Under the pieces are notes generated by a model, which saw only the letters and a list, made by a program, of their open reading frames with translations, had not been told where the DNA came from and ran no database searches. This document shows, piece after piece, positions 1 to 64,000 of a stretch of DNA of 64,000 nt. The first letter of the stretch is position 1. The number at the start of each line of letters is the position of its first letter. This stretch comes from Daucus carota subsp. sativus (taxonomy: Eukaryota; Streptophyta; Magnoliopsida; Apiales; Apiaceae): assembly GCF_001625215.2 (NCBI RefSeq), contig NC_030383.2, positions 4,352,779 to 4,416,778 of the forward strand, in the 5' to 3' direction. Made by a program: the position numbers and the translations under genes.

Positions 1-1239
1 GCTAGCTGGAACAGCCAGACCGGTCTATTGTCACATCCTGCAGGAGGTCTGGCGGTTTCGCTCCGAAGTGTGCCTAATTCGAATTCAAATTCCAAAATTC
101 AGGAGAGGCTAAAAGGAGGTTCGGTTAGTAATGGGACTACAAAATGGTTTTTTCGACGAAAGTGTCCCTGCTCGGGAAAAAAATCGGTTCAGGTCAAGGA
201 GCCCGCGGCTAATTTGTACACTAAACCGCCGCAGCCTGATCATCCGCATCAAAAATTAGTACAACAATCACAAGAGAGGATCAGTGTATCATCAACTCAT
301 AGTAAGAACTTAAATTCTCCAACAAGCTACGATCAATTTTCATCCAAGCCGTTTCAAACGCATCAGCAACAACGTCTTACAGGTTCAGCCAGGCCGGTTG
401 TTAGTGAAACTACAACAGGCGGTTTTTCCTTCCCAATTCTGAATACCCTGTCGACAAAGCATAATTCCCCGGAGGAACCGCCTCGAGACTCGCTGGAAGT
501 TTTCCAGCCAGTACTCGAGGAGCTTCCTCCGCAAAGAAAGGCCATCGGGGCCCGGGGATTCGGGTTCCCTGGGAGCCCGATCTCCCGAGTCGTGGCCTTA
601 GACGACGACATAGCCAGCGACGCCAGCTCGGACTTATTCGAAATCGAGAGCTTCTCAACGCAAACAACTTCGTACCCAATGTACCGAAGGCGTGACTCAC
701 TAGACGAGGCCCCGAATTTCACTACCCGAAGAGTCTCCGCTAGTAACATCTACTCAAGACGAAGCGTAGACGAGCCGATGACACCTTCAGTAGCTCCCAC
801 AGAGTGTTATGAGCCGAGTGAAGCCAGCATTGACTGGAGTGTGACGACAGCCGAGGGATTCGATCGATCGAGTGTCACGAATTTCTCGATATCCGCATCC
901 GAATTCGACGAATTGACAATGACACGCCAGGGCTGGGTCAATAATGGCAATGGCAATGCTGCGAGATACAAGAAAGGAGGCGGTGGAGGAGGCGGAGGAG
1001 GACTTTTAATGAGCTGTCGGCAAGAGAAGGCGGTGAGCGTAGGGCCGCAGCCGGTGAGATGTACGGTAGGAGAGGGACAACATGGAGCAATGGCGCCATT
1101 AATGTCCACGTTCATGCATGTGGGAGGTAGGGTACTTCAGAACAATAACAATAATAATAGTAACAAGAACAAGCAGTCGCAGCAGCCACCACTCGCACGA
1201 TCTCATTCTGCCAGATTGTCTCGGGCTTTCGCGGCATAG
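1..1239 (+). CDS. Phytochrome kinase substrate (PKS)-like protein, 5' partial
   Basis: The reading frame is open from the first base of the window and ends at a TAG at 1237-1239, so about 412 C-terminal residues are present and the start lies outside. The first residues read ASWNSQTGLLSHP, a conserved PKS block. Further PKS hallmarks are the SDASSDLFEIESFS block and the YEPSEASIDWSVTTAEGFD block. PKS proteins are plasma-membrane-associated, phytochrome- and phototropin-interacting signalling proteins acting in phototropism and leaf positioning (family knowledge). The protein is mostly low-complexity and probably disordered. Near the C-terminus it has a run of about ten glycines, then a conserved LLMSC segment, then Asn- and Gln-rich tracts. 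There is no intron in the visible part, as is usual for PKS genes. The paralogue number cannot be assigned. Confidence 0.85.
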   Translation, partial: ASWNSQTGLLSHPAGGLAVSLRSVPNSNSNSKIQERLKGGSVSNGTTKWFFRRKCPCSGKKSVQVKEPAANLYTKPPQPDHPHQKLVQQSQERISVSSTHSKNLNSPTSYDQFSSKPFQTHQQQRLTGSARPVVSETTTGGFSFPILNTLSTKHNSPEEPPRDSLEVFQPVLEELPPQRKAIGARGFGFPGSPISRVVALDDDIASDASSDLFEIESFSTQTTSYPMYRRRDSLDEAPNFTTRRVSASNIYSRRSVDEPMTPSVAPTECYEPSEASIDWSVTTAEGFDRSSVTNFSISASEFDELTMTRQGWVNNGNGNAARYKKGGGGGGGGGLLMSCRQEKAVSVGPQPVRCTVGEGQHGAMAPLMSTFMHVGGRVLQNNNNNNSNKNKQSQQPPLARSHSARLSRAFAA

Positions 1240-2286
1240 ACTCTGTGACGGAATCAGAATTTCAAAATACTGAACATAATATATTTTTGGTTGAGATTTC
1301 AAAAACTATTGATGATTGATTTTTGAAGTTCAGCTAAGACGGGAGTAGAGCCCGAAGTCCGGAGTGGGGCCTATCTCTAGATACCACAAAAGAACTGCAT
1401 GCCGTGGCTTTCTTCCGACTAGTGAATAAGGTAAGGTCCTTGTTACCATATATTTTGTCCACTGCAGAGTACAAATTTGAAGGGGTTTCGGTCTACATAC
1501 CCCTCTTGCCTCCTCATGCAATTGCTCCTTTATTTCCTTTTTGTTTTCTTGTCAAAATATGTACTTTTCATGTTTGATTATGTGTACACACTTGAGCATA
1601 TTGTTTATATTTACGACTGGTTTGTTGTAATTATCAATAAAATCATTTTCAAGATAATCATACATACGTGTCGCTCTTTTCTTCTTACTTCCCAGTAGTA
1701 GGGTACAGAGGATTCGAATTCAGTCTATATCTGAGAGAGTCTATATTAAATTGTTTTCAAGACGAGATTGATCAATCGGAATTAGAACCCGGACGACAAC
1801 AGATAAAATCACTTTCCATGAGCTGTATTCCTAGTTAGCGTCTATGGTTATAAAAATCTCTGATTCGGTCTATTAATCTTGCAAGTCGTCTCCCCGATTC
1901 GACTTTTATAATCCGATTGATTATTATAAATTTCTCTAAATAATATGTTATATAGTAAATTGAACCAATATATTAAATATTATTATAATATTTATAGATA
2001 CCTGATACTCTGATAGATCCGTCCAATTAGTTTCCAGATCATATTATTTTCTGATCACCACCTCCAACGATCAATGTCGATCCCTGATTTTTACCACCAC
2101 GATCGTGTCAAATAAATCTCTCAGCTTGTACTGAAAAAAGAACATCACCCATCTAGTGAACTCCATACTCACGACTCTTTTGGACATATAGGACTTGATT
2201 GTACACTTTATTACCAAACGGTGTATATCCTCCTTGATCTGACATGTTTAAGTATTATATGCTGTACAGCTAACAGGTGTTTGGTA
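1240..2286. other. 3' flank of the PKS-like gene; intergenic
   Basis: No further coding region is supported. A canonical AATAAA lies at 1636-1641, about 400 bases after the stop, and could be the poly(A) signal. The stretch 1915-2010 is very AT-rich. The segment ends at the TTA target site of the Harbinger element. Confidence 0.5.
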
Positions 2287-2530
2287 TTATGCCCTGTTTG
2301 GTAACAGGGAATTGATTTCAAATCCAAGATTTGTTCAAATATCTTGTTTGGCAATTTTAAAAAATTCAGGATTTGTATTTCTCCAATTCCATCCAAACTT
2401 AAACACTGGTCATAATAGAATAATTTGAAATGTCATTCTACCACATAGCATTTGAAATAAAAAAACTAAACGACACTCCAGCTACTCCTTCCCGATCCAC
2501 TCTGCTGCTCGCTCCTCTTCTCCACCGCTT

Positions 2531-2578
2531 TCACGCCGCTGCTCGCTCCGGCCATCACGCCGCTGCTCGCTCCGGCCA
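2531..2578. repeat. Tandem duplication, two 24-bp units
   Basis: Two adjacent identical 24-base units (2531-2554, 2555-2578) containing CGCTGCTCGCTCCGG. They lie in a pyrimidine-rich, relatively GC-rich stretch of the Harbinger element that may be its 5' leader or promoter. Confidence 0.9.
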
Positions 2579-4310
2579 TCCTTCCGTCTTCGAAGGTGCA
2601 ATTCCCCCTCTCTCTCCCTTTCTTCCTCTCTCCCCCTCTCTCTCTTCCTATCTCCCTCTGAATCTCTCCTTCTCCTTGTCTCTCTTGCCAACACTGGATT
2701 ATATTGTTATCATTTTATTGCTTAATTTGCGTGTAATTGATTTCAGTGCTCACATTTTTGTAATTAGGGTTTGACATTTTAAATCTAATCTGTGTGTATA
2801 CATGTGCGTGTAATTAATTTCTGTTTTTTAAATACTTGTAACATGTAAATATATATAATATGTGATTATTGTACTAGATTGAACGACTAAAAAGTACAAT
2901 GTCGGATGAATTGAGTATTCGAGATTCGTGTAAACGTTTGAGGGATGATGAAGATATGGAGTTGGTTACGATAGTTGTTTGAAGAATATCTAGCAGGAGG
3001 GACTGGAGTTCTATGACTTATTTTTCTCTTTTGTTCAATTTAACTTAATGATACTTATGTACCAGAAGGCCGAGGCCCTGACCTGTTTTTTGATTATGTG
3101 CCAAAAGGCATTTGCATTAAGTTATTTAAATCCTCTGTTCAGTTTCTCCTTTTTTTTAAATCATTTGTTCAATTTGCATTGATTTTGTGTTCTGCTCTCC
3201 CTTGCATCTGAATCTGTTTGCTGTTGGTTTTGCTGTAAGGTAGCTGTTAATATTTTTGCTTAAGTATACACCATACAAAGCTGTGAACAAGTATACACTA
3301 GATTATCCAATGGCTTGTAATTATGTTAAATATCTGTAAACGAGATCCAGTAGCATAAAACTTGGGTCTGATTCTGTCGGACAATTGACTAGTTTTTTCT
3401 TCTCTGTCGATTTTGTAAGCTGATATAATACAGACTGGATTCTTTTTAAGCAATAAACAAAATATCAAACATAAAAATTGTGCTAGAATTATGTGCTATC
3501 AACTAAATAATTATGAGCAGATTTCTTTATCAACTAAATATCTGTGGCCTTAGAACAGTATATAGCTGTGGCCTGTGTGCTTGTAAAGTATTCTGTATTT
3601 GGCCTTAGAACAGTAAACTAACTCTTGTTCATATATCTTTTTTGATGGAGGCAGGTAGAAGCAGCCCCTTGTCTCCCCAAGTGCTAAACAATTTACAAAT
3701 ACACATTACAGGTATTAATGTGTAAAAGGAAGTTGATATTGAACTTTGAATGGCCTTGAACGTAGAGGAGGTTTTGTGCTTAAATAATTAAATTAAACTT
3801 GGTACTACTTGTCTTATGTTTTGTTGTGTTCTCTTCCTTGTAACCCCCCTTGCTCTTGATCTGAATAGATGGAACACACAGTAGCTTGTAATTTTGTTGT
3901 GGTCACTGAAAATGGCATCACTAACATGTGCAGACGTTAAGTTTCTACTGTCTCTTGTGTTGGTTTCCTTGGTGATCCATATAGACAAAGCCTGCACCTC
4001 AAATCAGGGGATTATTATATGCTTGTTACTTGAGCTGTTAGTTGTCAAAATCCTGTAGACCTTGGTTACTTCTGTTTTCTATGTGATATTCAATGGATTA
4101 AAACTATGAATCTCAGCTGTTTTAGTTAAAATTTTGAAATTATTCAAATAGTGAGACCCCTGTGAACTCATCATATCTGATTTTGGCTGCATTACTGGGC
4201 TGTAAGTATATATTCTCAATCACTGAGCGTGCTATTCAGGTTTAATAATTGGCGCTGCTGTATTTGTCATAATAGTCATTCTTAGAATGTATTATCATAA
4301 TGGTTGCAGG

Positions 4311-5998
4311 ATGGGGACTAAAAGACCAGGAAAAGAGCATTTAGCTCAACAAAATACCATGCCACAAGCTCCTGCTCGCAGGGGTTACCGTTCGTGGAGT
4401 ACACAAATGGATGTAGTACTCACTGCAACTCTATTTCAACAAATAAATGAAGGGAACAAGGGTGATGGAGATTTCAAACAGCAAGCCCTTCAAGCTGTGG
4501 TTGATAACTTGAAGACGAAATTAAACATATCCTTAACTCCTACTCATGTTAGGAATCGTATCAAGACATGGAAGACTCACTATTCAGAGATCACTGATAT
4601 ACGGAACTACACCAAGTTTAGATGGGATGAAGACCGAAAGATGCTAGTTATTCCTGTTGAAGAACTTGAAGACTGGCAGAACTACTGTAAGGTATTAAAC
4701 TCCTGGCCCTTTTCAAATATCAGTCACATTGTATTTTCTTATCCTCTGGTATATCAACATCTCATTCAGAAGCAAACTGGAAACACTTACTTATTCAGTT
4801 TTAAGTGTGTAGACAGCAAAGTCAAGACCTGAGAAGTAGCTACTCTGATATTAATAATTAAATATTTCCATTAGAGAGCAATAATTGGTTTTAAATGTAG
4901 TACTAACTTCAACCTCAGTTCAAATCACTGATGCTTGATTAAGCCATGTATAATCTAGAAAAAGAAAAGTATATGTCTGCTTCAGACCACTTCATGAAAA
5001 CTCTGACTAAAACTAAGATCGTACCATTGTATCCGAAAATTGTTGTTGGTGCACTCTTTTCAGCTGCTTTCCATTTTCTTGTCCAGAGCTGTGTTGGCTT
5101 AAGAAGCCAAACAGATATCCATCCCATTGATATAAAGATCATCGCTACTTTAAGAATCAGAATAGAGGCTTTAGCCATGTTTTGCTAGAAGATTGTTTTA
5201 ACTAGAAACCTTAGTTATATACTTTCGCCGCAATGAGCAAGTATTTCAGATTACTGAGTTAACAATTTTCTAAGATAATTAATACTGATCATCATTTTGC
5301 CCTTCACTTCTTCTGAGTTGCATTGTTTCTGTGTATGTTAAGTATTGCTTATGGTGCGTGGTCAGTGTCTTACTTGTGTGACTGATCAGAATCATGTACA
5401 AGTACACCGGAGGTTTTTTGTATTACATGTCAAGTCTACGTTAAGAAACAAAATTTGTAGGTAAATGTCAAACCGATAGACTTTAGTACTTGTGACATGT
5501 GTTTGTAAACAGACTGACTAAATTTGGGTTATTGTACAGGAGAACCCCAATGCTTCCAAGTATCAGAACAAGAGCATTGATAATTGGGATGATATATGCA
5601 CTCTATTTGCATCAGACAGAGCAACTGGTGAGGGTGCCGAGCAATATGAAGAATCAGCAGCTGCAATGGAGATGGAGAATGAACTTGGCAGCGGCGGTGC
5701 CAATTCAGAGGCAGCTTCCGGGGAGTCAAACAAGAAGGTAAAGAGAGATCGTCTTGCAGATGCAGTGACTAAATTTGCCGAGTCTTTCAGTGAGTATGTG
5801 AGTAAAGCACGTGGCCCTCCAAGACCCTCTAGCAAAGAGATATATGATGTCCTATCCGCTGTTCCTTATATTTCTCGGATGCAAATCCTGAAAGGCGTGA
5901 AAAGTTTTATGAATGGCACGGTCGATATGTTTGAAATGCTTAAGAGCTTGCCGGAGGATGATAAATTAGATTGGGTTTTGTTACATATTGATGATTAG
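4311..5998 (+). CDS. Myb/SANT-like DNA-binding protein of the Harbinger element (ORF1 type)
   Basis: Two exons, 4311-4691 and 5540-5998, join in phase 0 and encode 279 aa. The donor is AAG|GTATT and the acceptor is TACAG|GAG. The ATG follows an acceptor-like TTGCAG|G, so a 5' untranslated exon upstream is likely. Residues about 20-127 form the Myb/SANT-like trihelix domain seen in L10-interacting MYB-like proteins: Trp in RSWSTQMD, then THVRNRIKTWKTHY and KFRWDEDRKM. The second exon has an acidic, Gly/Ser-rich linker, a basic KKVKRDR nuclear-localisation-like stretch and a helical C-terminus ending in HIDD. In PIF/Harbinger elements a Myb-like partner protein brings the transposase to DNA and into the nucleus (family knowledge). 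The gene is intact although no partner transposase is visible. Confidence 0.8.
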
Positions 5999-6351
5999 TT
6001 AGAATATTTTGTCTTAGATTTTATTTGTAATTTTGAATGAGATTAAATATTTATACCATGTATCGCCTACTTCAAAATATTATTTAGATAAATGTTGAAG
6101 AACACATGTGTAATTAAATTTGGAGTTATGATTAAATTTTTAGGTGAAAATTTGTTTAAATTTGAAATTCAGCTTTTGAAATACTAAGATATCCCAAACA
6201 GTGGATTTGGATTTCAAATCCAGGATTTGAAATTCTAATGTTCCCAAACAATGGATTTGGATTTCAAATTCTGGATTTCAAATTCTGGATTTGAAATCCT
6301 ACATTTGAAATGAAATCCATGTTCCCAAACGGCACCTTATACTACTTCATA

Positions 6352-6558
6352 CTCCCTCTGTCCCTCTTATTTTTTTTTTTTTACCGTTATCTTCCCCTAC
6401 TATCTCATTTTTACCATAAAAACTACTATTACACCCACTACTTTCCTCCACTATCTCAAATCTATTATTAAATATTGATAGATCTCACTACTTTACCTAC
6501 TTTTCATCTAACTTTACTCACCCCCTTCAATATAAACAATTGAGGGAGACGGAGGGAG
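6352..6558. mobile_element. Stowaway MITE, 207 bp
   Basis: The left end reads CTCCCTCTGTCCC and the right end GACGGAGGGAG, the standard plant Stowaway (Tc1/Mariner) terminal inverted repeat. TA flanks both sides (6350-6351, 6559-6560). It sits 13 bp beyond the right end of the Harbinger element. Confidence 0.9.
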
Positions 6559-6560
6559 TA

Positions 6561-7235
6561 ATAAAGTTACACTAACAAACAACAATCAAAATGTCGCAAC
6601 ACAGAAGCCAAGAACCCTGCATAGAAAAATTAGCAACAAAAAAAAAAAAACCCTGCATGGAAATACAGCTGTAGTCTAATAGGTAAAATGATCTGTGTTG
6701 ATCTTAATCAACGGCCTTGAATTTGAGCTTTTTTTCGCTCGGGTTGAGTCTGAGCCTAGAATTTTAACATGCAGGGTAAAACAGTGTTTAAATTAGATAA
6801 AGTCGAGCAAATCAAATAGCCAAGCTCCAGAGCTTGATGGCTCATTTCACACGAAGCAGCTCTATTCAAAAACATAACACAACATTAAATTCCACTAATG
6901 GAAAATCACATAACTGAGATTAGCATTTTTCGGAAGGACTGATGGATGTTTACAGCAAGAGGCGGCATTAAAATAAAACAAAAAGGAACTTCTCAAGCAG
7001 CTGCGATTGCTCAGCTGATCATCCTCCTTCCGGGGAGTTTTAGTTGCTCAGTTCACCCTCCATGTAGGAGCACAGTTGACCAACAGAAAGTCTAATTGGT
7101 CGCTTCTATGTGATCAGAATCTCATCAACTTCTACACACTTTCAAGACTTTACATATAACTAATGTACCAAATCCAGGGAATTGTAACAGATTCAGTTAC
7201 CGTTGTCCTCACCAAAAAATTATTTACAGAAGTAT
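6561..7235. other. 3' flank of the glycosyltransferase gene
   Basis: AT-rich sequence with an A-run near 6640. No coding region is supported. The part nearest 7235 is presumably the 3' untranslated region of the minus-strand glycosyltransferase. Confidence 0.4.
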
Positions 7236-10200
7236 TTATATTGTTGAATAATTAGAGAATAGGTGCATCAAATTATCAAGAGTTTCAGGGTAAAACTTCC
7301 TCCCAAACAGGAAGCAAGGCCGCTTCATTCCGTTCCATATGCAAGGTCTTGTCAATACCTTTCTCTGCATATAGAAAAGAAGACTCGCTTATACCTTGAG
7401 ATTTGAATAAAGTACAACAAAAAATAACAGAATAAACAAGAAGTTCAGGTGCACCTTCCCATCACTTGTAATATGTACACTGGTTTCAATTGACTGCATT
7501 GAACAAGTTATTGTTCAGAATCATGTTAAAACAGAAACAGTAAACACATATAATGTTTTTGGTAAAAGCTAAACGAAAGAGGCATACGGTCATGGTCTTT
7601 AGAAGCTCAAATGTAACATCTTGAGCCCTAAATGATCTTGGGTGCCACTTCATTTCAGACCAATCAACAAATGTTACCGACCAGCCCGTAATCCCATTAG
7701 GATCAAACATCTGAAAGTGAAATATGATTGATTGATTGGCAGCCAATTACATAATCATATGGAAAAAAAAAATCATTACAGAACATGTAGTTTCAGAATG
7801 AACCTTAAACAAGGTTGGCAAATAATGTTCATCTGAATAGCAGTTACGGTTTCCCTCCATACCTGGCTGGTGAATCAAAACCTCACAGTCAATCAAATTA
7901 TCAGGGGACTGCGTTTAGCTAACAGAAAAAGGAAAAAAGACAATGCAGAATAATCTACACAATAGATCTCCATATACTACATATCCTCTGTAAGGAACAA
8001 AAAGCAGCAGAAAATTGTTCATCTATCAAGCTGCAACAAATCTATTATTTTATACTCTTTTCAAAACTATTCTGGAAAAAACTCCGTTCAATTTGTGAAA
8101 ATAGAGTAGCCAGTTTCCAGCCAGACCAAACAAAAACTTGGTTTTGCTATAGCCAGTGCACTCTTCATCACAATTGACCTAGTTTAGGTACACTATAAAT
8201 ACCATAAAATACAAGAGCATTATATTAGGGTACAGACATGCTACCACACTAGGGTATCGTGAAAACGGACTAATATTTCGGCCACAAGGGTATCCCTTGC
8301 AGATCATGCACAATGAGTCCATGACAGTGTTCAACTTTAAACAAGAACTTACCCTACAGTAGTGCTTGAATTTTGTATAGTAGAGATGGTCGGCGGTAAC
8401 TAAAACTGCATGTTGCCTCTTCAAAGTGAACCACTGCAACAACATAACATTAATTTCGCAATTATATATATATATTTGAGCTTTCAGTTACATTGTTATA
8501 TTTTATAAAAAATGAAATTCACAAAGTGTCATTTACAAACCAAGCACTTCATTTAAAAGTTAAAACACTGAGTAAGTTAAGCTGTTAGAGAATCTTTAAT
8601 AAACCACATGTAGTGAGTGATCCACATGTAGTCTATAAGCCACATAATTCAGGGCATATATGCTTTGAAGATACCTGTGACCCTTTCCGAAAGTATTTCT
8701 TTTCAACTTCTGGAAGCATATGCTCAGAGTACCTACCAGCACCATGGGGACCTGGATCTTCCCAACTAAAGTATACAAGTGTGTGTTAGAGGGAGAGGGA
8801 GAGGGAGGGAGGGAGCAATTTGAAACTTCGGTTTGGTAAAATAGTCATCTTACACGTCTAGAAAACTGACATTGGCGAATATCAGGAAGTTGTACACGTA
8901 GTCAAAGTTATGAAGTGGCACACAACTGCAAAAAGTGGAATGGTTTTATAACTTATCACATAAATGACAACATACCCCTATGCAATCATTAATTACAGAT
9001 ATATATACATCACAAATTACCTATCAGATAGCAAGACAAATTGTTGATTATCCGGATCTTTAAGTGCATTTGCCAAAAGCCTCCTCTCTGCATCTATCAT
9101 GGATATTCTTCCCCAGACAACCTATTTCACATGACCAAATAACGTGTGAGAATTCAGTACTTTACAAAATTTTCTACAATATACTGCACATTTATGAATT
9201 TGCCACTTGTGAATGACCAGCAGCAATACTCACGGATGTTTCAGTTGCCTTTTAATATGCATTCAAACAGCAAATGCCCAGAAAAACTCCAGTGTAACAA
9301 TATTCAAACAATTCACATGGATTAAAAAAGGAACAAAAATTAGTGGATTCTATATATTAATTAATAATTTAATATATTCTACCTACATGATCTATCATAT
9401 ACATGACACAAGAAATGTAGCTTGACTCCAGTTGTTAAATGTAGATACTTACAAGTTACAATCATTTGATGGCTAATATAGTGCAGAAACATTCAATTTG
9501 GTAACCCAGAAGCCTTTTCTCCAAAAATGTCATAATTTTGTAAATACAGCAACACCTCAATTAAATAATCACCTACGTAAATTACACCACAACTTAAGTA
9601 TTTTTACCTACAAGAATTGACAGTGTAGTTGTCTCCATGTAAAGTTATCAAGGTTAGGTATTTTAACAACATAAAAACAGAATACACAGAACCCTCTAAA
9701 TTGCTGTGTGGTGACTATTAGGTCACTTGGTGGACTTGATATAATAACTTATAGCGGTGCATTGAAATTAGTAAAGCAAAGAAATTTTTAAGGCATCAAG
9801 TCACTAACAACTGGAAGAAAATTTTAAATCACACCTAACCTTCTCAATCCCTTAGTCACTAACTGAAGATCCCTAAATTCAGATTCCAGGATCTAGCTAG
9901 GTTTTAATTCTGCATATAGCATAAATGATAGATACACTGCAGTATAAATAATATAGGATTTTCTCATTGTCTATCCAACTTGTGCAGAATCTGTCACTGT
10001 ATAAGATTAAAATTCAATATTAGTTAAAAAACGGATATACTAGACGTAAAGAATACCTACAGGCCCAATTCCCGACTATAATCTAATCGATTGTCCATTA
10101 TTTTCAAATCTTTGCAAAGACTAAAACAAGAGATCACATCAAGAGTTCTAAAACTAACATATTAGCAAGCTTGTTCATGAATACAATAGTAACAGCATAA

Positions 10201-12424
10201 TTTATTATATTACTCCTAGTATTCCTCATTACTAACATTTTAAACTATGAACCACGAATAAGATAACAGTTGTATTACTAACAAGAACTGGTATCTCAAT
10301 AGGTGCATATACCTTTTCACTGTGAATATTCCGACTTGCAAAGTAACGACTAACATGTACTGGCTGTTCCCTAGAGGCGTGTACATAAACTGTGAATTTG
10401 TCCTCATGTCCCTGGAGAAATACTAAAATATTTTAGGAGTCGTCTCTGATAAAAATGTATACAGCAACACAAAGGCCTACCTAAATGTTCAGTTTAAAAG
10501 GATGGAGGTTATAATCTTATTAGTTTATAAGGCATGAAAGTAATGACAATAGAAAGGATTAGTGATCCATATCTCCACACTATAAAACTTAATAGTTGAC
10601 CTGTAGATATGTGATTCGTCAAAGAATCAAAATTGAACCCACAACTATTTCTTAGGTGAAGAGAACATAGTAGCATAATTATGCAAGCATAAAAACTTAT
10701 AAAACTCAAAAAGCACTACTTCAATGAGCACCATACTTTAAGGACAATTAAGCATACACTTGCAGGCGGAGCTATACTTATCCCCTAAGAAATTTGATAA
10801 GAATGACAGTTTACAAGATGAAATAAAATAGACAATGCAACTGAGCTCGGTCGCTGTGCCACAAAAAAATGCAAGTGAGTAAGGGAGTTTCGGATCAATG
10901 ACAATATAAAATGTGTTATTTATATCCAAGTTTCATGATCTTTATTCGGATAAGGTTCTAAAATCGAGTTTTTATTCAGTATGCCAAAAATCCAAGTTCA
11001 AACTTTTTTGGATTTCGAAAAAAATTACTCCCGTCCCCCCACGTAGTTTACCTTGGGGGACGGGGGCTTGACACACATTTTAAGAGCATCTCTAATGGTG
11101 CTCTTAAATCATTCCTTAAACAATAATATAAAATGTGGCTCCTAGTGAGTTAATACATTGAAAAACGTGAGAACTCCAATGCTACTCTTTATACTTAGCT
11201 CTTTATTAACATTTTATATTTATTTTATATAAATAAGGGAGAAAAGTTAACTAAAAGAGAGGGAAGATTGGAGAGAAATTAATATTATATTCATAAATAA
11301 AAAAGTTAAGAGCTAGATGCTCTTTAAAAGAGGGGAGAGAGAGTAGACTCTTAAACTTTTAAAGAGATTCTAAGACTCCATTGGAGCACTAATTCTTAAC
11401 TTGCTCTTTAAATTTAGGGTTAAGAGCTTGTTTAAAGAGCCGATTGGAGATGCACTAAGGCTCCTATAAAAAAATGTAGTTTTATAAATTAATTTAAACT
11501 TTTTTTCTGCTGAATAAAAAATTAATGTTTAAATATTTATACAAAAAAAGAAAATTTTAAAAATAAGTTATGAAACTATATATTATATTCACCTTTAAAT
11601 GCGTGCCAAGTAATGGAAAAAACTGTAAAGAAATGAGAGGGACAGAGGGAGTAAAAGCAAAAAAGCAGGTTTGGTTTGATCCTATTGGGACTGGAACAGA
11701 TTGATATCTTCGGATAGTATTTGTGTACGTAATCAACATCCTTAACTGACTAGGGTAAATTTTTGAAAAACCACCTAGCAAGGTTTGAAGCTCATTTCCG
11801 TTATATGTTAAATACTGTATAATTAAAACTAGATGTCCTACGCAACTTCTTGTTGAACTTTTTTCTTTGTCTGATACTAAATTTGCTCCCAACAGATAGA
11901 TGAAAAGAATAACCTGTAAATTAATATACAAATTATTAGAAAGTTAAACAAAAAAATTTATGCTTTCTAAGCACAATTTAAAGCTTTTAGGCAATACTAA
12001 GCAATGAAAATCCTAAATAACCATGACAATTATTTAATTATAAGTAACACAACATAACATTTAACAATAAGATGTAGAAAGCTTCACTCACATGAAAGAA
12101 CATATCCCACAACCTTTCGAAAGGTAATGGTCCTGGCGTTAAAAACATGAAAGCAACTTTCGGGATTTTTGGCTGAAGTGGAGGTGTGTGCAATATTTCA
12201 CTAATTACAACTTGAGCTGCTGTCTCTTCATCGGTCAATTCCCTTACTGGAGTAGATGGAAGTACTTCAACAGAACAACTGCTTGAAGAAAATAAATTGC
12301 AGGCGACCGAACTTTTTGACAAATACGTATAGACTATAATCAGAAAAATGCCCACCATACAAACAAGAACAATCATCCATTTTCGCCTTTTTACATGTGA
12401 GCGATATCGTGATCCAGATGTCAT
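7236..12424 (-). CDS. BC10-like core-2/I-branching glycosyltransferase (GT14, DUF266)
   Basis: Ten exons read on the minus strand: 12424-12092, 10411-10313, 9121-9021, 8925-8854, 8765-8675, 8433-8353, 7866-7804, 7710-7588, 7493-7455 and 7364-7236. All have GT-AG borders and keep frame, giving 376 aa. An in-frame stop lies upstream of the chosen ATG (12422-12424). Residues about 17-36 are one hydrophobic segment after a basic KRRK stretch, a type II Golgi anchor. Family blocks are PKVAFMFLTPGPLPFERLW, GHEDKFTVYVHA, VVWGRISMIDAERRLL, QFVLLSDSCVPLHNFDYVY, EDPGPHGAGRY, KRQHAVLVTADHLYY and DEHYLPT, ending with CFLFGRKFYPETLDNLM. Rice BC10 acts in cell-wall and glycoprotein glycosylation (family knowledge); the exact substrate here is unknown. 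Usual family length is about 380-400 aa. Confidence 0.9.
11028..11651. mobile_element. Stowaway-like MITE interrupted by a second MITE
   Basis: The left end reads CTCCCGTCCCC. The right end reverse-complements to CTCCCTCTGTCCC. TA flanks both sides (11026-11027, 11652-11653). Inner arms also match: CTTGACACACATTT on the left and CTTGGCACGCATTT in the reverse complement of the right. The two halves are separated by the Tourist-like element at 11084-11455. The pair lies inside the first coding intron of the glycosyltransferase. Confidence 0.75.
11084..11455. mobile_element. Tourist-like MITE nested in a Stowaway element
   Basis: Terminal repeats GAGCATCTCTAATGG on the left and GTGCATCTCCAATCGG in reverse complement on the right. 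Flanked by TAA at 11081-11083 and 11456-11458, the 3-bp duplication of the PIF/Harbinger superfamily. Internal AAGAGC/GCTCTT words recur in both arms. Confidence 0.75.
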
Positions 12425-13800
12425 TAGAACCTCTTTGCACCTACTCTTCACAAACGGCTCGTCCTCATCTATTATCAAGTCTTCACTAAATTCTTAACAA
12501 AATCACTCTGATCATTCTGTACCTTATAGCATTATAATTTAAGAAGGTAGAAGAGGTTCATTCCAATAGACAATCCAAAAACCACTAGCTGGGAGCTGAA
12601 ATGTGCACAAAATATACAAGCCCAAAACATGCACGCTTTCAGAAAAATATTGATAACTTCTACCTGAAAATATATATTGAAAGATTAACCAAGTACTAAA
12701 AGTCATGTGAATGCATGCAAATAGGAAGAACAGATGATTTCTGCCAAATTAAGAATTGCTTCAGCATAATGGGGGTTTATACGCCAAACACACATAGTAG
12801 GTTTCAATTTTGTGCCTCTCTCGGAGCATGCAGTTTCACCTGCTCTTGGTTCTAATTTATAATTGTCTAGATATGTCTGGCATTAAAGTAATAATGAGCT
12901 CAGTAAAAATTTGTTTACACTATCTTCAATTCACCTAGGATATCTGGTTTTTTTAAGATATCCATCATCTACAGGTGCCTTTTAATAGAATGCTCATTCC
13001 ATCCAAATGTAATGTAACCATAGATGGTCGAAATAAACTGCTAACGACCTTAACAAATACTTTGGCATTACCACTGCAGGTATCTCTAGTTGCACTAGCA
13101 TAACTACATCATTTGCGTGCTGTAAATATGGAAGATGCTAATTATGCAACCTACACAATTTTCCTTCTTTTTTTGCCAAGTACCTACGCATTTTCACAGG
13201 TGCATTCACAAATCGATTACATAACATGACCTTTCAATTTGTTTGTTTGACTAATCCTTGAATTTGAAAAACATAAATCCCTAATTTATAGTACTATAAT
13301 GATAAATCTGATAAATATGCACTCCCTCCACACCATTTTACAACATGTGCTTCCAAAAGAAACTCTAGAATACTCTCTTCCTCACATTCATAAAAAAAAT
13401 CATCGCAAACCCCGAGCTCAAATCGAAAATCTAGTCCGACCCTAAACCCAAATTCAGATACCTCAACCCATCAGCCCAAATGCAACCAACTTGAGTAATC
13501 CACAAAACCCCTCAATTTCATAATTTATCATCTACACACTTATCTTTGTCAACACATATAAATTGCAGCATACATAGTTCTAGACAGTTTAAAAAGCAAA
13601 ACAACACCACAAGTCCAAATTTCACAAACTTAAACAACTCCACTTGCCAATTTCAGACAAGAGCAAAGTCATCAAACATCAAAACACACACACACACTTG
13701 AAAAACATAGTACCTGGATGAGTAGGAAAAATCAAAGTGAATGGAGCTGAGAGCAGGCGAAGCTAATCGATGGATCTAATTACAAATTACAATAACAAAT
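12425..13800 (-). promoter_or_regulatory. 5' leader of the glycosyltransferase, probably with a leader intron
   Basis: A good acceptor (TTTTCAG|GTAGAAG, exon from 12663 downwards) and a donor (CATCCAG|GTACT, exon ending at 13714) suggest a 1.05-kb intron in the 5' untranslated region, with the first exon at about 13714-13800. This is inferred from splice-like sites only. Confidence 0.45.
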
Positions 13801-15162
13801 ACTAAATCAGCCGGCGATATCGATTGTGTTTCTCACTCTATTACACACTAAACTATAGAGAATAGATACTTACAATACTTACAATACTAAGTATAATAAT
13901 ACTACAGGACAAGACACAAAAGACACAACTAGTGCTTCTAAGCAAGTTTAATGATGATGGATAAGAATGGAACATGTAATATATTTTTACATAATTATTG
14001 TTTTTTTTATTTCAATTTCTTTTTGTCAGGAATTTTATCTCAAGTTGTGCACTTTACCCCGATATTTAATCATATATTTATAAAAATTTTAATCAAACTG
14101 TTTTCATACTAAATTTTTATATAATCCGTTAAAATAAATATAAAAAATGAACTGATTTTAAAAGATGGATAAATAATATATTTATTCAATAAACATTTTT
14201 TCCAAACCAATTAAATTGATATGAGTTTGTGTATATGGAAAAAAAATTATGAAGATCACTGTCGATTTATAAGCTAATTTATTTATACAATAATATATTT
14301 GAAATATCTGTAGTCATAAAAATGGTGTATTTAATATTTTGATAAACTTATTATATTTGTTTGATACTGGATTAGTCTTCCAAGCTCTAGTCTGCATTTC
14401 TTGACTTAAATTTGTATTATTACAGTATGGTCCTGTTTTGTGCTGCGCCCCGACCCATCACTTTTGACATTGGAGAAGTGGGCGTGTAAAGTGGACTATC
14501 GATAAAAAATAATAAACTAAAAGTAAAAAAAATACAGTGATGAGATATCAACAACAACTTATAAGTTATAAGCAAAGCTGCAAGGATAGTTGAATGAAAT
14601 ATCAAACCAATACTAATTTTATACATACATGTATGACAATCCAGAGTTTTTGTACATAAATTAAAACCATTTAGAAAAAAAAACATAAATTAAAATTATT
14701 ACAACAATGAGAGCAGCAGAATGTTATGAGAAGCAGCTGTTATGGACAAAACTGCAACTCTGCACTCAGCACACCTTTGAAAAACTGTAGATCAAAGAAA
14801 TATTTAAAAAATTGCTGATAGATTTTGAAGACGTCCGGGCCTGACTCGATAATTTGGGAGACCCTGTGCAGAACTAAATAATTAATTTTGAGGTACTGTG
14901 TTATGGGACTATTTGCACATGTTATTCACCGGTCCTGAAAATATCGACGCAGGGCTTCAGAGTTCAATGATGCCACCTGAAAACGGATACAGTTTAGCCG
15001 TTTCACATGGAGAAAGAAAAGAAAAGTAGCACAAACAACTAGACCTACGTCGATATAACTTATAAGGATTTCTGATAGATAAACGCAAACCTGAAATTAA
15101 ATGAGGAATGTCGAAGAAGAACATGGAAGTTCTCTGGATTCTACATCAGAGTAAGAGCTCCA
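13801..15162. other. Intergenic, between two minus-strand genes
   Basis: AT-rich stretch from the glycosyltransferase upstream region to the 3' end of the NLR-like gene. No supported gene or complete transposon was seen. The part near 15162 is presumably the 3' untranslated region of the NLR-like gene. Confidence 0.4.
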
Positions 15163-18100
15163 CTACTTGGTGTCTGTACTGCGTAAATCATCCTCTAGTA
15201 CTGGACATTCCCTGACGATACTCTTTTTAAGAAACGGCACATTAGCTCCAATGCTACTCATCACTGGCAGTCCCCACAAATGTAATTCCTGTAGTTGAGG
15301 CAGAGTACTGTTTGATTGCTTGTCATTAAAGACACTTGTCATCTTCTCGCAGCATTTGACGTGGAGGACTTTGAGATTTGTGGACGTTGAGAGAACTGTT
15401 ACAAGCTTGGGGCAATCAACAACTTGTAATGACTCTAGCTTTGGTGCAACACAGCCCACCTTTTCCAAATTTGGGAGAGCTCGTAAATGCAAGTTTTTTA
15501 ACTTTGGCAAATGCACAGACTCATCTTCGAACAGAGTCTTCAGTCCATCACAGAATTTGATTTCAAGTACCTCGAGGCTCTCCAGCTTTTGTGATGCACC
15601 AAAGAGAGTTGGAATGTTTGGGCAACAGTCAAGGTGCAGACACTTGAGATTTTTCAGAATTCCATGGAGGTTACCTAGTACGATACCCTTCAGGTTAGGA
15701 GCATTGGAAACCGAAATGATCTCTAGATTATCCTCCAACATGTTTGTGTTTTGTTCTGGTTCAGCAGTGGAATTCATCTTCTCAGCATCAAAAATACTCT
15801 TTATGTTATCACATCTTTCGATCCAACAGACTTTCAAGTTCTTTATATGCTCTGCACCAAAATCCAAAAAGGATGTAATAAATGGATTATCAATTATGTA
15901 TACAACTTCTGCATGATGGAGGATAACTTCAAGGCTTGCAGGGTTATGTTGGAATCCACGAATTTCCAAAGAGCGTACTTGTTCCATAGGATGAACAAAT
16001 TGCCAAGCCTGGATGCAGATACTTCTGAAGATAAGCTCCATTTTGTATAGTTTTTTATAATCTTTCTTCTCATTGAGTTGGTTGAGAGGACTAACAAGAA
16101 AATGGAATTGCTTGAAACCTGTATCCCACAAAGAGGGATCTTCCAAGAGCTCATCAAGTCGAGCACAACTTACATATAAGCCATGTTTGTCGTTGTGAAC
16201 TTCTAAGTCTACTGGCCAGCTAGACATCATCCATTGTTGCTTATTTACGTCCCCTCTTGTTTTCTCTGATTCTGTGGTGTCAACTTCTTGATTTTGTTTC
16301 CCCGTAGGCAATTCAAGACTTGTTTTTTCTGATTCTGTGGTGTCAACTTCTTGATTTTGTTTCCCCGTAGGCAATTCAAGACTTGTTTTTTCTGGTTCTG
16401 TGGTGTCAACTTCTTGATTTTGTTTCCCCTTAGGCAATTCAAGACTTGTTTTCTCTGGTTCTGTGGTGTCAACTTCTTGATTTTGTTTCCCTGTAGGCAA
16501 TTCAAGACTTGTTTTCTCTGGTTCTGTGGTGTCATCTTCGTGATTTTGTTTCCCCGTAGGCAATTCAAGACTTGTTTTCTCTGATTCTGTGGTGTCAGCT
16601 TCTTGATTTTGCTTCCCCATAGGCAATTCAAGACTTGTTTTCTTTGATTCTGCGGTGTCAACTTCTTGATTCTGTTTTCCCATAGGCAATTCAAGACTTG
16701 TTTTCTCTGGTTCTGCGGTGTCAGCTTCTTGATTTTGTTTCCCCATGGGCAATTCAAGACTTGTTTTCTCTGATCCCGTGGTGTCAACTTCTTGATTTTG
16801 TTTCCCCGTAGGCAATTCAAGACTTGTTTTCTCTGATTCCGTGGTGTCAACTTCTTGATTTTGTTTCCCCGTAGGCAATTCAGGACTTGTTTTCTCTGAT
16901 TCTGTGGTGTCAACTTCTTGATCTTGTTTCCCCGTAGGCAATTCAAGAAGCTCAAGGTGTGGTAAATCCAAGATCTCATCGGGAAGTTGAGAAGTAGTGG
17001 TATCACTCAGTAAAGTATTCAGTGTCACATCAAGAAAATCTTTAGTGCTTGAGTGAAACTGGCGGAGGTTTTTGAAACTCCTTAGTGACTCTATTCCATT
17101 AACTGCTGTTCCGGAGAGATCCAGGGCCTCTAGATTCGTAAGTGCTGCCAAATCTGGAACCACTTCAAGATGCTTGCAACCCCTGAGACTAAGAGCATTG
17201 AGGTTTTTGAGGTTTGACATGGATGGCAAACTTTGGACATTGGTTTCAGATAGATTGAGAGTTTTAAGGTCTGACATATCCTTTAAGAATGCAGCTCTAT
17301 CATCTCCTGACAGGTCCACACCAGAAAGATTAAGCTCTTCAAGTTTAGGTAGCATTATATCACTTGGAAACTTTTTCAAGTCCATACAATTTTGAAGTAA
17401 GAGCTTTTGGAGGCTACCCGGATTTGGCAATGTGGGCAGGGACTCGATCTTTGTGTTAGAAAGGTCAAGTTTCTGAAGACGAGACATTTTCTCAAATGAT
17501 TGATCTGGTATCACTTTCAATGCTGTACAATTAGAAGCATCCAGCTCCTCCAGATTTACAAGGCCATTCAGGTCTGGCAACTCTTGCAATGACTCGCAAT
17601 GTGATAGTAAAAGCTGGCGGAGATTTTGAAGTTTGGAGAGTGATGGTAATTTTTTAACTTTGGTTTCTGAGAGGTTGAGTTCTTGAAGGCTTGTTGTGGT
17701 ATCAAAGAAGTCATCTTCAATTGCGGACAATTGAGTAGAACCAGAAAGATCAAGTATCTCTAGCTTTTCGAGAGAATCCATGCATTCTAATTGCTTGAGC
17801 TTAAGACAGCGTTTAAGAAAGAGTTGTCGTGGATGGCTGATATGAGAAGGTAGGAGTTCAAGAGAAGTATCGGATAGATTAATGATCTTAAGTTCACCAA
17901 CCATTTCTAATGATAAATCATGAAACTCTTTGAACTTTGTAGCCCCTGAAATATCAAGAGTCTGGAGACTAGTGAGTGGAGCAATGCTCCGCAGTCTATC
18001 TAAATCAGCACAGTCACTTAAAAGGAGATGTGTGAGCTTTTTAAGTTCTTTAAGCAATGGTAAGGTTTTGATCTTGGTTTTAGAAACATCAAGTATTTGA

Positions 18101-19869
18101 AGTTTCTTATTGAAGTGAAAATTTGTGTCAAGAAAAGATTCAAAAGAAGAGGCATAAGAAAGATCAAGATGTAAAAGATGTTCTAGGTTTCTGAGGGAAC
18201 CTGAGACACTTTTTAAGCAAGAACACTCTCTAAGAATCAACCACTTTATCTCTTTAAGCTCAAAAAGAGACGAAGGTAATGATTCAATCTTGAGCTGAGA
18301 AAGATTGAGGCTACGAAGCTGACGCATAGCCTTGAAGAGATCTTCTGGTAGTTTTGTCAAGGAGGTAGCACCAGATATCTCAAGCACAGTCAAGTTAGAC
18401 TGTAGAGTGTGGTCGAATTTTTCCAAGTAGTCACAGCCTCTAAGCACAAGTATATCAAGTTTGGTCAGAGCAGAGACTGATTCTGGCAATTCTGTCATTG
18501 TTGGGTGAAAAACAGCAAGAACTTGAGCTCCCTTATATTTCAAGAACTTATTCAAGTCTTCCACTCCAAAATAATTTCCATCCAGGAGCAAGGTTGAAAG
18601 ATTCTTGCCTTTGTTGTCCTTAAAAAGTGTTCTGATAACACCATCTTTATGCGTGATTCTCCCAAATCCTGTCCAATTATCATCAAAAACAGTGGCCAAT
18701 CCTATAGTAACTGTTTCATGAAATCCCATGTCTCTCCAGTCACTTATACCTGAGACCCTATTCCGATTAATGATCACATAACCACCCTCTAGTTCCTTCA
18801 GCATGTGGCATTCAATAAGCTCCATCACAATACTATGACCCTTCTCAAAAGCTTTCTGAATAGAACTTATGTTGCCAAGATAGCCTTCCAATATCCAGTA
18901 GGTTATCAATTCATTGTAATGCACACTTCTGCTCTTAAGAAAATAGTGCAGGTCGCCTTTGTATAAGAAGTCCAGTAAAATAATGCTTGGCAACGGGTCA
19001 TATTCCTTAAAAAGTAACTGCATTACATTGTACTTGTCATTAAAAGATGAAACTTTTTCGTCTAGTTGCTTAAGCCAGGAACCATCCTTCCCAAAATGAC
19101 ACAAGGCTTTTGCTAGCACAATGATATCAGCTATACTCAAACTCTTGCATTTTGTATGAAAATCTTTAGCCCAAGTAGCCAAGCCCGGAACACCATCACC
19201 AATTCTTTCCACCAGAAAAGAAGATAACTGCTGATCGGCTAAAGCTTTCAGCTCAAACCTAAATTCATCAGGAGCTTCACCGCTTGTGACTCTAGTAACC
19301 AAAACCTTGAATGGAATTCCTCGTTTTTCAAGATGAAGCAAATTCTCCAAATCCGCCATGATATCTCCTTGCTTCACTTTACTTCCCTCATCATCCAAAA
19401 CAAAAAGAATCCTCTTCTTCTCAGATATTGCACGATCCATCAAATCTTTAATCGTCTTTTCCTTCTTCATTTTCTCCTCCTCTCCCTTCTTCTTTCTATC
19501 CTCCTCTTCCTTCTTCTTCATCTCCTCGTCCTTTTTGCTATCTTTCTTGTCATTAGCAGCTTCCTTCTTCTCATCTTCATTAATCTCATCCGTCATCTCC
19601 CACTCATCACTGTACTCCAGTTGTATAGACATCTGGCGAGCTACAGTGTCGCGAAGAGCTTTCATGTCATGATCTCTACACATAAATATCCAAATGCTTA
19701 AATCAAAGCTACCATCCTCAACTGCATGATCACTTAACTTCTTAGCCATCCATGTTTTCCCAACTCCGGACTCGCCATAAATAACAATTGTTTTTGGTGC
19801 CTCATCCTTTAGCTTTTCATATAGCTCGATAAATTTCTCATTCAGTCCCAGCTCCATTGTATTGGACAT
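15163..19869 (-). CDS. NB-LRR-like disease resistance protein with internal 21-residue repeats (1568 aa)
   Basis: A single long exon from ATG at 19869 to TAG at 15163. The P-loop GESGVGKT is at residues 32-39, very close to the N-terminus, so no TIR or full coiled-coil domain precedes it. A lysine/glutamate-rich insertion follows at about residues 90-140. The Walker B-like RILFVLDDE lies near residue 153 and an RNBS-B-like FKVLVTRV follows. A winged-helix-like part (YWILEGYLGN) is seen, but no clear MHD motif. Leucine-rich repeats run from about residue 440 to 970. Eleven 21-aa repeats fill residues 976-1206, and a second LRR-like region occupies 1207-1568. From memory the layout recalls the Arabidopsis At4g19050/At5g45510 group rather than canonical CNLs. 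A role in immune recognition or signalling is inferred. A divergent partner starts at 24006. Confidence 0.85.
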   Translation of the reverse strand: MSNTMELGLNEKFIELYEKLKDEAPKTIVIYGESGVGKTWMAKKLSDHAVEDGSFDLSIWIFMCRDHDMKALRDTVARQMSIQLEYSDEWEMTDEINEDEKKEAANDKKDSKKDEEMKKKEEEDRKKKGEEEKMKKEKTIKDLMDRAISEKKRILFVLDDEGSKVKQGDIMADLENLLHLEKRGIPFKVLVTRVTSGEAPDEFRFELKALADQQLSSFLVERIGDGVPGLATWAKDFHTKCKSLSIADIIVLAKALCHFGKDGSWLKQLDEKVSSFNDKYNVMQLLFKEYDPLPSIILLDFLYKGDLHYFLKSRSVHYNELITYWILEGYLGNISSIQKAFEKGHSIVMELIECHMLKELEGGYVIINRNRVSGISDWRDMGFHETVTIGLATVFDDNWTGFGRITHKDGVIRTLFKDNKGKNLSTLLLDGNYFGVEDLNKFLKYKGAQVLAVFHPTMTELPESVSALTKLDILVLRGCDYLEKFDHTLQSNLTVLEISGATSLTKLPEDLFKAMRQLRSLNLSQLKIESLPSSLFELKEIKWLILRECSCLKSVSGSLRNLEHLLHLDLSYASSFESFLDTNFHFNKKLQILDVSKTKIKTLPLLKELKKLTHLLLSDCADLDRLRSIAPLTSLQTLDISGATKFKEFHDLSLEMVGELKIINLSDTSLELLPSHISHPRQLFLKRCLKLKQLECMDSLEKLEILDLSGSTQLSAIEDDFFDTTTSLQELNLSETKVKKLPSLSKLQNLRQLLLSHCESLQELPDLNGLVNLEELDASNCTALKVIPDQSFEKMSRLQKLDLSNTKIESLPTLPNPGSLQKLLLQNCMDLKKFPSDIMLPKLEELNLSGVDLSGDDRAAFLKDMSDLKTLNLSETNVQSLPSMSNLKNLNALSLRGCKHLEVVPDLAALTNLEALDLSGTAVNGIESLRSFKNLRQFHSSTKDFLDVTLNTLLSDTTTSQLPDEILDLPHLELLELPTGKQDQEVDTTESEKTSPELPTGKQNQEVDTTESEKTSLELPTGKQNQEVDTTGSEKTSLELPMGKQNQEADTAEPEKTSLELPMGKQNQEVDTAESKKTSLELPMGKQNQEADTTESEKTSLELPTGKQNHEDDTTEPEKTSLELPTGKQNQEVDTTEPEKTSLELPKGKQNQEVDTTEPEKTSLELPTGKQNQEVDTTESEKTSLELPTGKQNQEVDTTESEKTRGDVNKQQWMMSSWPVDLEVHNDKHGLYVSCARLDELLEDPSLWDTGFKQFHFLVSPLNQLNEKKDYKKLYKMELIFRSICIQAWQFVHPMEQVRSLEIRGFQHNPASLEVILHHAEVVYIIDNPFITSFLDFGAEHIKNLKVCWIERCDNIKSIFDAEKMNSTAEPEQNTNMLEDNLEIISVSNAPNLKGIVLGNLHGILKNLKCLHLDCCPNIPTLFGASQKLESLEVLEIKFCDGLKTLFEDESVHLPKLKNLHLRALPNLEKVGCVAPKLESLQVVDCPKLVTVLSTSTNLKVLHVKCCEKMTSVFNDKQSNSTLPQLQELHLWGLPVMSSIGANVPFLKKSIVRECPVLEDDLRSTDTK
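16252..16944 (-). repeat. In-frame minisatellite, 11 units of 63 bp
   Basis: Eleven contiguous 63-base units each encode 21 residues of the form ELPTGKQNQEVDTTESEKTS plus one more. Variation is limited to a few positions (T/M/K after ELP, E/D and V/A changes, S/P/G near the end, TR in the last unit). Because 63 is a multiple of three and the units lack stops in other frames, false overlapping frames also stay open across the block. The array links the first LRR domain to the C-terminal LRR-like domain of the NLR-like protein. Confidence 0.95.
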
Positions 19870-20190
19870 TCTAGCTGGATTATCTACAATATTAAGAATA
19901 CAATTATCGTGGCTTTTATTTTATTGGGAAAACACATTTTTGTGTACTTTTTTATGAATTGTATTACCAGTAATATAAATATAAATGAATAAATAAATAA
20001 ATATTTGTTTTAAAAAGATTTAGATAATATAAAGATGATTTATGTTTGTGTTAATATACTATCAAAATCAATATATCAGTTTTATAAAAATTACAAATAT
20101 TAACTTGTAATACATTATTTATTAAATTATATTTCACTTTGTATAATTTTGGAATTTTATTTGTTAAATATTGTGTTAGACTGTTAGTTA

Positions 20191-20413
20191 CTCCCTCCGT
20201 CCCATTGGATTGTTGCACGCTTTTTAAGGCCTCAATAAAATATAGTTCCATGATGTTTTTTTTTATAAAAAAAATTTTGAATAAAAGTTTGATGTCTAAA
20301 CTTTTATTCAGAAAAAAAATAAATTTAAAAAATATTATATTGCTATATTTTATAAGAGCCCTCAAAAATGCGTGCAAACAGTGTACGTTAACAATCCCAC
20401 GGGACTGGGGGAG
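20191..20413. mobile_element. Stowaway MITE, 223 bp
   Basis: Left end CTCCCTCCGTCCCATT, right end GGGACTGGGGGAG, flanked by TA at 20189-20190 and 20414-20415. The long internal arms are self-complementary around TTTTTTATAAAAAAAA. Confidence 0.9.
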
Positions 20414-20469
20414 TAATTTTTTTCAAATATATTATCATATCCATTATTATGTTAAAATACATAATATTA

Positions 20470-20686
20470 CTCCTTCCATCCTCTTTTACATATTTCTTTG
20501 AAAAGAATATGTATGTTAAGAAAAATTTAATTGAGTATTTGATTTTTTTATCTACTCATTAAATTGATTTATGTGTAAAAGATATTTTTGGAAAAACATT
20601 TAAAAAAATTATTTTGAAAAGAGAAAATAGATAAGTATGTTGGGATAATATTTTTTTAAGAAAATACAAAAAGAGGACGGAGGGAG
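20470..20686. mobile_element. Stowaway MITE, 217 bp
   Basis: Left end CTCCTTCCATCCTCTTTT, right end AAAAGAGGACGGAGGGAG, flanked by TA at 20468-20469 and 20687-20688. Confidence 0.9.
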
Positions 20687-20905
20687 TATAGAAGAAGCAA
20701 TATTACAAATTGATTTTAACAGAATTTATGTAGTACCAACTTTTTAATTGAACAAATAAGTAGAAAATGTACATGTACGCTAGAAATTCATGTTTATTGT
20801 ATAACAATTTTTGAATATGTATATTATAAAAATTATAATAAAGGGAGGTGGGTTAAAATAAATAAATGTAACTATAATTTATTTTTTTGAGAAAATAATA
20901 ATATA

Positions 20906-21090
20906 CTCCCTCCGTCCTTTTTAGTTGTCATTTTGACTTTTTGCACGTAATTTAAAATGATTAAAAAACATACCTTCACTCATTATTTTTGATTTTTTTA
21001 TGAATAAAAATATAAGCTATACATTTTTATTCAGAAAAAAATAAAATAATAAGTGAAAGTATGCTTTTTAATCAACTTAAATTATGTGCA
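20906..21090. mobile_element. Stowaway MITE with eroded right end
   Basis: The left end CTCCCTCCGTCCTTTTT follows TA (20904-20905). The inner arm TTAAAATGATTAAAAA is mirrored by a complementary arm up to about 21090, but the right terminal CTCCCTCC-type repeat is missing. The boundary is approximate. Confidence 0.65.
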
Positions 21091-22929
21091 AATGAAACTG
21101 ATAAAAAAACTGATAAAAGCTAATAAATTTAATAGAAACTTCTTTTTTCCATCCAACTACTTTTATTTATCTAAACTATGATTTAACATATAATATACAA
21201 ATTAAATATTTTTTATATATAATATTTAGTCATTATTTAAAATTTATTATTTGACAACTACTAAATTATATTTATTTATTATTATTTGTAATAATTTACC
21301 AACAACAAGAATCTTTTGACTGTCACGTAAGACGTTATATTAAAAGAATAAGTTAGCGGGCTAAATATCTAATAAATAATGATATGTGTTTAAAGAATAA
21401 TAGAAAAACATGCACATAAATATATGGTTTTTGATGATACAATTTTTAATATTATACTAGACACCATATTACTTTTTTTCTAAGATTATAAGTTGCTATG
21501 TACGGGAATATATGGACAGTGCAACATTTTAGCATGTTTAACTTTCTACTTCCCTGTTTGGACCAAATAGTTAGCGTTAATTTTTCAGAATTATGTTTTT
21601 TTTTTAAATGTACTCAAAATCTTAATTATAAGGATATTAATCACAAATGATCAATTTTAGTATACAATCAAATTATGTGTCAAAAAATTAAACATTAAAT
21701 ATAAACACATAAGGAGTAAATGTCATACAGCAGCATAGCTAAGCATATAAAAATTATAACACACAAGCAGGAGGAAGAAGAAAATGAACCTGAAAAGTAT
21801 GAAGTACTCTCGAGAAGAAATGAACAAGATAAGAGATATATTATTTTATGAATCCACCTATTTATAAGTGGAGGGGAGGTGGGTGCTTGATTGAATGATT
21901 GATCAACTTTACACTTTTTTTACTAATATAATTGGCTTTTAAATGTAAATAGTAGGGCCTCTCTAGTTCTTGTGTAGAATGATGAATATTTTTTTTATTA
22001 TTAATCTAATATTCCCAATTTCACTCATTTTTATATATTATAAAAATAAAGATTTATATTTTAGAGATTTCTGATAACGCCTTAGAAATGATAATTTAAG
22101 AAACAAATCAAAAAAGGATTATTTCGTTTTCCTAGCAAGAAGTAACAACTAATACTAAATTCTCGAAACATTTATGTGGGGAAATAAAAAAGAGGAAGAT
22201 TTAATTTTTTTTCCTCATCTTATATTAAAATTCCTTTTAGAATATAATAAAAAAAGTTATAACATATTTTTCATTCTTTTCCTCTCGGTGTTAAAAAGCT
22301 TATGAATATAATCACTCTATTTTAAAACTTAATATAGTAAATTTGATTTAAATTAAAAACGTAGCATAAAGGAAGGGAGCAAGGAACAAAGTAATATAGC
22401 ACAGAACAAAGCAAAGTCGAGAAACAAAAAAAGGATAAGGAATTGTACGAAAGAATATTTGAGGATGAGTACATAAATTGGTTTTGTATATTCTTTGCTG
22501 ACTGCCCAACTATTGGTATAATTTTATAGAGAAAAGAACAAAGCAAAAAGAAAAAGATATAGCAGAGTATATGAAAAGAGAAAATAAATAAAATAAAAGT
22601 AAAAGAAAACAAATTAATTGTAGAAATGTTAAACTACACCGCTGTCCGAAATCCGGACATACAGAGAGCATGGTCCCGCAATTTATTGTTGTAGAAAAAA
22701 AAAAAAGGGAAAGGAAGCATTCGGTCCGATGATCGAACTGAAAGAACCGAAAACCGAATTAAAATAAGTTATATGTTAAAATATTTTATGAAGTAATAGA
22801 AAAACGGTTAATATATAGGAGGGACGCAGACAATACATATCGGATTTTCTATTATATTTACTAACTGCGATGTTAAAATTAATTTATTTTTTCTGAAATA
22901 CGATCTTAAAATTAATTGTTAATTAAAAT
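21091..22929. other. Intergenic region between the divergent NLR-like genes, first part
   Basis: Very AT-rich. It contains the probable TATA box and leader exon of the minus-strand gene near 21790-21866. Nothing else could be supported. Confidence 0.4.
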
Positions 22930-23288
22930 CAGTGTTCTAAAAATCCCCGATTTAACCGATTAATCCCCGATTAATCCACTGCAAGGTCGGTCACCGCGAT
23001 TTTTGAAATCCGATTAATCCATATATATATTTTCTTAATCGAAGTATATGTGATAAATTATTAAAATTAAAATATTATATTACTTTAAATATGAATAATT
23101 ATAGAGTTTATGAATATAGTAATATAAATAGCTAATATAATAATAACTAAATATTAAATAATATTTTAATATTAAAATAAACCTGATTTTAACTCCGATT
23201 AATCTTTCCGATTAATCCCCGATTTCCGATTAATCCTTGAATTGGTAGCTCAATCGATTAGGTCTGATTCTCGATTTCTGTAACACTG
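22930..23288. mobile_element. hAT-type MITE, 359 bp
   Basis: Terminal repeats start CAGTGTTCTAAAAATC on the left and CAGTGTTACAGAAATC in reverse complement on the right. The flanks ATTAAAAT (22922-22929) and ACTAAAAT (23289-23296) match at seven of eight bases, fitting the 8-bp duplication of hAT elements. The word CCGATTAATC is repeated many times near both ends. Confidence 0.85.
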
Positions 23289-23466
23289 ACTAAAATACAT
23301 CTTTGGCAGATATGTTTTATTAGTTTCCAAAATTCCACTTTCGTACCATTTATCGATTATTAAAAATCTTGTTACATACTTTTTCCTGATTAAAAAAGTT
23401 ACACAGCGTGAAGTGAATTGGCCGTTCAAATGTTATTTTAGTCCAACCATCGTAACCCTGCCCCCT

Positions 23467-23791
23467 TAGAGATGCACAAAAGATCTGTTCGGGCCAGATT
23501 CAGACCGGACCGAAAAAATCCGGATTTTTTTGAAACCAGATCGGACCGGGCTTTTTTGAAAATTGGGCAGGGCCGGGCCGGGCTTTCCCAAAAATACTAG
23601 GCCTGGTTTAGTTATAAAAAGCCGGGATTTTTCAAAAATCCGGATTTTATCCGGATTTTTTTGAAAATACTAAGTCTGTTTTAGGCCCTCGGACCGGGCC
23701 GGGCCAGACCGGGTTTTTTTCGGATCGGGTTTTTCAGATTTTTTTCCGGATCGGATCGGATTTCAGATTTCAGATTTTTTGAACATCTCTA
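23467..23791. mobile_element. hAT-like MITE, 325 bp, with TAGAGATG ends
   Basis: TAGAGATG at the left and CATCTCTA at the right, with matching inner words (CAAAAGATC and CAAAAAATC). GCCCCCT flanks both sides (23460-23466, 23792-23798). The inside is built of CCGGATTTTT and CGGGCCGGG words. It belongs to the same end-type as the elements at 43482 and 57846. It lies 215 bp upstream of the plus-strand NLR-like start codon. Confidence 0.8.
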
Positions 23792-24005
23792 GCCCCCTGC
23801 CAAAACAAGGGTTGTTAGAAATATTTTATTTATAGCCTCTTTTTTAATTAAAGTCAATAGACTCAATAATACCCAGAATGTAAATCATCCGAGTCGACTC
23901 AGTTCAGAATCGTCTGTTTGCAAGTCTAAGGTCTACATTTTAAACGGCTAGTCTTAAAATTAGATAAAACTTGATTTTTTTGTCGAAAAAAACTCTCCCT
24001 TGACC

Positions 24006-27000
24006 ATGTCATCGTCGGATCCAACAATTTCTCAGCCACCAAAGGCATCTTCCGACGATGCAGCTAAATCTAAAGTTGATGAAGACAAGCAAACGCAAGT
24101 TGTTCACGACGATTCCACCAAGTCCATGTCTCAGGATCCTCCGCATTCCAGTGGAGTCATTCCAGATCCAAAACAAGATGACACTGATAAGAAAGAAGTG
24201 TCTGATAAAGATGTAGTCGATACTGCAGATCCGAAAGCTGATAAGAAGGAAGTGGCTGATGAAGGTGCTGACGAAGGAAAAGATCGAATTGACCAGGCTA
24301 AACTAGTTGAAGCTCCTCAGCAGTTGAAAGAAAGCATTCCAGCTACTCAGGAAAAAGATGATAAGCCGCCTCAGCAGTCCGACGAGAGCATTCCATCTCC
24401 TGGAAAGAAAGATGATAAGCCGCCTCAAGAGATAAATGAGAGCATTCCAGCTCCAGGAGAAAAAGATGATAAGCGGCCTCAAGAGACGAAAGAGAGCATT
24501 CCAGCTGATGATAAGCCGCCTCAAGAGACGAAGGAGAGCATTCCAGCACCCGGAGAAAAAGATGATAAGCCGCCTCAAGAGACGAAGGAGAGCATTCCAG
24601 ATCCTGAAATAAAAGATGATAAGCCGCCTCAACAGACGAAAGAGAGCATTCCAGCTGATGATAAGCCGCCTCAAGAGACGAAGGAGAGCATTCCAGCTCC
24701 TGAAAAGAAAGATGATAAGCCGCCTCAAGAGACGAAAGAGAGCATTCCAGCTCCGGGAGAAAAAGACGATAAGCCGCCTCAGGATACGAAGGAGAGCACT
24801 CCAGCTTCTGAAAAAAAAGATGATACGCCGCCTCAACAGGCGGACCAGAGCATTCTACCTCCCGGAGAAAAAGATGATAAGCAAAAACAAGTGATTGACG
24901 GCGATATGAAAGATTCAACCTCTCAATTACCTCAACAATCTGACGACATCGCTCCTAACACAGCTCCGTTAGAAGGAGATAAGCAAACAGAACTTGATGA
25001 AGATGCTGATAAATCAGTTTCGCAGAAACAGGATGAAGAAATCACTCCGGATCCAGATCAGGAAACCGGTGACAATTCTGATGATTTCGCTGGTCAATCT
25101 GTGGATCCAGTTCCAACAATTCAGAATGCTACAGATGACAGTGATTCTGGACCAGTCGCAGATGATGCTCTAATAGTATTGGTTCGACGCGAACTAGAGT
25201 ACATACGAGAGACTGCTAACAAGTTGAATGATTACGGAGACATCGTTGAACAGAGTCTAGTAGGTTCGGGTGATAAAATTAAAGAGCTTGATATTAGCTT
25301 GATTGAAGCAGTTGAGGATAAAGATAGCGACGAGGTAGGTAAAGAAAAACGAATTAGAGATGTTCAGAAAGAGATTCGTATCTTCAAAAAGCATCTAAGG
25401 AAATTGAAGCTCATTATACCTCCAAAATTCAAAGTGAACAAGGATGATATACCGGAGCTGAAGAAGTACTTGAGCGAGTTAACGCAGAATGTGAAGCTGT
25501 ATACCAGTGACAATAAGCAGATTTTGGGGAAACTGGACCTGTTCAAGGAGAAAATAAATCATGAGTACAGATCTGCGTTTAAAGATTTTCAGGCGCGGTA
25601 TGAGAAGCTTGATTACAGAATGAAGTTGTGTTTGCTTTGTTTTTCTGCAATTCCGGAGCATGAGGTGATTAAAAAGAGGCTTATGGTGTACTGGTGGATT
25701 GGGGAAGGTTTTATATTCCCGGAGAAGTTGGAGAAGTCCGAGACACCAGGAGAAAAGAAACCAGATTTGGAGCAACTGGGAGCTAAAGTCTTTGATGATC
25801 TTTTAAAACAGCAATTCATATTTTCTGCTGATGGCAAGGATAGCCAGGAAGTTGATAATTGTAAAATGTTGCCTTTTGTGCGCTGGGCGGTTATATACAT
25901 GGCGCAGAGAGCTAAGTTTTTTGAGTTTGATCACGATGGGAGCCCAATAGAAGACTATACTTCTTGTTTCAGGGCGTGTTTATCTGGCAACGGATTAGAT
26001 ACTCAGAAGGCTCCTGATCTTGAGAAACTTCATATGTTGTTAAATGTTAATGAAGCGATTCTTGAGTTAAAGCCCGAATGGCTGTTGAAAATGAGAAACA
26101 TTAGTATACTTTGTTTGGGAAGGTGGCAGGCTGCATCAGAACATCATATTGAAGTTGAAGATACTAAATTCTTGCAAGCTTTGAAGAATATGATACATTT
26201 GAGGTATCTTAGTCTTCAAGGGATTTCACGAATTACTGAGCTTCCTAATTCTGTTTCGTGTCTGACAAAGCTGACTATGCTTGATCTAAGGGCTTGTCAC
26301 AATCTTGAGATTATTCCTCGTGATATTGGCTCACTCAGGATGCTCACATACTTGGACTTGTCGGAGTGCTACCTGCTAACACAGATGCCTCGAGGGTTAT
26401 CAAAACTTGAGAATCTAGTAGTTCTGAAGGGGTTTTTAGTCGTGGAAGATCCAAAGAAGGATAAGATTTGTACTATTGAGGACTTGGCTAAATTAAAGAA
26501 ACTCAGAAAACTAAGCATCTTCACTGGTGTGGAGGCCTTTCCTAGTTCAAAAGATCTAAGTGCTTTTCAAAAATTTGAAGTGCTCAATAAGCTTAAGATA
26601 GTCTGGGGAGGAAAGAAAGCAATCAAAGGCGAGTCTGGTCAAACAACAGCTGAAGGAGGTGCCACAACAGGGGTTTCTAGCGTAGAGACCAGCAAAGACA
26701 TTGGGAGAAAACTAATCCCTGATGTGATGCCTAAAAGCAAGAGAAGTTCCAGAAAGAATGCATTGGGGGTATCAGACAGTTCAAACTCAGGCCTTCCTAA
26801 GCAACTGCAAAAGCTCGACCTTCAATGTTATCCTCTGGAATCAGCACCAGAATGGCTGAAGCCTAAGAAATTGGAGAACTTAAAGAAACTGTACATCAGA
26901 GGTGGGAAACTCCGCGATCTGAATCTTACAAATGACGACTGGGAGGTCGAGCCTTGGAATGTAGAGACTCTACGTCTCAAGTACTTGACAGGATTGGGAA

Positions 27001-27137
27001 TGAATTGGACTGAACTGCTGGAACTGTTTCCTAAATTAATTTACTTGGAGAAAGTGAGATGCACAAAGCTCACCCTATTCCCTTGCAACGATAAAGGAGT
27101 CTGGATCAACAGGGCGGAACTTTCCAAGAAGGTATAA
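24006..27137 (+). CDS. NLR-related protein without NB-ARC: repeat-rich N-terminus, winged-helix-like segment and LRRs (1043 aa)
   Basis: Intronless, from ATG at 24006 (MSSSDPTISQPP) to TAA at 27137. Residues 1-385 are acidic and disordered, with an 11-unit Pro/Glu/Lys repeat at 103-292. From about residue 386 there is a helical, coiled-coil-like segment (RRELEYIRETANKLNDYGD and a KEIRIFKKHLRKLKL stretch). Residues about 532-570 hold a winged-helix-like block typical of RPP13-like NLRs (LCLLCFSAIPEHEVIKKRL, then YWWIGEGFIFPE). LRRs start near residue 727 (HLRYLSLQG, LTMLDLRAC, LTYLDLSEC) and resume near 935. No P-loop, kinase-2 or GLPL motif is present. From memory it resembles the RPP13-like 4/At5g45520 type. 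It may be a helper or regulator of the divergent P-loop gene; this is inference. Confidence 0.8.
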   Translation: MSSSDPTISQPPKASSDDAAKSKVDEDKQTQVVHDDSTKSMSQDPPHSSGVIPDPKQDDTDKKEVSDKDVVDTADPKADKKEVADEGADEGKDRIDQAKLVEAPQQLKESIPATQEKDDKPPQQSDESIPSPGKKDDKPPQEINESIPAPGEKDDKRPQETKESIPADDKPPQETKESIPAPGEKDDKPPQETKESIPDPEIKDDKPPQQTKESIPADDKPPQETKESIPAPEKKDDKPPQETKESIPAPGEKDDKPPQDTKESTPASEKKDDTPPQQADQSILPPGEKDDKQKQVIDGDMKDSTSQLPQQSDDIAPNTAPLEGDKQTELDEDADKSVSQKQDEEITPDPDQETGDNSDDFAGQSVDPVPTIQNATDDSDSGPVADDALIVLVRRELEYIRETANKLNDYGDIVEQSLVGSGDKIKELDISLIEAVEDKDSDEVGKEKRIRDVQKEIRIFKKHLRKLKLIIPPKFKVNKDDIPELKKYLSELTQNVKLYTSDNKQILGKLDLFKEKINHEYRSAFKDFQARYEKLDYRMKLCLLCFSAIPEHEVIKKRLMVYWWIGEGFIFPEKLEKSETPGEKKPDLEQLGAKVFDDLLKQQFIFSADGKDSQEVDNCKMLPFVRWAVIYMAQRAKFFEFDHDGSPIEDYTSCFRACLSGNGLDTQKAPDLEKLHMLLNVNEAILELKPEWLLKMRNISILCLGRWQAASEHHIEVEDTKFLQALKNMIHLRYLSLQGISRITELPNSVSCLTKLTMLDLRACHNLEIIPRDIGSLRMLTYLDLSECYLLTQMPRGLSKLENLVVLKGFLVVEDPKKDKICTIEDLAKLKKLRKLSIFTGVEAFPSSKDLSAFQKFEVLNKLKIVWGGKKAIKGESGQTTAEGGATTGVSSVETSKDIGRKLIPDVMPKSKRSSRKNALGVSDSSNSGLPKQLQKLDLQCYPLESAPEWLKPKKLENLKKLYIRGGKLRDLNLTNDDWEVEPWNVETLRLKYLTGLGMNWTELLELFPKLIYLEKVRCTKLTLFPCNDKGVWINRAELSKKV
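24312..24881 (+). repeat. In-frame minisatellite, 11 units of 54 or 42 bp
   Basis: Eleven contiguous units encode residues 103-292. Nine units are 18 residues long (type PPQETKESIPAPGEKDDK). Two units are 14 residues long (type PPQETKESIPADDK) through loss of four codons. The array is Pro-, Glu- and Lys-rich and probably unstructured. Units 5 and 9 are identical in protein, suggesting recent slippage or unequal exchange. Confidence 0.95.
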
Positions 27138-27770
27138 GCGCAAGCATTAGCCTCCTCAACCAGCATTGTTTTCTTATCCAAATCAAGTTATTTATTGAAT
27201 GATGTAAATTGTTTCTTTATTATTATGTACTTGTGATATGTGAGCTGTGTGTTCTTGTGAATCATGCAATCGTTCTTCGCTTCCCTTCCCTTGTACTGTA
27301 GCTGATTCCTGCAGCAAGAGGGTGAGGGGAGCAGGAATGCAAGCATGAGCATGTGAGTATTTGAATTCCCATTTATTTGTAAATTGAAAAGAGGTTGGAA
27401 ACACTAATAAATAATAGTTTGGATCCATGATTACCAAACTATCTGCTGAAATCGGAGCTTGACTAGTTATCATATGAACTTTGTCTTGTTGATTATGTTA
27501 TTTGGACATAGTTGATTCCAGGGTTCTTTCTGTGTTCAATCTTATAGCTCACTCTATCACAAATACTGTTAAATTTGATCATCATCTTAGTGCTCTGTGA
27601 CATCTAAGGTTAGGTCATGCATCTACCTCTGTATTACAAAAGATTTCATTTGTTACCTGTCATTTATCTACTGAGGATCTTAAATCTCGTCCCATCTGTT
27701 CTCTATCCAAACAAAGTAAGTTGTCATTTTTTATTAAGCAGTAGTCGTGCTTAAAAAAAATGATAACTAA
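27138..27770. other. 3' flank of the plus-strand NLR-like gene
   Basis: Probable 3' untranslated region followed by AT-rich sequence. No gene is supported. Confidence 0.4.
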
Positions 27771-28090
27771 GAGCATCTCCAGCGAAGTCCTAACATGTTC
27801 TTTAAATATATAATAAAATATCCAATTTTCACGGGATCACTACATTTTATTGAATAGAAACTCCAACAACATTCCTCATTTATATTCCCTATTATTATTA
27901 TTATAACATTATATTCAACCTGTAATAAGGAGAGAGAGAAAGGAGAGAAAGAGTGTGAAAAGATAGAGAAATGAATATTTTATTGTGCAAAATAGTATGA
28001 GGAATGGTTCCACAATCCTTAAAAATGAGGAATGAAGTTGGCCTCCTAACTTTTTAAGAAAATGCTAGGACTCTGCTGGAGTTGTGTTTT
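27771..28090. mobile_element. Tourist-like MITE (GAGCATCTCCAGC type), right end approximate
   Basis: The left end GAGCATCTCCAGCGAAGTCC follows TAA (27768-27770). The right arm reverse-complements to ACAACTCCAGCAGAGTCC. The exact right terminus and second TAA are not clear. Same end-type as the element at 11084. Confidence 0.6.
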
Positions 28091-28118
28091 GTGTCATATT
28101 CCCTATTATAATAGCTTA

Positions 28119-28506
28119 GAGCAAGCTCAATGCAATTCCCTATTTTCAACCCCTAAAATATTATATAATAATGATTACCTAAAATATAGGGGACCAAAAA
28201 GTTGTTTTGCTCCAATGATATTCCCTATATTGATCCCCTATATTTCAAATTCACATATGCAATTGAAATAGAGAGAGAAATTACAATGGTAAATGACAGA
28301 AAAACAAGAGGATATATGAGCTGGTGATGACATGGAGAATATAGGGGTTTGCTTTTTCATCCCTCAAATAAGGGGTTGAACTTTCTCTCACCTAAAATAA
28401 GTGAGGGATAAGGAGTTGCGTTGGAGTTGTGTTTTTTGTTCTCAATCCTCAAATATTGTGCATGTAGACTAAATATAAGTAAGGAGTGGGTGCATTGGAG
28501 TTGCTC
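28119..28506. mobile_element. Tourist-like MITE (GAGCAAGCTCAATGC type), 388 bp
   Basis: Left GAGCAAGCTCAATGCA and right (reverse complement) GAGCAACTCCAATGCACC. The flanks are TTA (28116-28118) and TTG (28507-28509), a slightly decayed 3-bp duplication. The inside repeats CCCTATTT and CCCTCAAATA words. Confidence 0.65.
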
Positions 28507-28772
28507 TTGGGACACCATATAGCTAAGCTGCTGGAGATCCTTTAATAATATGATATCCCTGTTTTCAATTATACTGAAAAAGTTAAGCAGTAACCAAAGC
28601 ATATTCCAAGAAATTCACACATTCCATAGCTCACACAAGCACAACACAAAGTGCTAATAATACAAAGTTAATAAAAATACTTAAACTCAGTCTCTTAATC
28701 AAACACTCCAATCTTCACAAAATGTTTAACTCACATCACACACATTAACACAAACACACAGAGCAAAATCCA

Positions 28773-30468
28773 TTAACCGGATGAGTAAAATAGCTTGCGC
28801 TGTATATACTGCAGCGGATTGAGGATGAGATCCCAGCCCGTCCCTTTGCACGAAACATATAGGAACATCTCCCGCTTATTTACTGCTTGCAATGGTCTCG
28901 CATTTTCATTCTGCATTAAGTTACAATCATACAAGTAAAGATTAAAGGCCTGTAAATTTTAAAACATGAAGAACATGTGGGTACTTACACCATGAACAAC
29001 ATTAAGAAGGAGGTCAACTTGTCTTCTTGAAACAGTCCTTATCTGGAGCAGTCGATTCAAAGGTAAAGACACAAGTCAATTAGTTGGAGGATAAGATTCA
29101 ATGATGACAATCAAAAAAGATAGAAAAGAACGAAAGATAGCTATATATAGTAAAGTAACTTGTACTTGATTTTTGAAAACAATAGCTGACTGTTTATATA
29201 TGCCGAAATTCTTTTGGTCAGATGATATCTCTCTTGTTCTTTTTACGGGATGTCGAGAGTTCGAATAAACTAACCTTCCTCTGGACAGTCCAGATGACGC
29301 CTTCACTACAAGGCGGAGTAGTGAGCGAACCCGTGTATCTATAAAAACTCTCGTCATCATGGCACGTAGTATCACTGGGATTTATGATCCCCGGGAATGT
29401 TTCATTTACATTTGTCTCCACCATAGTCTTCAAGTATCTCCTCAACTGGATCCCAAAACATACAACTTTGTGTTTAGTTTATATATAAGATGCATTTAAT
29501 TTACAAACCTGAGCTTCTGCTTAATGCGAACATATACGATTAAATATATATGTACCTTGAATAAAAATGGATCATTTCGGCCGATTTTGTAAAGCACACT
29601 GATCACAGCTATCTCGTTGGTGTCGCTGTTAACATGGACCGCATGTCGCTCCAACTCATATCTGTTCATAAATATAATAAATTCGGATATTACGCAGCAG
29701 AAACATGGCAGAGGAACATTGTTTTTTTATACATATAAAAAATTATAAAAATTAATTTAGACCCGATAAAATTGTTATAATTAAATTTATTTTTATATTT
29801 ATGTAATGAATTCGAACGATGTTAATATTAATAAATCGGAACCTCTTGCCCCGAATGGTGTGCTCGGAGGGTGCATGCCAGTGAACTTGTTGGAGTCGAT
29901 ATTCCACGCCATTGATCTCAATTGATCCTGCATCACCCTTCCATTCAAGCTGCAATTTCAAATTTCAACACCGAGTAATGTGTATGATTAGGGCAATGCA
30001 TGCAGGTGATGTGTAAATTGATTAGAGATCTTAAGTAATTAATTTCGATAACTTACTGCTACATCATGCCCTCTATTTAGAAGAGTGGTAAAAGAAGGCT
30101 GGTATTCTGCATACACTACATCCGAATCTGAAACTAATTTAACCGTGACGTTCGTCAGATCAACCGGAGATTGCATTTTACCCTTCTTGCATAACGCCCA
30201 CTCTGGTTTCAGATTCCCCCACTCGCTAGGTCCCCTCCCGCTGTCTTCATCATAGTCATATTCTCCGTGCCCGCTAGCATTGTAGCCTCGTGGATACGGT
30301 TCTGTTGGAAACGTGAGTTTAAGTTATTGGTAAACATTTATAAGTGTGAATATTAAATTTATTATGTTAACGTGAGGACTTACTGATGAATTCTTGAGCT
30401 TCATTGGTTGCTGCATGCAAACTTACGATGAGCATAATATGCCCCAGGACGACCAAAATGGACTTCAT
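28773..30468 (-). CDS. Alpha carbonic anhydrase (nectarin-3/ACA7-like), copy 1
   Basis: Seven exons: 30468-30384, 30301-30057, 29949-29843, 29661-29556, 29445-29275, 29042-28989 and 28910-28773. All have GT-AG borders and keep frame, giving 301 aa. Residues 1-24 are a hydrophobic signal peptide, so secretion is expected. The enzyme hydrates CO2 to bicarbonate with a zinc ion. The ligands are His133 and His135 ([11 protein letters not shown]) and His152 ([10 protein letters not shown]). Also kept are the proton-shuttle-like His (NRGHDVA), the Glu of PSEH, the Thr-containing SLTTPPCSEGVIWTV block, and the Cys pair expected to form the fold's disulfide. The C-terminus runs past the usual fold to LFYSSG. 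A TATA box at 30541-30549 supports the start. Two paralogues follow at 46349 and 55237. Confidence 0.92.
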
Positions 30469-30540
30469 TTTTGCAGCAACAAGCAAGCTAGTAATCGTTC
30501 GTCTCCGGACTATATGGACTATAATGTCTAGTTCAGAGGG

Positions 30541-30549
30541 TATATATAG
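30541..30549 (-). promoter_or_regulatory. TATA box of carbonic anhydrase copy 1
   Basis: A TATATATAG-type box on the minus strand, 73 bp upstream of the start codon. Similar boxes precede the other two copies. Confidence 0.5.
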
Positions 30550-30877
30550 AGCTGCGTAAACGGTAAAGCTAGCTAGGTTATGCTCGAATACTTTTGAATA
30601 TTATATATACCGAAATCTTATGTTTTTTTAAAAAGAAATTACCAGAAAAAATGTGACCAGTACTCTGGTAAGTTAATTATATTGTTGGAATATTATAAAC
30701 CTTTTAATCTAAAAGTTATCGAATTAAAACCCGATCGAGGTTAGATTTGAAATTGCATCAATTTCTTATTTTCAATTTGTCTCGTTAAGAAAAAAAAATG
30801 TTGTTCTTATTCTTATATATGAACGTGTACCACGAAATTGTTCACAAATCTGTGCCAACTAACACTACTCACGTGTT

Positions 30878-31709
30878 AACAATAATTTGTGACATATCGT
30901 TCTCTCCCCAGCTGCCTCTCCTCTCTTCCTCTTCTACTAGGGTTTGTCTTTTTTCAAGTAAATCGAAGGGCTTCCACTGGTTTTCTCCGGTGGAAAGCCC
31001 CAACCCTTTTATTATCTATTTTTACTCTCGTTAATTTATTTTCAATAAAACTCAATCTTTTGGGTGTTTGTGTCTCTCCTCTTGGAGTGTGTGGTTGTGT
31101 CTCTCCTTTTGGAGTGTTTGTTATGTTTTTGTTTAGTCATGATTGGGTTGATTTCGTGTTGGATCAGTTGAAAACGAGTTTATTGATATTTTTGGTGATC
31201 TATAAAAACTGTATCGAATCTGAGACGGTGGTGATTATTGCAAGAGCTCACCTTTCACAATCAAAGATTATTCATCATTTACGGGTTTATACTTTCGACA
31301 TGTCTATAGCTGGTATCTGGCATGTAGATAGCTGGGGTGCCTTCGACAAGTCTATAGCTGGTATCCGGCATGTAGATAGCTGTGGTGCCACTTCTCCAAT
31401 CTCGATTTATGCGGTTGGTGTTTCTGAACATTGGGCTATCAATAGTTTTTATGTGATATGGTCAATTGCGATGTTACTGTTTCCAGAGATTTTGGTGCAA
31501 TTTGGATCGCTTGGGATGTTTTTGATTTCGTTCTTAGCTTCAAGAATTATTGAATTCTATCTGTTAAACGATCAGGAAACAAATCATCTAATTGTTTTTA
31601 GCATGCTATTTGTTTTACCACCTGGTTGTATTGACAGTTGGGGGTTTGTCCCGACTGTATTATATTCGAGTTAATAAAATCTTCTTGCATTTGTAAAAAA
31701 AAAAAAAAA
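30878..31709 (+). mobile_element. Poly(A) retroposon with 17-bp target duplication, type 1
   Basis: AACACTACTCACGTGTT occurs at 30861-30877 and again at 31710-31726, directly after a run of about 16 A residues. This is a target-site duplication from target-primed reverse transcription. AATAAAAT lies just before the tail. Near the 5' end GGGCTTCCACTGG and CCGGTGGAAAGCCC form a strong hairpin (30968-31001 region). No reverse transcriptase motif was seen, so it is a non-autonomous SINE-like or LINE-derived element, or a retrocopy of a non-coding transcript. A 261-codon open frame inside resembles no family I know. Confidence 0.75.
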
Positions 31710-32095
31710 AACACTACTCACGTGTTTAATAATATATTCATTTTTAATTTGAAATTTGTAAGCGTGTACAAAAGACTTTTTATTGATATAGAGATATATT
31801 TAAAATTTTAATTAAATTATTACAAATTATTATATTATTGCGCGTAGCAATAAATCATAAAATAATGTTCAAATTCAGCTCATCAAGACCAACTTACATT
31901 AATCAACAAATGTATTTCAGTTCATTTGCAATCGTCCCTGCAAATTTAGAGGTGCTTGTTTTGTGTTAAAGTGATTGAAATGTAATCACACTCAGACAAT
32001 TATATTCACCGGTTTGGTGTCAAAATAATATATGTTTTTATTTTTTAACGTAATTTGAAATATAAAAGACATATTTTAATACGTATCATTTTTTT

Positions 32096-32230
32096 TTTTG
32101 ACAAATATGGCTTATAGCCTTACAAATTAGTATCTGTTCTAAGATATTCTCGAGATGAGCCAGGGTCGAACCCAAGACCTGGGACGACAGAGGATAAGCC
32201 CTTAACCACTAGGCTATCCAACCGTGCTCA
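32096..32230 (-). mobile_element. tRNA-derived SINE with 17-18-bp target duplication
   Basis: Read on the minus strand it begins GAGCACGGTTGGATAGCC. It has a polymerase III A box (TAGCCTAGTGG) and B box (GGTTCGACCCTGG) and ends in TTTGTC plus an A tail. TTAATACGTATCATTTTT-like duplications flank it at about 32077-32094 and 32231-32247. It is too short and unpaired to be a functional tRNA gene. Confidence 0.85.
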
Positions 32231-32325
32231 TTAATACGTATCATTTTTAAATATTTTTGATAAATAACATTTTGATATTTAGATTTTTATTCAGTAAAAA
32301 GCTAAAAATATATATATATATATAT

Positions 32326-32942
32326 AGGCCAACATTCCAGAGAGAGAATCCTTATGTGGAGTTACATAGTGCGCTACTATAAATCATCAATTTTATTATA
32401 AATTCTGTTATAGAATACATATAAAACGTGATTCTAATATAGAATACTATAAAATAAATCTATTTTAAGTAATTTAACACTTAAAATTTGATTAAAAAAG
32501 TATATTTTCGAAACTGATTCTACAACAGAATAATTCTGGATGATTATTTTTCTGTTATAGAATCCTATAAATCATCAATTTTATTATAAATTCTGTTATA
32601 GAATACATATAAAACGTGATTCTAATATAGAGTACTATAAAATAAATTTATTTTAAGCAATTTAACACTTAAAATTTGATTAAAAAAGTATATTTTCGAA
32701 ACTGATTCTACAACAGAATAATTCTGGATGATTATTTTTCTGTTATAGAATCATGTTAAGATATTGCATAATTTTAGATGATCTTTGGAATAAAAAAAAT
32801 TGTATAACTTCATTTTCGGTTTAATAATCAAAATTTGCAATTATATTTCATAAAAAATATAATAGAATATATATTATGTATATATTTATAATGATGTGCT
32901 ACGTAACTCCATATAAGAGGGTATGCTATGGAGTGCTACCCT
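32326..32942. mobile_element. Long-TIR element in a TA microsatellite, 617 bp
   Basis: The left end AGGCCAACATTCC leads into TTATGTGGAGTTACATAG. The right end in reverse complement, AGGGTAGCACTCC, leads into TTATATGGAGTTACGTAG. The two arms match imperfectly over about 50 bases. Both sides are TATATATAT tracts, so the target duplication cannot be measured. The centre is the 188-bp tandem duplication. The superfamily is uncertain, possibly Mutator-like. Confidence 0.65.
32377..32752. repeat. 188-bp near-perfect tandem duplication
   Basis: Units 32377-32564 and 32565-32752 differ at only a few bases. Each starts CTATAAATCATC and ends CTGTTATAGAATC. Words such as CTGTTATAGAAT and ATTCTACAACAGAAT recur in both directions within each unit. 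Confidence 0.95.
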
Positions 32943-33196
32943 ATATATATATATATTTTTTACAACTCAAATTATTTGTAGAAAATGATATTTTTTTTTG
33001 AGATATCCCCGAAAGATCGAAGTGAGTAAAAATCAAAATCAAATATATTTAAATTTAAGATCTACATATATTAGATTGGGCTTTTCATATACTTACAACC
33101 CTCCTTTTAAAGTAACATGTCTCAAATATTTGTTTTTCATGAAATACGCCCGCGTCAAATGAATATTAGCTATTAGGTATCCTATCCTATGATTAA

Positions 33197-33906
33197 AAAC
33201 GCCTAAAATTTGATGCCTCTGATCCTAATTCTCTCTGGTCTCTAACCTTCTTTTTTAGTAGCTGCTGGGGGCTTCCATCGGTTTTCACCGGTGGAAAGCC
33301 CCGAATCTCCTAATTGTTTTGTTTTTCTTGTTAGTTTTTGAATAATACATCTTCTCGGGAAACTTAGATCTAAAATCATCGGAGATCTCGCTGTCTCTTT
33401 TTCAAGCGGGTGAGTTTCAGTCCGATTTCTCTTATTTTTGTGGTTCTGCTCCGGATCTATTCTCGGGAGAATTCTTAGATCTAAAACCATCAGAGATTTC
33501 GTTGTCTTTCTTTTTTGTTTCAAGCGGGTGGATTTTCGTCCGATTTCTCTTGTTTCTGTGGTTCTACTTCAGATCTAAGGCTGTTTTCTCTCCCGGTGAG
33601 AGTTTTGTTTTTCGCTTCTTAATTGTAAGCGGGTCTTGATTTGATGATGAAAGTTTGTATGGATACACCGTTTTGGTCGATAGCTCAAACGATAGCTCGA
33701 GGCATGATGAAGAGGGTACCAATAAATCAATGAGGATGCATGAAGCGGGTACTTGTATTTGTATATACATTTTTTTTCAAAATATCGTTTAACTGTGTCT
33801 TTATGAGAACAGGTGATTGCAATTTACTATTTGTTCGACTCGATCATTGGTGTGGATGCCGTATGGCTTTTTATTATTAGATTAACACATAAAAAAAAAA
33901 AAAGTT
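33197..33906 (+). mobile_element. Poly(A) retroposon with target duplication, type 2
   Basis: TCCTATGATTAA is found at 33185-33196 and again at 33907-33918, just after an A-run (33890-33903). Near the 5' end lies GGGCTTCCATCGG and CCGGTGGAAAGCCCC (33267-33303 region), the same hairpin as in the retroposon at 30878, although the rest differs. A block around ATCTAAAATCATCGGAGATC recurs about 120 bp later, so the element has internal duplications. No coding capacity was recognised. Confidence 0.7.
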
Positions 33907-34068
33907 TCCTATGATTAATATAACACAGAAACTATTGGAATAAAATATTGAATAAATATTTATGCAAAAATCCCCTCCAACAATCTAAAATCTTGGAAAG
34001 GTAGGGTTAACAATATTAATGACTTTCTTTTCGCTACATAATTTTCATATTCTTTACAAAACACAAAT

Positions 34069-34161
34069 AGAAATGTATTGGGATTGACACAAAAGAAAAT
34101 AAGAAGAAGAAATGTATTGGGATTTTGTCAGAAAAGAAAAGAAAAAGAAATGTATTGGGAT
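34069..34161. repeat. Three spaced copies of AGAAATGTATTGGGAT
   Basis: The 16-mer occurs at 34069-34084, 34108-34123 and 34146-34161 with A/G-rich spacers, a period of 38-39 bp. It lies in intergenic sequence just left of the Pack-MULE. Confidence 0.9.
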
Positions 34162-34429
34162 ATGCAGGGGACGTTGTTCAACTCGATGAAGTGGACGATC
34201 CCTAGCAGTGCAGTTTCCTATTTTGTCCCATCTTTTTTGCAGAATGAGAGCGACTTCTCGAAAACGTGTAGCTGTAACTTTAAATGAGAAGATATATACG
34301 GGTCCTAACGATGGCGATTTTGTTAAAGAAAAGAATGAATGTGTGAACACATAAATTTTTGGAATATAGGACGAGTATCAATAACTAGGTAACAATGTTC
34401 TAGTGATAATTTTTTATATATATTATAAA

Positions 34430-35385
34430 GAAAAATTATGAATGATATCATTGTGTAATTGACTTCTCTAAATAATACCATTTCGTGTTTTTGACTTACA
34501 GGTGGTATCACTCAGTTTATGATCCGTTAGCGATACTACCATTCCGTCCATCAAAACGTTGGAAACGTTAGTTTACCGTATTTATTTCGTTTTTCCTTTA
34601 AAAAAACACATAAAATACAGCGTATTTTACACCTCAAGGACCCTAATTTATCAAGCCATAGAAGACGACGACGAGTTCGGCGATTTGTACACCGATGTTC
34701 TCACGCTGTTCGCCAATTCATCGTCTCTTCCGATCCAGAACAGCTTCGCCATCATAACGATCGTAAAGAGATCGTCGTCGAAGCTCCGAGCTCGAGAAGA
34801 TTGGATCTTGAAAGTTCAGATCCGACCCGGATTCAGTTGGATGAATCGAAGTTTGAGATAGGGTTCAGTTGGATGAATCGAAGTTGGATTCAGTTGGATG
34901 AATCGAAGTTGGATCTTGAAAGTGGAGAGATAGGGTTTTGGACGGGAAAAGCGAGGAAAGGAAGTTTGAGGATCCGAATTTGATTGATGAATCGCAGATT
35001 AATGTTGGTGAGGGTGATGATGGTGATGGGGACGGCTGGGGTGCCGGACTGAAATTGATGATTAAAATAGATAGAGCTCGTCTCAAGTTTCGTTTTGATT
35101 ACTCATACTTTTAAAACGGACACTGGTAACATGATCAAAAAGTTATTTAATCTTCAAGAGCTCAAGTAACACAAAGAAAAAATACGGATATCAGTTGTAT
35201 TTTATGTGTTTTTTAAAAGAAAATACGAAATAAATACAGTAAACTAACATTTTTAACGTTTTGATGGATGAAATGGTATTATCGTTAACGGATCATAAAC
35301 TGAGTGGTACCACCTGTAAGTCAAAAACACGAAATGGTACCATTTAGAGAAGCCAATTACACAGTGAAACCATTCATAATTTCCC
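34430..35385. mobile_element. Pack-MULE (Mutator-like) with captured gene fragment, 956 bp
   Basis: A perfect 9-bp duplication TATTATAAA flanks it (34421-34429, 35386-35394). The terminal repeats are long, roughly 170-190 bp. They start GAAAAATTATGAATG on the left and GGGAAATTATGAATG in reverse complement on the right, and stay alignable through GATCCGTTA to AACGTT and AGTTTACTGTATTTATTTCG-like sequence. The interior (about 34640-35060) is GC-richer than the flanks and coding-like. No transposase is present. Confidence 0.9.
34658..35046 (+). pseudogene. Captured fragment resembling a FIP1[V]-like polyadenylation factor gene
   Basis: One frame from 34658 reads IEDDDEFGDLYTDVLTLFA, matching the start of plant FIP1[V]-type proteins as I remember it. 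A second frame around 34935-35046 reads VLDGKSEERKFED and then DPNLIDESQINVGEGDD with GDGDGW, also like FIP1 N-terminal parts. The two blocks are in different frames. A short tandem duplication (TCAGTTGGATGAATCGAAGT type) lies between them, so the fragment is broken. FIP1 is a subunit of the mRNA 3'-end processing machinery (family knowledge). Identity rests on motif memory only. Confidence 0.55.
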
Positions 35386-35394
35386 TATTATAAA

Positions 35395-36032
35395 TAATTA
35401 AATTTTTGTAAAATGAATAATATAGATTAGTGATAATTCAAATAACAATCTTATTTTACATTCTACATTTATTCATAAATTAATTAATTATCACTAATCT
35501 ATATTTTTTATTTTATAAAAAATTAATTATTTATAACTCAGCCAAACATGTTGGACAATGATCCAAAGTGTAAAGGAGATTATTAAGTGACATCGGAGAA
35601 TGTAAAATAAGTATAAACTCAAAGCAATGTTTTAAGTTAGTTAATATCGAGTAGTTTCAATTTATTTTAAAATTAAATATATATTTCATCAACAAACAAA
35701 CAATATCAATAAAATCGCAATCCATACATTCAACCTACTTATGAATCCGGTATTACCCGTGAACAACCTACTGTCTGACATGAAATAAGATCTCTAAGTT
35801 AACATAATTATTTATCAATAAATTATAAGATCGAAGAACTAAAATACTTATTTATTTTAGTTTTCCAATAAGAACTTTACAAACCAATCTTTCTACCACT
35901 TCATATTCTTACGTACGATACAAAATAGATAATAAAGATGACAGCATAACAAGTCAACAAAGAAGTTTGAAATTTATAAAAGAAGAGAATGATAATGTTG
36001 GAAAGAATATTACATATTCCATTAGTGTATTA
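35395..36032. other. AT-rich intergenic sequence
   Basis: No gene or complete element is supported. ATTAATTATCACTAATCTATA and its near inverted copy close to 35400-35540 form a weak palindrome. Confidence 0.35.
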
Positions 36033-36216
36033 TGGGTTCGTTTGACTGAGTTTAAAATAAGTGTTTTTTGCTTAAAATAAATAAGTGAAGTAGAAGTCAG
36101 AAGCAAGTTAAGACTTATAAGTGATTAAACTGTTTGGGAAATAAGCACAAGTCCTAAAACAAAAGCTAACAATTCTAACTTCTTTTAAGTGCTTCTTAAC
36201 TTTTTACACAAACGGT
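36033..36216. mobile_element. Tourist-like MITE copy, right end uncertain
   Basis: It begins TGGGTTCGTTTGACTGAG after a TTA, then GTTTAAAATAAGTGTTT. This matches the reverse complement of the element at 52385-52630. The right end stops near ACACAAACGGTA without a clear duplication. Confidence 0.55.
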
Positions 36217-36765
36217 ATATTCTTTGCTTATTGCATAACTATTGGTATATTTTACGGATAAAAGAACAAAGCAAAAGAAAAAGAACAAGGCAAAGCACGG
36301 AATCGTAAGAAAAGAGAAAATGTAGTATATAAAGAAACAGATAAGTTTGAAGTATGTTAAAGTTTTGGTCTCAAAAGATTAACAATAATTCATGTTGGTA
36401 AATTGGTAAATATTGTAAGATTTTGTTTCATAGTATTCATGTAGTGTAAGTTGGTGAATAGTTTTTGTACACGATAATAATAGTTTAATTATGCATTATA
36501 TCTGTAACTGGCCGGATAGAGTCATTAGTAAATAAAATAAATATTCGAGGTGTTTTGCATTTTATTATAAGAATCCGATTTTAAATATGAGAAACAGTTC
36601 AGCATGTAATTTGTTTTATCATAATTGTGTAATTTGATATTTCGATTGAATGTATAACTTTTTAATGAGGTCGAAATTAAATAAATCTATATTTTCGCAA
36701 GTTACTAAAACTCGATTTATTCTCGAGCGGCTCAAACTCTTAATAAACTAAATTTCGAATAATTT

Positions 36766-36810
36766 GATGTTTGATAAGTTCGTCCAAAAAAAAAAGATGT
36801 TTGATAAGTT
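36766..36810. repeat. Minimal poly(A) insertion between 15-bp direct repeats
   Basis: GATGTTTGATAAGTT at 36766-36780 and 36796-36810 encloses CGTCC plus ten A residues. The arrangement is that of an extremely 5'-truncated retroposon tail with its target duplication. Confidence 0.7.
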
Positions 36811-38174
36811 AAAAACCAAATACTACTCACTAAGTAAATATTTTGAACTTAAAATTTTATATAAAAAAATTTGAATCAAGGACTCTGTCCATGACTCTCA
36901 TAAGGTCTCACGACGAATGTGAGAGGAGGCCTCGAAACAAGAAAATAAAATTTGATGATGTAAGATATGATTTTAACCTTTGTATTTCAAGCTATAAATA
37001 GTACTGTAGGTTGATATCTATCTATATTATAAAGCCTGTTGCCAAAATACCTTTGAAATGACCATTTCACCCAAATGTATCTCCCGTATTTTCACTTCTG
37101 CCATGAACCATACGCCTTGGCATACGTTCAAAGCATCTCAGCCTCTCATTCCCTCACCAAACTCCCACGTGTTGCCCATCGGTATCTCCGTTGTTGTATC
37201 AGACAAAAGCACGTATGTACATTCAAAATCTACATTCAAAATCAGTTGTTATGTTTTCACTTTTCAGGTAAAGTTTCTACCCCCTTCTTGCGACATCCCG
37301 CTTTCAATTTATTTTCGAGTTTGCATATGTACTGATTAATTTCATCAATTTTAATTTGTTCGGCTTCTCAGCTGTGATTGTTTGAGTTGTGATTGATGGA
37401 TTCCATGGAAAGGACTAATTTGAAGTCGGTTGTTTAGGAGCTCGATTGTGGTATATAGTTTTTCAGTTGTAATGATGGATTTTTTAGAAAAAGCCCCTCT
37501 CAAGTCGCCGGCATCGGAGTCGGGTAGTTTTTTGTGACCCATCTCTTCCTTTTATGATTTTGTATAGATTTGTTATGTATCTGTTGTTTGCTCCTGTAAT
37601 TACTGTGGTTTGCCTATATTTGTTATTAGGTCAAGATTAGTTTGAATTTCGTCATGTTGATTGTAATCAGTACACTAATCTTTGTAACTCAAGTGGATGG
37701 GTCTGGTGTGGTCTTATTATTTCTGTTATTTTGTTGGTTAAGGTTTTTTTTATGATTAAAATGTTTTGTGGAGTTTTGACATTGATTTGTTATGCTTATG
37801 GCTGTGTTTTGTTATTTACTTAGAATGTTGTGTTTGATGTTTGTGGCTGTTAGATTTTGAAAATTGAAGTAGATAAGTACTTGAGGAGGGCTAATGGCAG
37901 ATTTTGATTTAATTTGATTGTGCAGAAGGAATTGAGTGTTACATGAGATGTTGATTGTATGGAGAGTTGCTCAAAGTTGTCGGTGGTGAAGAAAGGTACG
38001 CAGTTTGTTTTCATTATCATTTACTTGATTTCGTGATTTGTTTGATGTTGTTAAGTTCTTCAGACAAATTGGAGCTTTGGTCCATAGATATATAACAAAT
38101 TTATGTTATATTAGATCTTTAGTTTACTGAGCGATTTTTGAATTAGGTATTTTGGTGATTGTTTGACAATTTAG

Positions 38175-38557
38175 GATGACCGCTTATTTTATCAAGACAA
38201 AGTGGCCAGAAAAAGCTCCAAAGAGTGAAGAAGAACGGAAGGATTTTATTGCTTCAGTTCACAAGCGAAAGACAAAGCTATTTATGGTCCTCATTGAGAA
38301 GAAGTTGTTTCCTCTACGGCCTGGTGTTGCAAAGTAAGCTACTGGATTATCTAATATCTGAATGTTAAATTAGATGCAATTGAACATAATAATGGATGCA
38401 TCTAATAACATTTAATACTCAGTTTTTTATACTAAAAAAAAACACTGGCGTGATTATGAGGTTTATATTGCCGTTATGCAAATTGTGCAGATTAATTGAT
38501 CAGACATTTGCAAAAGGAGTAAAAGTTGCTGTTTGCACTACTTCTAATGAGAAGGCG
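38175..38557 (+). pseudogene. Captured fragment of a CbbY-like HAD hydrolase gene (two exons)
   Basis: Two exons, 38175-38333 and 38491-38557, with intact GT-AG sites, read MTAYFIKTKWPEKAPKSEEE through FMVLIEKKLFPLRPGVAKLI to VKVAVCTTSNEKA. This is the middle of the chloroplast CbbY-like (At3g48420-type) haloacid dehalogenase family. The N-terminal nucleophile-Asp motif and everything after NEKA are absent. The kept intron shows the capture was of genomic DNA rather than mRNA. The frame is intact, so the capture may be recent. Confidence 0.75.
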
Positions 38558-39036
38558 GTATGCTTCATCAGGTTCTTAACTTATGATGTGTAATAGCCTA
38601 ATAGGTTTTGTAGTTCTTATGAAAGGAAGAAATGATCCTTACGGAGCTAATATAAAATCTTGGGAAAAGATGGAAAATGGAATCATGTTATAGATAAATT
38701 ATATTGTTTTATTTATGCCATGTTATAGATAAATATTAATAGATCTCACGTTTTAAGATACGTGCCAAGTTGTTCACGGTCTCTATTATTTTGTAAGCAT
38801 TTATTTATTTGGACTTTTGTTCATGAAACTTTATTTTCCGGCTTTTAATGACTATATATTCTATGCTATTGTATTGATAGATATATGCAAAAACATAAGA
38901 AAGTGAGCATCAGAGAAGTAAAACATTGCAGGCATATTTTGGAAGGCCTTCTTTACCTCTATAGCATAATCCTCGAATTATACATAGGGATCTCAAGTGT
39001 GACAATATTTTTGTAAATGGTACTCAAGGAGAATTC

Positions 39037-39087
39037 AAGTGATCCTGGCCTTCTGTCAAAAAAAAAAAAAGAAGTGATCTTGGCCTT
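39037..39087. repeat. Tiny retroposon tail insertion with 16-bp duplication
   Basis: AAGTGATCCTGGCCTT (39037-39052) and AAGTGATCTTGGCCTT (39072-39087) enclose CTGTC plus a run of A. The TGTC-A(n) end matches the 3' end of the SINE at 32096-32230, so this is probably a severely 5'-truncated copy inserted into the Helitron. Confidence 0.7.
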
Positions 39088-39541
39088 GCTGCAATACTAT
39101 GCACATTACATGCTGCTCACTGCATTGGCAAGTTCGTGCACTTTGTATTTTAAGGTTCAAATAATTCATGTAAAGTGGATCTGTGCAAGTGAAAATAGTT
39201 CAATATATAGCATTTGGTGGAGGTTGGTGTTCTTCTATTATTTCAGTAGCAATTGTCTTGCTTTTAGTTGGACTAACCATGATGTTTCTTTCAGCTATTG
39301 AGAAGCCTCAAGCTATATAGCAGCAGAAAGCTACAAAGGCAGAACACAATTTCAGAGAAGATGGATCACTTGGGTTTGCCTTCAGTCCTCTCCTCAACGA
39401 ATTAATATTGCCCTGACAAGAGCAAGGTATGTTATCTGCAGAGTTGATCAAGAATTCTGAATGATCATAGTTGTTTGTTTTTGTTGATAGATTTATATTT
39501 GCAATGTATGTTTATGTTATCGTGTTAATGGACTGTTGTAG

Positions 39542-39753
39542 GACTCCGGAAAGAGTTGTAGCCTGTAGGCTAAGATGGATCAACTATTTGAGGCCGGATG
39601 TGAAGAGAGACAATTTTCTTCTGATGAGGAGGATGTAATTATTAAGCTGTATGTTGTTTTGTGAAATTAGTCCTTTTCATATTTGATTTGGATTTTGAGG
39701 AATGATGAATTTTTGTGTGATTTGGTGATAGGTGGTCTCTGATTGCTGGAATG
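39542..39753 (+). pseudogene. Captured fragment of an R2R3-MYB gene (exon 2 and start of exon 3)
   Basis: 39542-39648 encodes the end of R2 and the start of R3 (RLRWINYLRPDVKRDNF, then SSDEEDVIIKL after a one-base frame change). The next exon, 39732-39753, gives WSLIAG with intact splice sites. The start has lost about 8 bases and gained a 7-base duplication in the CGKSC region. The third-helix region of R3 and the rest of the gene are missing. A broken piece captured with its intron. Confidence 0.75.
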
Positions 39754-40893
39754 GTAATTTCAAAATTCAATCCTTTGTCTGAGCGGAAGGAATGGACTTT
39801 GGTGCCAATAAAATAAAAGTGTTCTATTTTGTGGGTAAGTAATATAATCTTTTGTCACCCCTTCATTAAATTCTTATAAATTTAATCTTTATTCTCCAGC
39901 TTTTCCTACTATTCCCCAAATCTTTCATTGTAATTAATGGAGCATCATTGTTAGCATTTGTTTTAATTAGATAATTGTTTCCATGATCTGTACAAATGTT
40001 TTGCATGATCTCCCAGTTTTTGTGACACATTGTTACAAGTATCTAGATTTGAATTTCCATGTGGACTATTCGAAGGAGTTTAAGCTGGGGGCAAAAGTTG
40101 CGACTAAATTTGAATACAGGAGACCTTGGACAAACTGACTGGACTCGATCAACACTTGACCACATATCAACATCCAACTATGATATGTTGATTCTTCCAA
40201 GGGACTTGCGTTTTTTGTGCCTCTGCATAGCTGAGCTGATTAGAATTTTAATGAATTTGAAAGCACTGAGCTAGATTTAAGCTTTGAATATCTCACAAAG
40301 GTATCTTCATAATGTTGCATATTAACATAATTTATTGGTGTTTATTGGTGTTTAATTCTAATGACATTGATCAAGTGATTGTTAACAGGAATAACGTCAG
40401 AGGGATGAATGTTAAGGCAACAGTTGCTATAGGCACAAAGAACACAAATGATGCTGATGATACATCCTAGACTATTGATTTGAATCAAGCTTTGGTATTT
40501 CCTGATTGTATAAAAAATGTGCATTATTATTTGTTAATAGCTGGCGGAGATACATTTCCTAATCATGCATTGCGTAATGTGACAATGGATTTGGAAGTAA
40601 AGTGACAGGTTGTGCTAGATACATATCAGAAACTTGATGAAACTTGAGGTGCTTGGCTTGATTAATCAGTAATTAAGTAGTCATAGCCCATAAATTCATC
40701 ACAACGGGGAAGAATAAATTTTATTACAATGTTGCAATGATTTAAAACTTCTAATTAGAATGAGTATAATCAGTGTGATCTGGGAGAGTTTAGAAACCTT
40801 CACTTACATATTTGGTCATCGAAAGGTATGATGATATGTTTTTGCTTTCTACCTTATCAATAGTCATCATTTCTTTGGGGATGCATCTTTTAG

Positions 40894-41576
40894 TCAGTGA
40901 TTGGAGGAGCCTTGATAGACAAATATGGAGGCAAGAAAGTGATTTCTTGGGGGGTGGCATTGTGGTCTTTGGCAACTCTACTTACGCCATGGGCTGCAAA
41001 TCACTCAACAACCAGTCTCTTAGTTGTTCGGGCATTCTTCGGATTGGCTGAAGGAGTTGCTTTACCATCAATGAACACCCTGTTATCAAAGTAATGCATG
41101 GTTTTGTTATTTTATAAATTTTCATTCAAACTGATGAAGAAATTTATCTGATGCATATTATAAATATTCAGTTTCAATCTCATAACGTAACATGTTAAGC
41201 AAAGACATACTAACGAGTCTTTTATAGTTTAGGTGGTTTCCCAGTCATGAAAGAGCAACTGCTGTTGTATATTATCCATGGGTGGTTTTCATCTTGCAAA
41301 TGTCATGGGCTTACTGCTAAACTAGCAATGTCAACTGTAGGATTGTCTAGCCCTTTCATGCTCTTCTCTAGGATTGCTATGGTCAACTATCTGGCCCTTT
41401 TGTGTGAAATGATCTAGAAGAAAGCAATCCTATTACCGTATCAGAACTACGATTGATCCAAGCTGGGAAATGTGATTCTCCTCTTGACAAGAGCAGCCTA
41501 CCTCCTCTAGGGCTTTTATTATCTAAAATGCCCACCTATGGGTTATCATTTTTGCAAACATCATTAACAATTGGTA
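40894..41576 (+). pseudogene. Captured, decayed fragment of a PHT4-type anion transporter gene
   Basis: Exon 40894-41090 reads VIGGALIDKYGGKKVISWGV through ALWSLATLLTPWAA to VRAFFGLAEGVALPSMN, the classic MFS SLC17/PHT4 signature. The next exon, from 41233, reads KWFPSHERATAV and then breaks. HLANVMGLLL, SGPFMLFS, LIQAGKCDSPLDKSSLPPL and a NNW end can be followed in shifting frames to about 41576. Plastid PHT4 proteins carry phosphate or ascorbate (family knowledge). Indels and stops make it a pseudogene. Confidence 0.8.
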
Positions 41577-42734
41577 GGCTTTCAATCAAAAATTTAACAT
41601 TTTGATGTAAAGCATTTTTGCATTAGTAGGATTTGAAAGATGTACTTTTGTGCGGGACTGCGGGGATACTTTTTTCTTCTATCATGGATGCCAGTGTATT
41701 TTTAAACTGTGATACTTTCTCTTAGCTTCCTTTTCCTAAGTTTTCTTTTCTTTCCTCCAATTTAAATTGATGCAAACGATAAAATAACATTTTAAATATA
41801 TAAATTTCAATATAGTGAAATATATTTGTAATCATTTTGGGTTAAAAACTTAAATAACTAATCAAATATCCGAATATTAATAAATAATAAATTTTATTAC
41901 AATTATTAAAAAAATTAATTATTTCACTAATATAACCAAATTAAACATATTATTATACCCTACTTAGCGGGTCTCTGCTTATTGTTATATGAATAATACC
42001 CGTCGCAATTTCAAATGAATATAAATTTAAATCTTTAATATCAACACCCCGATTTAATTATACCCAAATTTTTTCAAATATATATCCATAATTTAGTGAT
42101 AATATTAATTTCGTCTAAGAAAATGTCAGGGGCGTTAAAGGGCATCCATCATGTAATGGGGGATAGGATTAGAGGAAGTCTCCCCCATATAGTTTTATAT
42201 TATCATAAATATCAACGACCGTGATAATAATATTTCAATTATTTAATGATCAGTTTATCTTTTCTTTAACTAAATTATATTGTTATAAATTTTCATCTAT
42301 AGTCTTTTTATATAAAAAAATGACATATGATATTGTAAGATGACATATATATTAAATAAAAATAAAATTTTAAATAGAAATATTACTATTAAATGTTTTA
42401 GAAGAAAAATATTTGTTAAAAAATGTATGAGCATCTTCGTAGGGATTTTATTCCTGGATTCTAATTCATTATTGGCTTTTAAAATGAAAAATATATGTTT
42501 TTATAATGCATCAGAAGCGGAGTTAAAATTAAGATTAAGACTAGAATTTATTTTTATTTATCTTACTCATCCTGGCAAAGTTGTTTACCAAGTTTTTGTG
42601 TCGTTTATGTTGAACTCTTTGTAGAATCTCCTGTTCCGATCAAATGTGCTGCTACTTATCAGTCATTCTACATTTATGAATGGAGATTAAACCACCTTTG
42701 AGATTAACCTTCATTTATTGTTTTGACAGAAAAT

Positions 42735-42890
42735 AAATACAAACGTATCCTGAACTTATGTCTCTTGAATGAAATATTTTATTGTCTATTTTGACAGAAA
42801 ATAAATGATGTACTCACTAGAGTAATCTTTAGTGGGAGACAAATACAAACGTATCCCAGGACTTATGTCTCTTAAATAAAATATTTTATT
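42735..42890. repeat. Two-copy direct repeat in the Helitron 3' part
   Basis: ACAAACGTATCC followed by ACTTATGTCTCTT and AAATATTTTATT occurs at about 42738-42783 and 42845-42890, spaced about 105 bp. The word TTGACAGAAAATAAAT is also duplicated just before. Confidence 0.8.
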
Positions 42891-43481
42891 AATTTGGATT
42901 TTGAAATTGTTTTTACAGTTAGTTTAAAATTCACTTATACTCTCATTTGTCACAAGTCGATGATTTCTTTTAAAAATGGCTTTTTAAAAAAAAAGAGTTC
43001 TGATATATAATGAAAGTACTAAAAAATAGATGTCTAATTGTGTAAAAAATTATATTTTCATTTTTATTGTTAAAAAATATAATTATTAAATTATTTACAT
43101 TTCAACACCAAAACACAAAAAAACTATTCGCAAACAAATATTTATCTACACAAATACAAAGAAAAAAAAAAGACAAGATAAAAAATCTTAGCAAAAAAAA
43201 AGGGTTTATTAACATAAAAATTACTTATCAATTAATTAATTAATTCAATATAATTCATTAACAGAGAAAAAAAACTTTATTTTATAAAAATAAAAATCTA
43301 TTGTTCTGTTGGGAACAGAATTTAATTGATCCACCCGCAACGCGGGCAAACATACTAGTATTAAGTATCACACACAAGTGATCGAGATCAAGATACAGAG
43401 AAAGTTCAAGCTCCTTTAGAAAGGGAGCTCCATCTCATAGTTGAGGTGAGGATTAAAAGAAAGGGTCCTGCATACTGGGGG

Positions 43482-44268
43482 TAGGGGTGAACACGGGTTG
43501 GGTCGGTCGGGTTAGGGACAATAAAATGACCCAACCCAATTAGTTCGGTTTATAAAAAATCAACCCATTCATCAAAAAAAAATATACATAACCCAACCTT
43601 GCTAATTAAAATCTGGGTTGGGTTGGTTCGGTTTGGGTCGGGTTTCACAAGAAAAAAAAACAAACTAAATATAATGTCTGCTTAAAAGTTATATAAGGGC
43701 AGTTTTAGTTTTAGCATCTGGTGAATTGTAAATTAATTTACAAGTTGATCAGTCATTCAACAGTCTGTTGAGTGAGTATTTAAAAAAAACAGAAAACTAT
43801 GCGGTAAGAAAATATGCAGGACATCTAGTTATTCATATACAGACTCAACTTCTATCTAATCAAATGAAGCTGAGCAGAACCTATGCTATGACAGAATCTA
43901 TTCCACATTCTATTCCATATTCAAAGCTTAATGTAAGGAACTACTAGCATATTTGTCAGGTCATTATGATCTATTATACACACTTAAATGGAATAACAAC
44001 AAGCATTATTATCCAACATAGATTAATTAAGCACTTGGAAATATTGGACCTGTGAATAATATGTTTATTTAATTGTTTTTATATAAACGGGTTGGGTTGG
44101 GTTGGTTAAGGGTTAAAATGTGTTAAACCCTGACCCAACCCAATTTATTCGGGTTTTTTGAAAATCAACCCATTTAATAATCGGTTTCGAACGGTTCGGT
44201 TTAATCGGGTGAAAAAAGGGTTGGTTTGGGTCGGGTTTTGCGGTTTGGGTTGGTTTTGTTCACCCCTA
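43482..44268. mobile_element. hAT-like element with TAGGGGTG ends, 787 bp
   Basis: It begins TAGGGGTGAACACGG and ends GTTCACCCCTA. CTGGGGG flanks both sides (43475-43481, 44269-44275). Both subterminal zones are rich in GGGTTGGGTTGG and AACCCAACCC words. No coding capacity was recognised. It lies 123 bp right of the Helitron end. Confidence 0.8.
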
Positions 44269-44275
44269 CTGGGGG

Positions 44276-46348
44276 GACGTGGTTGTTCGAATTAATACTT
44301 TATGACCAGAACTATAATTTTTTTAAAAAATGTTAATATTTTTCCCTCGACCAATAAAATACTCATTTCGATAATCTAGTTATAAATATTGTCGAACAAA
44401 GAAATAAAGATTTTCATCATCCAGGTCAGCAAAATCAACAACCAGAAAATAATATTTTATATGAAAGATTCTCGTCATACACATGCTGAAAAAGAAATAG
44501 GCTGAAGCCTCCTTGTAACAGCTACTACAACTTTTGTTCAAGTGAAAAATACCTCAGATTTAGAAAACCTGTTACAAATATATTTTGTGTGTGAGTTCAA
44601 GAGTATAAAATTTCCAACAAATTAAGCATCTTAGGCGTGACCTTGTCCAGAGATCATGCTGTGTTTATTTGAATGAAATAAAATAAAATAAAGGAAGAAG
44701 AGAATCAAAAATTATAAAAAAATTTTATAGAGATTCAGAAATTATAAGATGATAGTAATTAAATATAAGTAGGGAATCATGATAAACAAGTGAAATGATC
44801 ATTCTTTCCAAAATACAGTTTTCTAGTTCAAATAATTTGGTATGAAATGATCAAAGAAGTGAAAATTTAAAACATTTTCTTGTTGTTGTTTGTTTCATGA
44901 AATCTGTCATTCCCTTTCCTTTCTTTTAGTTTTAGATTTATCACAAATATCTTATAATCCATTCCGCCACCCCTACTAGGTATTTCTTTTTCCTTTCCTG
45001 ATTCTTTTTTTATTTTAATTTATAATTTATTTCATAAATCATTAACATTAAAATATAATGTGTAAAATATTTTTGAACATCAAAAATAAAATTTAATTTA
45101 GTTTATTCATATTAAAAATAATTTTAATATAATTTATAAGTCAAGATATTTATAAAAAGAATATAATTTTTAAATAATAAAATATATCAAATTATAAACA
45201 TAAATATATTTGACTCTTGAGAAATTATTTAATACTTAAAAATCAAATACAGGGATAATCATATAATTTTTCATTCTGTTTTTCGACCAAAACCAAAAGA
45301 AGGTCATTCTTTTTTTTCTCTTCGTTCCTCATTCTAAATTCCATTCCATTTCCGTAGGTCGAACCAAACGGCGGCCCCCAAGTGCGTTCCAAAACCTCTA
45401 CTTGAGCGCTTCATAAGCTTTAATTTGGGGAGTAAAGGCGGCAAACAACTGCCAGCCAGCCAGTAAGGAAACAAAATCTGAAAGAGGTACAACTAAATGG
45501 GTTTCTTACAAAAATGGTCAGTGAAGACATTTCAGGAAAACTAAACTTTGAAACGCCAGCAAATCGAGTAGCTAAAAACAAGAAGAGTTAAAAATTGTCA
45601 TCAGTACCAAAAGAAGCAGACAGTTGAAGATCAGGCCTTCCAAATGACAAATGACAACCCCAGTAATTGACAGGACCGGGGCCGAGAAGGACCGAACTAG
45701 TTGGGGATATTGTTCCTAAATGACTTGGTTTACTTATAAGTTATAACAAGTGAGATGCACAAATTAAGCTCACATTGATTATGATACCCTTAATTAAAAT
45801 GATAAAGGAACATAATTAGTAAAAAGAAAATGATAAAGGACCATGACTCAAACACGGAAAGGTATAAGCAAAAGCAGTAGCCATAGGCCCATAGCTTAAC
45901 GAAGAACTAAGTGATCATTTGCATTAGAATGAGAGTTAACTACATGTAAATCTCATTAAAGTAATAATGTTAAGAATTAGGACCAATGATATTTTTTTTT
46001 ATCGGTAAGTACATTACTTTATCAAGTGTAAAAATACAATATCTGCTGGTAAAAAATTATTATTTTAACGAGGATATTATTTTATCGATTATTTCTTAAT
46101 CGAGCTTCGACTGTACTCATATTATATGAAAAAATTATTTTATATATTCTTCTCATTCTCATCGCGGTGGTTCTTAGAAACAAGATGATTCTCATTGCAT
46201 TACTTTTACGAACGAACACCTTGCATCAATTGAGGCACCACGTTAAGGATTCATAATTCTCTGGACATGGTGCATTATTTTGACTAATTTTACCCAAAGT
46301 ACAGACATATTCAGGATATGGCCACAAATACAATGTGATGAAATCTTG
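44276..46348. other. Intergenic; possible degenerate transposon
   Basis: The stretch 44650-45375 may be a Harbinger-like element. GCTGTGTTTATTTGAATGAA on the left and GCCGTTTGGTTCGAC in reverse complement on the right are weakly alike, but no target duplication is visible. No gene is supported. Confidence 0.3.
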
Positions 46349-47923
46349 TTAAGTGGATGAATAGAATAGCTTGCGCTGCAAATACTCCAGAGGATACACA
46401 ATGACACTCCAGTCCATCTTTTTTGGCAAGAAAATACGAGCCGAGTCTGTGTCGTCGCAAGGAACGTAGAGGGAGATCTTCCGCTTATTTATTGCCTGCA
46501 ATGGCCTTGCATTTTCGTTCTGCATAATATTACAATTACATAGGTAAGGTAATTAAGAATAAGCCTGGTACTTCGTAAAACCAATACTTATACATATAGG
46601 TAATTATCTTACACCGTGAACAGCATTAAGCAGCAGGTCTACTTGGCTTTTCGAAACAGTCATTATCTAAATCATTTAATTCAAGGTTAATCATCAATTC
46701 GACGATAAAAAAAAAAGACGAAAATGAAGTAAACCAGTACTGTTCTTGATATTACATTTTGTGCATGCTACTAATTAGTACTAACCTTCTTCTGGACAGT
46801 CCAAATGACGCCTTCAGTACAAGGGGGAGTCGTAAGAGAACCCGAATATCTATAAAAACTCTCATCATCTTCTGTTATATCATCGGGATCAATCATTCCA
46901 GGGTAAGTTTCTGTGATGTTTGATTTCACCATCGTCTTCAAGTATTTCTTCAACTGAAGCCCAAAACAATGCTCATGAAAATTGGGGCAGGAAAAATTAT
47001 AGTACAGATTGTGTCCGAAATCATAAAAGGATACCTGTTTTAAAAAAGGGTCTTTTCCGCCTATTTTGTACAGTACAGCAAGTACAGCTATATTGCCGGT
47101 TTTCGCATTTACATGGACTGCATGTCGTTCCAACTCAAATCTAAAATAAAATAAATTCAAAAAATTATTATTCGAATAAAGTGATTGTTAGTGACTCGTA
47201 GAAGAAAAATATTTAGGTACCTCTTGCCGTTTACGGTGTGCTCAGAAGGTACATGCCAATGAACTTGTTGGAGTTGATAATATATCCCATTAATCTCAAT
47301 GTATCCTGCATCCCCCGTCCATTCAAGCTGCAATTTCAAATTTCCAACAAAAAATTAATATTTATCGCTGCTAAGTTCTATTAAACTTGTTAATTTAACA
47401 TGTCATCAGAGTTAAGTCAGGATATCTCTCTATCAGTGTTCGAGTCATACACAATTGAAATTTTTTTAAGTAAAATTCAATGCTTACTGCTATGTCGTGC
47501 CCTCTGTTTACCAGAGTAGTTAAAGAAGCCTTGTACTCCGTATCTACTTCGACGGAGTCTGTAACCGTCTCGACCTTTACATTCGTCACATCAACCGGAG
47601 ATTGCATTTTCCCGGTCTTGCATAATATCCAGTCTGGATTCAGGTTTCCCCACTGGCTAGGCCCCCTCCCGCTGCTTTCATTGTAGTTATAGTCTCCGTT
47701 ACCTAAATATTTTGACATAAAAATTAACATACAGCATTTAAGCTCAAATGGTTGAAGTAGACTATAACAATTAAAATGAAATTTGCTCAGGATACAACAT
47801 TTTTAGCGATGGGATTATTTCGATACCTGAGAAGCTGCCCGGTTCTTGAGCTTGGCTTGTTTGTGCATGCAGAATAAGAATAATAGTAACAATAATATGC
47901 CCAGCCATGTATATGGATTTCAT
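46349..47923 (-). CDS. Alpha carbonic anhydrase (nectarin-3/ACA7-like), copy 2
   Basis: Seven exons: 47923-47827, 47702-47488, 47327-47221, 47140-47035, 46953-46786, 46666-46613 and 46519-46349. Borders are GT-AG and phases match copies 1 and 3. The product is 305 aa with a signal peptide (residues 1-25), so apoplastic. Zinc ligands are His127 and His129 (QQVHWHVPSEH) and His146 ([10 protein letters not shown]). The NRGHDIA shuttle His and the [15 protein letters not shown] block are kept. Exon 2 is 30 bases shorter than in copy 1. The C-terminal exon is longer and adds an 11-codon insertion (DSARIFLPKK region) shared in length with copy 3. The reaction is CO2 hydration; a second monodehydroascorbate reductase activity is reported for nectarin-3 but cannot be judged from sequence. 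Confidence 0.92.
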
Positions 47924-47967
47924 TTCCGTGTCTCGGAATTATGTCATATGTACACAGGATGAACTAC

Positions 47968-47975
47968 TATTTATA
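47968..47975 (-). promoter_or_regulatory. TATA box of carbonic anhydrase copy 2
   Basis: TATAAATA on the minus strand, 45 bp upstream of the start codon. Confidence 0.55.
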
Positions 47976-48855
47976 GAGGGGTGCAAAGGTTATATTGGAG
48001 CCATTGGTCTGTTCCGTTCTTAAAATATAACATGTGACCTAGATTTTAAACAGGTTTTCCTATCAATTTTTGCAGGTCTAATTCTGCTCCATATTCTGGT
48101 TAATACTAAAAAACTATGAACCTAAAAAATAAGCTGACAAAGATATCACATAAAGTTATTACAAAAATATTTATTACGTGAATTTTCTTTAAATTCAATT
48201 TTAAGAACCTACCAAAAGTGTAGCTTAATAATTTGAATATTTTAAGCGAAACCTCTTGGGCGGTTTATTTGAGATATTTGGTTCTAGTGACCAGCACCGG
48301 TTTGATATAAAATCTTTTTTTTATTATATGTATTTTCTTTGAAATTTGATTATATACTTATTTTCTAAGGAACTTTTCAAAAAATGTATTTGTAAATAGT
48401 AACTTATCATATTTTATACGTAATTATAAAAGCATATACATCTGAGGTCAAAATTTTGTAATAAAACTAAATTTTTTTAATAAATATTTAAGGTATTAAG
48501 ATAAATGATCTACTATTTGATTCTAATAATTTAATCTTCTGTTTTGGGATTATAATAATAAATGTATGAACATATTTTCGTATTTTAATAGTATTAGAGT
48601 AGTCATGTTTTAATTTTCTGCCTGCTTAACTGTAAATGAGTGACGTATATTTTTTATGAACTTAATCTTCCCTTAGATAATATTTTCGTGGACAATATTG
48701 TACACATGCAAATCGATAATATTAGTGGTCCATTAATTATGTTTTGAAGCGATCGTCTGTGGTCCATTTTTGTTCACATATGCATGTGTTTCTCGTGCCC
48801 GTAACAAACATGTTCTTTTTAACGAGTGCATTTAATTCATAGCGACTCTGTTCTA
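47976..48855. other. Upstream region of carbonic anhydrase copy 2
   Basis: AT-rich sequence with no supported gene. Presumably includes promoter sequence of the minus-strand carbonic anhydrase. Confidence 0.35.
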
Positions 48856-49119
48856 CTCCCTCCCTCCCTTTTTACATGTCCCTTTTGAAATTTTTTTTTG
48901 TCCCAAATTACTTGTCCACTTCTCTTTTCAAAGCAACTTTTTGTATGTTTTTTCAAAATGTAACAAATTCCAATGTTTGACTAGCATATATATATATACA
49001 CAACTCTATCTAATTCATCACATTTATTAGGGATATGTATGAAAACAAGATATCCACCTAACATTTTCTTAAGATGCGTTATTTTTTCAAAAGGGACAAG
49101 TAAAAGGGGACGGAGGGAG
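48856..49119. mobile_element. Stowaway MITE, 264 bp
   Basis: Left CTCCCTCCCTCCCTTTTTAC, right AAAAGGGGACGGAGGGAG, flanked by TA at 48854-48855 and 49120-49121. The inner arms GTCCCTTTTGAAA and TTTCAAAAGGGAC are complementary. Confidence 0.9.
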
Positions 49120-49691
49120 TAATTCTTTTCAAATAATACGACAAATATATTGCTGATTTTAGTTAAACATGATAATAAATTATCATTAATTTGTTGTATT
49201 TTAGGATACAAAAATACCTTATAGTAGTATATATTTAGATTTGATTGTCATTATTAAATACCACAATTTACTAGGTTGACATAGGAGTATAAATGATAAT
49301 TAGTGTACAAGTGTTTCTTGATAAGTTGAGGTCTCTTGGATTTTATCATATATTTTAAACCTATTTTTCAGAAATAAAAATTTATCACTAAACGAAAAGT
49401 ATCTATAATTCTACTTTTTAATAAAAGAAGTCCTTATTTATCATTTTGGTAAATAACGAATATAATCCTTAACATTTATATTTAAAAAAATTATAAATAT
49501 ATATATTTCTTTTTAAAAAAGGTAAGCACTTAAATTATATTAAAAAAAAAAAGGTTGACCCCAAACAGGTTTAAAGGTTCCCGCAAATTAAATACACATG
49601 TTTTTAGTTCACAGTTGGCCTCACAAAGTTTGGTAAAGCGAAATTAGTGTGGTTCAAGATATCTGACGAGGAAGCAAATTTGAGGAAACAC
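49120..49691. other. 3' flank of the minus-strand receptor kinase
   Basis: AT-rich with no supported gene. The last part is probably the 3' untranslated region of the kinase gene. Confidence 0.35.
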
Positions 49692-51958
49692 CTAGTTAGC
49701 TGGCAGAGGATCTTCTTGAGGATAGAAAAAGGAGTTTGGAGGCGCCACCAAAAATTCAATATCTCTTTCGAACATTTCAATGACTTTGTTCATCGAAGGC
49801 CGATCATTCGGCCTCAATTGTATGCACCACAATGCTATTATCACCATCTTTTTCACTAATTTCCGTTCTTCCTCTGTAGCACCATCCATTTCAATCTCTT
49901 TTCCCTCGGTACATTGTTCATAAACCCACGAGGGGAAGTGATTTTGGCTGACATGATCCACAAACGGGTTCGATTTTTTCCTCCGGCCTGCCATTTCCAT
50001 CAACAACATTCCAAAACTATAAACATCCGCTTTGTATGAAATGCTTCCGACATTCTTGTAAAACATCTCTGGCGCCATGTAGCCCATTGTTCCTCTTGCC
50101 GCGGTGAGAGTCACAATGCTGTCACCAGTGGCGTACAATTTTGCAAGCCCGAAGTCAGAAATTTTTGGATTGTAATTCGTATCAAGAAGAATATTATGAG
50201 GCTTGATGTCAAAATGCAGAATTTGCATGTCACAACCGCGATGCAAGTAATGAATCCCAGTTGCTATTTTGTAGGAAATGTCATACATCTTTTCCCAGCT
50301 TAACGAAACCATTTCTTTCTCTGTTCCTTCTTTGCAAAAGAGGTATTTCTCTAACGATCCATTAGGCATGAACTCATAAATCAGAGCTCGTTTTTGACCT
50401 TCAAAGCAAAATCCAACAAGTTCCACCACATTGACATGATGAATCCTTCCGCTTGTAGCAACTTCATTAATAAACTCTTGTCCAGTTGCTTTGGACTTGG
50501 CCAATATCTTTACGGCTACAGAAAGACCACTCCGGAGCTTTCCCTTGTAAACAGTACCAAAGGCTCCTTCACCCAACCGATCTCTGAAATTATATGTGAT
50601 CTTCTTAATATCTGTGTAGGTGTACCTTATAGGCATCAAGTTGCTTTGAGCTTGAAGAAAATCCTCAATGGTATTGTAAATAGATAAATGCCTTCTTTTT
50701 GCTCTGTAAACCAATACAGCAAGCAAAAATGGGATTCCGAAAAGATATCTTGCAGCAAAAAATGATCCTGAAAGCTTGAAATAATTCTTAGCACAGTTGC
50801 AGTCACAAGACTCAAATTTGAATGCAATTTTTACAACTCAAGTAAAAAAAGGTAATGCAAGAAGAAGTCATCTTACCCGTAATCTGTCCTATAAGCCTCT
50901 TGTTTCCTATTAAGCATTAAACGAAAAACAAAAATCAAGATAAGTACTGATATTTATTTTTTTTATATGAAAAGAGCAAAATCTGCAAAGCTCACCCTGG
51001 AATGCTTCAATCAATCCATCCAAGTTCATCTTCAGGCCTACATGATATTGATAAATGTCAAGACTCAAGATCTTCTTAAATTGCAACCGGATGAATTTTC
51101 AAGTCTTTACTCACACTTCAGTGAAATTTTGTAAGAGTTTAGCCGATGGAAGTTGCAGCTGTATTCACAAATCCAAGCACGAGGCTCGTATCCAACAAAA
51201 CAATGGCTCGCTCCACTTTTGTCACACTTCAAGCAGTGCAGGAATTCCCAGGCAACATCAAATCCATAAACCATCCCATCATGAATTTCCGAAAACTCAG
51301 GTTTAGCCTTATTCAAGAGATGATCAGTAAGAGGCCATTGGGATGACACCCACGCGATCTTACTCACCCTGCAATTATCTTCCAGTTCTGATATATTTAA
51401 CGATCCAGCCACAACATAAGCATAAGAATAACTATAATACTTTTCCAAAACCTTATACGAAAATGATGAAAATTTTGATGTAACATTTAAGTATCTCCTG
51501 GAAATTACAGGAGACGGACATTCAATCCATATAACGGGCCAATTATGCTCCGTTATATCGGTATATTCTGCTACTTCATCCTGATAGAAATTTTGGTCTT
51601 GAAAAAATTGAAAAGGAAGAGAAGAATAGTTATTCTTCTCGAGCCCCGGATCAACAATTCTAATGGTGAAATTCTCATAGTTGATGTCTTCAACATAGTA
51701 GAGTTTATGTGAAGGGGTGTATAAGCTGGTGCGATTATTGGCACAAGAAAGCTGATAGGTGAATTGATAATCATCACATGTCTGATGATCACCTTTCAGT
51801 GTAAAAGGACAGGTTATGTTTTGGATATTACCACAAGATGAAGGAGAGAGCAAGGTAGCTTTGCATGAGGAGGAGTATATTATCAAGATGATTGTTAGTA
51901 TTTGAGAGAGAGTTGTGTAATTTGCAGGTACAGAGTAAGGCAAGCTCCAAAACCCCAT
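49692..51958 (-). CDS. LRK10-like receptor-like serine/threonine kinase A
   Basis: Four exons, 51958-51115, 51037-50996, 50906-50877 and 50767-49692, all GT-AG and in frame, give 663 aa. The N-terminal hydrophobic segment is a signal peptide. A Cys-rich GUB_WAK-type extracellular domain follows ([20 protein letters not shown]), and a second Cys-rich part ends near residue 280 ([26 protein letters not shown]). Two tiny exons precede the single membrane span (about residues 308-328, [12 protein letters not shown]). The kinase domain has [11 protein letters not shown] at 371-381, VAVK with Lys392, [11 protein letters not shown] in place of HRD (a non-RD kinase, usual for this family), DFG and APE. 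Rust-resistance kinase Lr10 and LRK10L proteins belong here. A cell-surface sensing role is inferred. It is divergent to kinase B. Confidence 0.92.
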
Positions 51959-52935
51959 GTTTTTTCCACAGCAAAATTGAGAAAACTCTTCACACTTTTG
52001 CCTAAGAATAGTCGCAGTTTACGTTTACAAATGAGCCTTGAAGAATCAGTAAACTTTTAATTTTTCAGAGAACTTCCCTAAGACCAAATAATTTGGTTTC
52101 CATGGTAGAGAAAAAGAATTTTATGCTGATATATAATAATTTCTCTTGTATTTAAATCGAGATGGAGAGAACATTATTATAATCAAAATTATAATATTAA
52201 TAAACTAAAATTATAATTATTTTTATTTATGATAATGTAATATATAAGACAGCAAAGATGAGTTCTTTTCTATCAGCAAGTCAGCGAGTGAGAATGCATG
52301 CATCAAAAATTCAACGTCAAACAAGTTGGGCACGACTCTCCTCAAATGTCACACTTAAGATATATACATTATACAAGTCATTTAGTGGTGTTTGTCTGAG
52401 ATTTATAAGTCCAGCTTTTGGATTATAAGCTATGAGCACTTATTTGTATCGTATGTGTAATAAGTTAGGAAGCACTTATAAAAAGTTAGGAATGCTGGTT
52501 TTTATTTCAGGGCTTCTACTTATTTACCAAACACTTTAATCACTTATAAGTCTTATCCTCCTTCTAACTTCTACTCCACTCATTTATTTTAAGCAAGAAA
52601 CACTTATTTTAAACTCACCCGAACGGTCCCTTAAGATGCATGTCAATTCAGGTTGCCTTTGTTGATCAATTCTACTTCACATTGTGATTGTTTTAGAAGA
52701 GCATGATTTGGACAGTGCGTTTATCGTATTTTTACTCATCAGCCTTGCTAGTTAAGCTTCTTTGCATACTGAATAAGCTGAGAAGATTCGATAAGTACTT
52801 ATTTTTCTTCTGTAGTGTTGTAGTTTTTCTTCCTATTGTAAGTGATAAATTATTACAAGTTTCCCCGAATAAATATCCAAATCCAATCATCATTCTTCTT
52901 CAGTCTTCACATACAAATTTTGAATCAGCTAAATT
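51959..52935. promoter_or_regulatory. Shared upstream region of the divergent receptor kinases
   Basis: 977 bp between the two start codons must hold both promoters. A Tourist-like MITE occupies 52385-52630. No individual motif could be assigned with confidence. Confidence 0.5.
52385..52630. mobile_element. Tourist-like MITE, 246 bp
   Basis: Left GTGGTGTTTGTCTGAG and right (reverse complement) GGGACCGTTCGGGTGAG, flanked by TTA at 52382-52384 and 52631-52633. A related copy is at 36033. Confidence 0.75.
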
Positions 52936-54820
52936 ATGGTCAAGTCCCCAGTAGTTATTTTTCTTTCTTGCTTTCTACTAGCGTGGTTTTCAGTAGGATT
53001 TGTAGCTGCAGATTCAAATACAGATGAATGCAGGGCCGCAAGATGCTTCCCTTATGACCCCGAAATTCGGTTCCCTTTCTGGCTCAAACATAAGCAGCCG
53101 AAGCACTGTGGCCTTCCCGGTTTCCAAATTTTCTGCCACAGGGGAAAAACTGAGATAAACATCCAGTACCTCGCAAACACGAGCCTCCACGGAACCCAAC
53201 TCCTCCTTTCTATCAAAGCAGAAGTCGATAAGATCAATTACACATCGCGAGAAATAGAGCTGGATTTGGCCTATGAGAGTGAAACCAGCAGTCTGAAACT
53301 GGTTCCCATGTCGAATTCTTTTTTCTCATCCACTATATATCCTTCTCCGTTCAGATTAATATCACCTCCGAAAAATGTAACATTCGTCAGTTGCTCCTCA
53401 GAACTTAAAGGAGGCTATTTTGGATCAACTAAAAGGCTGACTTCTCTAAGCGGAGAAGATTTCCCAGTTTACACATTCACAAAAGGCGAAACCATTAGTG
53501 TCTCACCGATAATCTCCTGTGTTAAGATTTTTGATTCTTACGGCATTTTGCAGTCTTACCAGACCTTCAACTGGTCCATTCCCCCACAACAACCTACAGG
53601 AGGTAATTGATTTTAGAAATTTTTGATGAATTCTAATTTTTACAGCTTCTTCGTGATCATGTTATAAAATGTTAATGCTACAAAATGGTTTTACAGGTCA
53701 GGAATCGATTAAGCCTATAGCAGGTATAATTTCAGGTTCTGTTCTAATAGCGGTTCTATTTGTGGGATTATCGTTTTATACAGTCAAATCATTTAAACAA
53801 AAAAAATATGATCAACTGAAAATTGAAATGTTTCTGGCGGATTACAAAGCCATGATACCGACAAGATACACTTTTGCTGATATCAAGAAAATCACTAGTC
53901 AGTTCAGGTATAAATTAGGTCAAGGAGGTTATGGATCCGTGTACAAAGGTAAAATCACCAATGAAATTACGGTTGCAGTGAAGGTCTTGCATAGCGATCC
54001 CAAAGCTAATGGGGAAGACTTTATTAACGAAGTGGGTACTATAGGACGAATCCATCATGTTAATGTGGTTCGCATGGTTGGGTATTGCGCTGATGGGTGC
54101 AATCGAGCTCTGGTATATGAGTTCCAGCCTAATGACTCCCTAGCAAAGTTCACATATTCTGGTAAAAATCATGGGAAAAAATTTCTCGGTTGGGAAAAGA
54201 TGCAAGAAATTGCTTTAGGCATTGCTAAAGGAATTGAATATCTTCATGATGGGTGCGCTCAACAGATTCTCCATTTTGATATCAAACCTCATAATATCTT
54301 GTTGGACAAAAATTTCAGTCCCAAAGTTTCAGATTTTGGTTTGGCCAAGCTGTGCTCGAAAGACCAGAGTGCTGTGTCAATGACTGTGGCCAGGGGAACC
54401 ATTGGGTACATTGCGCCTGAAGTATATTCTAGGAATTTTGGAAAGGTGTCGGCCAAATCAGATGTCTATAGTTTTGGAATGTTGTTACTTGAAATGGTAG
54501 GGGCACGGGAAAATGGGGAAATTGATACGAATGAAAACACAAGTGAAACATACTTTCCAGAATGGATTTATCACCGTTTGGAGGAAGGTGGGGAAATAGC
54601 AATTCAAATAGACAACGAAGAAGATTTATACATTGCAAAAAAATTGACGATTGTGGGACTAAGGTGCATAGCGTGGCATCCAGTGGACAGACCTGTCATG
54701 AAACAAGTTGTTCAAATGCTGGAAAGAGCAGAGTATCCAGCAATGCCACCTAATCCTTTCGGATCACTAAATGCAAGACCATTCACTAACCATCTGGAAG
54801 CTATTTCTGAATCTGATTAA
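52936..54820 (+). CDS. LRK10-like receptor-like serine/threonine kinase B
   Basis: Two exons, 52936-53602 and 53697-54820, joined across a 94-bp GT-AG intron, give 596 aa. Residues 1-25 are a signal peptide. A GUB_WAK_bind-type extracellular domain follows (CFPYDPEIRFPFWLK, HCGLPGFQIFC) and ends in a WAK-associated part with paired Cys. The membrane span is about residues 229-250 (IISGSVLIAVLFVGLSF). The kinase domain has GQGGYGSVYKG from residue 297, [16 protein letters not shown] (non-RD), SDFGLAK and GYIAPEVYS. The extracellular half differs strongly from kinase A while the kinase halves are clearly related. This is typical of the LRK10L-2/PR5K-like subfamily, whose members are often clustered. 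Confidence 0.92.
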
Positions 54821-55236
54821 CTAACAAGATAAGTAATGTAAGTATGTAGCTTTGAAATATCTTCACATTGTTCTATCATAGTTTACATTTTACATATTTT
54901 GCTTAGACTCATTATCAGAAATGTAATCTCGTTGTAACATGCTAAATTATAGTTTAATTGCTTGCTGTTGCTCTCGGTCTTAAAAGCACGATGCTCTGTC
55001 CCAGCACGACTAGTTCCAAGTTCAATGCAGCTATACATGAAGGTTTTGCCAAGAACTTATTTGGATAATAATAACGTGAGAATAGTGAATCTTAATTGAC
55101 AGTAAAAATGGAAGTGTTCTTGATCAGTCACACAATCACTATTGTGAAATCAGTTTGGGCTTCTATCATGAAGAGAAAAATCTATTTCCAACAATCTGAA
55201 GTCGCTCGGGTTCGTATTATTGAGAGTGAAATATAT
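54821..55236. other. Convergent 3' flanks
   Basis: Short space between the end of kinase B (plus) and the end of carbonic anhydrase copy 3 (minus). No gene or element is supported. Confidence 0.4.
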
Positions 55237-57035
55237 TCAACTGGATGTGTAGAATAGCTTGCGCTGCAAATACTCCAGTGGATAGAAAATGACACTCCAG
55301 TCCATCTTTTTTCGAGAGAAAACACAAGTCCAGTCATTCCCTTGGCAAGGAACATAGAGGTAGATCTTCCTCTTGTTTATTGCTTGCACTGGTCTCGCAT
55401 TTTCATTCTGAATAAGTCACAATTATATATAAGTAAAAATAAAAAGCAGATGCATAATTAAATTCCAATGTTTAAAAAGACTTACACCATGGACAGCATC
55501 AAGCAGCAGGTCAACTTGTCTTCTTGAAACAGTCCTTATCTACAACATTAAATTCAAAATTAGTAACTGATTTATTATAATAGAAAAAAAAAAAAGAGGC
55601 AAGATGAAACTGAAGTGAAAATCAGTAACCTTGTTCTGGACAGTCCAAGTGACGCCTTCAGTACAAGGGGGAGTCGTAAGGGAACCCGAATATCTATAAA
55701 AACTCTCCTCATCTCCTGTAATATCACTGGGATCGATTATTCCGGGGTAAGTTTCATTTATGTTTGTTTCCACCATAGCCTTCAAATATCTCCTCAGCTG
55801 ATGGCCAAAACATTAGACATGAAAATTAAGAGCAGGAAATAGTTGATTAAGTATGCTTACATAATCCTTTAGAACAAAAATTAATACCTGGTTTAGAAAT
55901 GGATCTTTTCGGCCTATTTTGTACAGGACACTAATCACAGCAATCTCGTCTGTTTCCACATTTACATGAACTGCATGTCGTTCCAACTCGTATCTAAAAT
56001 AAAATAATAATTCCGAAGTTATAAGAATACTATTTTTTTTAAAATAAATTAACTGTTGGTAAGACGCGGATGAGAGATATCGGGGTACCTCATGCCATAG
56101 ACAGTGTGCTCAGAAGGGGCATGCCAATGAACTTGTTGGAGTCGATATTCCATGCCATTGATCTCAATTGATCCTGCATCACCTATCCATTCCAGCTGCA
56201 ATTTCATATCCCATCACAAGTTTAATATATGTTAGGTACAAAGTGTTAGCAGTTATCTCATATCTCTGTTGTGGGAGAGGCAAATATAATATTATTGTGG
56301 AGTCAGGCTCGCTTTAGTTGGTACAACACTGATAGCCAAATAACCCGACAGACTTCCATGTGCTTAGGGTGGAGTCGGGCAGATAACTAGAATATAAACA
56401 TAAGGAAAATGCTTGGTGCACATAAATGTGTACAAAATTTTGTACATAATGATATGTATTGAATTTTAATAAGAGTGGGCCCCTGTATTTACATCAATCA
56501 CCCAATCAAAACCCAACACATCTATTGCCACATCATTATGTACAAAAATTCTGTACACAATTTTGTGCACCTAGTACTGCTCTAAACGTCACGTTGGAAT
56601 GCAAGTAAATTTATTAACTTACAGCAATATCGTGTCCTCTATTTACTAAGGTTGTAAAAGAAGGTTGGTGCTGCGCATATACTTGCTCCGAGTCTGGAAC
56701 AGTCTCAACCTTTACGTTTCTCAGATCAACCGGAGATTGCATTTTCCCCTTCTTGCATAATTCCCACTCTGGTTTTAGCTTTCCCCACTGGCTAGGTCCC
56801 CTCCCGCTGCTTTCATCATACGAGTATTCTTCTTGTTCCGCTAAATTATAGACAGCATATATCTAACTTCAAATGGCTGAAATGGAACATATATAGCTAG
56901 GGAAAATGAAAAAATATCTGTAAAATTTGTTGCTTAATTACCTGAGAACCAGCTGCCGAGTTCTTGAGCTTGGTTTGTTTGCGCATGCAGAATCAGAATA
57001 CAAACAATAAGACCAACTATAAATTTTGATCTCAT
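55237..57035 (-). CDS. Alpha carbonic anhydrase (nectarin-3/ACA7-like), copy 3
   Basis: Seven exons: 57035-56942, 56840-56623, 56195-56089, 55993-55888, 55797-55630, 55539-55486 and 55407-55237. All borders are GT-AG, with the same phases as the other copies; 305 aa. A signal peptide covers residues 1-24. Zinc ligands are His127 and His129 ([11 protein letters not shown]) and His146 ([10 protein letters not shown]). NRGHDIA and [15 protein letters not shown] are kept; the Thr in VTWTV replaces the Ile of the other copies. The last exon has the same longer C-terminus as copy 2 ([17 protein letters not shown]). The intron after exon 2 carries a small MITE at about 56402-56583. A secreted, catalytically competent enzyme is expected. 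Confidence 0.92.
56402..56583. mobile_element. Small inverted-repeat MITE in a carbonic anhydrase intron
   Basis: GGTGCACATAAATGTGTAC on the left and GGTGCACAAAATTGTGTAC in reverse complement on the right, followed on both sides by a TTGTACATAATGAT block, giving arms of about 45 bp. Ends are approximate and the target duplication was not resolved. Confidence 0.65.
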
Positions 57036-57161
57036 TTCGTATGTCTAAGATCGATATTTTGAATTAGATGTAGTAGATACTGATCGATCCAAAAAGTGTA
57101 AATTAAAACACAACTGTACAAGCACTTAGAGTGTATAATCTTATGCACATCACGGAGGGTT

Positions 57162-57170
57162 TTATATATA
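57162..57170 (-). promoter_or_regulatory. TATA box of carbonic anhydrase copy 3
   Basis: TATATATAA on the minus strand, 127 bp upstream of the start codon. Confidence 0.45.
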
Positions 57171-57501
57171 GAAGAGCGTAAAGTATTCTTAGTGGAATTT
57201 GACAGTACATTCACAGTATTGGTTACGTGCTAGGACTAACGTCACATTTATTTTTGACACATATTTAATGGAAATATATAATATATGTATAAATTTTTAT
57301 TAAAAAATATAAATAAAAGGACAAATATTTAATTCATATAAAAATATAATATTTTTTAATTATATTTAAAATACTTATCAAAAGTAAAAAACGAAAAGGC
57401 CCATTGTCGTGACCGTTAGGACAATGTTGACCAGACCACAAACCTTGGGTAGTTAGGTTAAGTCGTGAGTGGATGAAGACCTCATGGTGCATTATTAGGT
57501 A

Positions 57502-57736
57502 CTCCCTCTGTCCCATTTTAACTGATGTTTGACTTTTTAACACGTATATTGAGATGCAAAAAATCTATATCTACACTTAATAAAAAAATTCAATTTTTAT
57601 ATCAAATTAAAGTTTAGATTCTAAACTTTCATTTGATATACATTTTATAAAGAATGATTATATTTAGATATGATTTTTTTAACACCTTAAAATACGTGTA
57701 AAAAAGTCAAAAGCAGTTAAAATGGGACGGAGGGAG
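57502..57736. mobile_element. Stowaway MITE, 235 bp
   Basis: Left CTCCCTCTGTCCCATTTTAA, right TTAAAATGGGACGGAGGGAG, flanked by TA at 57500-57501 and 57737-57738. Confidence 0.92.
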
Positions 57737-57845
57737 TACTTTTCTGTTCTTAACTATTCCCAAAAATTTATTTTCCTAAACGTGTTTTTTTAATTTTCAA
57801 AACAAAATTCTGCTTGAAAAGCCGATTAGTGTTACCTGTTTCCAC

Positions 57846-58499
57846 TAGGGATGGGCATTCACCCCCGCTCGACCCCGATCCGATCCCCGCCCCTGTTAAG
57901 GTCGGGGATTCGGGGAAATTTCGGGAGCGGGGCGAGGATCGGGTAAAGTTTTATTAAAAATTCGGGGATCGGAGCGGGGTCGGGGATTCGTGTCTCCCCG
58001 TTCGATCCCTGACCCCGATTGTGTATATATAAAAACAATAATATTTTTATATATATTATACTAAATAAATAATTAAAAATAAAAAGTTTATATAGTATTA
58101 TTAAAATTAAAAAATAATCTTTATTTTTATTGGTCGATTATAATTATATTTGTAATATAATATATTTTATAATTATCTTTTATTTATATTATAAATCGAT
58201 TTTAATATGATTTGATGTTGAAAATATGAGATAATATCATTTTATTAGTATATTAGAAGTTAGTATTTTGTTTTTTTTATTAAAAAGTATATTATATAAC
58301 ATAAAGTCATTATTTTTTTATTAAAAAATTAAATTTCCCGAATCCCCACGGGGATCCTCGTTCCCCGTTCGGGACGGGGATCGGGGAGAAAAAGAATCCT
58401 CATTCGGGATTCGGGGCGGAGTGAGGGTGGGGCTGGAATTCGGGGATCGGAGACGGAGATAGCACTCACTGACTCCGAAGTGCACCCGCGCCCATCCTA
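57846..58499. mobile_element. hAT-like element with TAGGGATG ends, 654 bp
   Basis: It begins TAGGGATGGGCATTC and ends GCGCCCATCCTA, flanked by a perfect 8-bp duplication GTTTCCAC (57838-57845, 58500-58507). Subterminal zones repeat CGGGGATCGG and CCCCGAT words. No coding capacity was seen. Confidence 0.9.
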
Positions 58500-58507
58500 G
58501 TTTCCAC

Positions 58508-59013
58508 AAAGGTTGCTTCGAGGACTTATAATTGACCTAAAAGATGCGGGAACAGACGGATATTATTGACACCGAAACCGGACAAATGTGAAAATACATT
58601 TTTTTCAGAGTGAGTTATCAACTAATTTAGTTATTTTAATTCTCAATGATTTCATATAAATATATTTTCAATCTAATCATAAATGGATCCACGATTATAT
58701 CCCCATATAAATGGAATAAAATAATGATTGAGATATAAACTCTCTTATAATTATAAAAATAGAATAATAATTTGGAAATTATAATTCCCTCCCGATATTA
58801 TCTGTCATATTGAGAAAAGCAAAACTGCGACAGTATTTTATCCTCTGCATATCACAAAAATATATCTCTTCCCCTCTTATTTTCTCATTTCTTTCGTCTT
58901 CTTTTCGTCATTCTTGGATTTCCTCCTTCTTCTGCACTACTTCCAGGTTGTTTGCTTCGATATCTCTGATCATCATCATGTTATTATTACTATTGACATC
59001 CTTCACTTCTTTC
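58508..59013. other. Intergenic up to the CACTA element
   Basis: AT-rich, then pyrimidine-rich near 58860-58950. No gene is supported. Confidence 0.35.
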
Positions 59014-59029
59014 CACTACTAGAAACAGA

Positions 59030-59580
59030 GCAATAGACATCGGCTCACAACCGATGTTAAAAAATTTTGTAAGCGATGTCTTCGCATGTGTAGAGAAAGG
59101 TCCTACATATTTAACATCGGTTGTGAGCCGATGTTAAATACAAACAAAGACATCGTCTCGCACTTAGTTTCTGATGTCGTTTTTGAATTGTATTACATTT
59201 AATGACAGTATTTCTATCTGAATATTGGTTTATCTCCTGATATATGTCAATTTTAGCATGTCACATTACAGAGAAAATAAGATAAAGACATCGTTTCTTA
59301 AAAACGATATGATGTCCATAGGAACCTCTAACATCACCCCTTTCTAGTTAGCTGATGTAGTAACTTGTTTTAACATGGTTTTTTTTAAGAAATCAATGTT
59401 AAAATAGTACAAAGACATCTCTATTTTAGATTTACCAATGTAATATCAAATTTTTGGTTCTTGTTTGCCTATAAGTAACCGATGTAAAAACTCAATAGGA
59501 CATCATCTTCTTCTAAGGCACTGATGTGTTCTGTGTTTAAAGACATTGTTTTTTTAATTATAACCGTTGTCATTTACATG
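59030..59580. repeat. Subterminal repeats of the CACTA element
   Basis: Many direct and inverted copies of ACATCGGTT-like and ACCGATGT-like words, some decayed (CATCGTTT, TGATGTAG). The clearest pair is CATCGGCTCACAACCGATG near 59040 and CATCGGTTGTGAGCCGATG near 59124, an inverted repeat. In En/Spm such repeats bind the element-encoded TNPA-type protein (family knowledge). Confidence 0.8.
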
Positions 59581-59639
59581 TATCAACATTGATTTATTTT
59601 GTGCCCGCTGTTGCTTTGGTTTACAAGTCACCCCTGCCT

Positions 59640-59760
59640 TTTATATATATATGAACCAAAAAACCAAAATCACCATTCAAGAAACCAACAAAAAACTACC
59701 AATAACCAACCAACCAAAAACTACCAATAACCAACAAATCAAAAACTACCAATAATATCA
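59640..59760. repeat. Imperfect tandem repeat rich in ACCAA
   Basis: Units close to AAAACTACCAATAACCAAC recur three or four times, with shorter ACCAACCAA words around them, within the CACTA 3' part. Confidence 0.75.
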
Positions 59761-60050
59761 CCATTTATATAAATTCCATCCAAACATCCAATATCTTCTA
59801 AAAGTACCATTCAAGAATCCATCCAACATATATAATTCCAAACAATTACCAACCAAATAATACCACTAGTTTCTCCAACCAACCAAAAACTACCAACCTC
59901 ATTAACTAGTACCTATCGATCTGAATCATAAGTACGACATGTCTAGACAAAATGTTATAGCATAATGTTTGAAGATCGATCAAGTACTAGACCAAAATAT
60001 GAGCAGACCAGGATATATACAACTAGCTACTGGACAGGAGGCCATATCTA

Positions 60051-63000
60051 TCACAATTTGTCTTGGATATAGGCAAGCGTCTCTACACGAACCTCATCCA
60101 GCTCCTCCATCTTGTAAGATTTACGACTCTTGTTAGCCCACTGAAAAGTATAAGAAACAGACAACAATAATAGTTAAGCAGCTGTATAAAACAAAAAACC
60201 TAGCAATAATAGTCAAGTACTTGCATCAGAACACCAAATCTATACCTTAGTTATAAAAGTCATTTCTTTATCCTCGATTATATCTTTCATATAGCGCATA
60301 ATCGCGTAACCACATTCACGGCCACCTGGTTGCTTAGGAGATCCCTAATAAAATTAGAGTTTACTATTTATCAGCACAACAAACATAAAATTTGATCTGC
60401 TGATCACTGATATTCAAATGCTAAAATATACTTACAGCCAAATTTTTAATTTTAGGAACAGTGTTTCCCCTTCCAGTCTGAGCTTTAAAAGTCTTAAATG
60501 CACTACAGTAAAGAATGTTTTCGTGTCCTTAGTTTTAGGGACAATAAGAAAATTCAACATAGATACATTTAAATTTGACAAACAAATTTAAAGAATTCAC
60601 CTTAATAATGGTTTTTCCAAGTGAGGAAAATGAGTTGGATGCGACAGAGGATTGAGGATAAAAATTTCACCAGCATAAATTACGACCAAAATCCAATGAT
60701 AACTGTTTTCATTTAAAATTTAAGTAAGGTCAGATTCATCACCAAATCTCAATCAAGAACATGAGATCATAATTACAAAGGCTGTCGAAACTTACTTGAA
60801 ATTATGCGGCATCAAGAACATGCGATCATAGCTGCCATTCATCAACCGCTTAACAACATAAGTTTCAAACTCCTTGTTAAGGTTAAATGTGGCCCCAGGA
60901 TCAATAAAGCCATACACATCCATTTCATTATTCTCACGAATCATACCGTGCAAGTAACTACAAATAAATAAATATTAATAAAATATCACAGTATTTTGCA
61001 ATATTAATATCGAAAATGAAACAAGAATATGGAGTAAAAAAACTTACGACATATGTGCTGTTATTGCAGCTTGGCCAATCTCTTCAAATTTTAATAAAGC
61101 AATTAAATTCTCATGCAATATGTAGATAACCTTATCACAACCAAACACCTCAACGTCACATGGAATTGCAATAGAGTCCCCAGTCTCTTTCATTATGGTT
61201 GTTGCATGTTTATACAACGAGTTAAAACCATTGGGCACACTGTTAGCTACCTCCACTTTCTTAAACTTAGCAACCACATTTCGCATCTCAATTTTGTCTT
61301 TTTTCTTCGATGCATCCTTTCTTGTTTTCTGCAAATAAATAATCAGAACTTCAATAACACATTTTTTTCCTAGAAATAACACAGACACGTAAATAAAACA
61401 CACGTAAATACAATAAAATGGATACAAAGTAAGGAATACCACAGCAGGTGGAATAGTGATCAAGTCCTCTGGCCAAGAAACCATAGAACCAATTGCTTGT
61501 TTCACAGTCTCTAGTTCACCCTCTACTGGCACAGGAAGTAAGGCATCTCCCTGGATGGCTCCGTCCACCGCAACACGAACATGTCCAGGCTGGATAGGCA
61601 CACCATGAACTACAGTATTCAATTCTGTATCATCAAAAATCGTGCCGAATGCAACCTTGTTTTCTATGTTGTCTACAGACAACTCACAGGATCGCGGACC
61701 CTGCATTCAGATAGTATTTATTGTCATGTACATATAGTGTTTTCTATGGACAATTATCTCTCCTGTTTAGTTATAAGTATATATACACAACTTTTTACCT
61801 TCTTTGCGGGTGGAGGGGGGTCCCCACCAACATATTCAATATCGGCATCAACAATCAACTCCTCCCTCAAAGTTGGTGCAGCTGCTGGTATAACCGCTCC
61901 TTGGTTATGTGTTGCTTTCTCTACTGGACAACTGTCTTTGTCCGACAGTGGAGAGGATGTAATATTGGATGCACTAAGAAGAGATTTAAGCGCATTAATC
62001 TCTTGCTTTGTTCTCTCCATTTCCTCCTTGTAACTCTCCATTTCTTGCTTTGTTCTCTCCATCTCCTGTCTTGTTCTCTCCATTTCCTCATCCCTTATAC
62101 GATCACGATCTTCCAGCTCACTCTTGGTAATTCTTCTTTTTTTTTCTTTTGGCAAATCAAACCATAGTTTTGGGGTGATATAACTTCCAATTCCTCGAAC
62201 CCTGCCTGAATGCTCGGGAGTCTCGAGTGCTCTAGTTAATACGTCATCACTTCCAGACGGCTGAAATTCACCTTTTTTCTTCATCTCTAGTAAGTTATCC
62301 TATAAACACCACGTGTGCATTCAGAAAGAAAGCATAAAATGCACATAATTGATTAATAAAACAATTAAAAAACAAAACACAAAGACTATAGCTTACAATT
62401 TTTTTAAGAACATCACTCAACCCGGTATCAACTACCATACCCTCCGCTGTTTGACGTGCCTTCTTCCAGAGAATCGCTCGATCGGGTTTCTCTCCAGGCT
62501 TCAACCTTCCCGCCTTCACCTGATCAGAATGGAAGAGTATTTATAATCATATTAATTATGAAACTGGAAATTACAATAAGAGTAAGGAATTTCGTACTTC
62601 TTCTTCTTCTAAACCAATGTAGCCTTTCCTGGACAGCCGATGTGGATACTTCCGTTGCTCTACTATTTTGCTCTGTTTTGCACGAAGTTTCTGAAAAAAT
62701 AATAGACAATAAAGGAATTAAAGGAAGAATTTAAAATGCAAATGTGATTTAAAAATAAATGTAAAACAATACCATCCACTTATCACTCGTCCTTTCAGCA
62801 ACAAATCTCTTCCAAACATCTTTACCAACAAATCCGTACTTTTTTGGAGGCTTCCGCAGTTTCTTCTTGTCTCCCTTAAATGGAATGACATAATCAGTAG
62901 TCAATTCAGATTTGAATTGTCTCCACTTTGTTCCAGCAGACTTCAGAACAAGCGACTCACATTCCTCAGGAATTTTAAAAGCATTCTGAAACAATTAACA

Positions 63001-63503
63001 ACTATATATAAGTCAACAGTACTAAATATATATATAACACATGAAAATTCATTTACTAAACAATTAACAACTATATATAAGTCTATAGGACTATGTAATT
63101 TTATTATTTTATTAGATTTTACCTGGATATCCATCCACAACTTATTTTTTAATTCACGTTCGACAAATGGCCAGCTTTTAATATCGATCGGAATCATAGT
63201 CCTCGCCAACATTCCTATGTAAGACTGCAAAGTGTGCCTAACTCTTCCCACTGGAACTCCAATATAATTGCATCTAACTTTGAACTTCTTGCCCTGAGCC
63301 TTTTTTACCACCACTTTATACATAGACGAAGGACCTCGAGCACCTCCATATCGTTTTTTTTTAGTTTCTGTAGTAGTAGTTTCTGATTGTGTAATTTCAG
63401 GTTGTGTTTCTTGTCCTGCATCAACCAGCTGATCAGCATTATCCTGCACAGCTGCCGGCTTGGATTTCTTGGATTTCTTAACTTTCTGCTTTTTTGGTGC
63501 CAT
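60051..63503 (-). CDS. CACTA-encoded protein: En/Spm-type plant transposase region fused to a Ulp1-like protease domain
   Basis: Twelve exons: 63503-63123, 62985-62773, 62690-62598, 62519-62397, 62299-61799, 61700-61440, 61328-61048, 60957-60796, 60702-60601, 60502-60436, 60344-60246 and 60140-60051. Every border is GT-AG and the frame is kept throughout, giving 790 aa. Residues 1-30 are basic (MAPKKQKVKKSKKSK). Residues about 55-270 are the Ptta/En/Spm-type plant transposase region (YGGARGPSSMYK, KYGFVGKDVWKRFVAE, RTSDKWM, KAGRLKPGEKPDRAILWKKA). Residues about 320-365 form a Glu/Met/Arg-rich coiled coil. The C-terminal part resembles peptidase C48 (Ulp1), with His674 (YHWILVVI), Gln733 and Cys739 (GGRECGYAIMRYM). 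The expected Asp is Asn689 (FILNPL). It probably acts as the TNPA-like DNA-binding partner; protease activity is uncertain. Confidence 0.8.
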
Positions 63504-63715
63504 TCTTTTCCTTCAATCTGTTGATTCAATATAAGCCAATTGCAGGTGAACAATTATAAAATACAGGTGAATAGTTAGAAAGTAAGCAGGCAAAAGAATA
63601 ACGTTGAAAAATTAAAAAATGCACGTAACACATATTGCAATAGATTAAAGTCTAACAATCAGACATGGTAAAGGCAAATAAAAAGATGCAATATATTAAA
63701 AACAACAAACTTATC

Positions 63716-64000
63716 CTAGGTTGACTTTTTAAGCCAAATTCCCTGAATGTTCTGTCTACAATGACTAACACTATGCTCAAGGGCATCAACATCACATGTG
63801 GGTATAGCAGAGCAGAATGGGGGATTTTCCAAGACCGTGTCTCCTAAATCATCTTCATTATACACATCGTGATAGTCTCGAGTCGTAGAGGTTAATACAA
63901 CAGACCATCTAGCATCAATCGGATCTTCAACGTAAAAAACTTGCTTTACTTGGTCAACAGACACAAATTTATCTTTCTTGTGCCCTTGTCGACTAAAGTC
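63716..64000 (-). CDS. C-terminal end of a TNP2-type CACTA transposase, 5' partial
   Basis: Open from the window edge (DFSRQGHKKDKF...) to a stop at 63716, 94 residues. The block VKQVFYVEDPIDARWSVVLT is typical of the DUF4216 region at the end of plant TNP2/TNPD transposases. The catalytic part lies outside the window. It is upstream of, and in the same orientation as, the 63503-60051 gene, the normal two-gene order of CACTA elements. Confidence 0.8.
   Translation of the reverse strand, partial: DFSRQGHKKDKFVSVDQVKQVFYVEDPIDARWSVVLTSTTRDYHDVYNEDDLGDTVLENPPFCSAIPTCDVDALEHSVSHCRQNIQGIWLKKST

Follow-up and report, generated by a model that had tools for sequence, protein, structure and literature searches.

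Two incomplete NLR-type genes lie head-to-head

The window, a 64-kb stretch of Daucus carota subsp. sativus DNA, belongs to contig C3 of a host genome of 441,086,747 bases in 11 contigs. Two NLR-related genes, referred to as NL and WL, occupy the part described in Table 1. On the minus strand, an open frame runs uninterrupted from 15163 to 19920, stop to stop, with its ATG at 19869 (NL, window copy NL3), while the plus strand holds a second uninterrupted frame from 23964 to 27137, with its ATG at 24006 (WL, window copy WL3). The two genes diverge from start codons 4136 bp apart, in agreement with the earlier note on this DNA, which had described two large divergent frames with starts 4.1 kb from each other. 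The term "intronless" applies here to the coding frames only, and the minus gene may have an intron in its 5'-UTR. Since intact relatives of both genes are present elsewhere in the genome, neither frame is a product of chance.

Table 1. Features of the NL/WL locus, in positions of the window
Feature	Position	Strand	Basis or remark
NL gene, encoding an NBD-HD1-WHD-LRR protein of 1568 aa	15163..19869	-	Open frame; Pfam NB-ARC; paralog; structure matches
NL coding minisatellite, 11 x 63 bp, 21-residue unit approximately ELPTGKQNQEVDTTESEKTSL	16256..16948	-	Between two LRR blocks
NL P-loop GESGVGKT, residues 32-39	19753..19776	-	Calculated from the ATG at 19869
Stretch between the genes, GC 26%, containing MITE-like inverted repeats	19870..24005		ORF scan
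WL gene: repeat-rich leader, helical region, winged helix and LRRs, 1043 aa	24006..27137	+	Open frame; Pfam
WL leader coding minisatellite, 10.8 x 54 bp, approximately KDDKPPQETKESIPAPGE	24326..24882	+	Repeat scan
WL helical region, residues 386-528 approximately; low-confidence prediction of long helices; not recognized as Rx_N	25161..25589	+	
WL winged-helix block, LMVYWWIGEGFI at residue 559 and CKMLPFV at residue 619	25590..25919	+	

NL carries the nucleotide-binding domain

NB-ARC is detected in NL by Pfam (E 2.5e-8, at residues 32-108 when counted along the stop-to-stop frame, 17 residues of which precede the ATG) and in its paralog NL4 on contig C4 (E 2.5e-23, profile positions 5-222 of 248). 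The P-loop was located exactly where the earlier note had placed it, and it is accompanied by a kinase 2 motif, LFVLDDE. A canonical MHD motif is absent from NL, and GLPL is also absent from the window copy. No N-terminal signalling domain was found by Pfam in NL or NL4, as had been claimed for the minus gene, and NL4 likewise starts at its NBD, with the P-loop at residue 44.

NL also possesses a winged helix of its own, with LITYWILEGYL at residue 321 and a WH_DRP match of E 0.008 that lies below the Pfam cut-off; a phmmer alignment of NL with tomato NRC1 extends across this block. Additionally, the domain search identified LRRs in NL as well as in WL. Because the winged helix and the LRRs occur in both proteins, the parts are not cleanly split between the partners; the NBD was found in NL only.

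WL retains a winged helix and LRRs and is devoid of an NBD

The first approximately 385 residues of WL form a low-complexity leader that includes the minisatellite. Pfam recognizes WH_DRP (E 5.7e-7) and LRRs further along, and CKMLPFV occupies the position of the MHD motif of other NLRs. NB-ARC was not reported in WL at a Pfam limit of E 10, although HMMER filters drop most matches above about 0.1, and it was not found in two WL paralogs at a limit of E 1. The P-loop pattern GxxxxGK[T/S] is missing from all three full WL proteins, and in each of them the helical region continues into the WHD in a single frame, with no room for an NBD. These Pfam and motif searches across three copies exclude a full NB-ARC in the plus gene, the finding that the earlier note had named as contrary to its view, and they bear out its statement that this gene has no nucleotide-binding motifs. 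The resulting layout, without NBD and HD1 and with a WHD, is that of a partner of the wheat RXL type.

The winged-helix-like block and the LRRs that had been described for the plus gene were thus found, and the helical region before them proved not to be Rx_N. Searched at a Pfam limit of E 10, the helical regions of the three WL proteins gave no Rx_N match; as positive controls, two ordinary CNLs from this genome matched at 1e-18 and 6.6e-24. The hhalign comparison of the WL helical region with these two controls returned a probability of 0.2%; the region may still hold a diverged coiled coil. An Rx_N coiled coil, supported by neither Pfam nor hhalign, was rejected as its identity. Two structure models were weak (mean pLDDT 53.4 and 46.9). 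In a viral structure library the named matches were mostly LRR-type or F-box proteins, the others being uncharacterised, and NCBIfam gave only models of the LRR effector, internalin and ATPase types as well as one for a toxin subunit (E 0.0078), each falling far short of its cut-off.

The stretch between the two genes

The inverted repeats between NL and WL are MITE-like. A TATA-like site is located at 21866, and a plausible splice acceptor, judged by eye, stands immediately upstream of the NL ATG. Four W-boxes lie between the genes against 3.1 expected, and 78 of 200 shuffles reached this number, so there is no signal of shared cis-elements. Scans of the whole 64-kb window with Rfam (gathering threshold) and for tRNAs produced no matches.

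It is highly improbable that the reading of the two proteins is incomplete and that missed exons give NL a coiled coil or WL an NBD. Open frames alone were the basis of the reading, the scan covered those of at least 60 aa, and the TATA-like site together with the acceptor would permit a 5' intron in NL. However, the seven intergenic ORFs of at least 60 aa were all scanned for a coiled coil missed upstream of NL, and they yielded only weak unrelated matches (best E 0.099) and no NLR N-terminal domain. The start of NL4 at its NBD and the unbroken passage from helical region to WHD in three of three WL copies speak against missed exons as well.

A second linked pair in the same genome

Genome searches scored 43 of 1987 candidates for WL (50 matches) and 30 of 1652 for NL (48 matches), and the counts derived from them are lower bounds. 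At least three full WL copies exist, namely the window gene, WL4 (C4:44883455-44886007, minus strand) and WL6 (C6:25722745-25724745, plus strand); among the matches listed there are also fragments on C8, C5 and C6, those on C8 and C5 including broken ones. The nucleotide-binding part of NL was reached at a minimum of two loci, the window (one row) and C4 (two rows from a single gene), and the remaining 45 rows start at query residue 463 or later and cover LRRs only. NL4 (C4:44878337-44882212, plus strand) stands tail-to-tail with WL4, with 1242 bp between the stop codons.

Both NL genes found therefore adjoin a WL gene, and two of the three full WL genes adjoin an NL gene, in this one genome and among the matches listed; no NL match lies within about 20 kb on either side of WL6. 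The earlier note had named unlinked genes in relatives as contrary to its view, a refutation that did not come about within this genome, where the linkage recurs at C4 and the head-to-head order does not. Given the opposite arrangements of the window and C4 pairs, a common promoter does not account for their staying together. Unlinked copies of NL or WL may have been missed, because the searches scored only part of the candidates. A separate genome search with NB-ARC (123 of 390 candidates scored) gave at least 129 matches, and neither NL gene is among those listed. The observation of two incomplete, linked NLR-type genes is confirmed, and the presence of another linked pair on C4 suggests that NL and WL belong together.

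Divergence and probable duplication of the pair

NL3 and NL4 share 43% identity over 1252 aligned residues (dN 0.480; dS 1.57, saturated), and WL3 and WL4 share 47% over 678 (dN 0.477; dS 2.16, saturated), while the split of WL4 from WL6 is younger (dN 0.33, dS 0.70). The equal dN values of NL and WL fit a single ancient event in which the pair was duplicated as a unit; WL6 probably arose later and stands without a partner. A larger duplicated block was rejected as the origin of the copies, since no collinear neighbors were identified, a weak test given the short C3, C4 and C6 regions. Apart from NL and WL, these regions have only kinase matches, short low-scoring rows and repeats in common. 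The stronger rows between C4 and the window and between C4 and C6 read through stops or are DNA-level matches in repeat-like stretches, and for the NAC-alpha gene next to the C4 pair, the best copy elsewhere lies at C6:33.75 Mb, away from the C6 WL gene.

Conservation along WL is uneven. In the WHD and the LRRs, WL3 is 50-58% identical to the other copies, and WL4 and WL6 share 75% and 64%, respectively; in the helical region the corresponding values are 21-31% and 28%. A conserved WHD-LRR beside a variable helical region is expected if the function common to the copies resides in the WHD-LRR, with the helical part evolving fast or under weak constraint. As judged from these alignments, the pattern counts against a conserved pore-forming coiled coil in WL.

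The same unevenness, 28% against 75% between WL4 and WL6, and the broken fragments on C8 and C5 are what might be anticipated if WL were a decaying NLR that had lost its NBD and stood beside NL by accident. This is improbable. Three long intact WL frames persist with an identical NBD-less layout in three of three, dN/dS is approximately 0.47 where measurable, and two NL/WL pairs are linked.

ZAR1 as the nearest solved structure

The best solved-structure match of WL is ZAR1 (Arabidopsis RPP13-like protein 4, PDB 6j5t). A 295-aa WHD-LRR fragment of ZAR1 was searched in the genome, with 133 of 693 candidates scored. The top two among the matches listed are WL4 (94.3 bits, 28% identity) and an NB-ARC gene whose frame is 864 aa long (93.7 bits, 33%), while WL3 ranks 37th of 138 rows (65.3 bits, 29%), and two of the rows above it are the control CNLs with Rx_N. 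None of the rows reaches the identity expected of a ZAR1 ortholog, although the search was not a dedicated test for one. Specific descent of WL from ZAR1 is not claimed here, because an NB-ARC gene scores equally well and WL3 stands so far down. ZAR1 is the nearest solved structure to WL, with no claim of ancestry, and WL differs from it in having neither NBD, HD1 nor a recognizable coiled coil.

The similar scores of WL4 and an NB-ARC gene would suit a different role, in which WL, comparable to NRG1C or the atypical NRCX, serves as a decoy or brake without a switch and vies with complete NLRs for a ligand or partner common to both, NL acts independently, and the linkage is inherited from an old NLR cluster. 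The persistence of WL6 with no NL nearby is in keeping with such a role. According to PMC12315475, Arabidopsis NRG1C is a naturally occurring NLR that lacks most of its NBD and suppresses its full-length relatives; it is also without an N-terminal domain, unlike WL as read here. Nevertheless, a decoy or brake is somewhat unlikely, as both NL genes found have retained a WL neighbor after divergence to 43% identity, and no full-length NLR stood out as close to WL, the best long-frame match of WL3 outside its family reaching 48 bits among the matches listed.

Known systems with incomplete NLRs

The closest counterpart is the wheat pair RXL/Pm5e. As presented in PMC11933841, the two genes are head-to-head with start codons 1387 bp apart, against 4136 bp for NL and WL. 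RXL keeps its N-terminal region, WHD and LRR and has no NBD or HD1, while Pm5e has a full NB-ARC and an atypical coiled coil at a deviant N-terminus. Both are required for powdery-mildew resistance, and they preferentially form hetero-complexes in split-luciferase assays, with support from co-IP and blue-native gels. The same paper portrays them as an old, maintained pair and reports RXL orthologs from grasses only. According to PMC12409091, the RXL coiled coil by itself sets off cell death, and RXL is classed as the helper on the basis of AlphaFold 3 scores.

NL and WL resemble this pair in being linked, head-to-head in the window, with a WL that has no NBD or HD1 and an NL that has an NB-ARC. 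The likeness ends at the N-termini, since RXL is described with a standard ZAR1-like coiled coil whereas the WL helical region matches no coiled-coil profile, and Pm5e with an atypical coiled coil whereas none was found in NL. Association and disease resistance have been proven for the wheat pair; for NL and WL, association and a role in immunity are putative.

NL proteins that act with partners although they have no N-terminal domain are reviewed in PMC13133928. This review describes the wheat pairs Yr84/YrTD121, in which an N-terminus-less NB-ARC-LRR protein works with a partner NLR; that partner is termed a canonical NLR, whereas WL has no NBD. The review also covers sorghum RMES1A/RMES1B, two incomplete NLRs, both NL, that are jointly required; both are without an N-terminal domain and a working P-loop, and neither is without an NBD, unlike WL. 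The layout that had been thought unusual is consequently not unprecedented, having a counterpart in RXL/Pm5e and, by report, in Yr84/YrTD121.

In Arabidopsis, the putative relatives of NL are the NL-type proteins At4g19050 and At5g45510, and that of WL is the LRR protein At5g45520, the next locus number after At5g45510. PMC2175511 classes At5g45510 as a "divergent NL", counts it among the nine members of its class that exceeded the mean present signal in control samples, and reports its induction, together with that of At5g45490, at 4 h after salicylic acid. AT4G19050 is labelled NL-A in PMC5664099. None of the matches listed in a literature search for At5g45510/At5g45520 names At5g45520, and those listed for At4g19050 contain no report of such a pair, the available passages on these loci being equally silent.

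The signal of At5g45510, the putative NL relative, in control samples (PMC2175511) is one point in favor of a function in housekeeping or stress that is unrelated to pathogen recognition, with the pair as an old conserved unit built from NLR parts. Low copy number is another, with at least two NL and at least three full WL genes against at least 129 NB-ARC matches in the genome. Such a role is unlikely, considering that At5g45510 also responds to salicylic acid and that the domains of NL and WL are those of NLRs.

A putative two-subunit receptor or regulator

The favored reading, with a probability of roughly 0.4, is that NL and WL are subunits of a heteromeric immune receptor or regulator of the NLR type. 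NL, which has no output domain, would contribute NBD-HD1-WHD as a switch dependent on nucleotide, together with a long double block of LRRs. WL, predicted from its motifs to be unable to bind nucleotide, would contribute a WHD-LRR of the ZAR1 type and a helical region preceded by a variable leader. By analogy with wheat RXL and Pm5e, the two may associate through their WHD and LRR parts; nucleotide exchange in NL would then drive a change, to be converted into output by WL or by a third partner, with a presumed role in immunity. Docking or regulation is the more likely task of the WL helical region, rather than formation of a ZAR1-style membrane pore, because in the window copy it lies behind a leader of up to 385 residues and because it is unrecognised by the profiles. 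Several observations count against a heteromer, namely the different orientation on C4, WL6 with no NL within about 20 kb, a helical region with no recognizable coiled coil, an NL with no canonical MHD and, in the window copy, no GLPL, and the weak structure models.

A stronger proposal is that the pair constitutes an obligate two-piece NLR with both subunits incomplete. The switch would reside in NL alone and the N-terminal helical part in WL alone, and the linked unit would have persisted through an ancient duplication and so would probably be shared by many eudicots. This is doubtful; if true, the receptor would work by trans-complementation, unlike a sensor-helper pair made of complete NLRs. 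The paired NLRs in the cited papers consist of two more or less complete receptors, or of partners from which one kind of part is missing. The layout itself has its wheat precedent, and what this locus adds is that neither partner is complete and that a second linked copy exists in the genome in another orientation. Proteins that mutually lack parts would allow one to ask whether NLR switching and output sit on different chains. Relic-looking "NL" genes and NBD-less genes would gain a function, and counts of NLRs based on NB-ARC would be blind to the WL partner.

Insertion and minisatellites in NL and WL

The nucleotide-binding domain (NBD) of NL, the minus-strand gene of the window, carries a glutamate/lysine-rich insertion between its first part and kinase 2, which probably confines the Pfam alignment to the front of the NB-ARC; the counterpart in NL4, the NL copy of the second linked pair, is shorter. 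NL and WL, its plus-strand partner, each contain an in-frame tandem minisatellite, and these look like separate expansions, since little of either stretch aligns to the paralogues NL4 and WL4/WL6 (the WL copies on contigs C4 and C6).

Features located in the window and elsewhere
Feature	Location	Strand	Details
NL insertion	window 19435-19599		residues about 91-145
NL minisatellite	window 16256-16948		11 x 63 bp, 93% matches
WL minisatellite	window 24326-24882		10.8 x 54 bp, 77% matches
MITE-like element	window 20468-20688		CTCCCTCCGTCC-type ends
MITE-like element	window 20902-21092		CTCCCTCCGTCC-type ends
Dispersed non-coding repeat	window 36033-36203		~170 bases
Dispersed non-coding repeat	window 52473-52631		~170 bases
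Dispersed non-coding repeat	L044 2950-3120		~170 bases
WL fragments	G000:C8:21594789-21665658		at least 5 matching rows, 76-89% identity
LRR-rich frames	G000:C1:25711806-25721753		588 and 1138 aa
Kinase and GUB_WAK frames	window 49692-52018	-	wall-associated kinase type
Kinase and GUB_WAK frames	window 52933-54820	+	wall-associated kinase type

Intergenic region and repeats

Between NL and WL lie two MITE-like elements. A TATA-like site, TATAAATA, at window 21866 precedes the NL ATG (19869) by about 2 kb; together with an acceptor-like AG immediately 5' of that ATG, it would allow a 5'-UTR intron in NL, in which case the two promoters would stand about 2.1 kb apart; further TATA-like sites occur at 21219, 22037 and 23834. 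The dispersed repeat is shared with the compared stretch L044, and its copies are 84-89% identical at the DNA level; another stretch, L033, contains a shorter match. A further repeat-like element sits upstream of NL4 and has about 90% identity, across 275 bases, with sequence downstream of WL6.

Related fragments and neighbouring receptor loci

Elsewhere in the carrot genome, broken fragments on contig C8, some containing stops, are confined to WL residues ~522-700 (the WHD and what follows) and are copied pieces of the window WL. Two long frames on C1 resemble the NL LRRs, and the genome search with NL found no match to its NB part in them. Within the window, the two kinase/GUB_WAK sets are mirror images arranged head-to-head, probably representing a divergent duplicate pair of a receptor class other than that of NL and WL.
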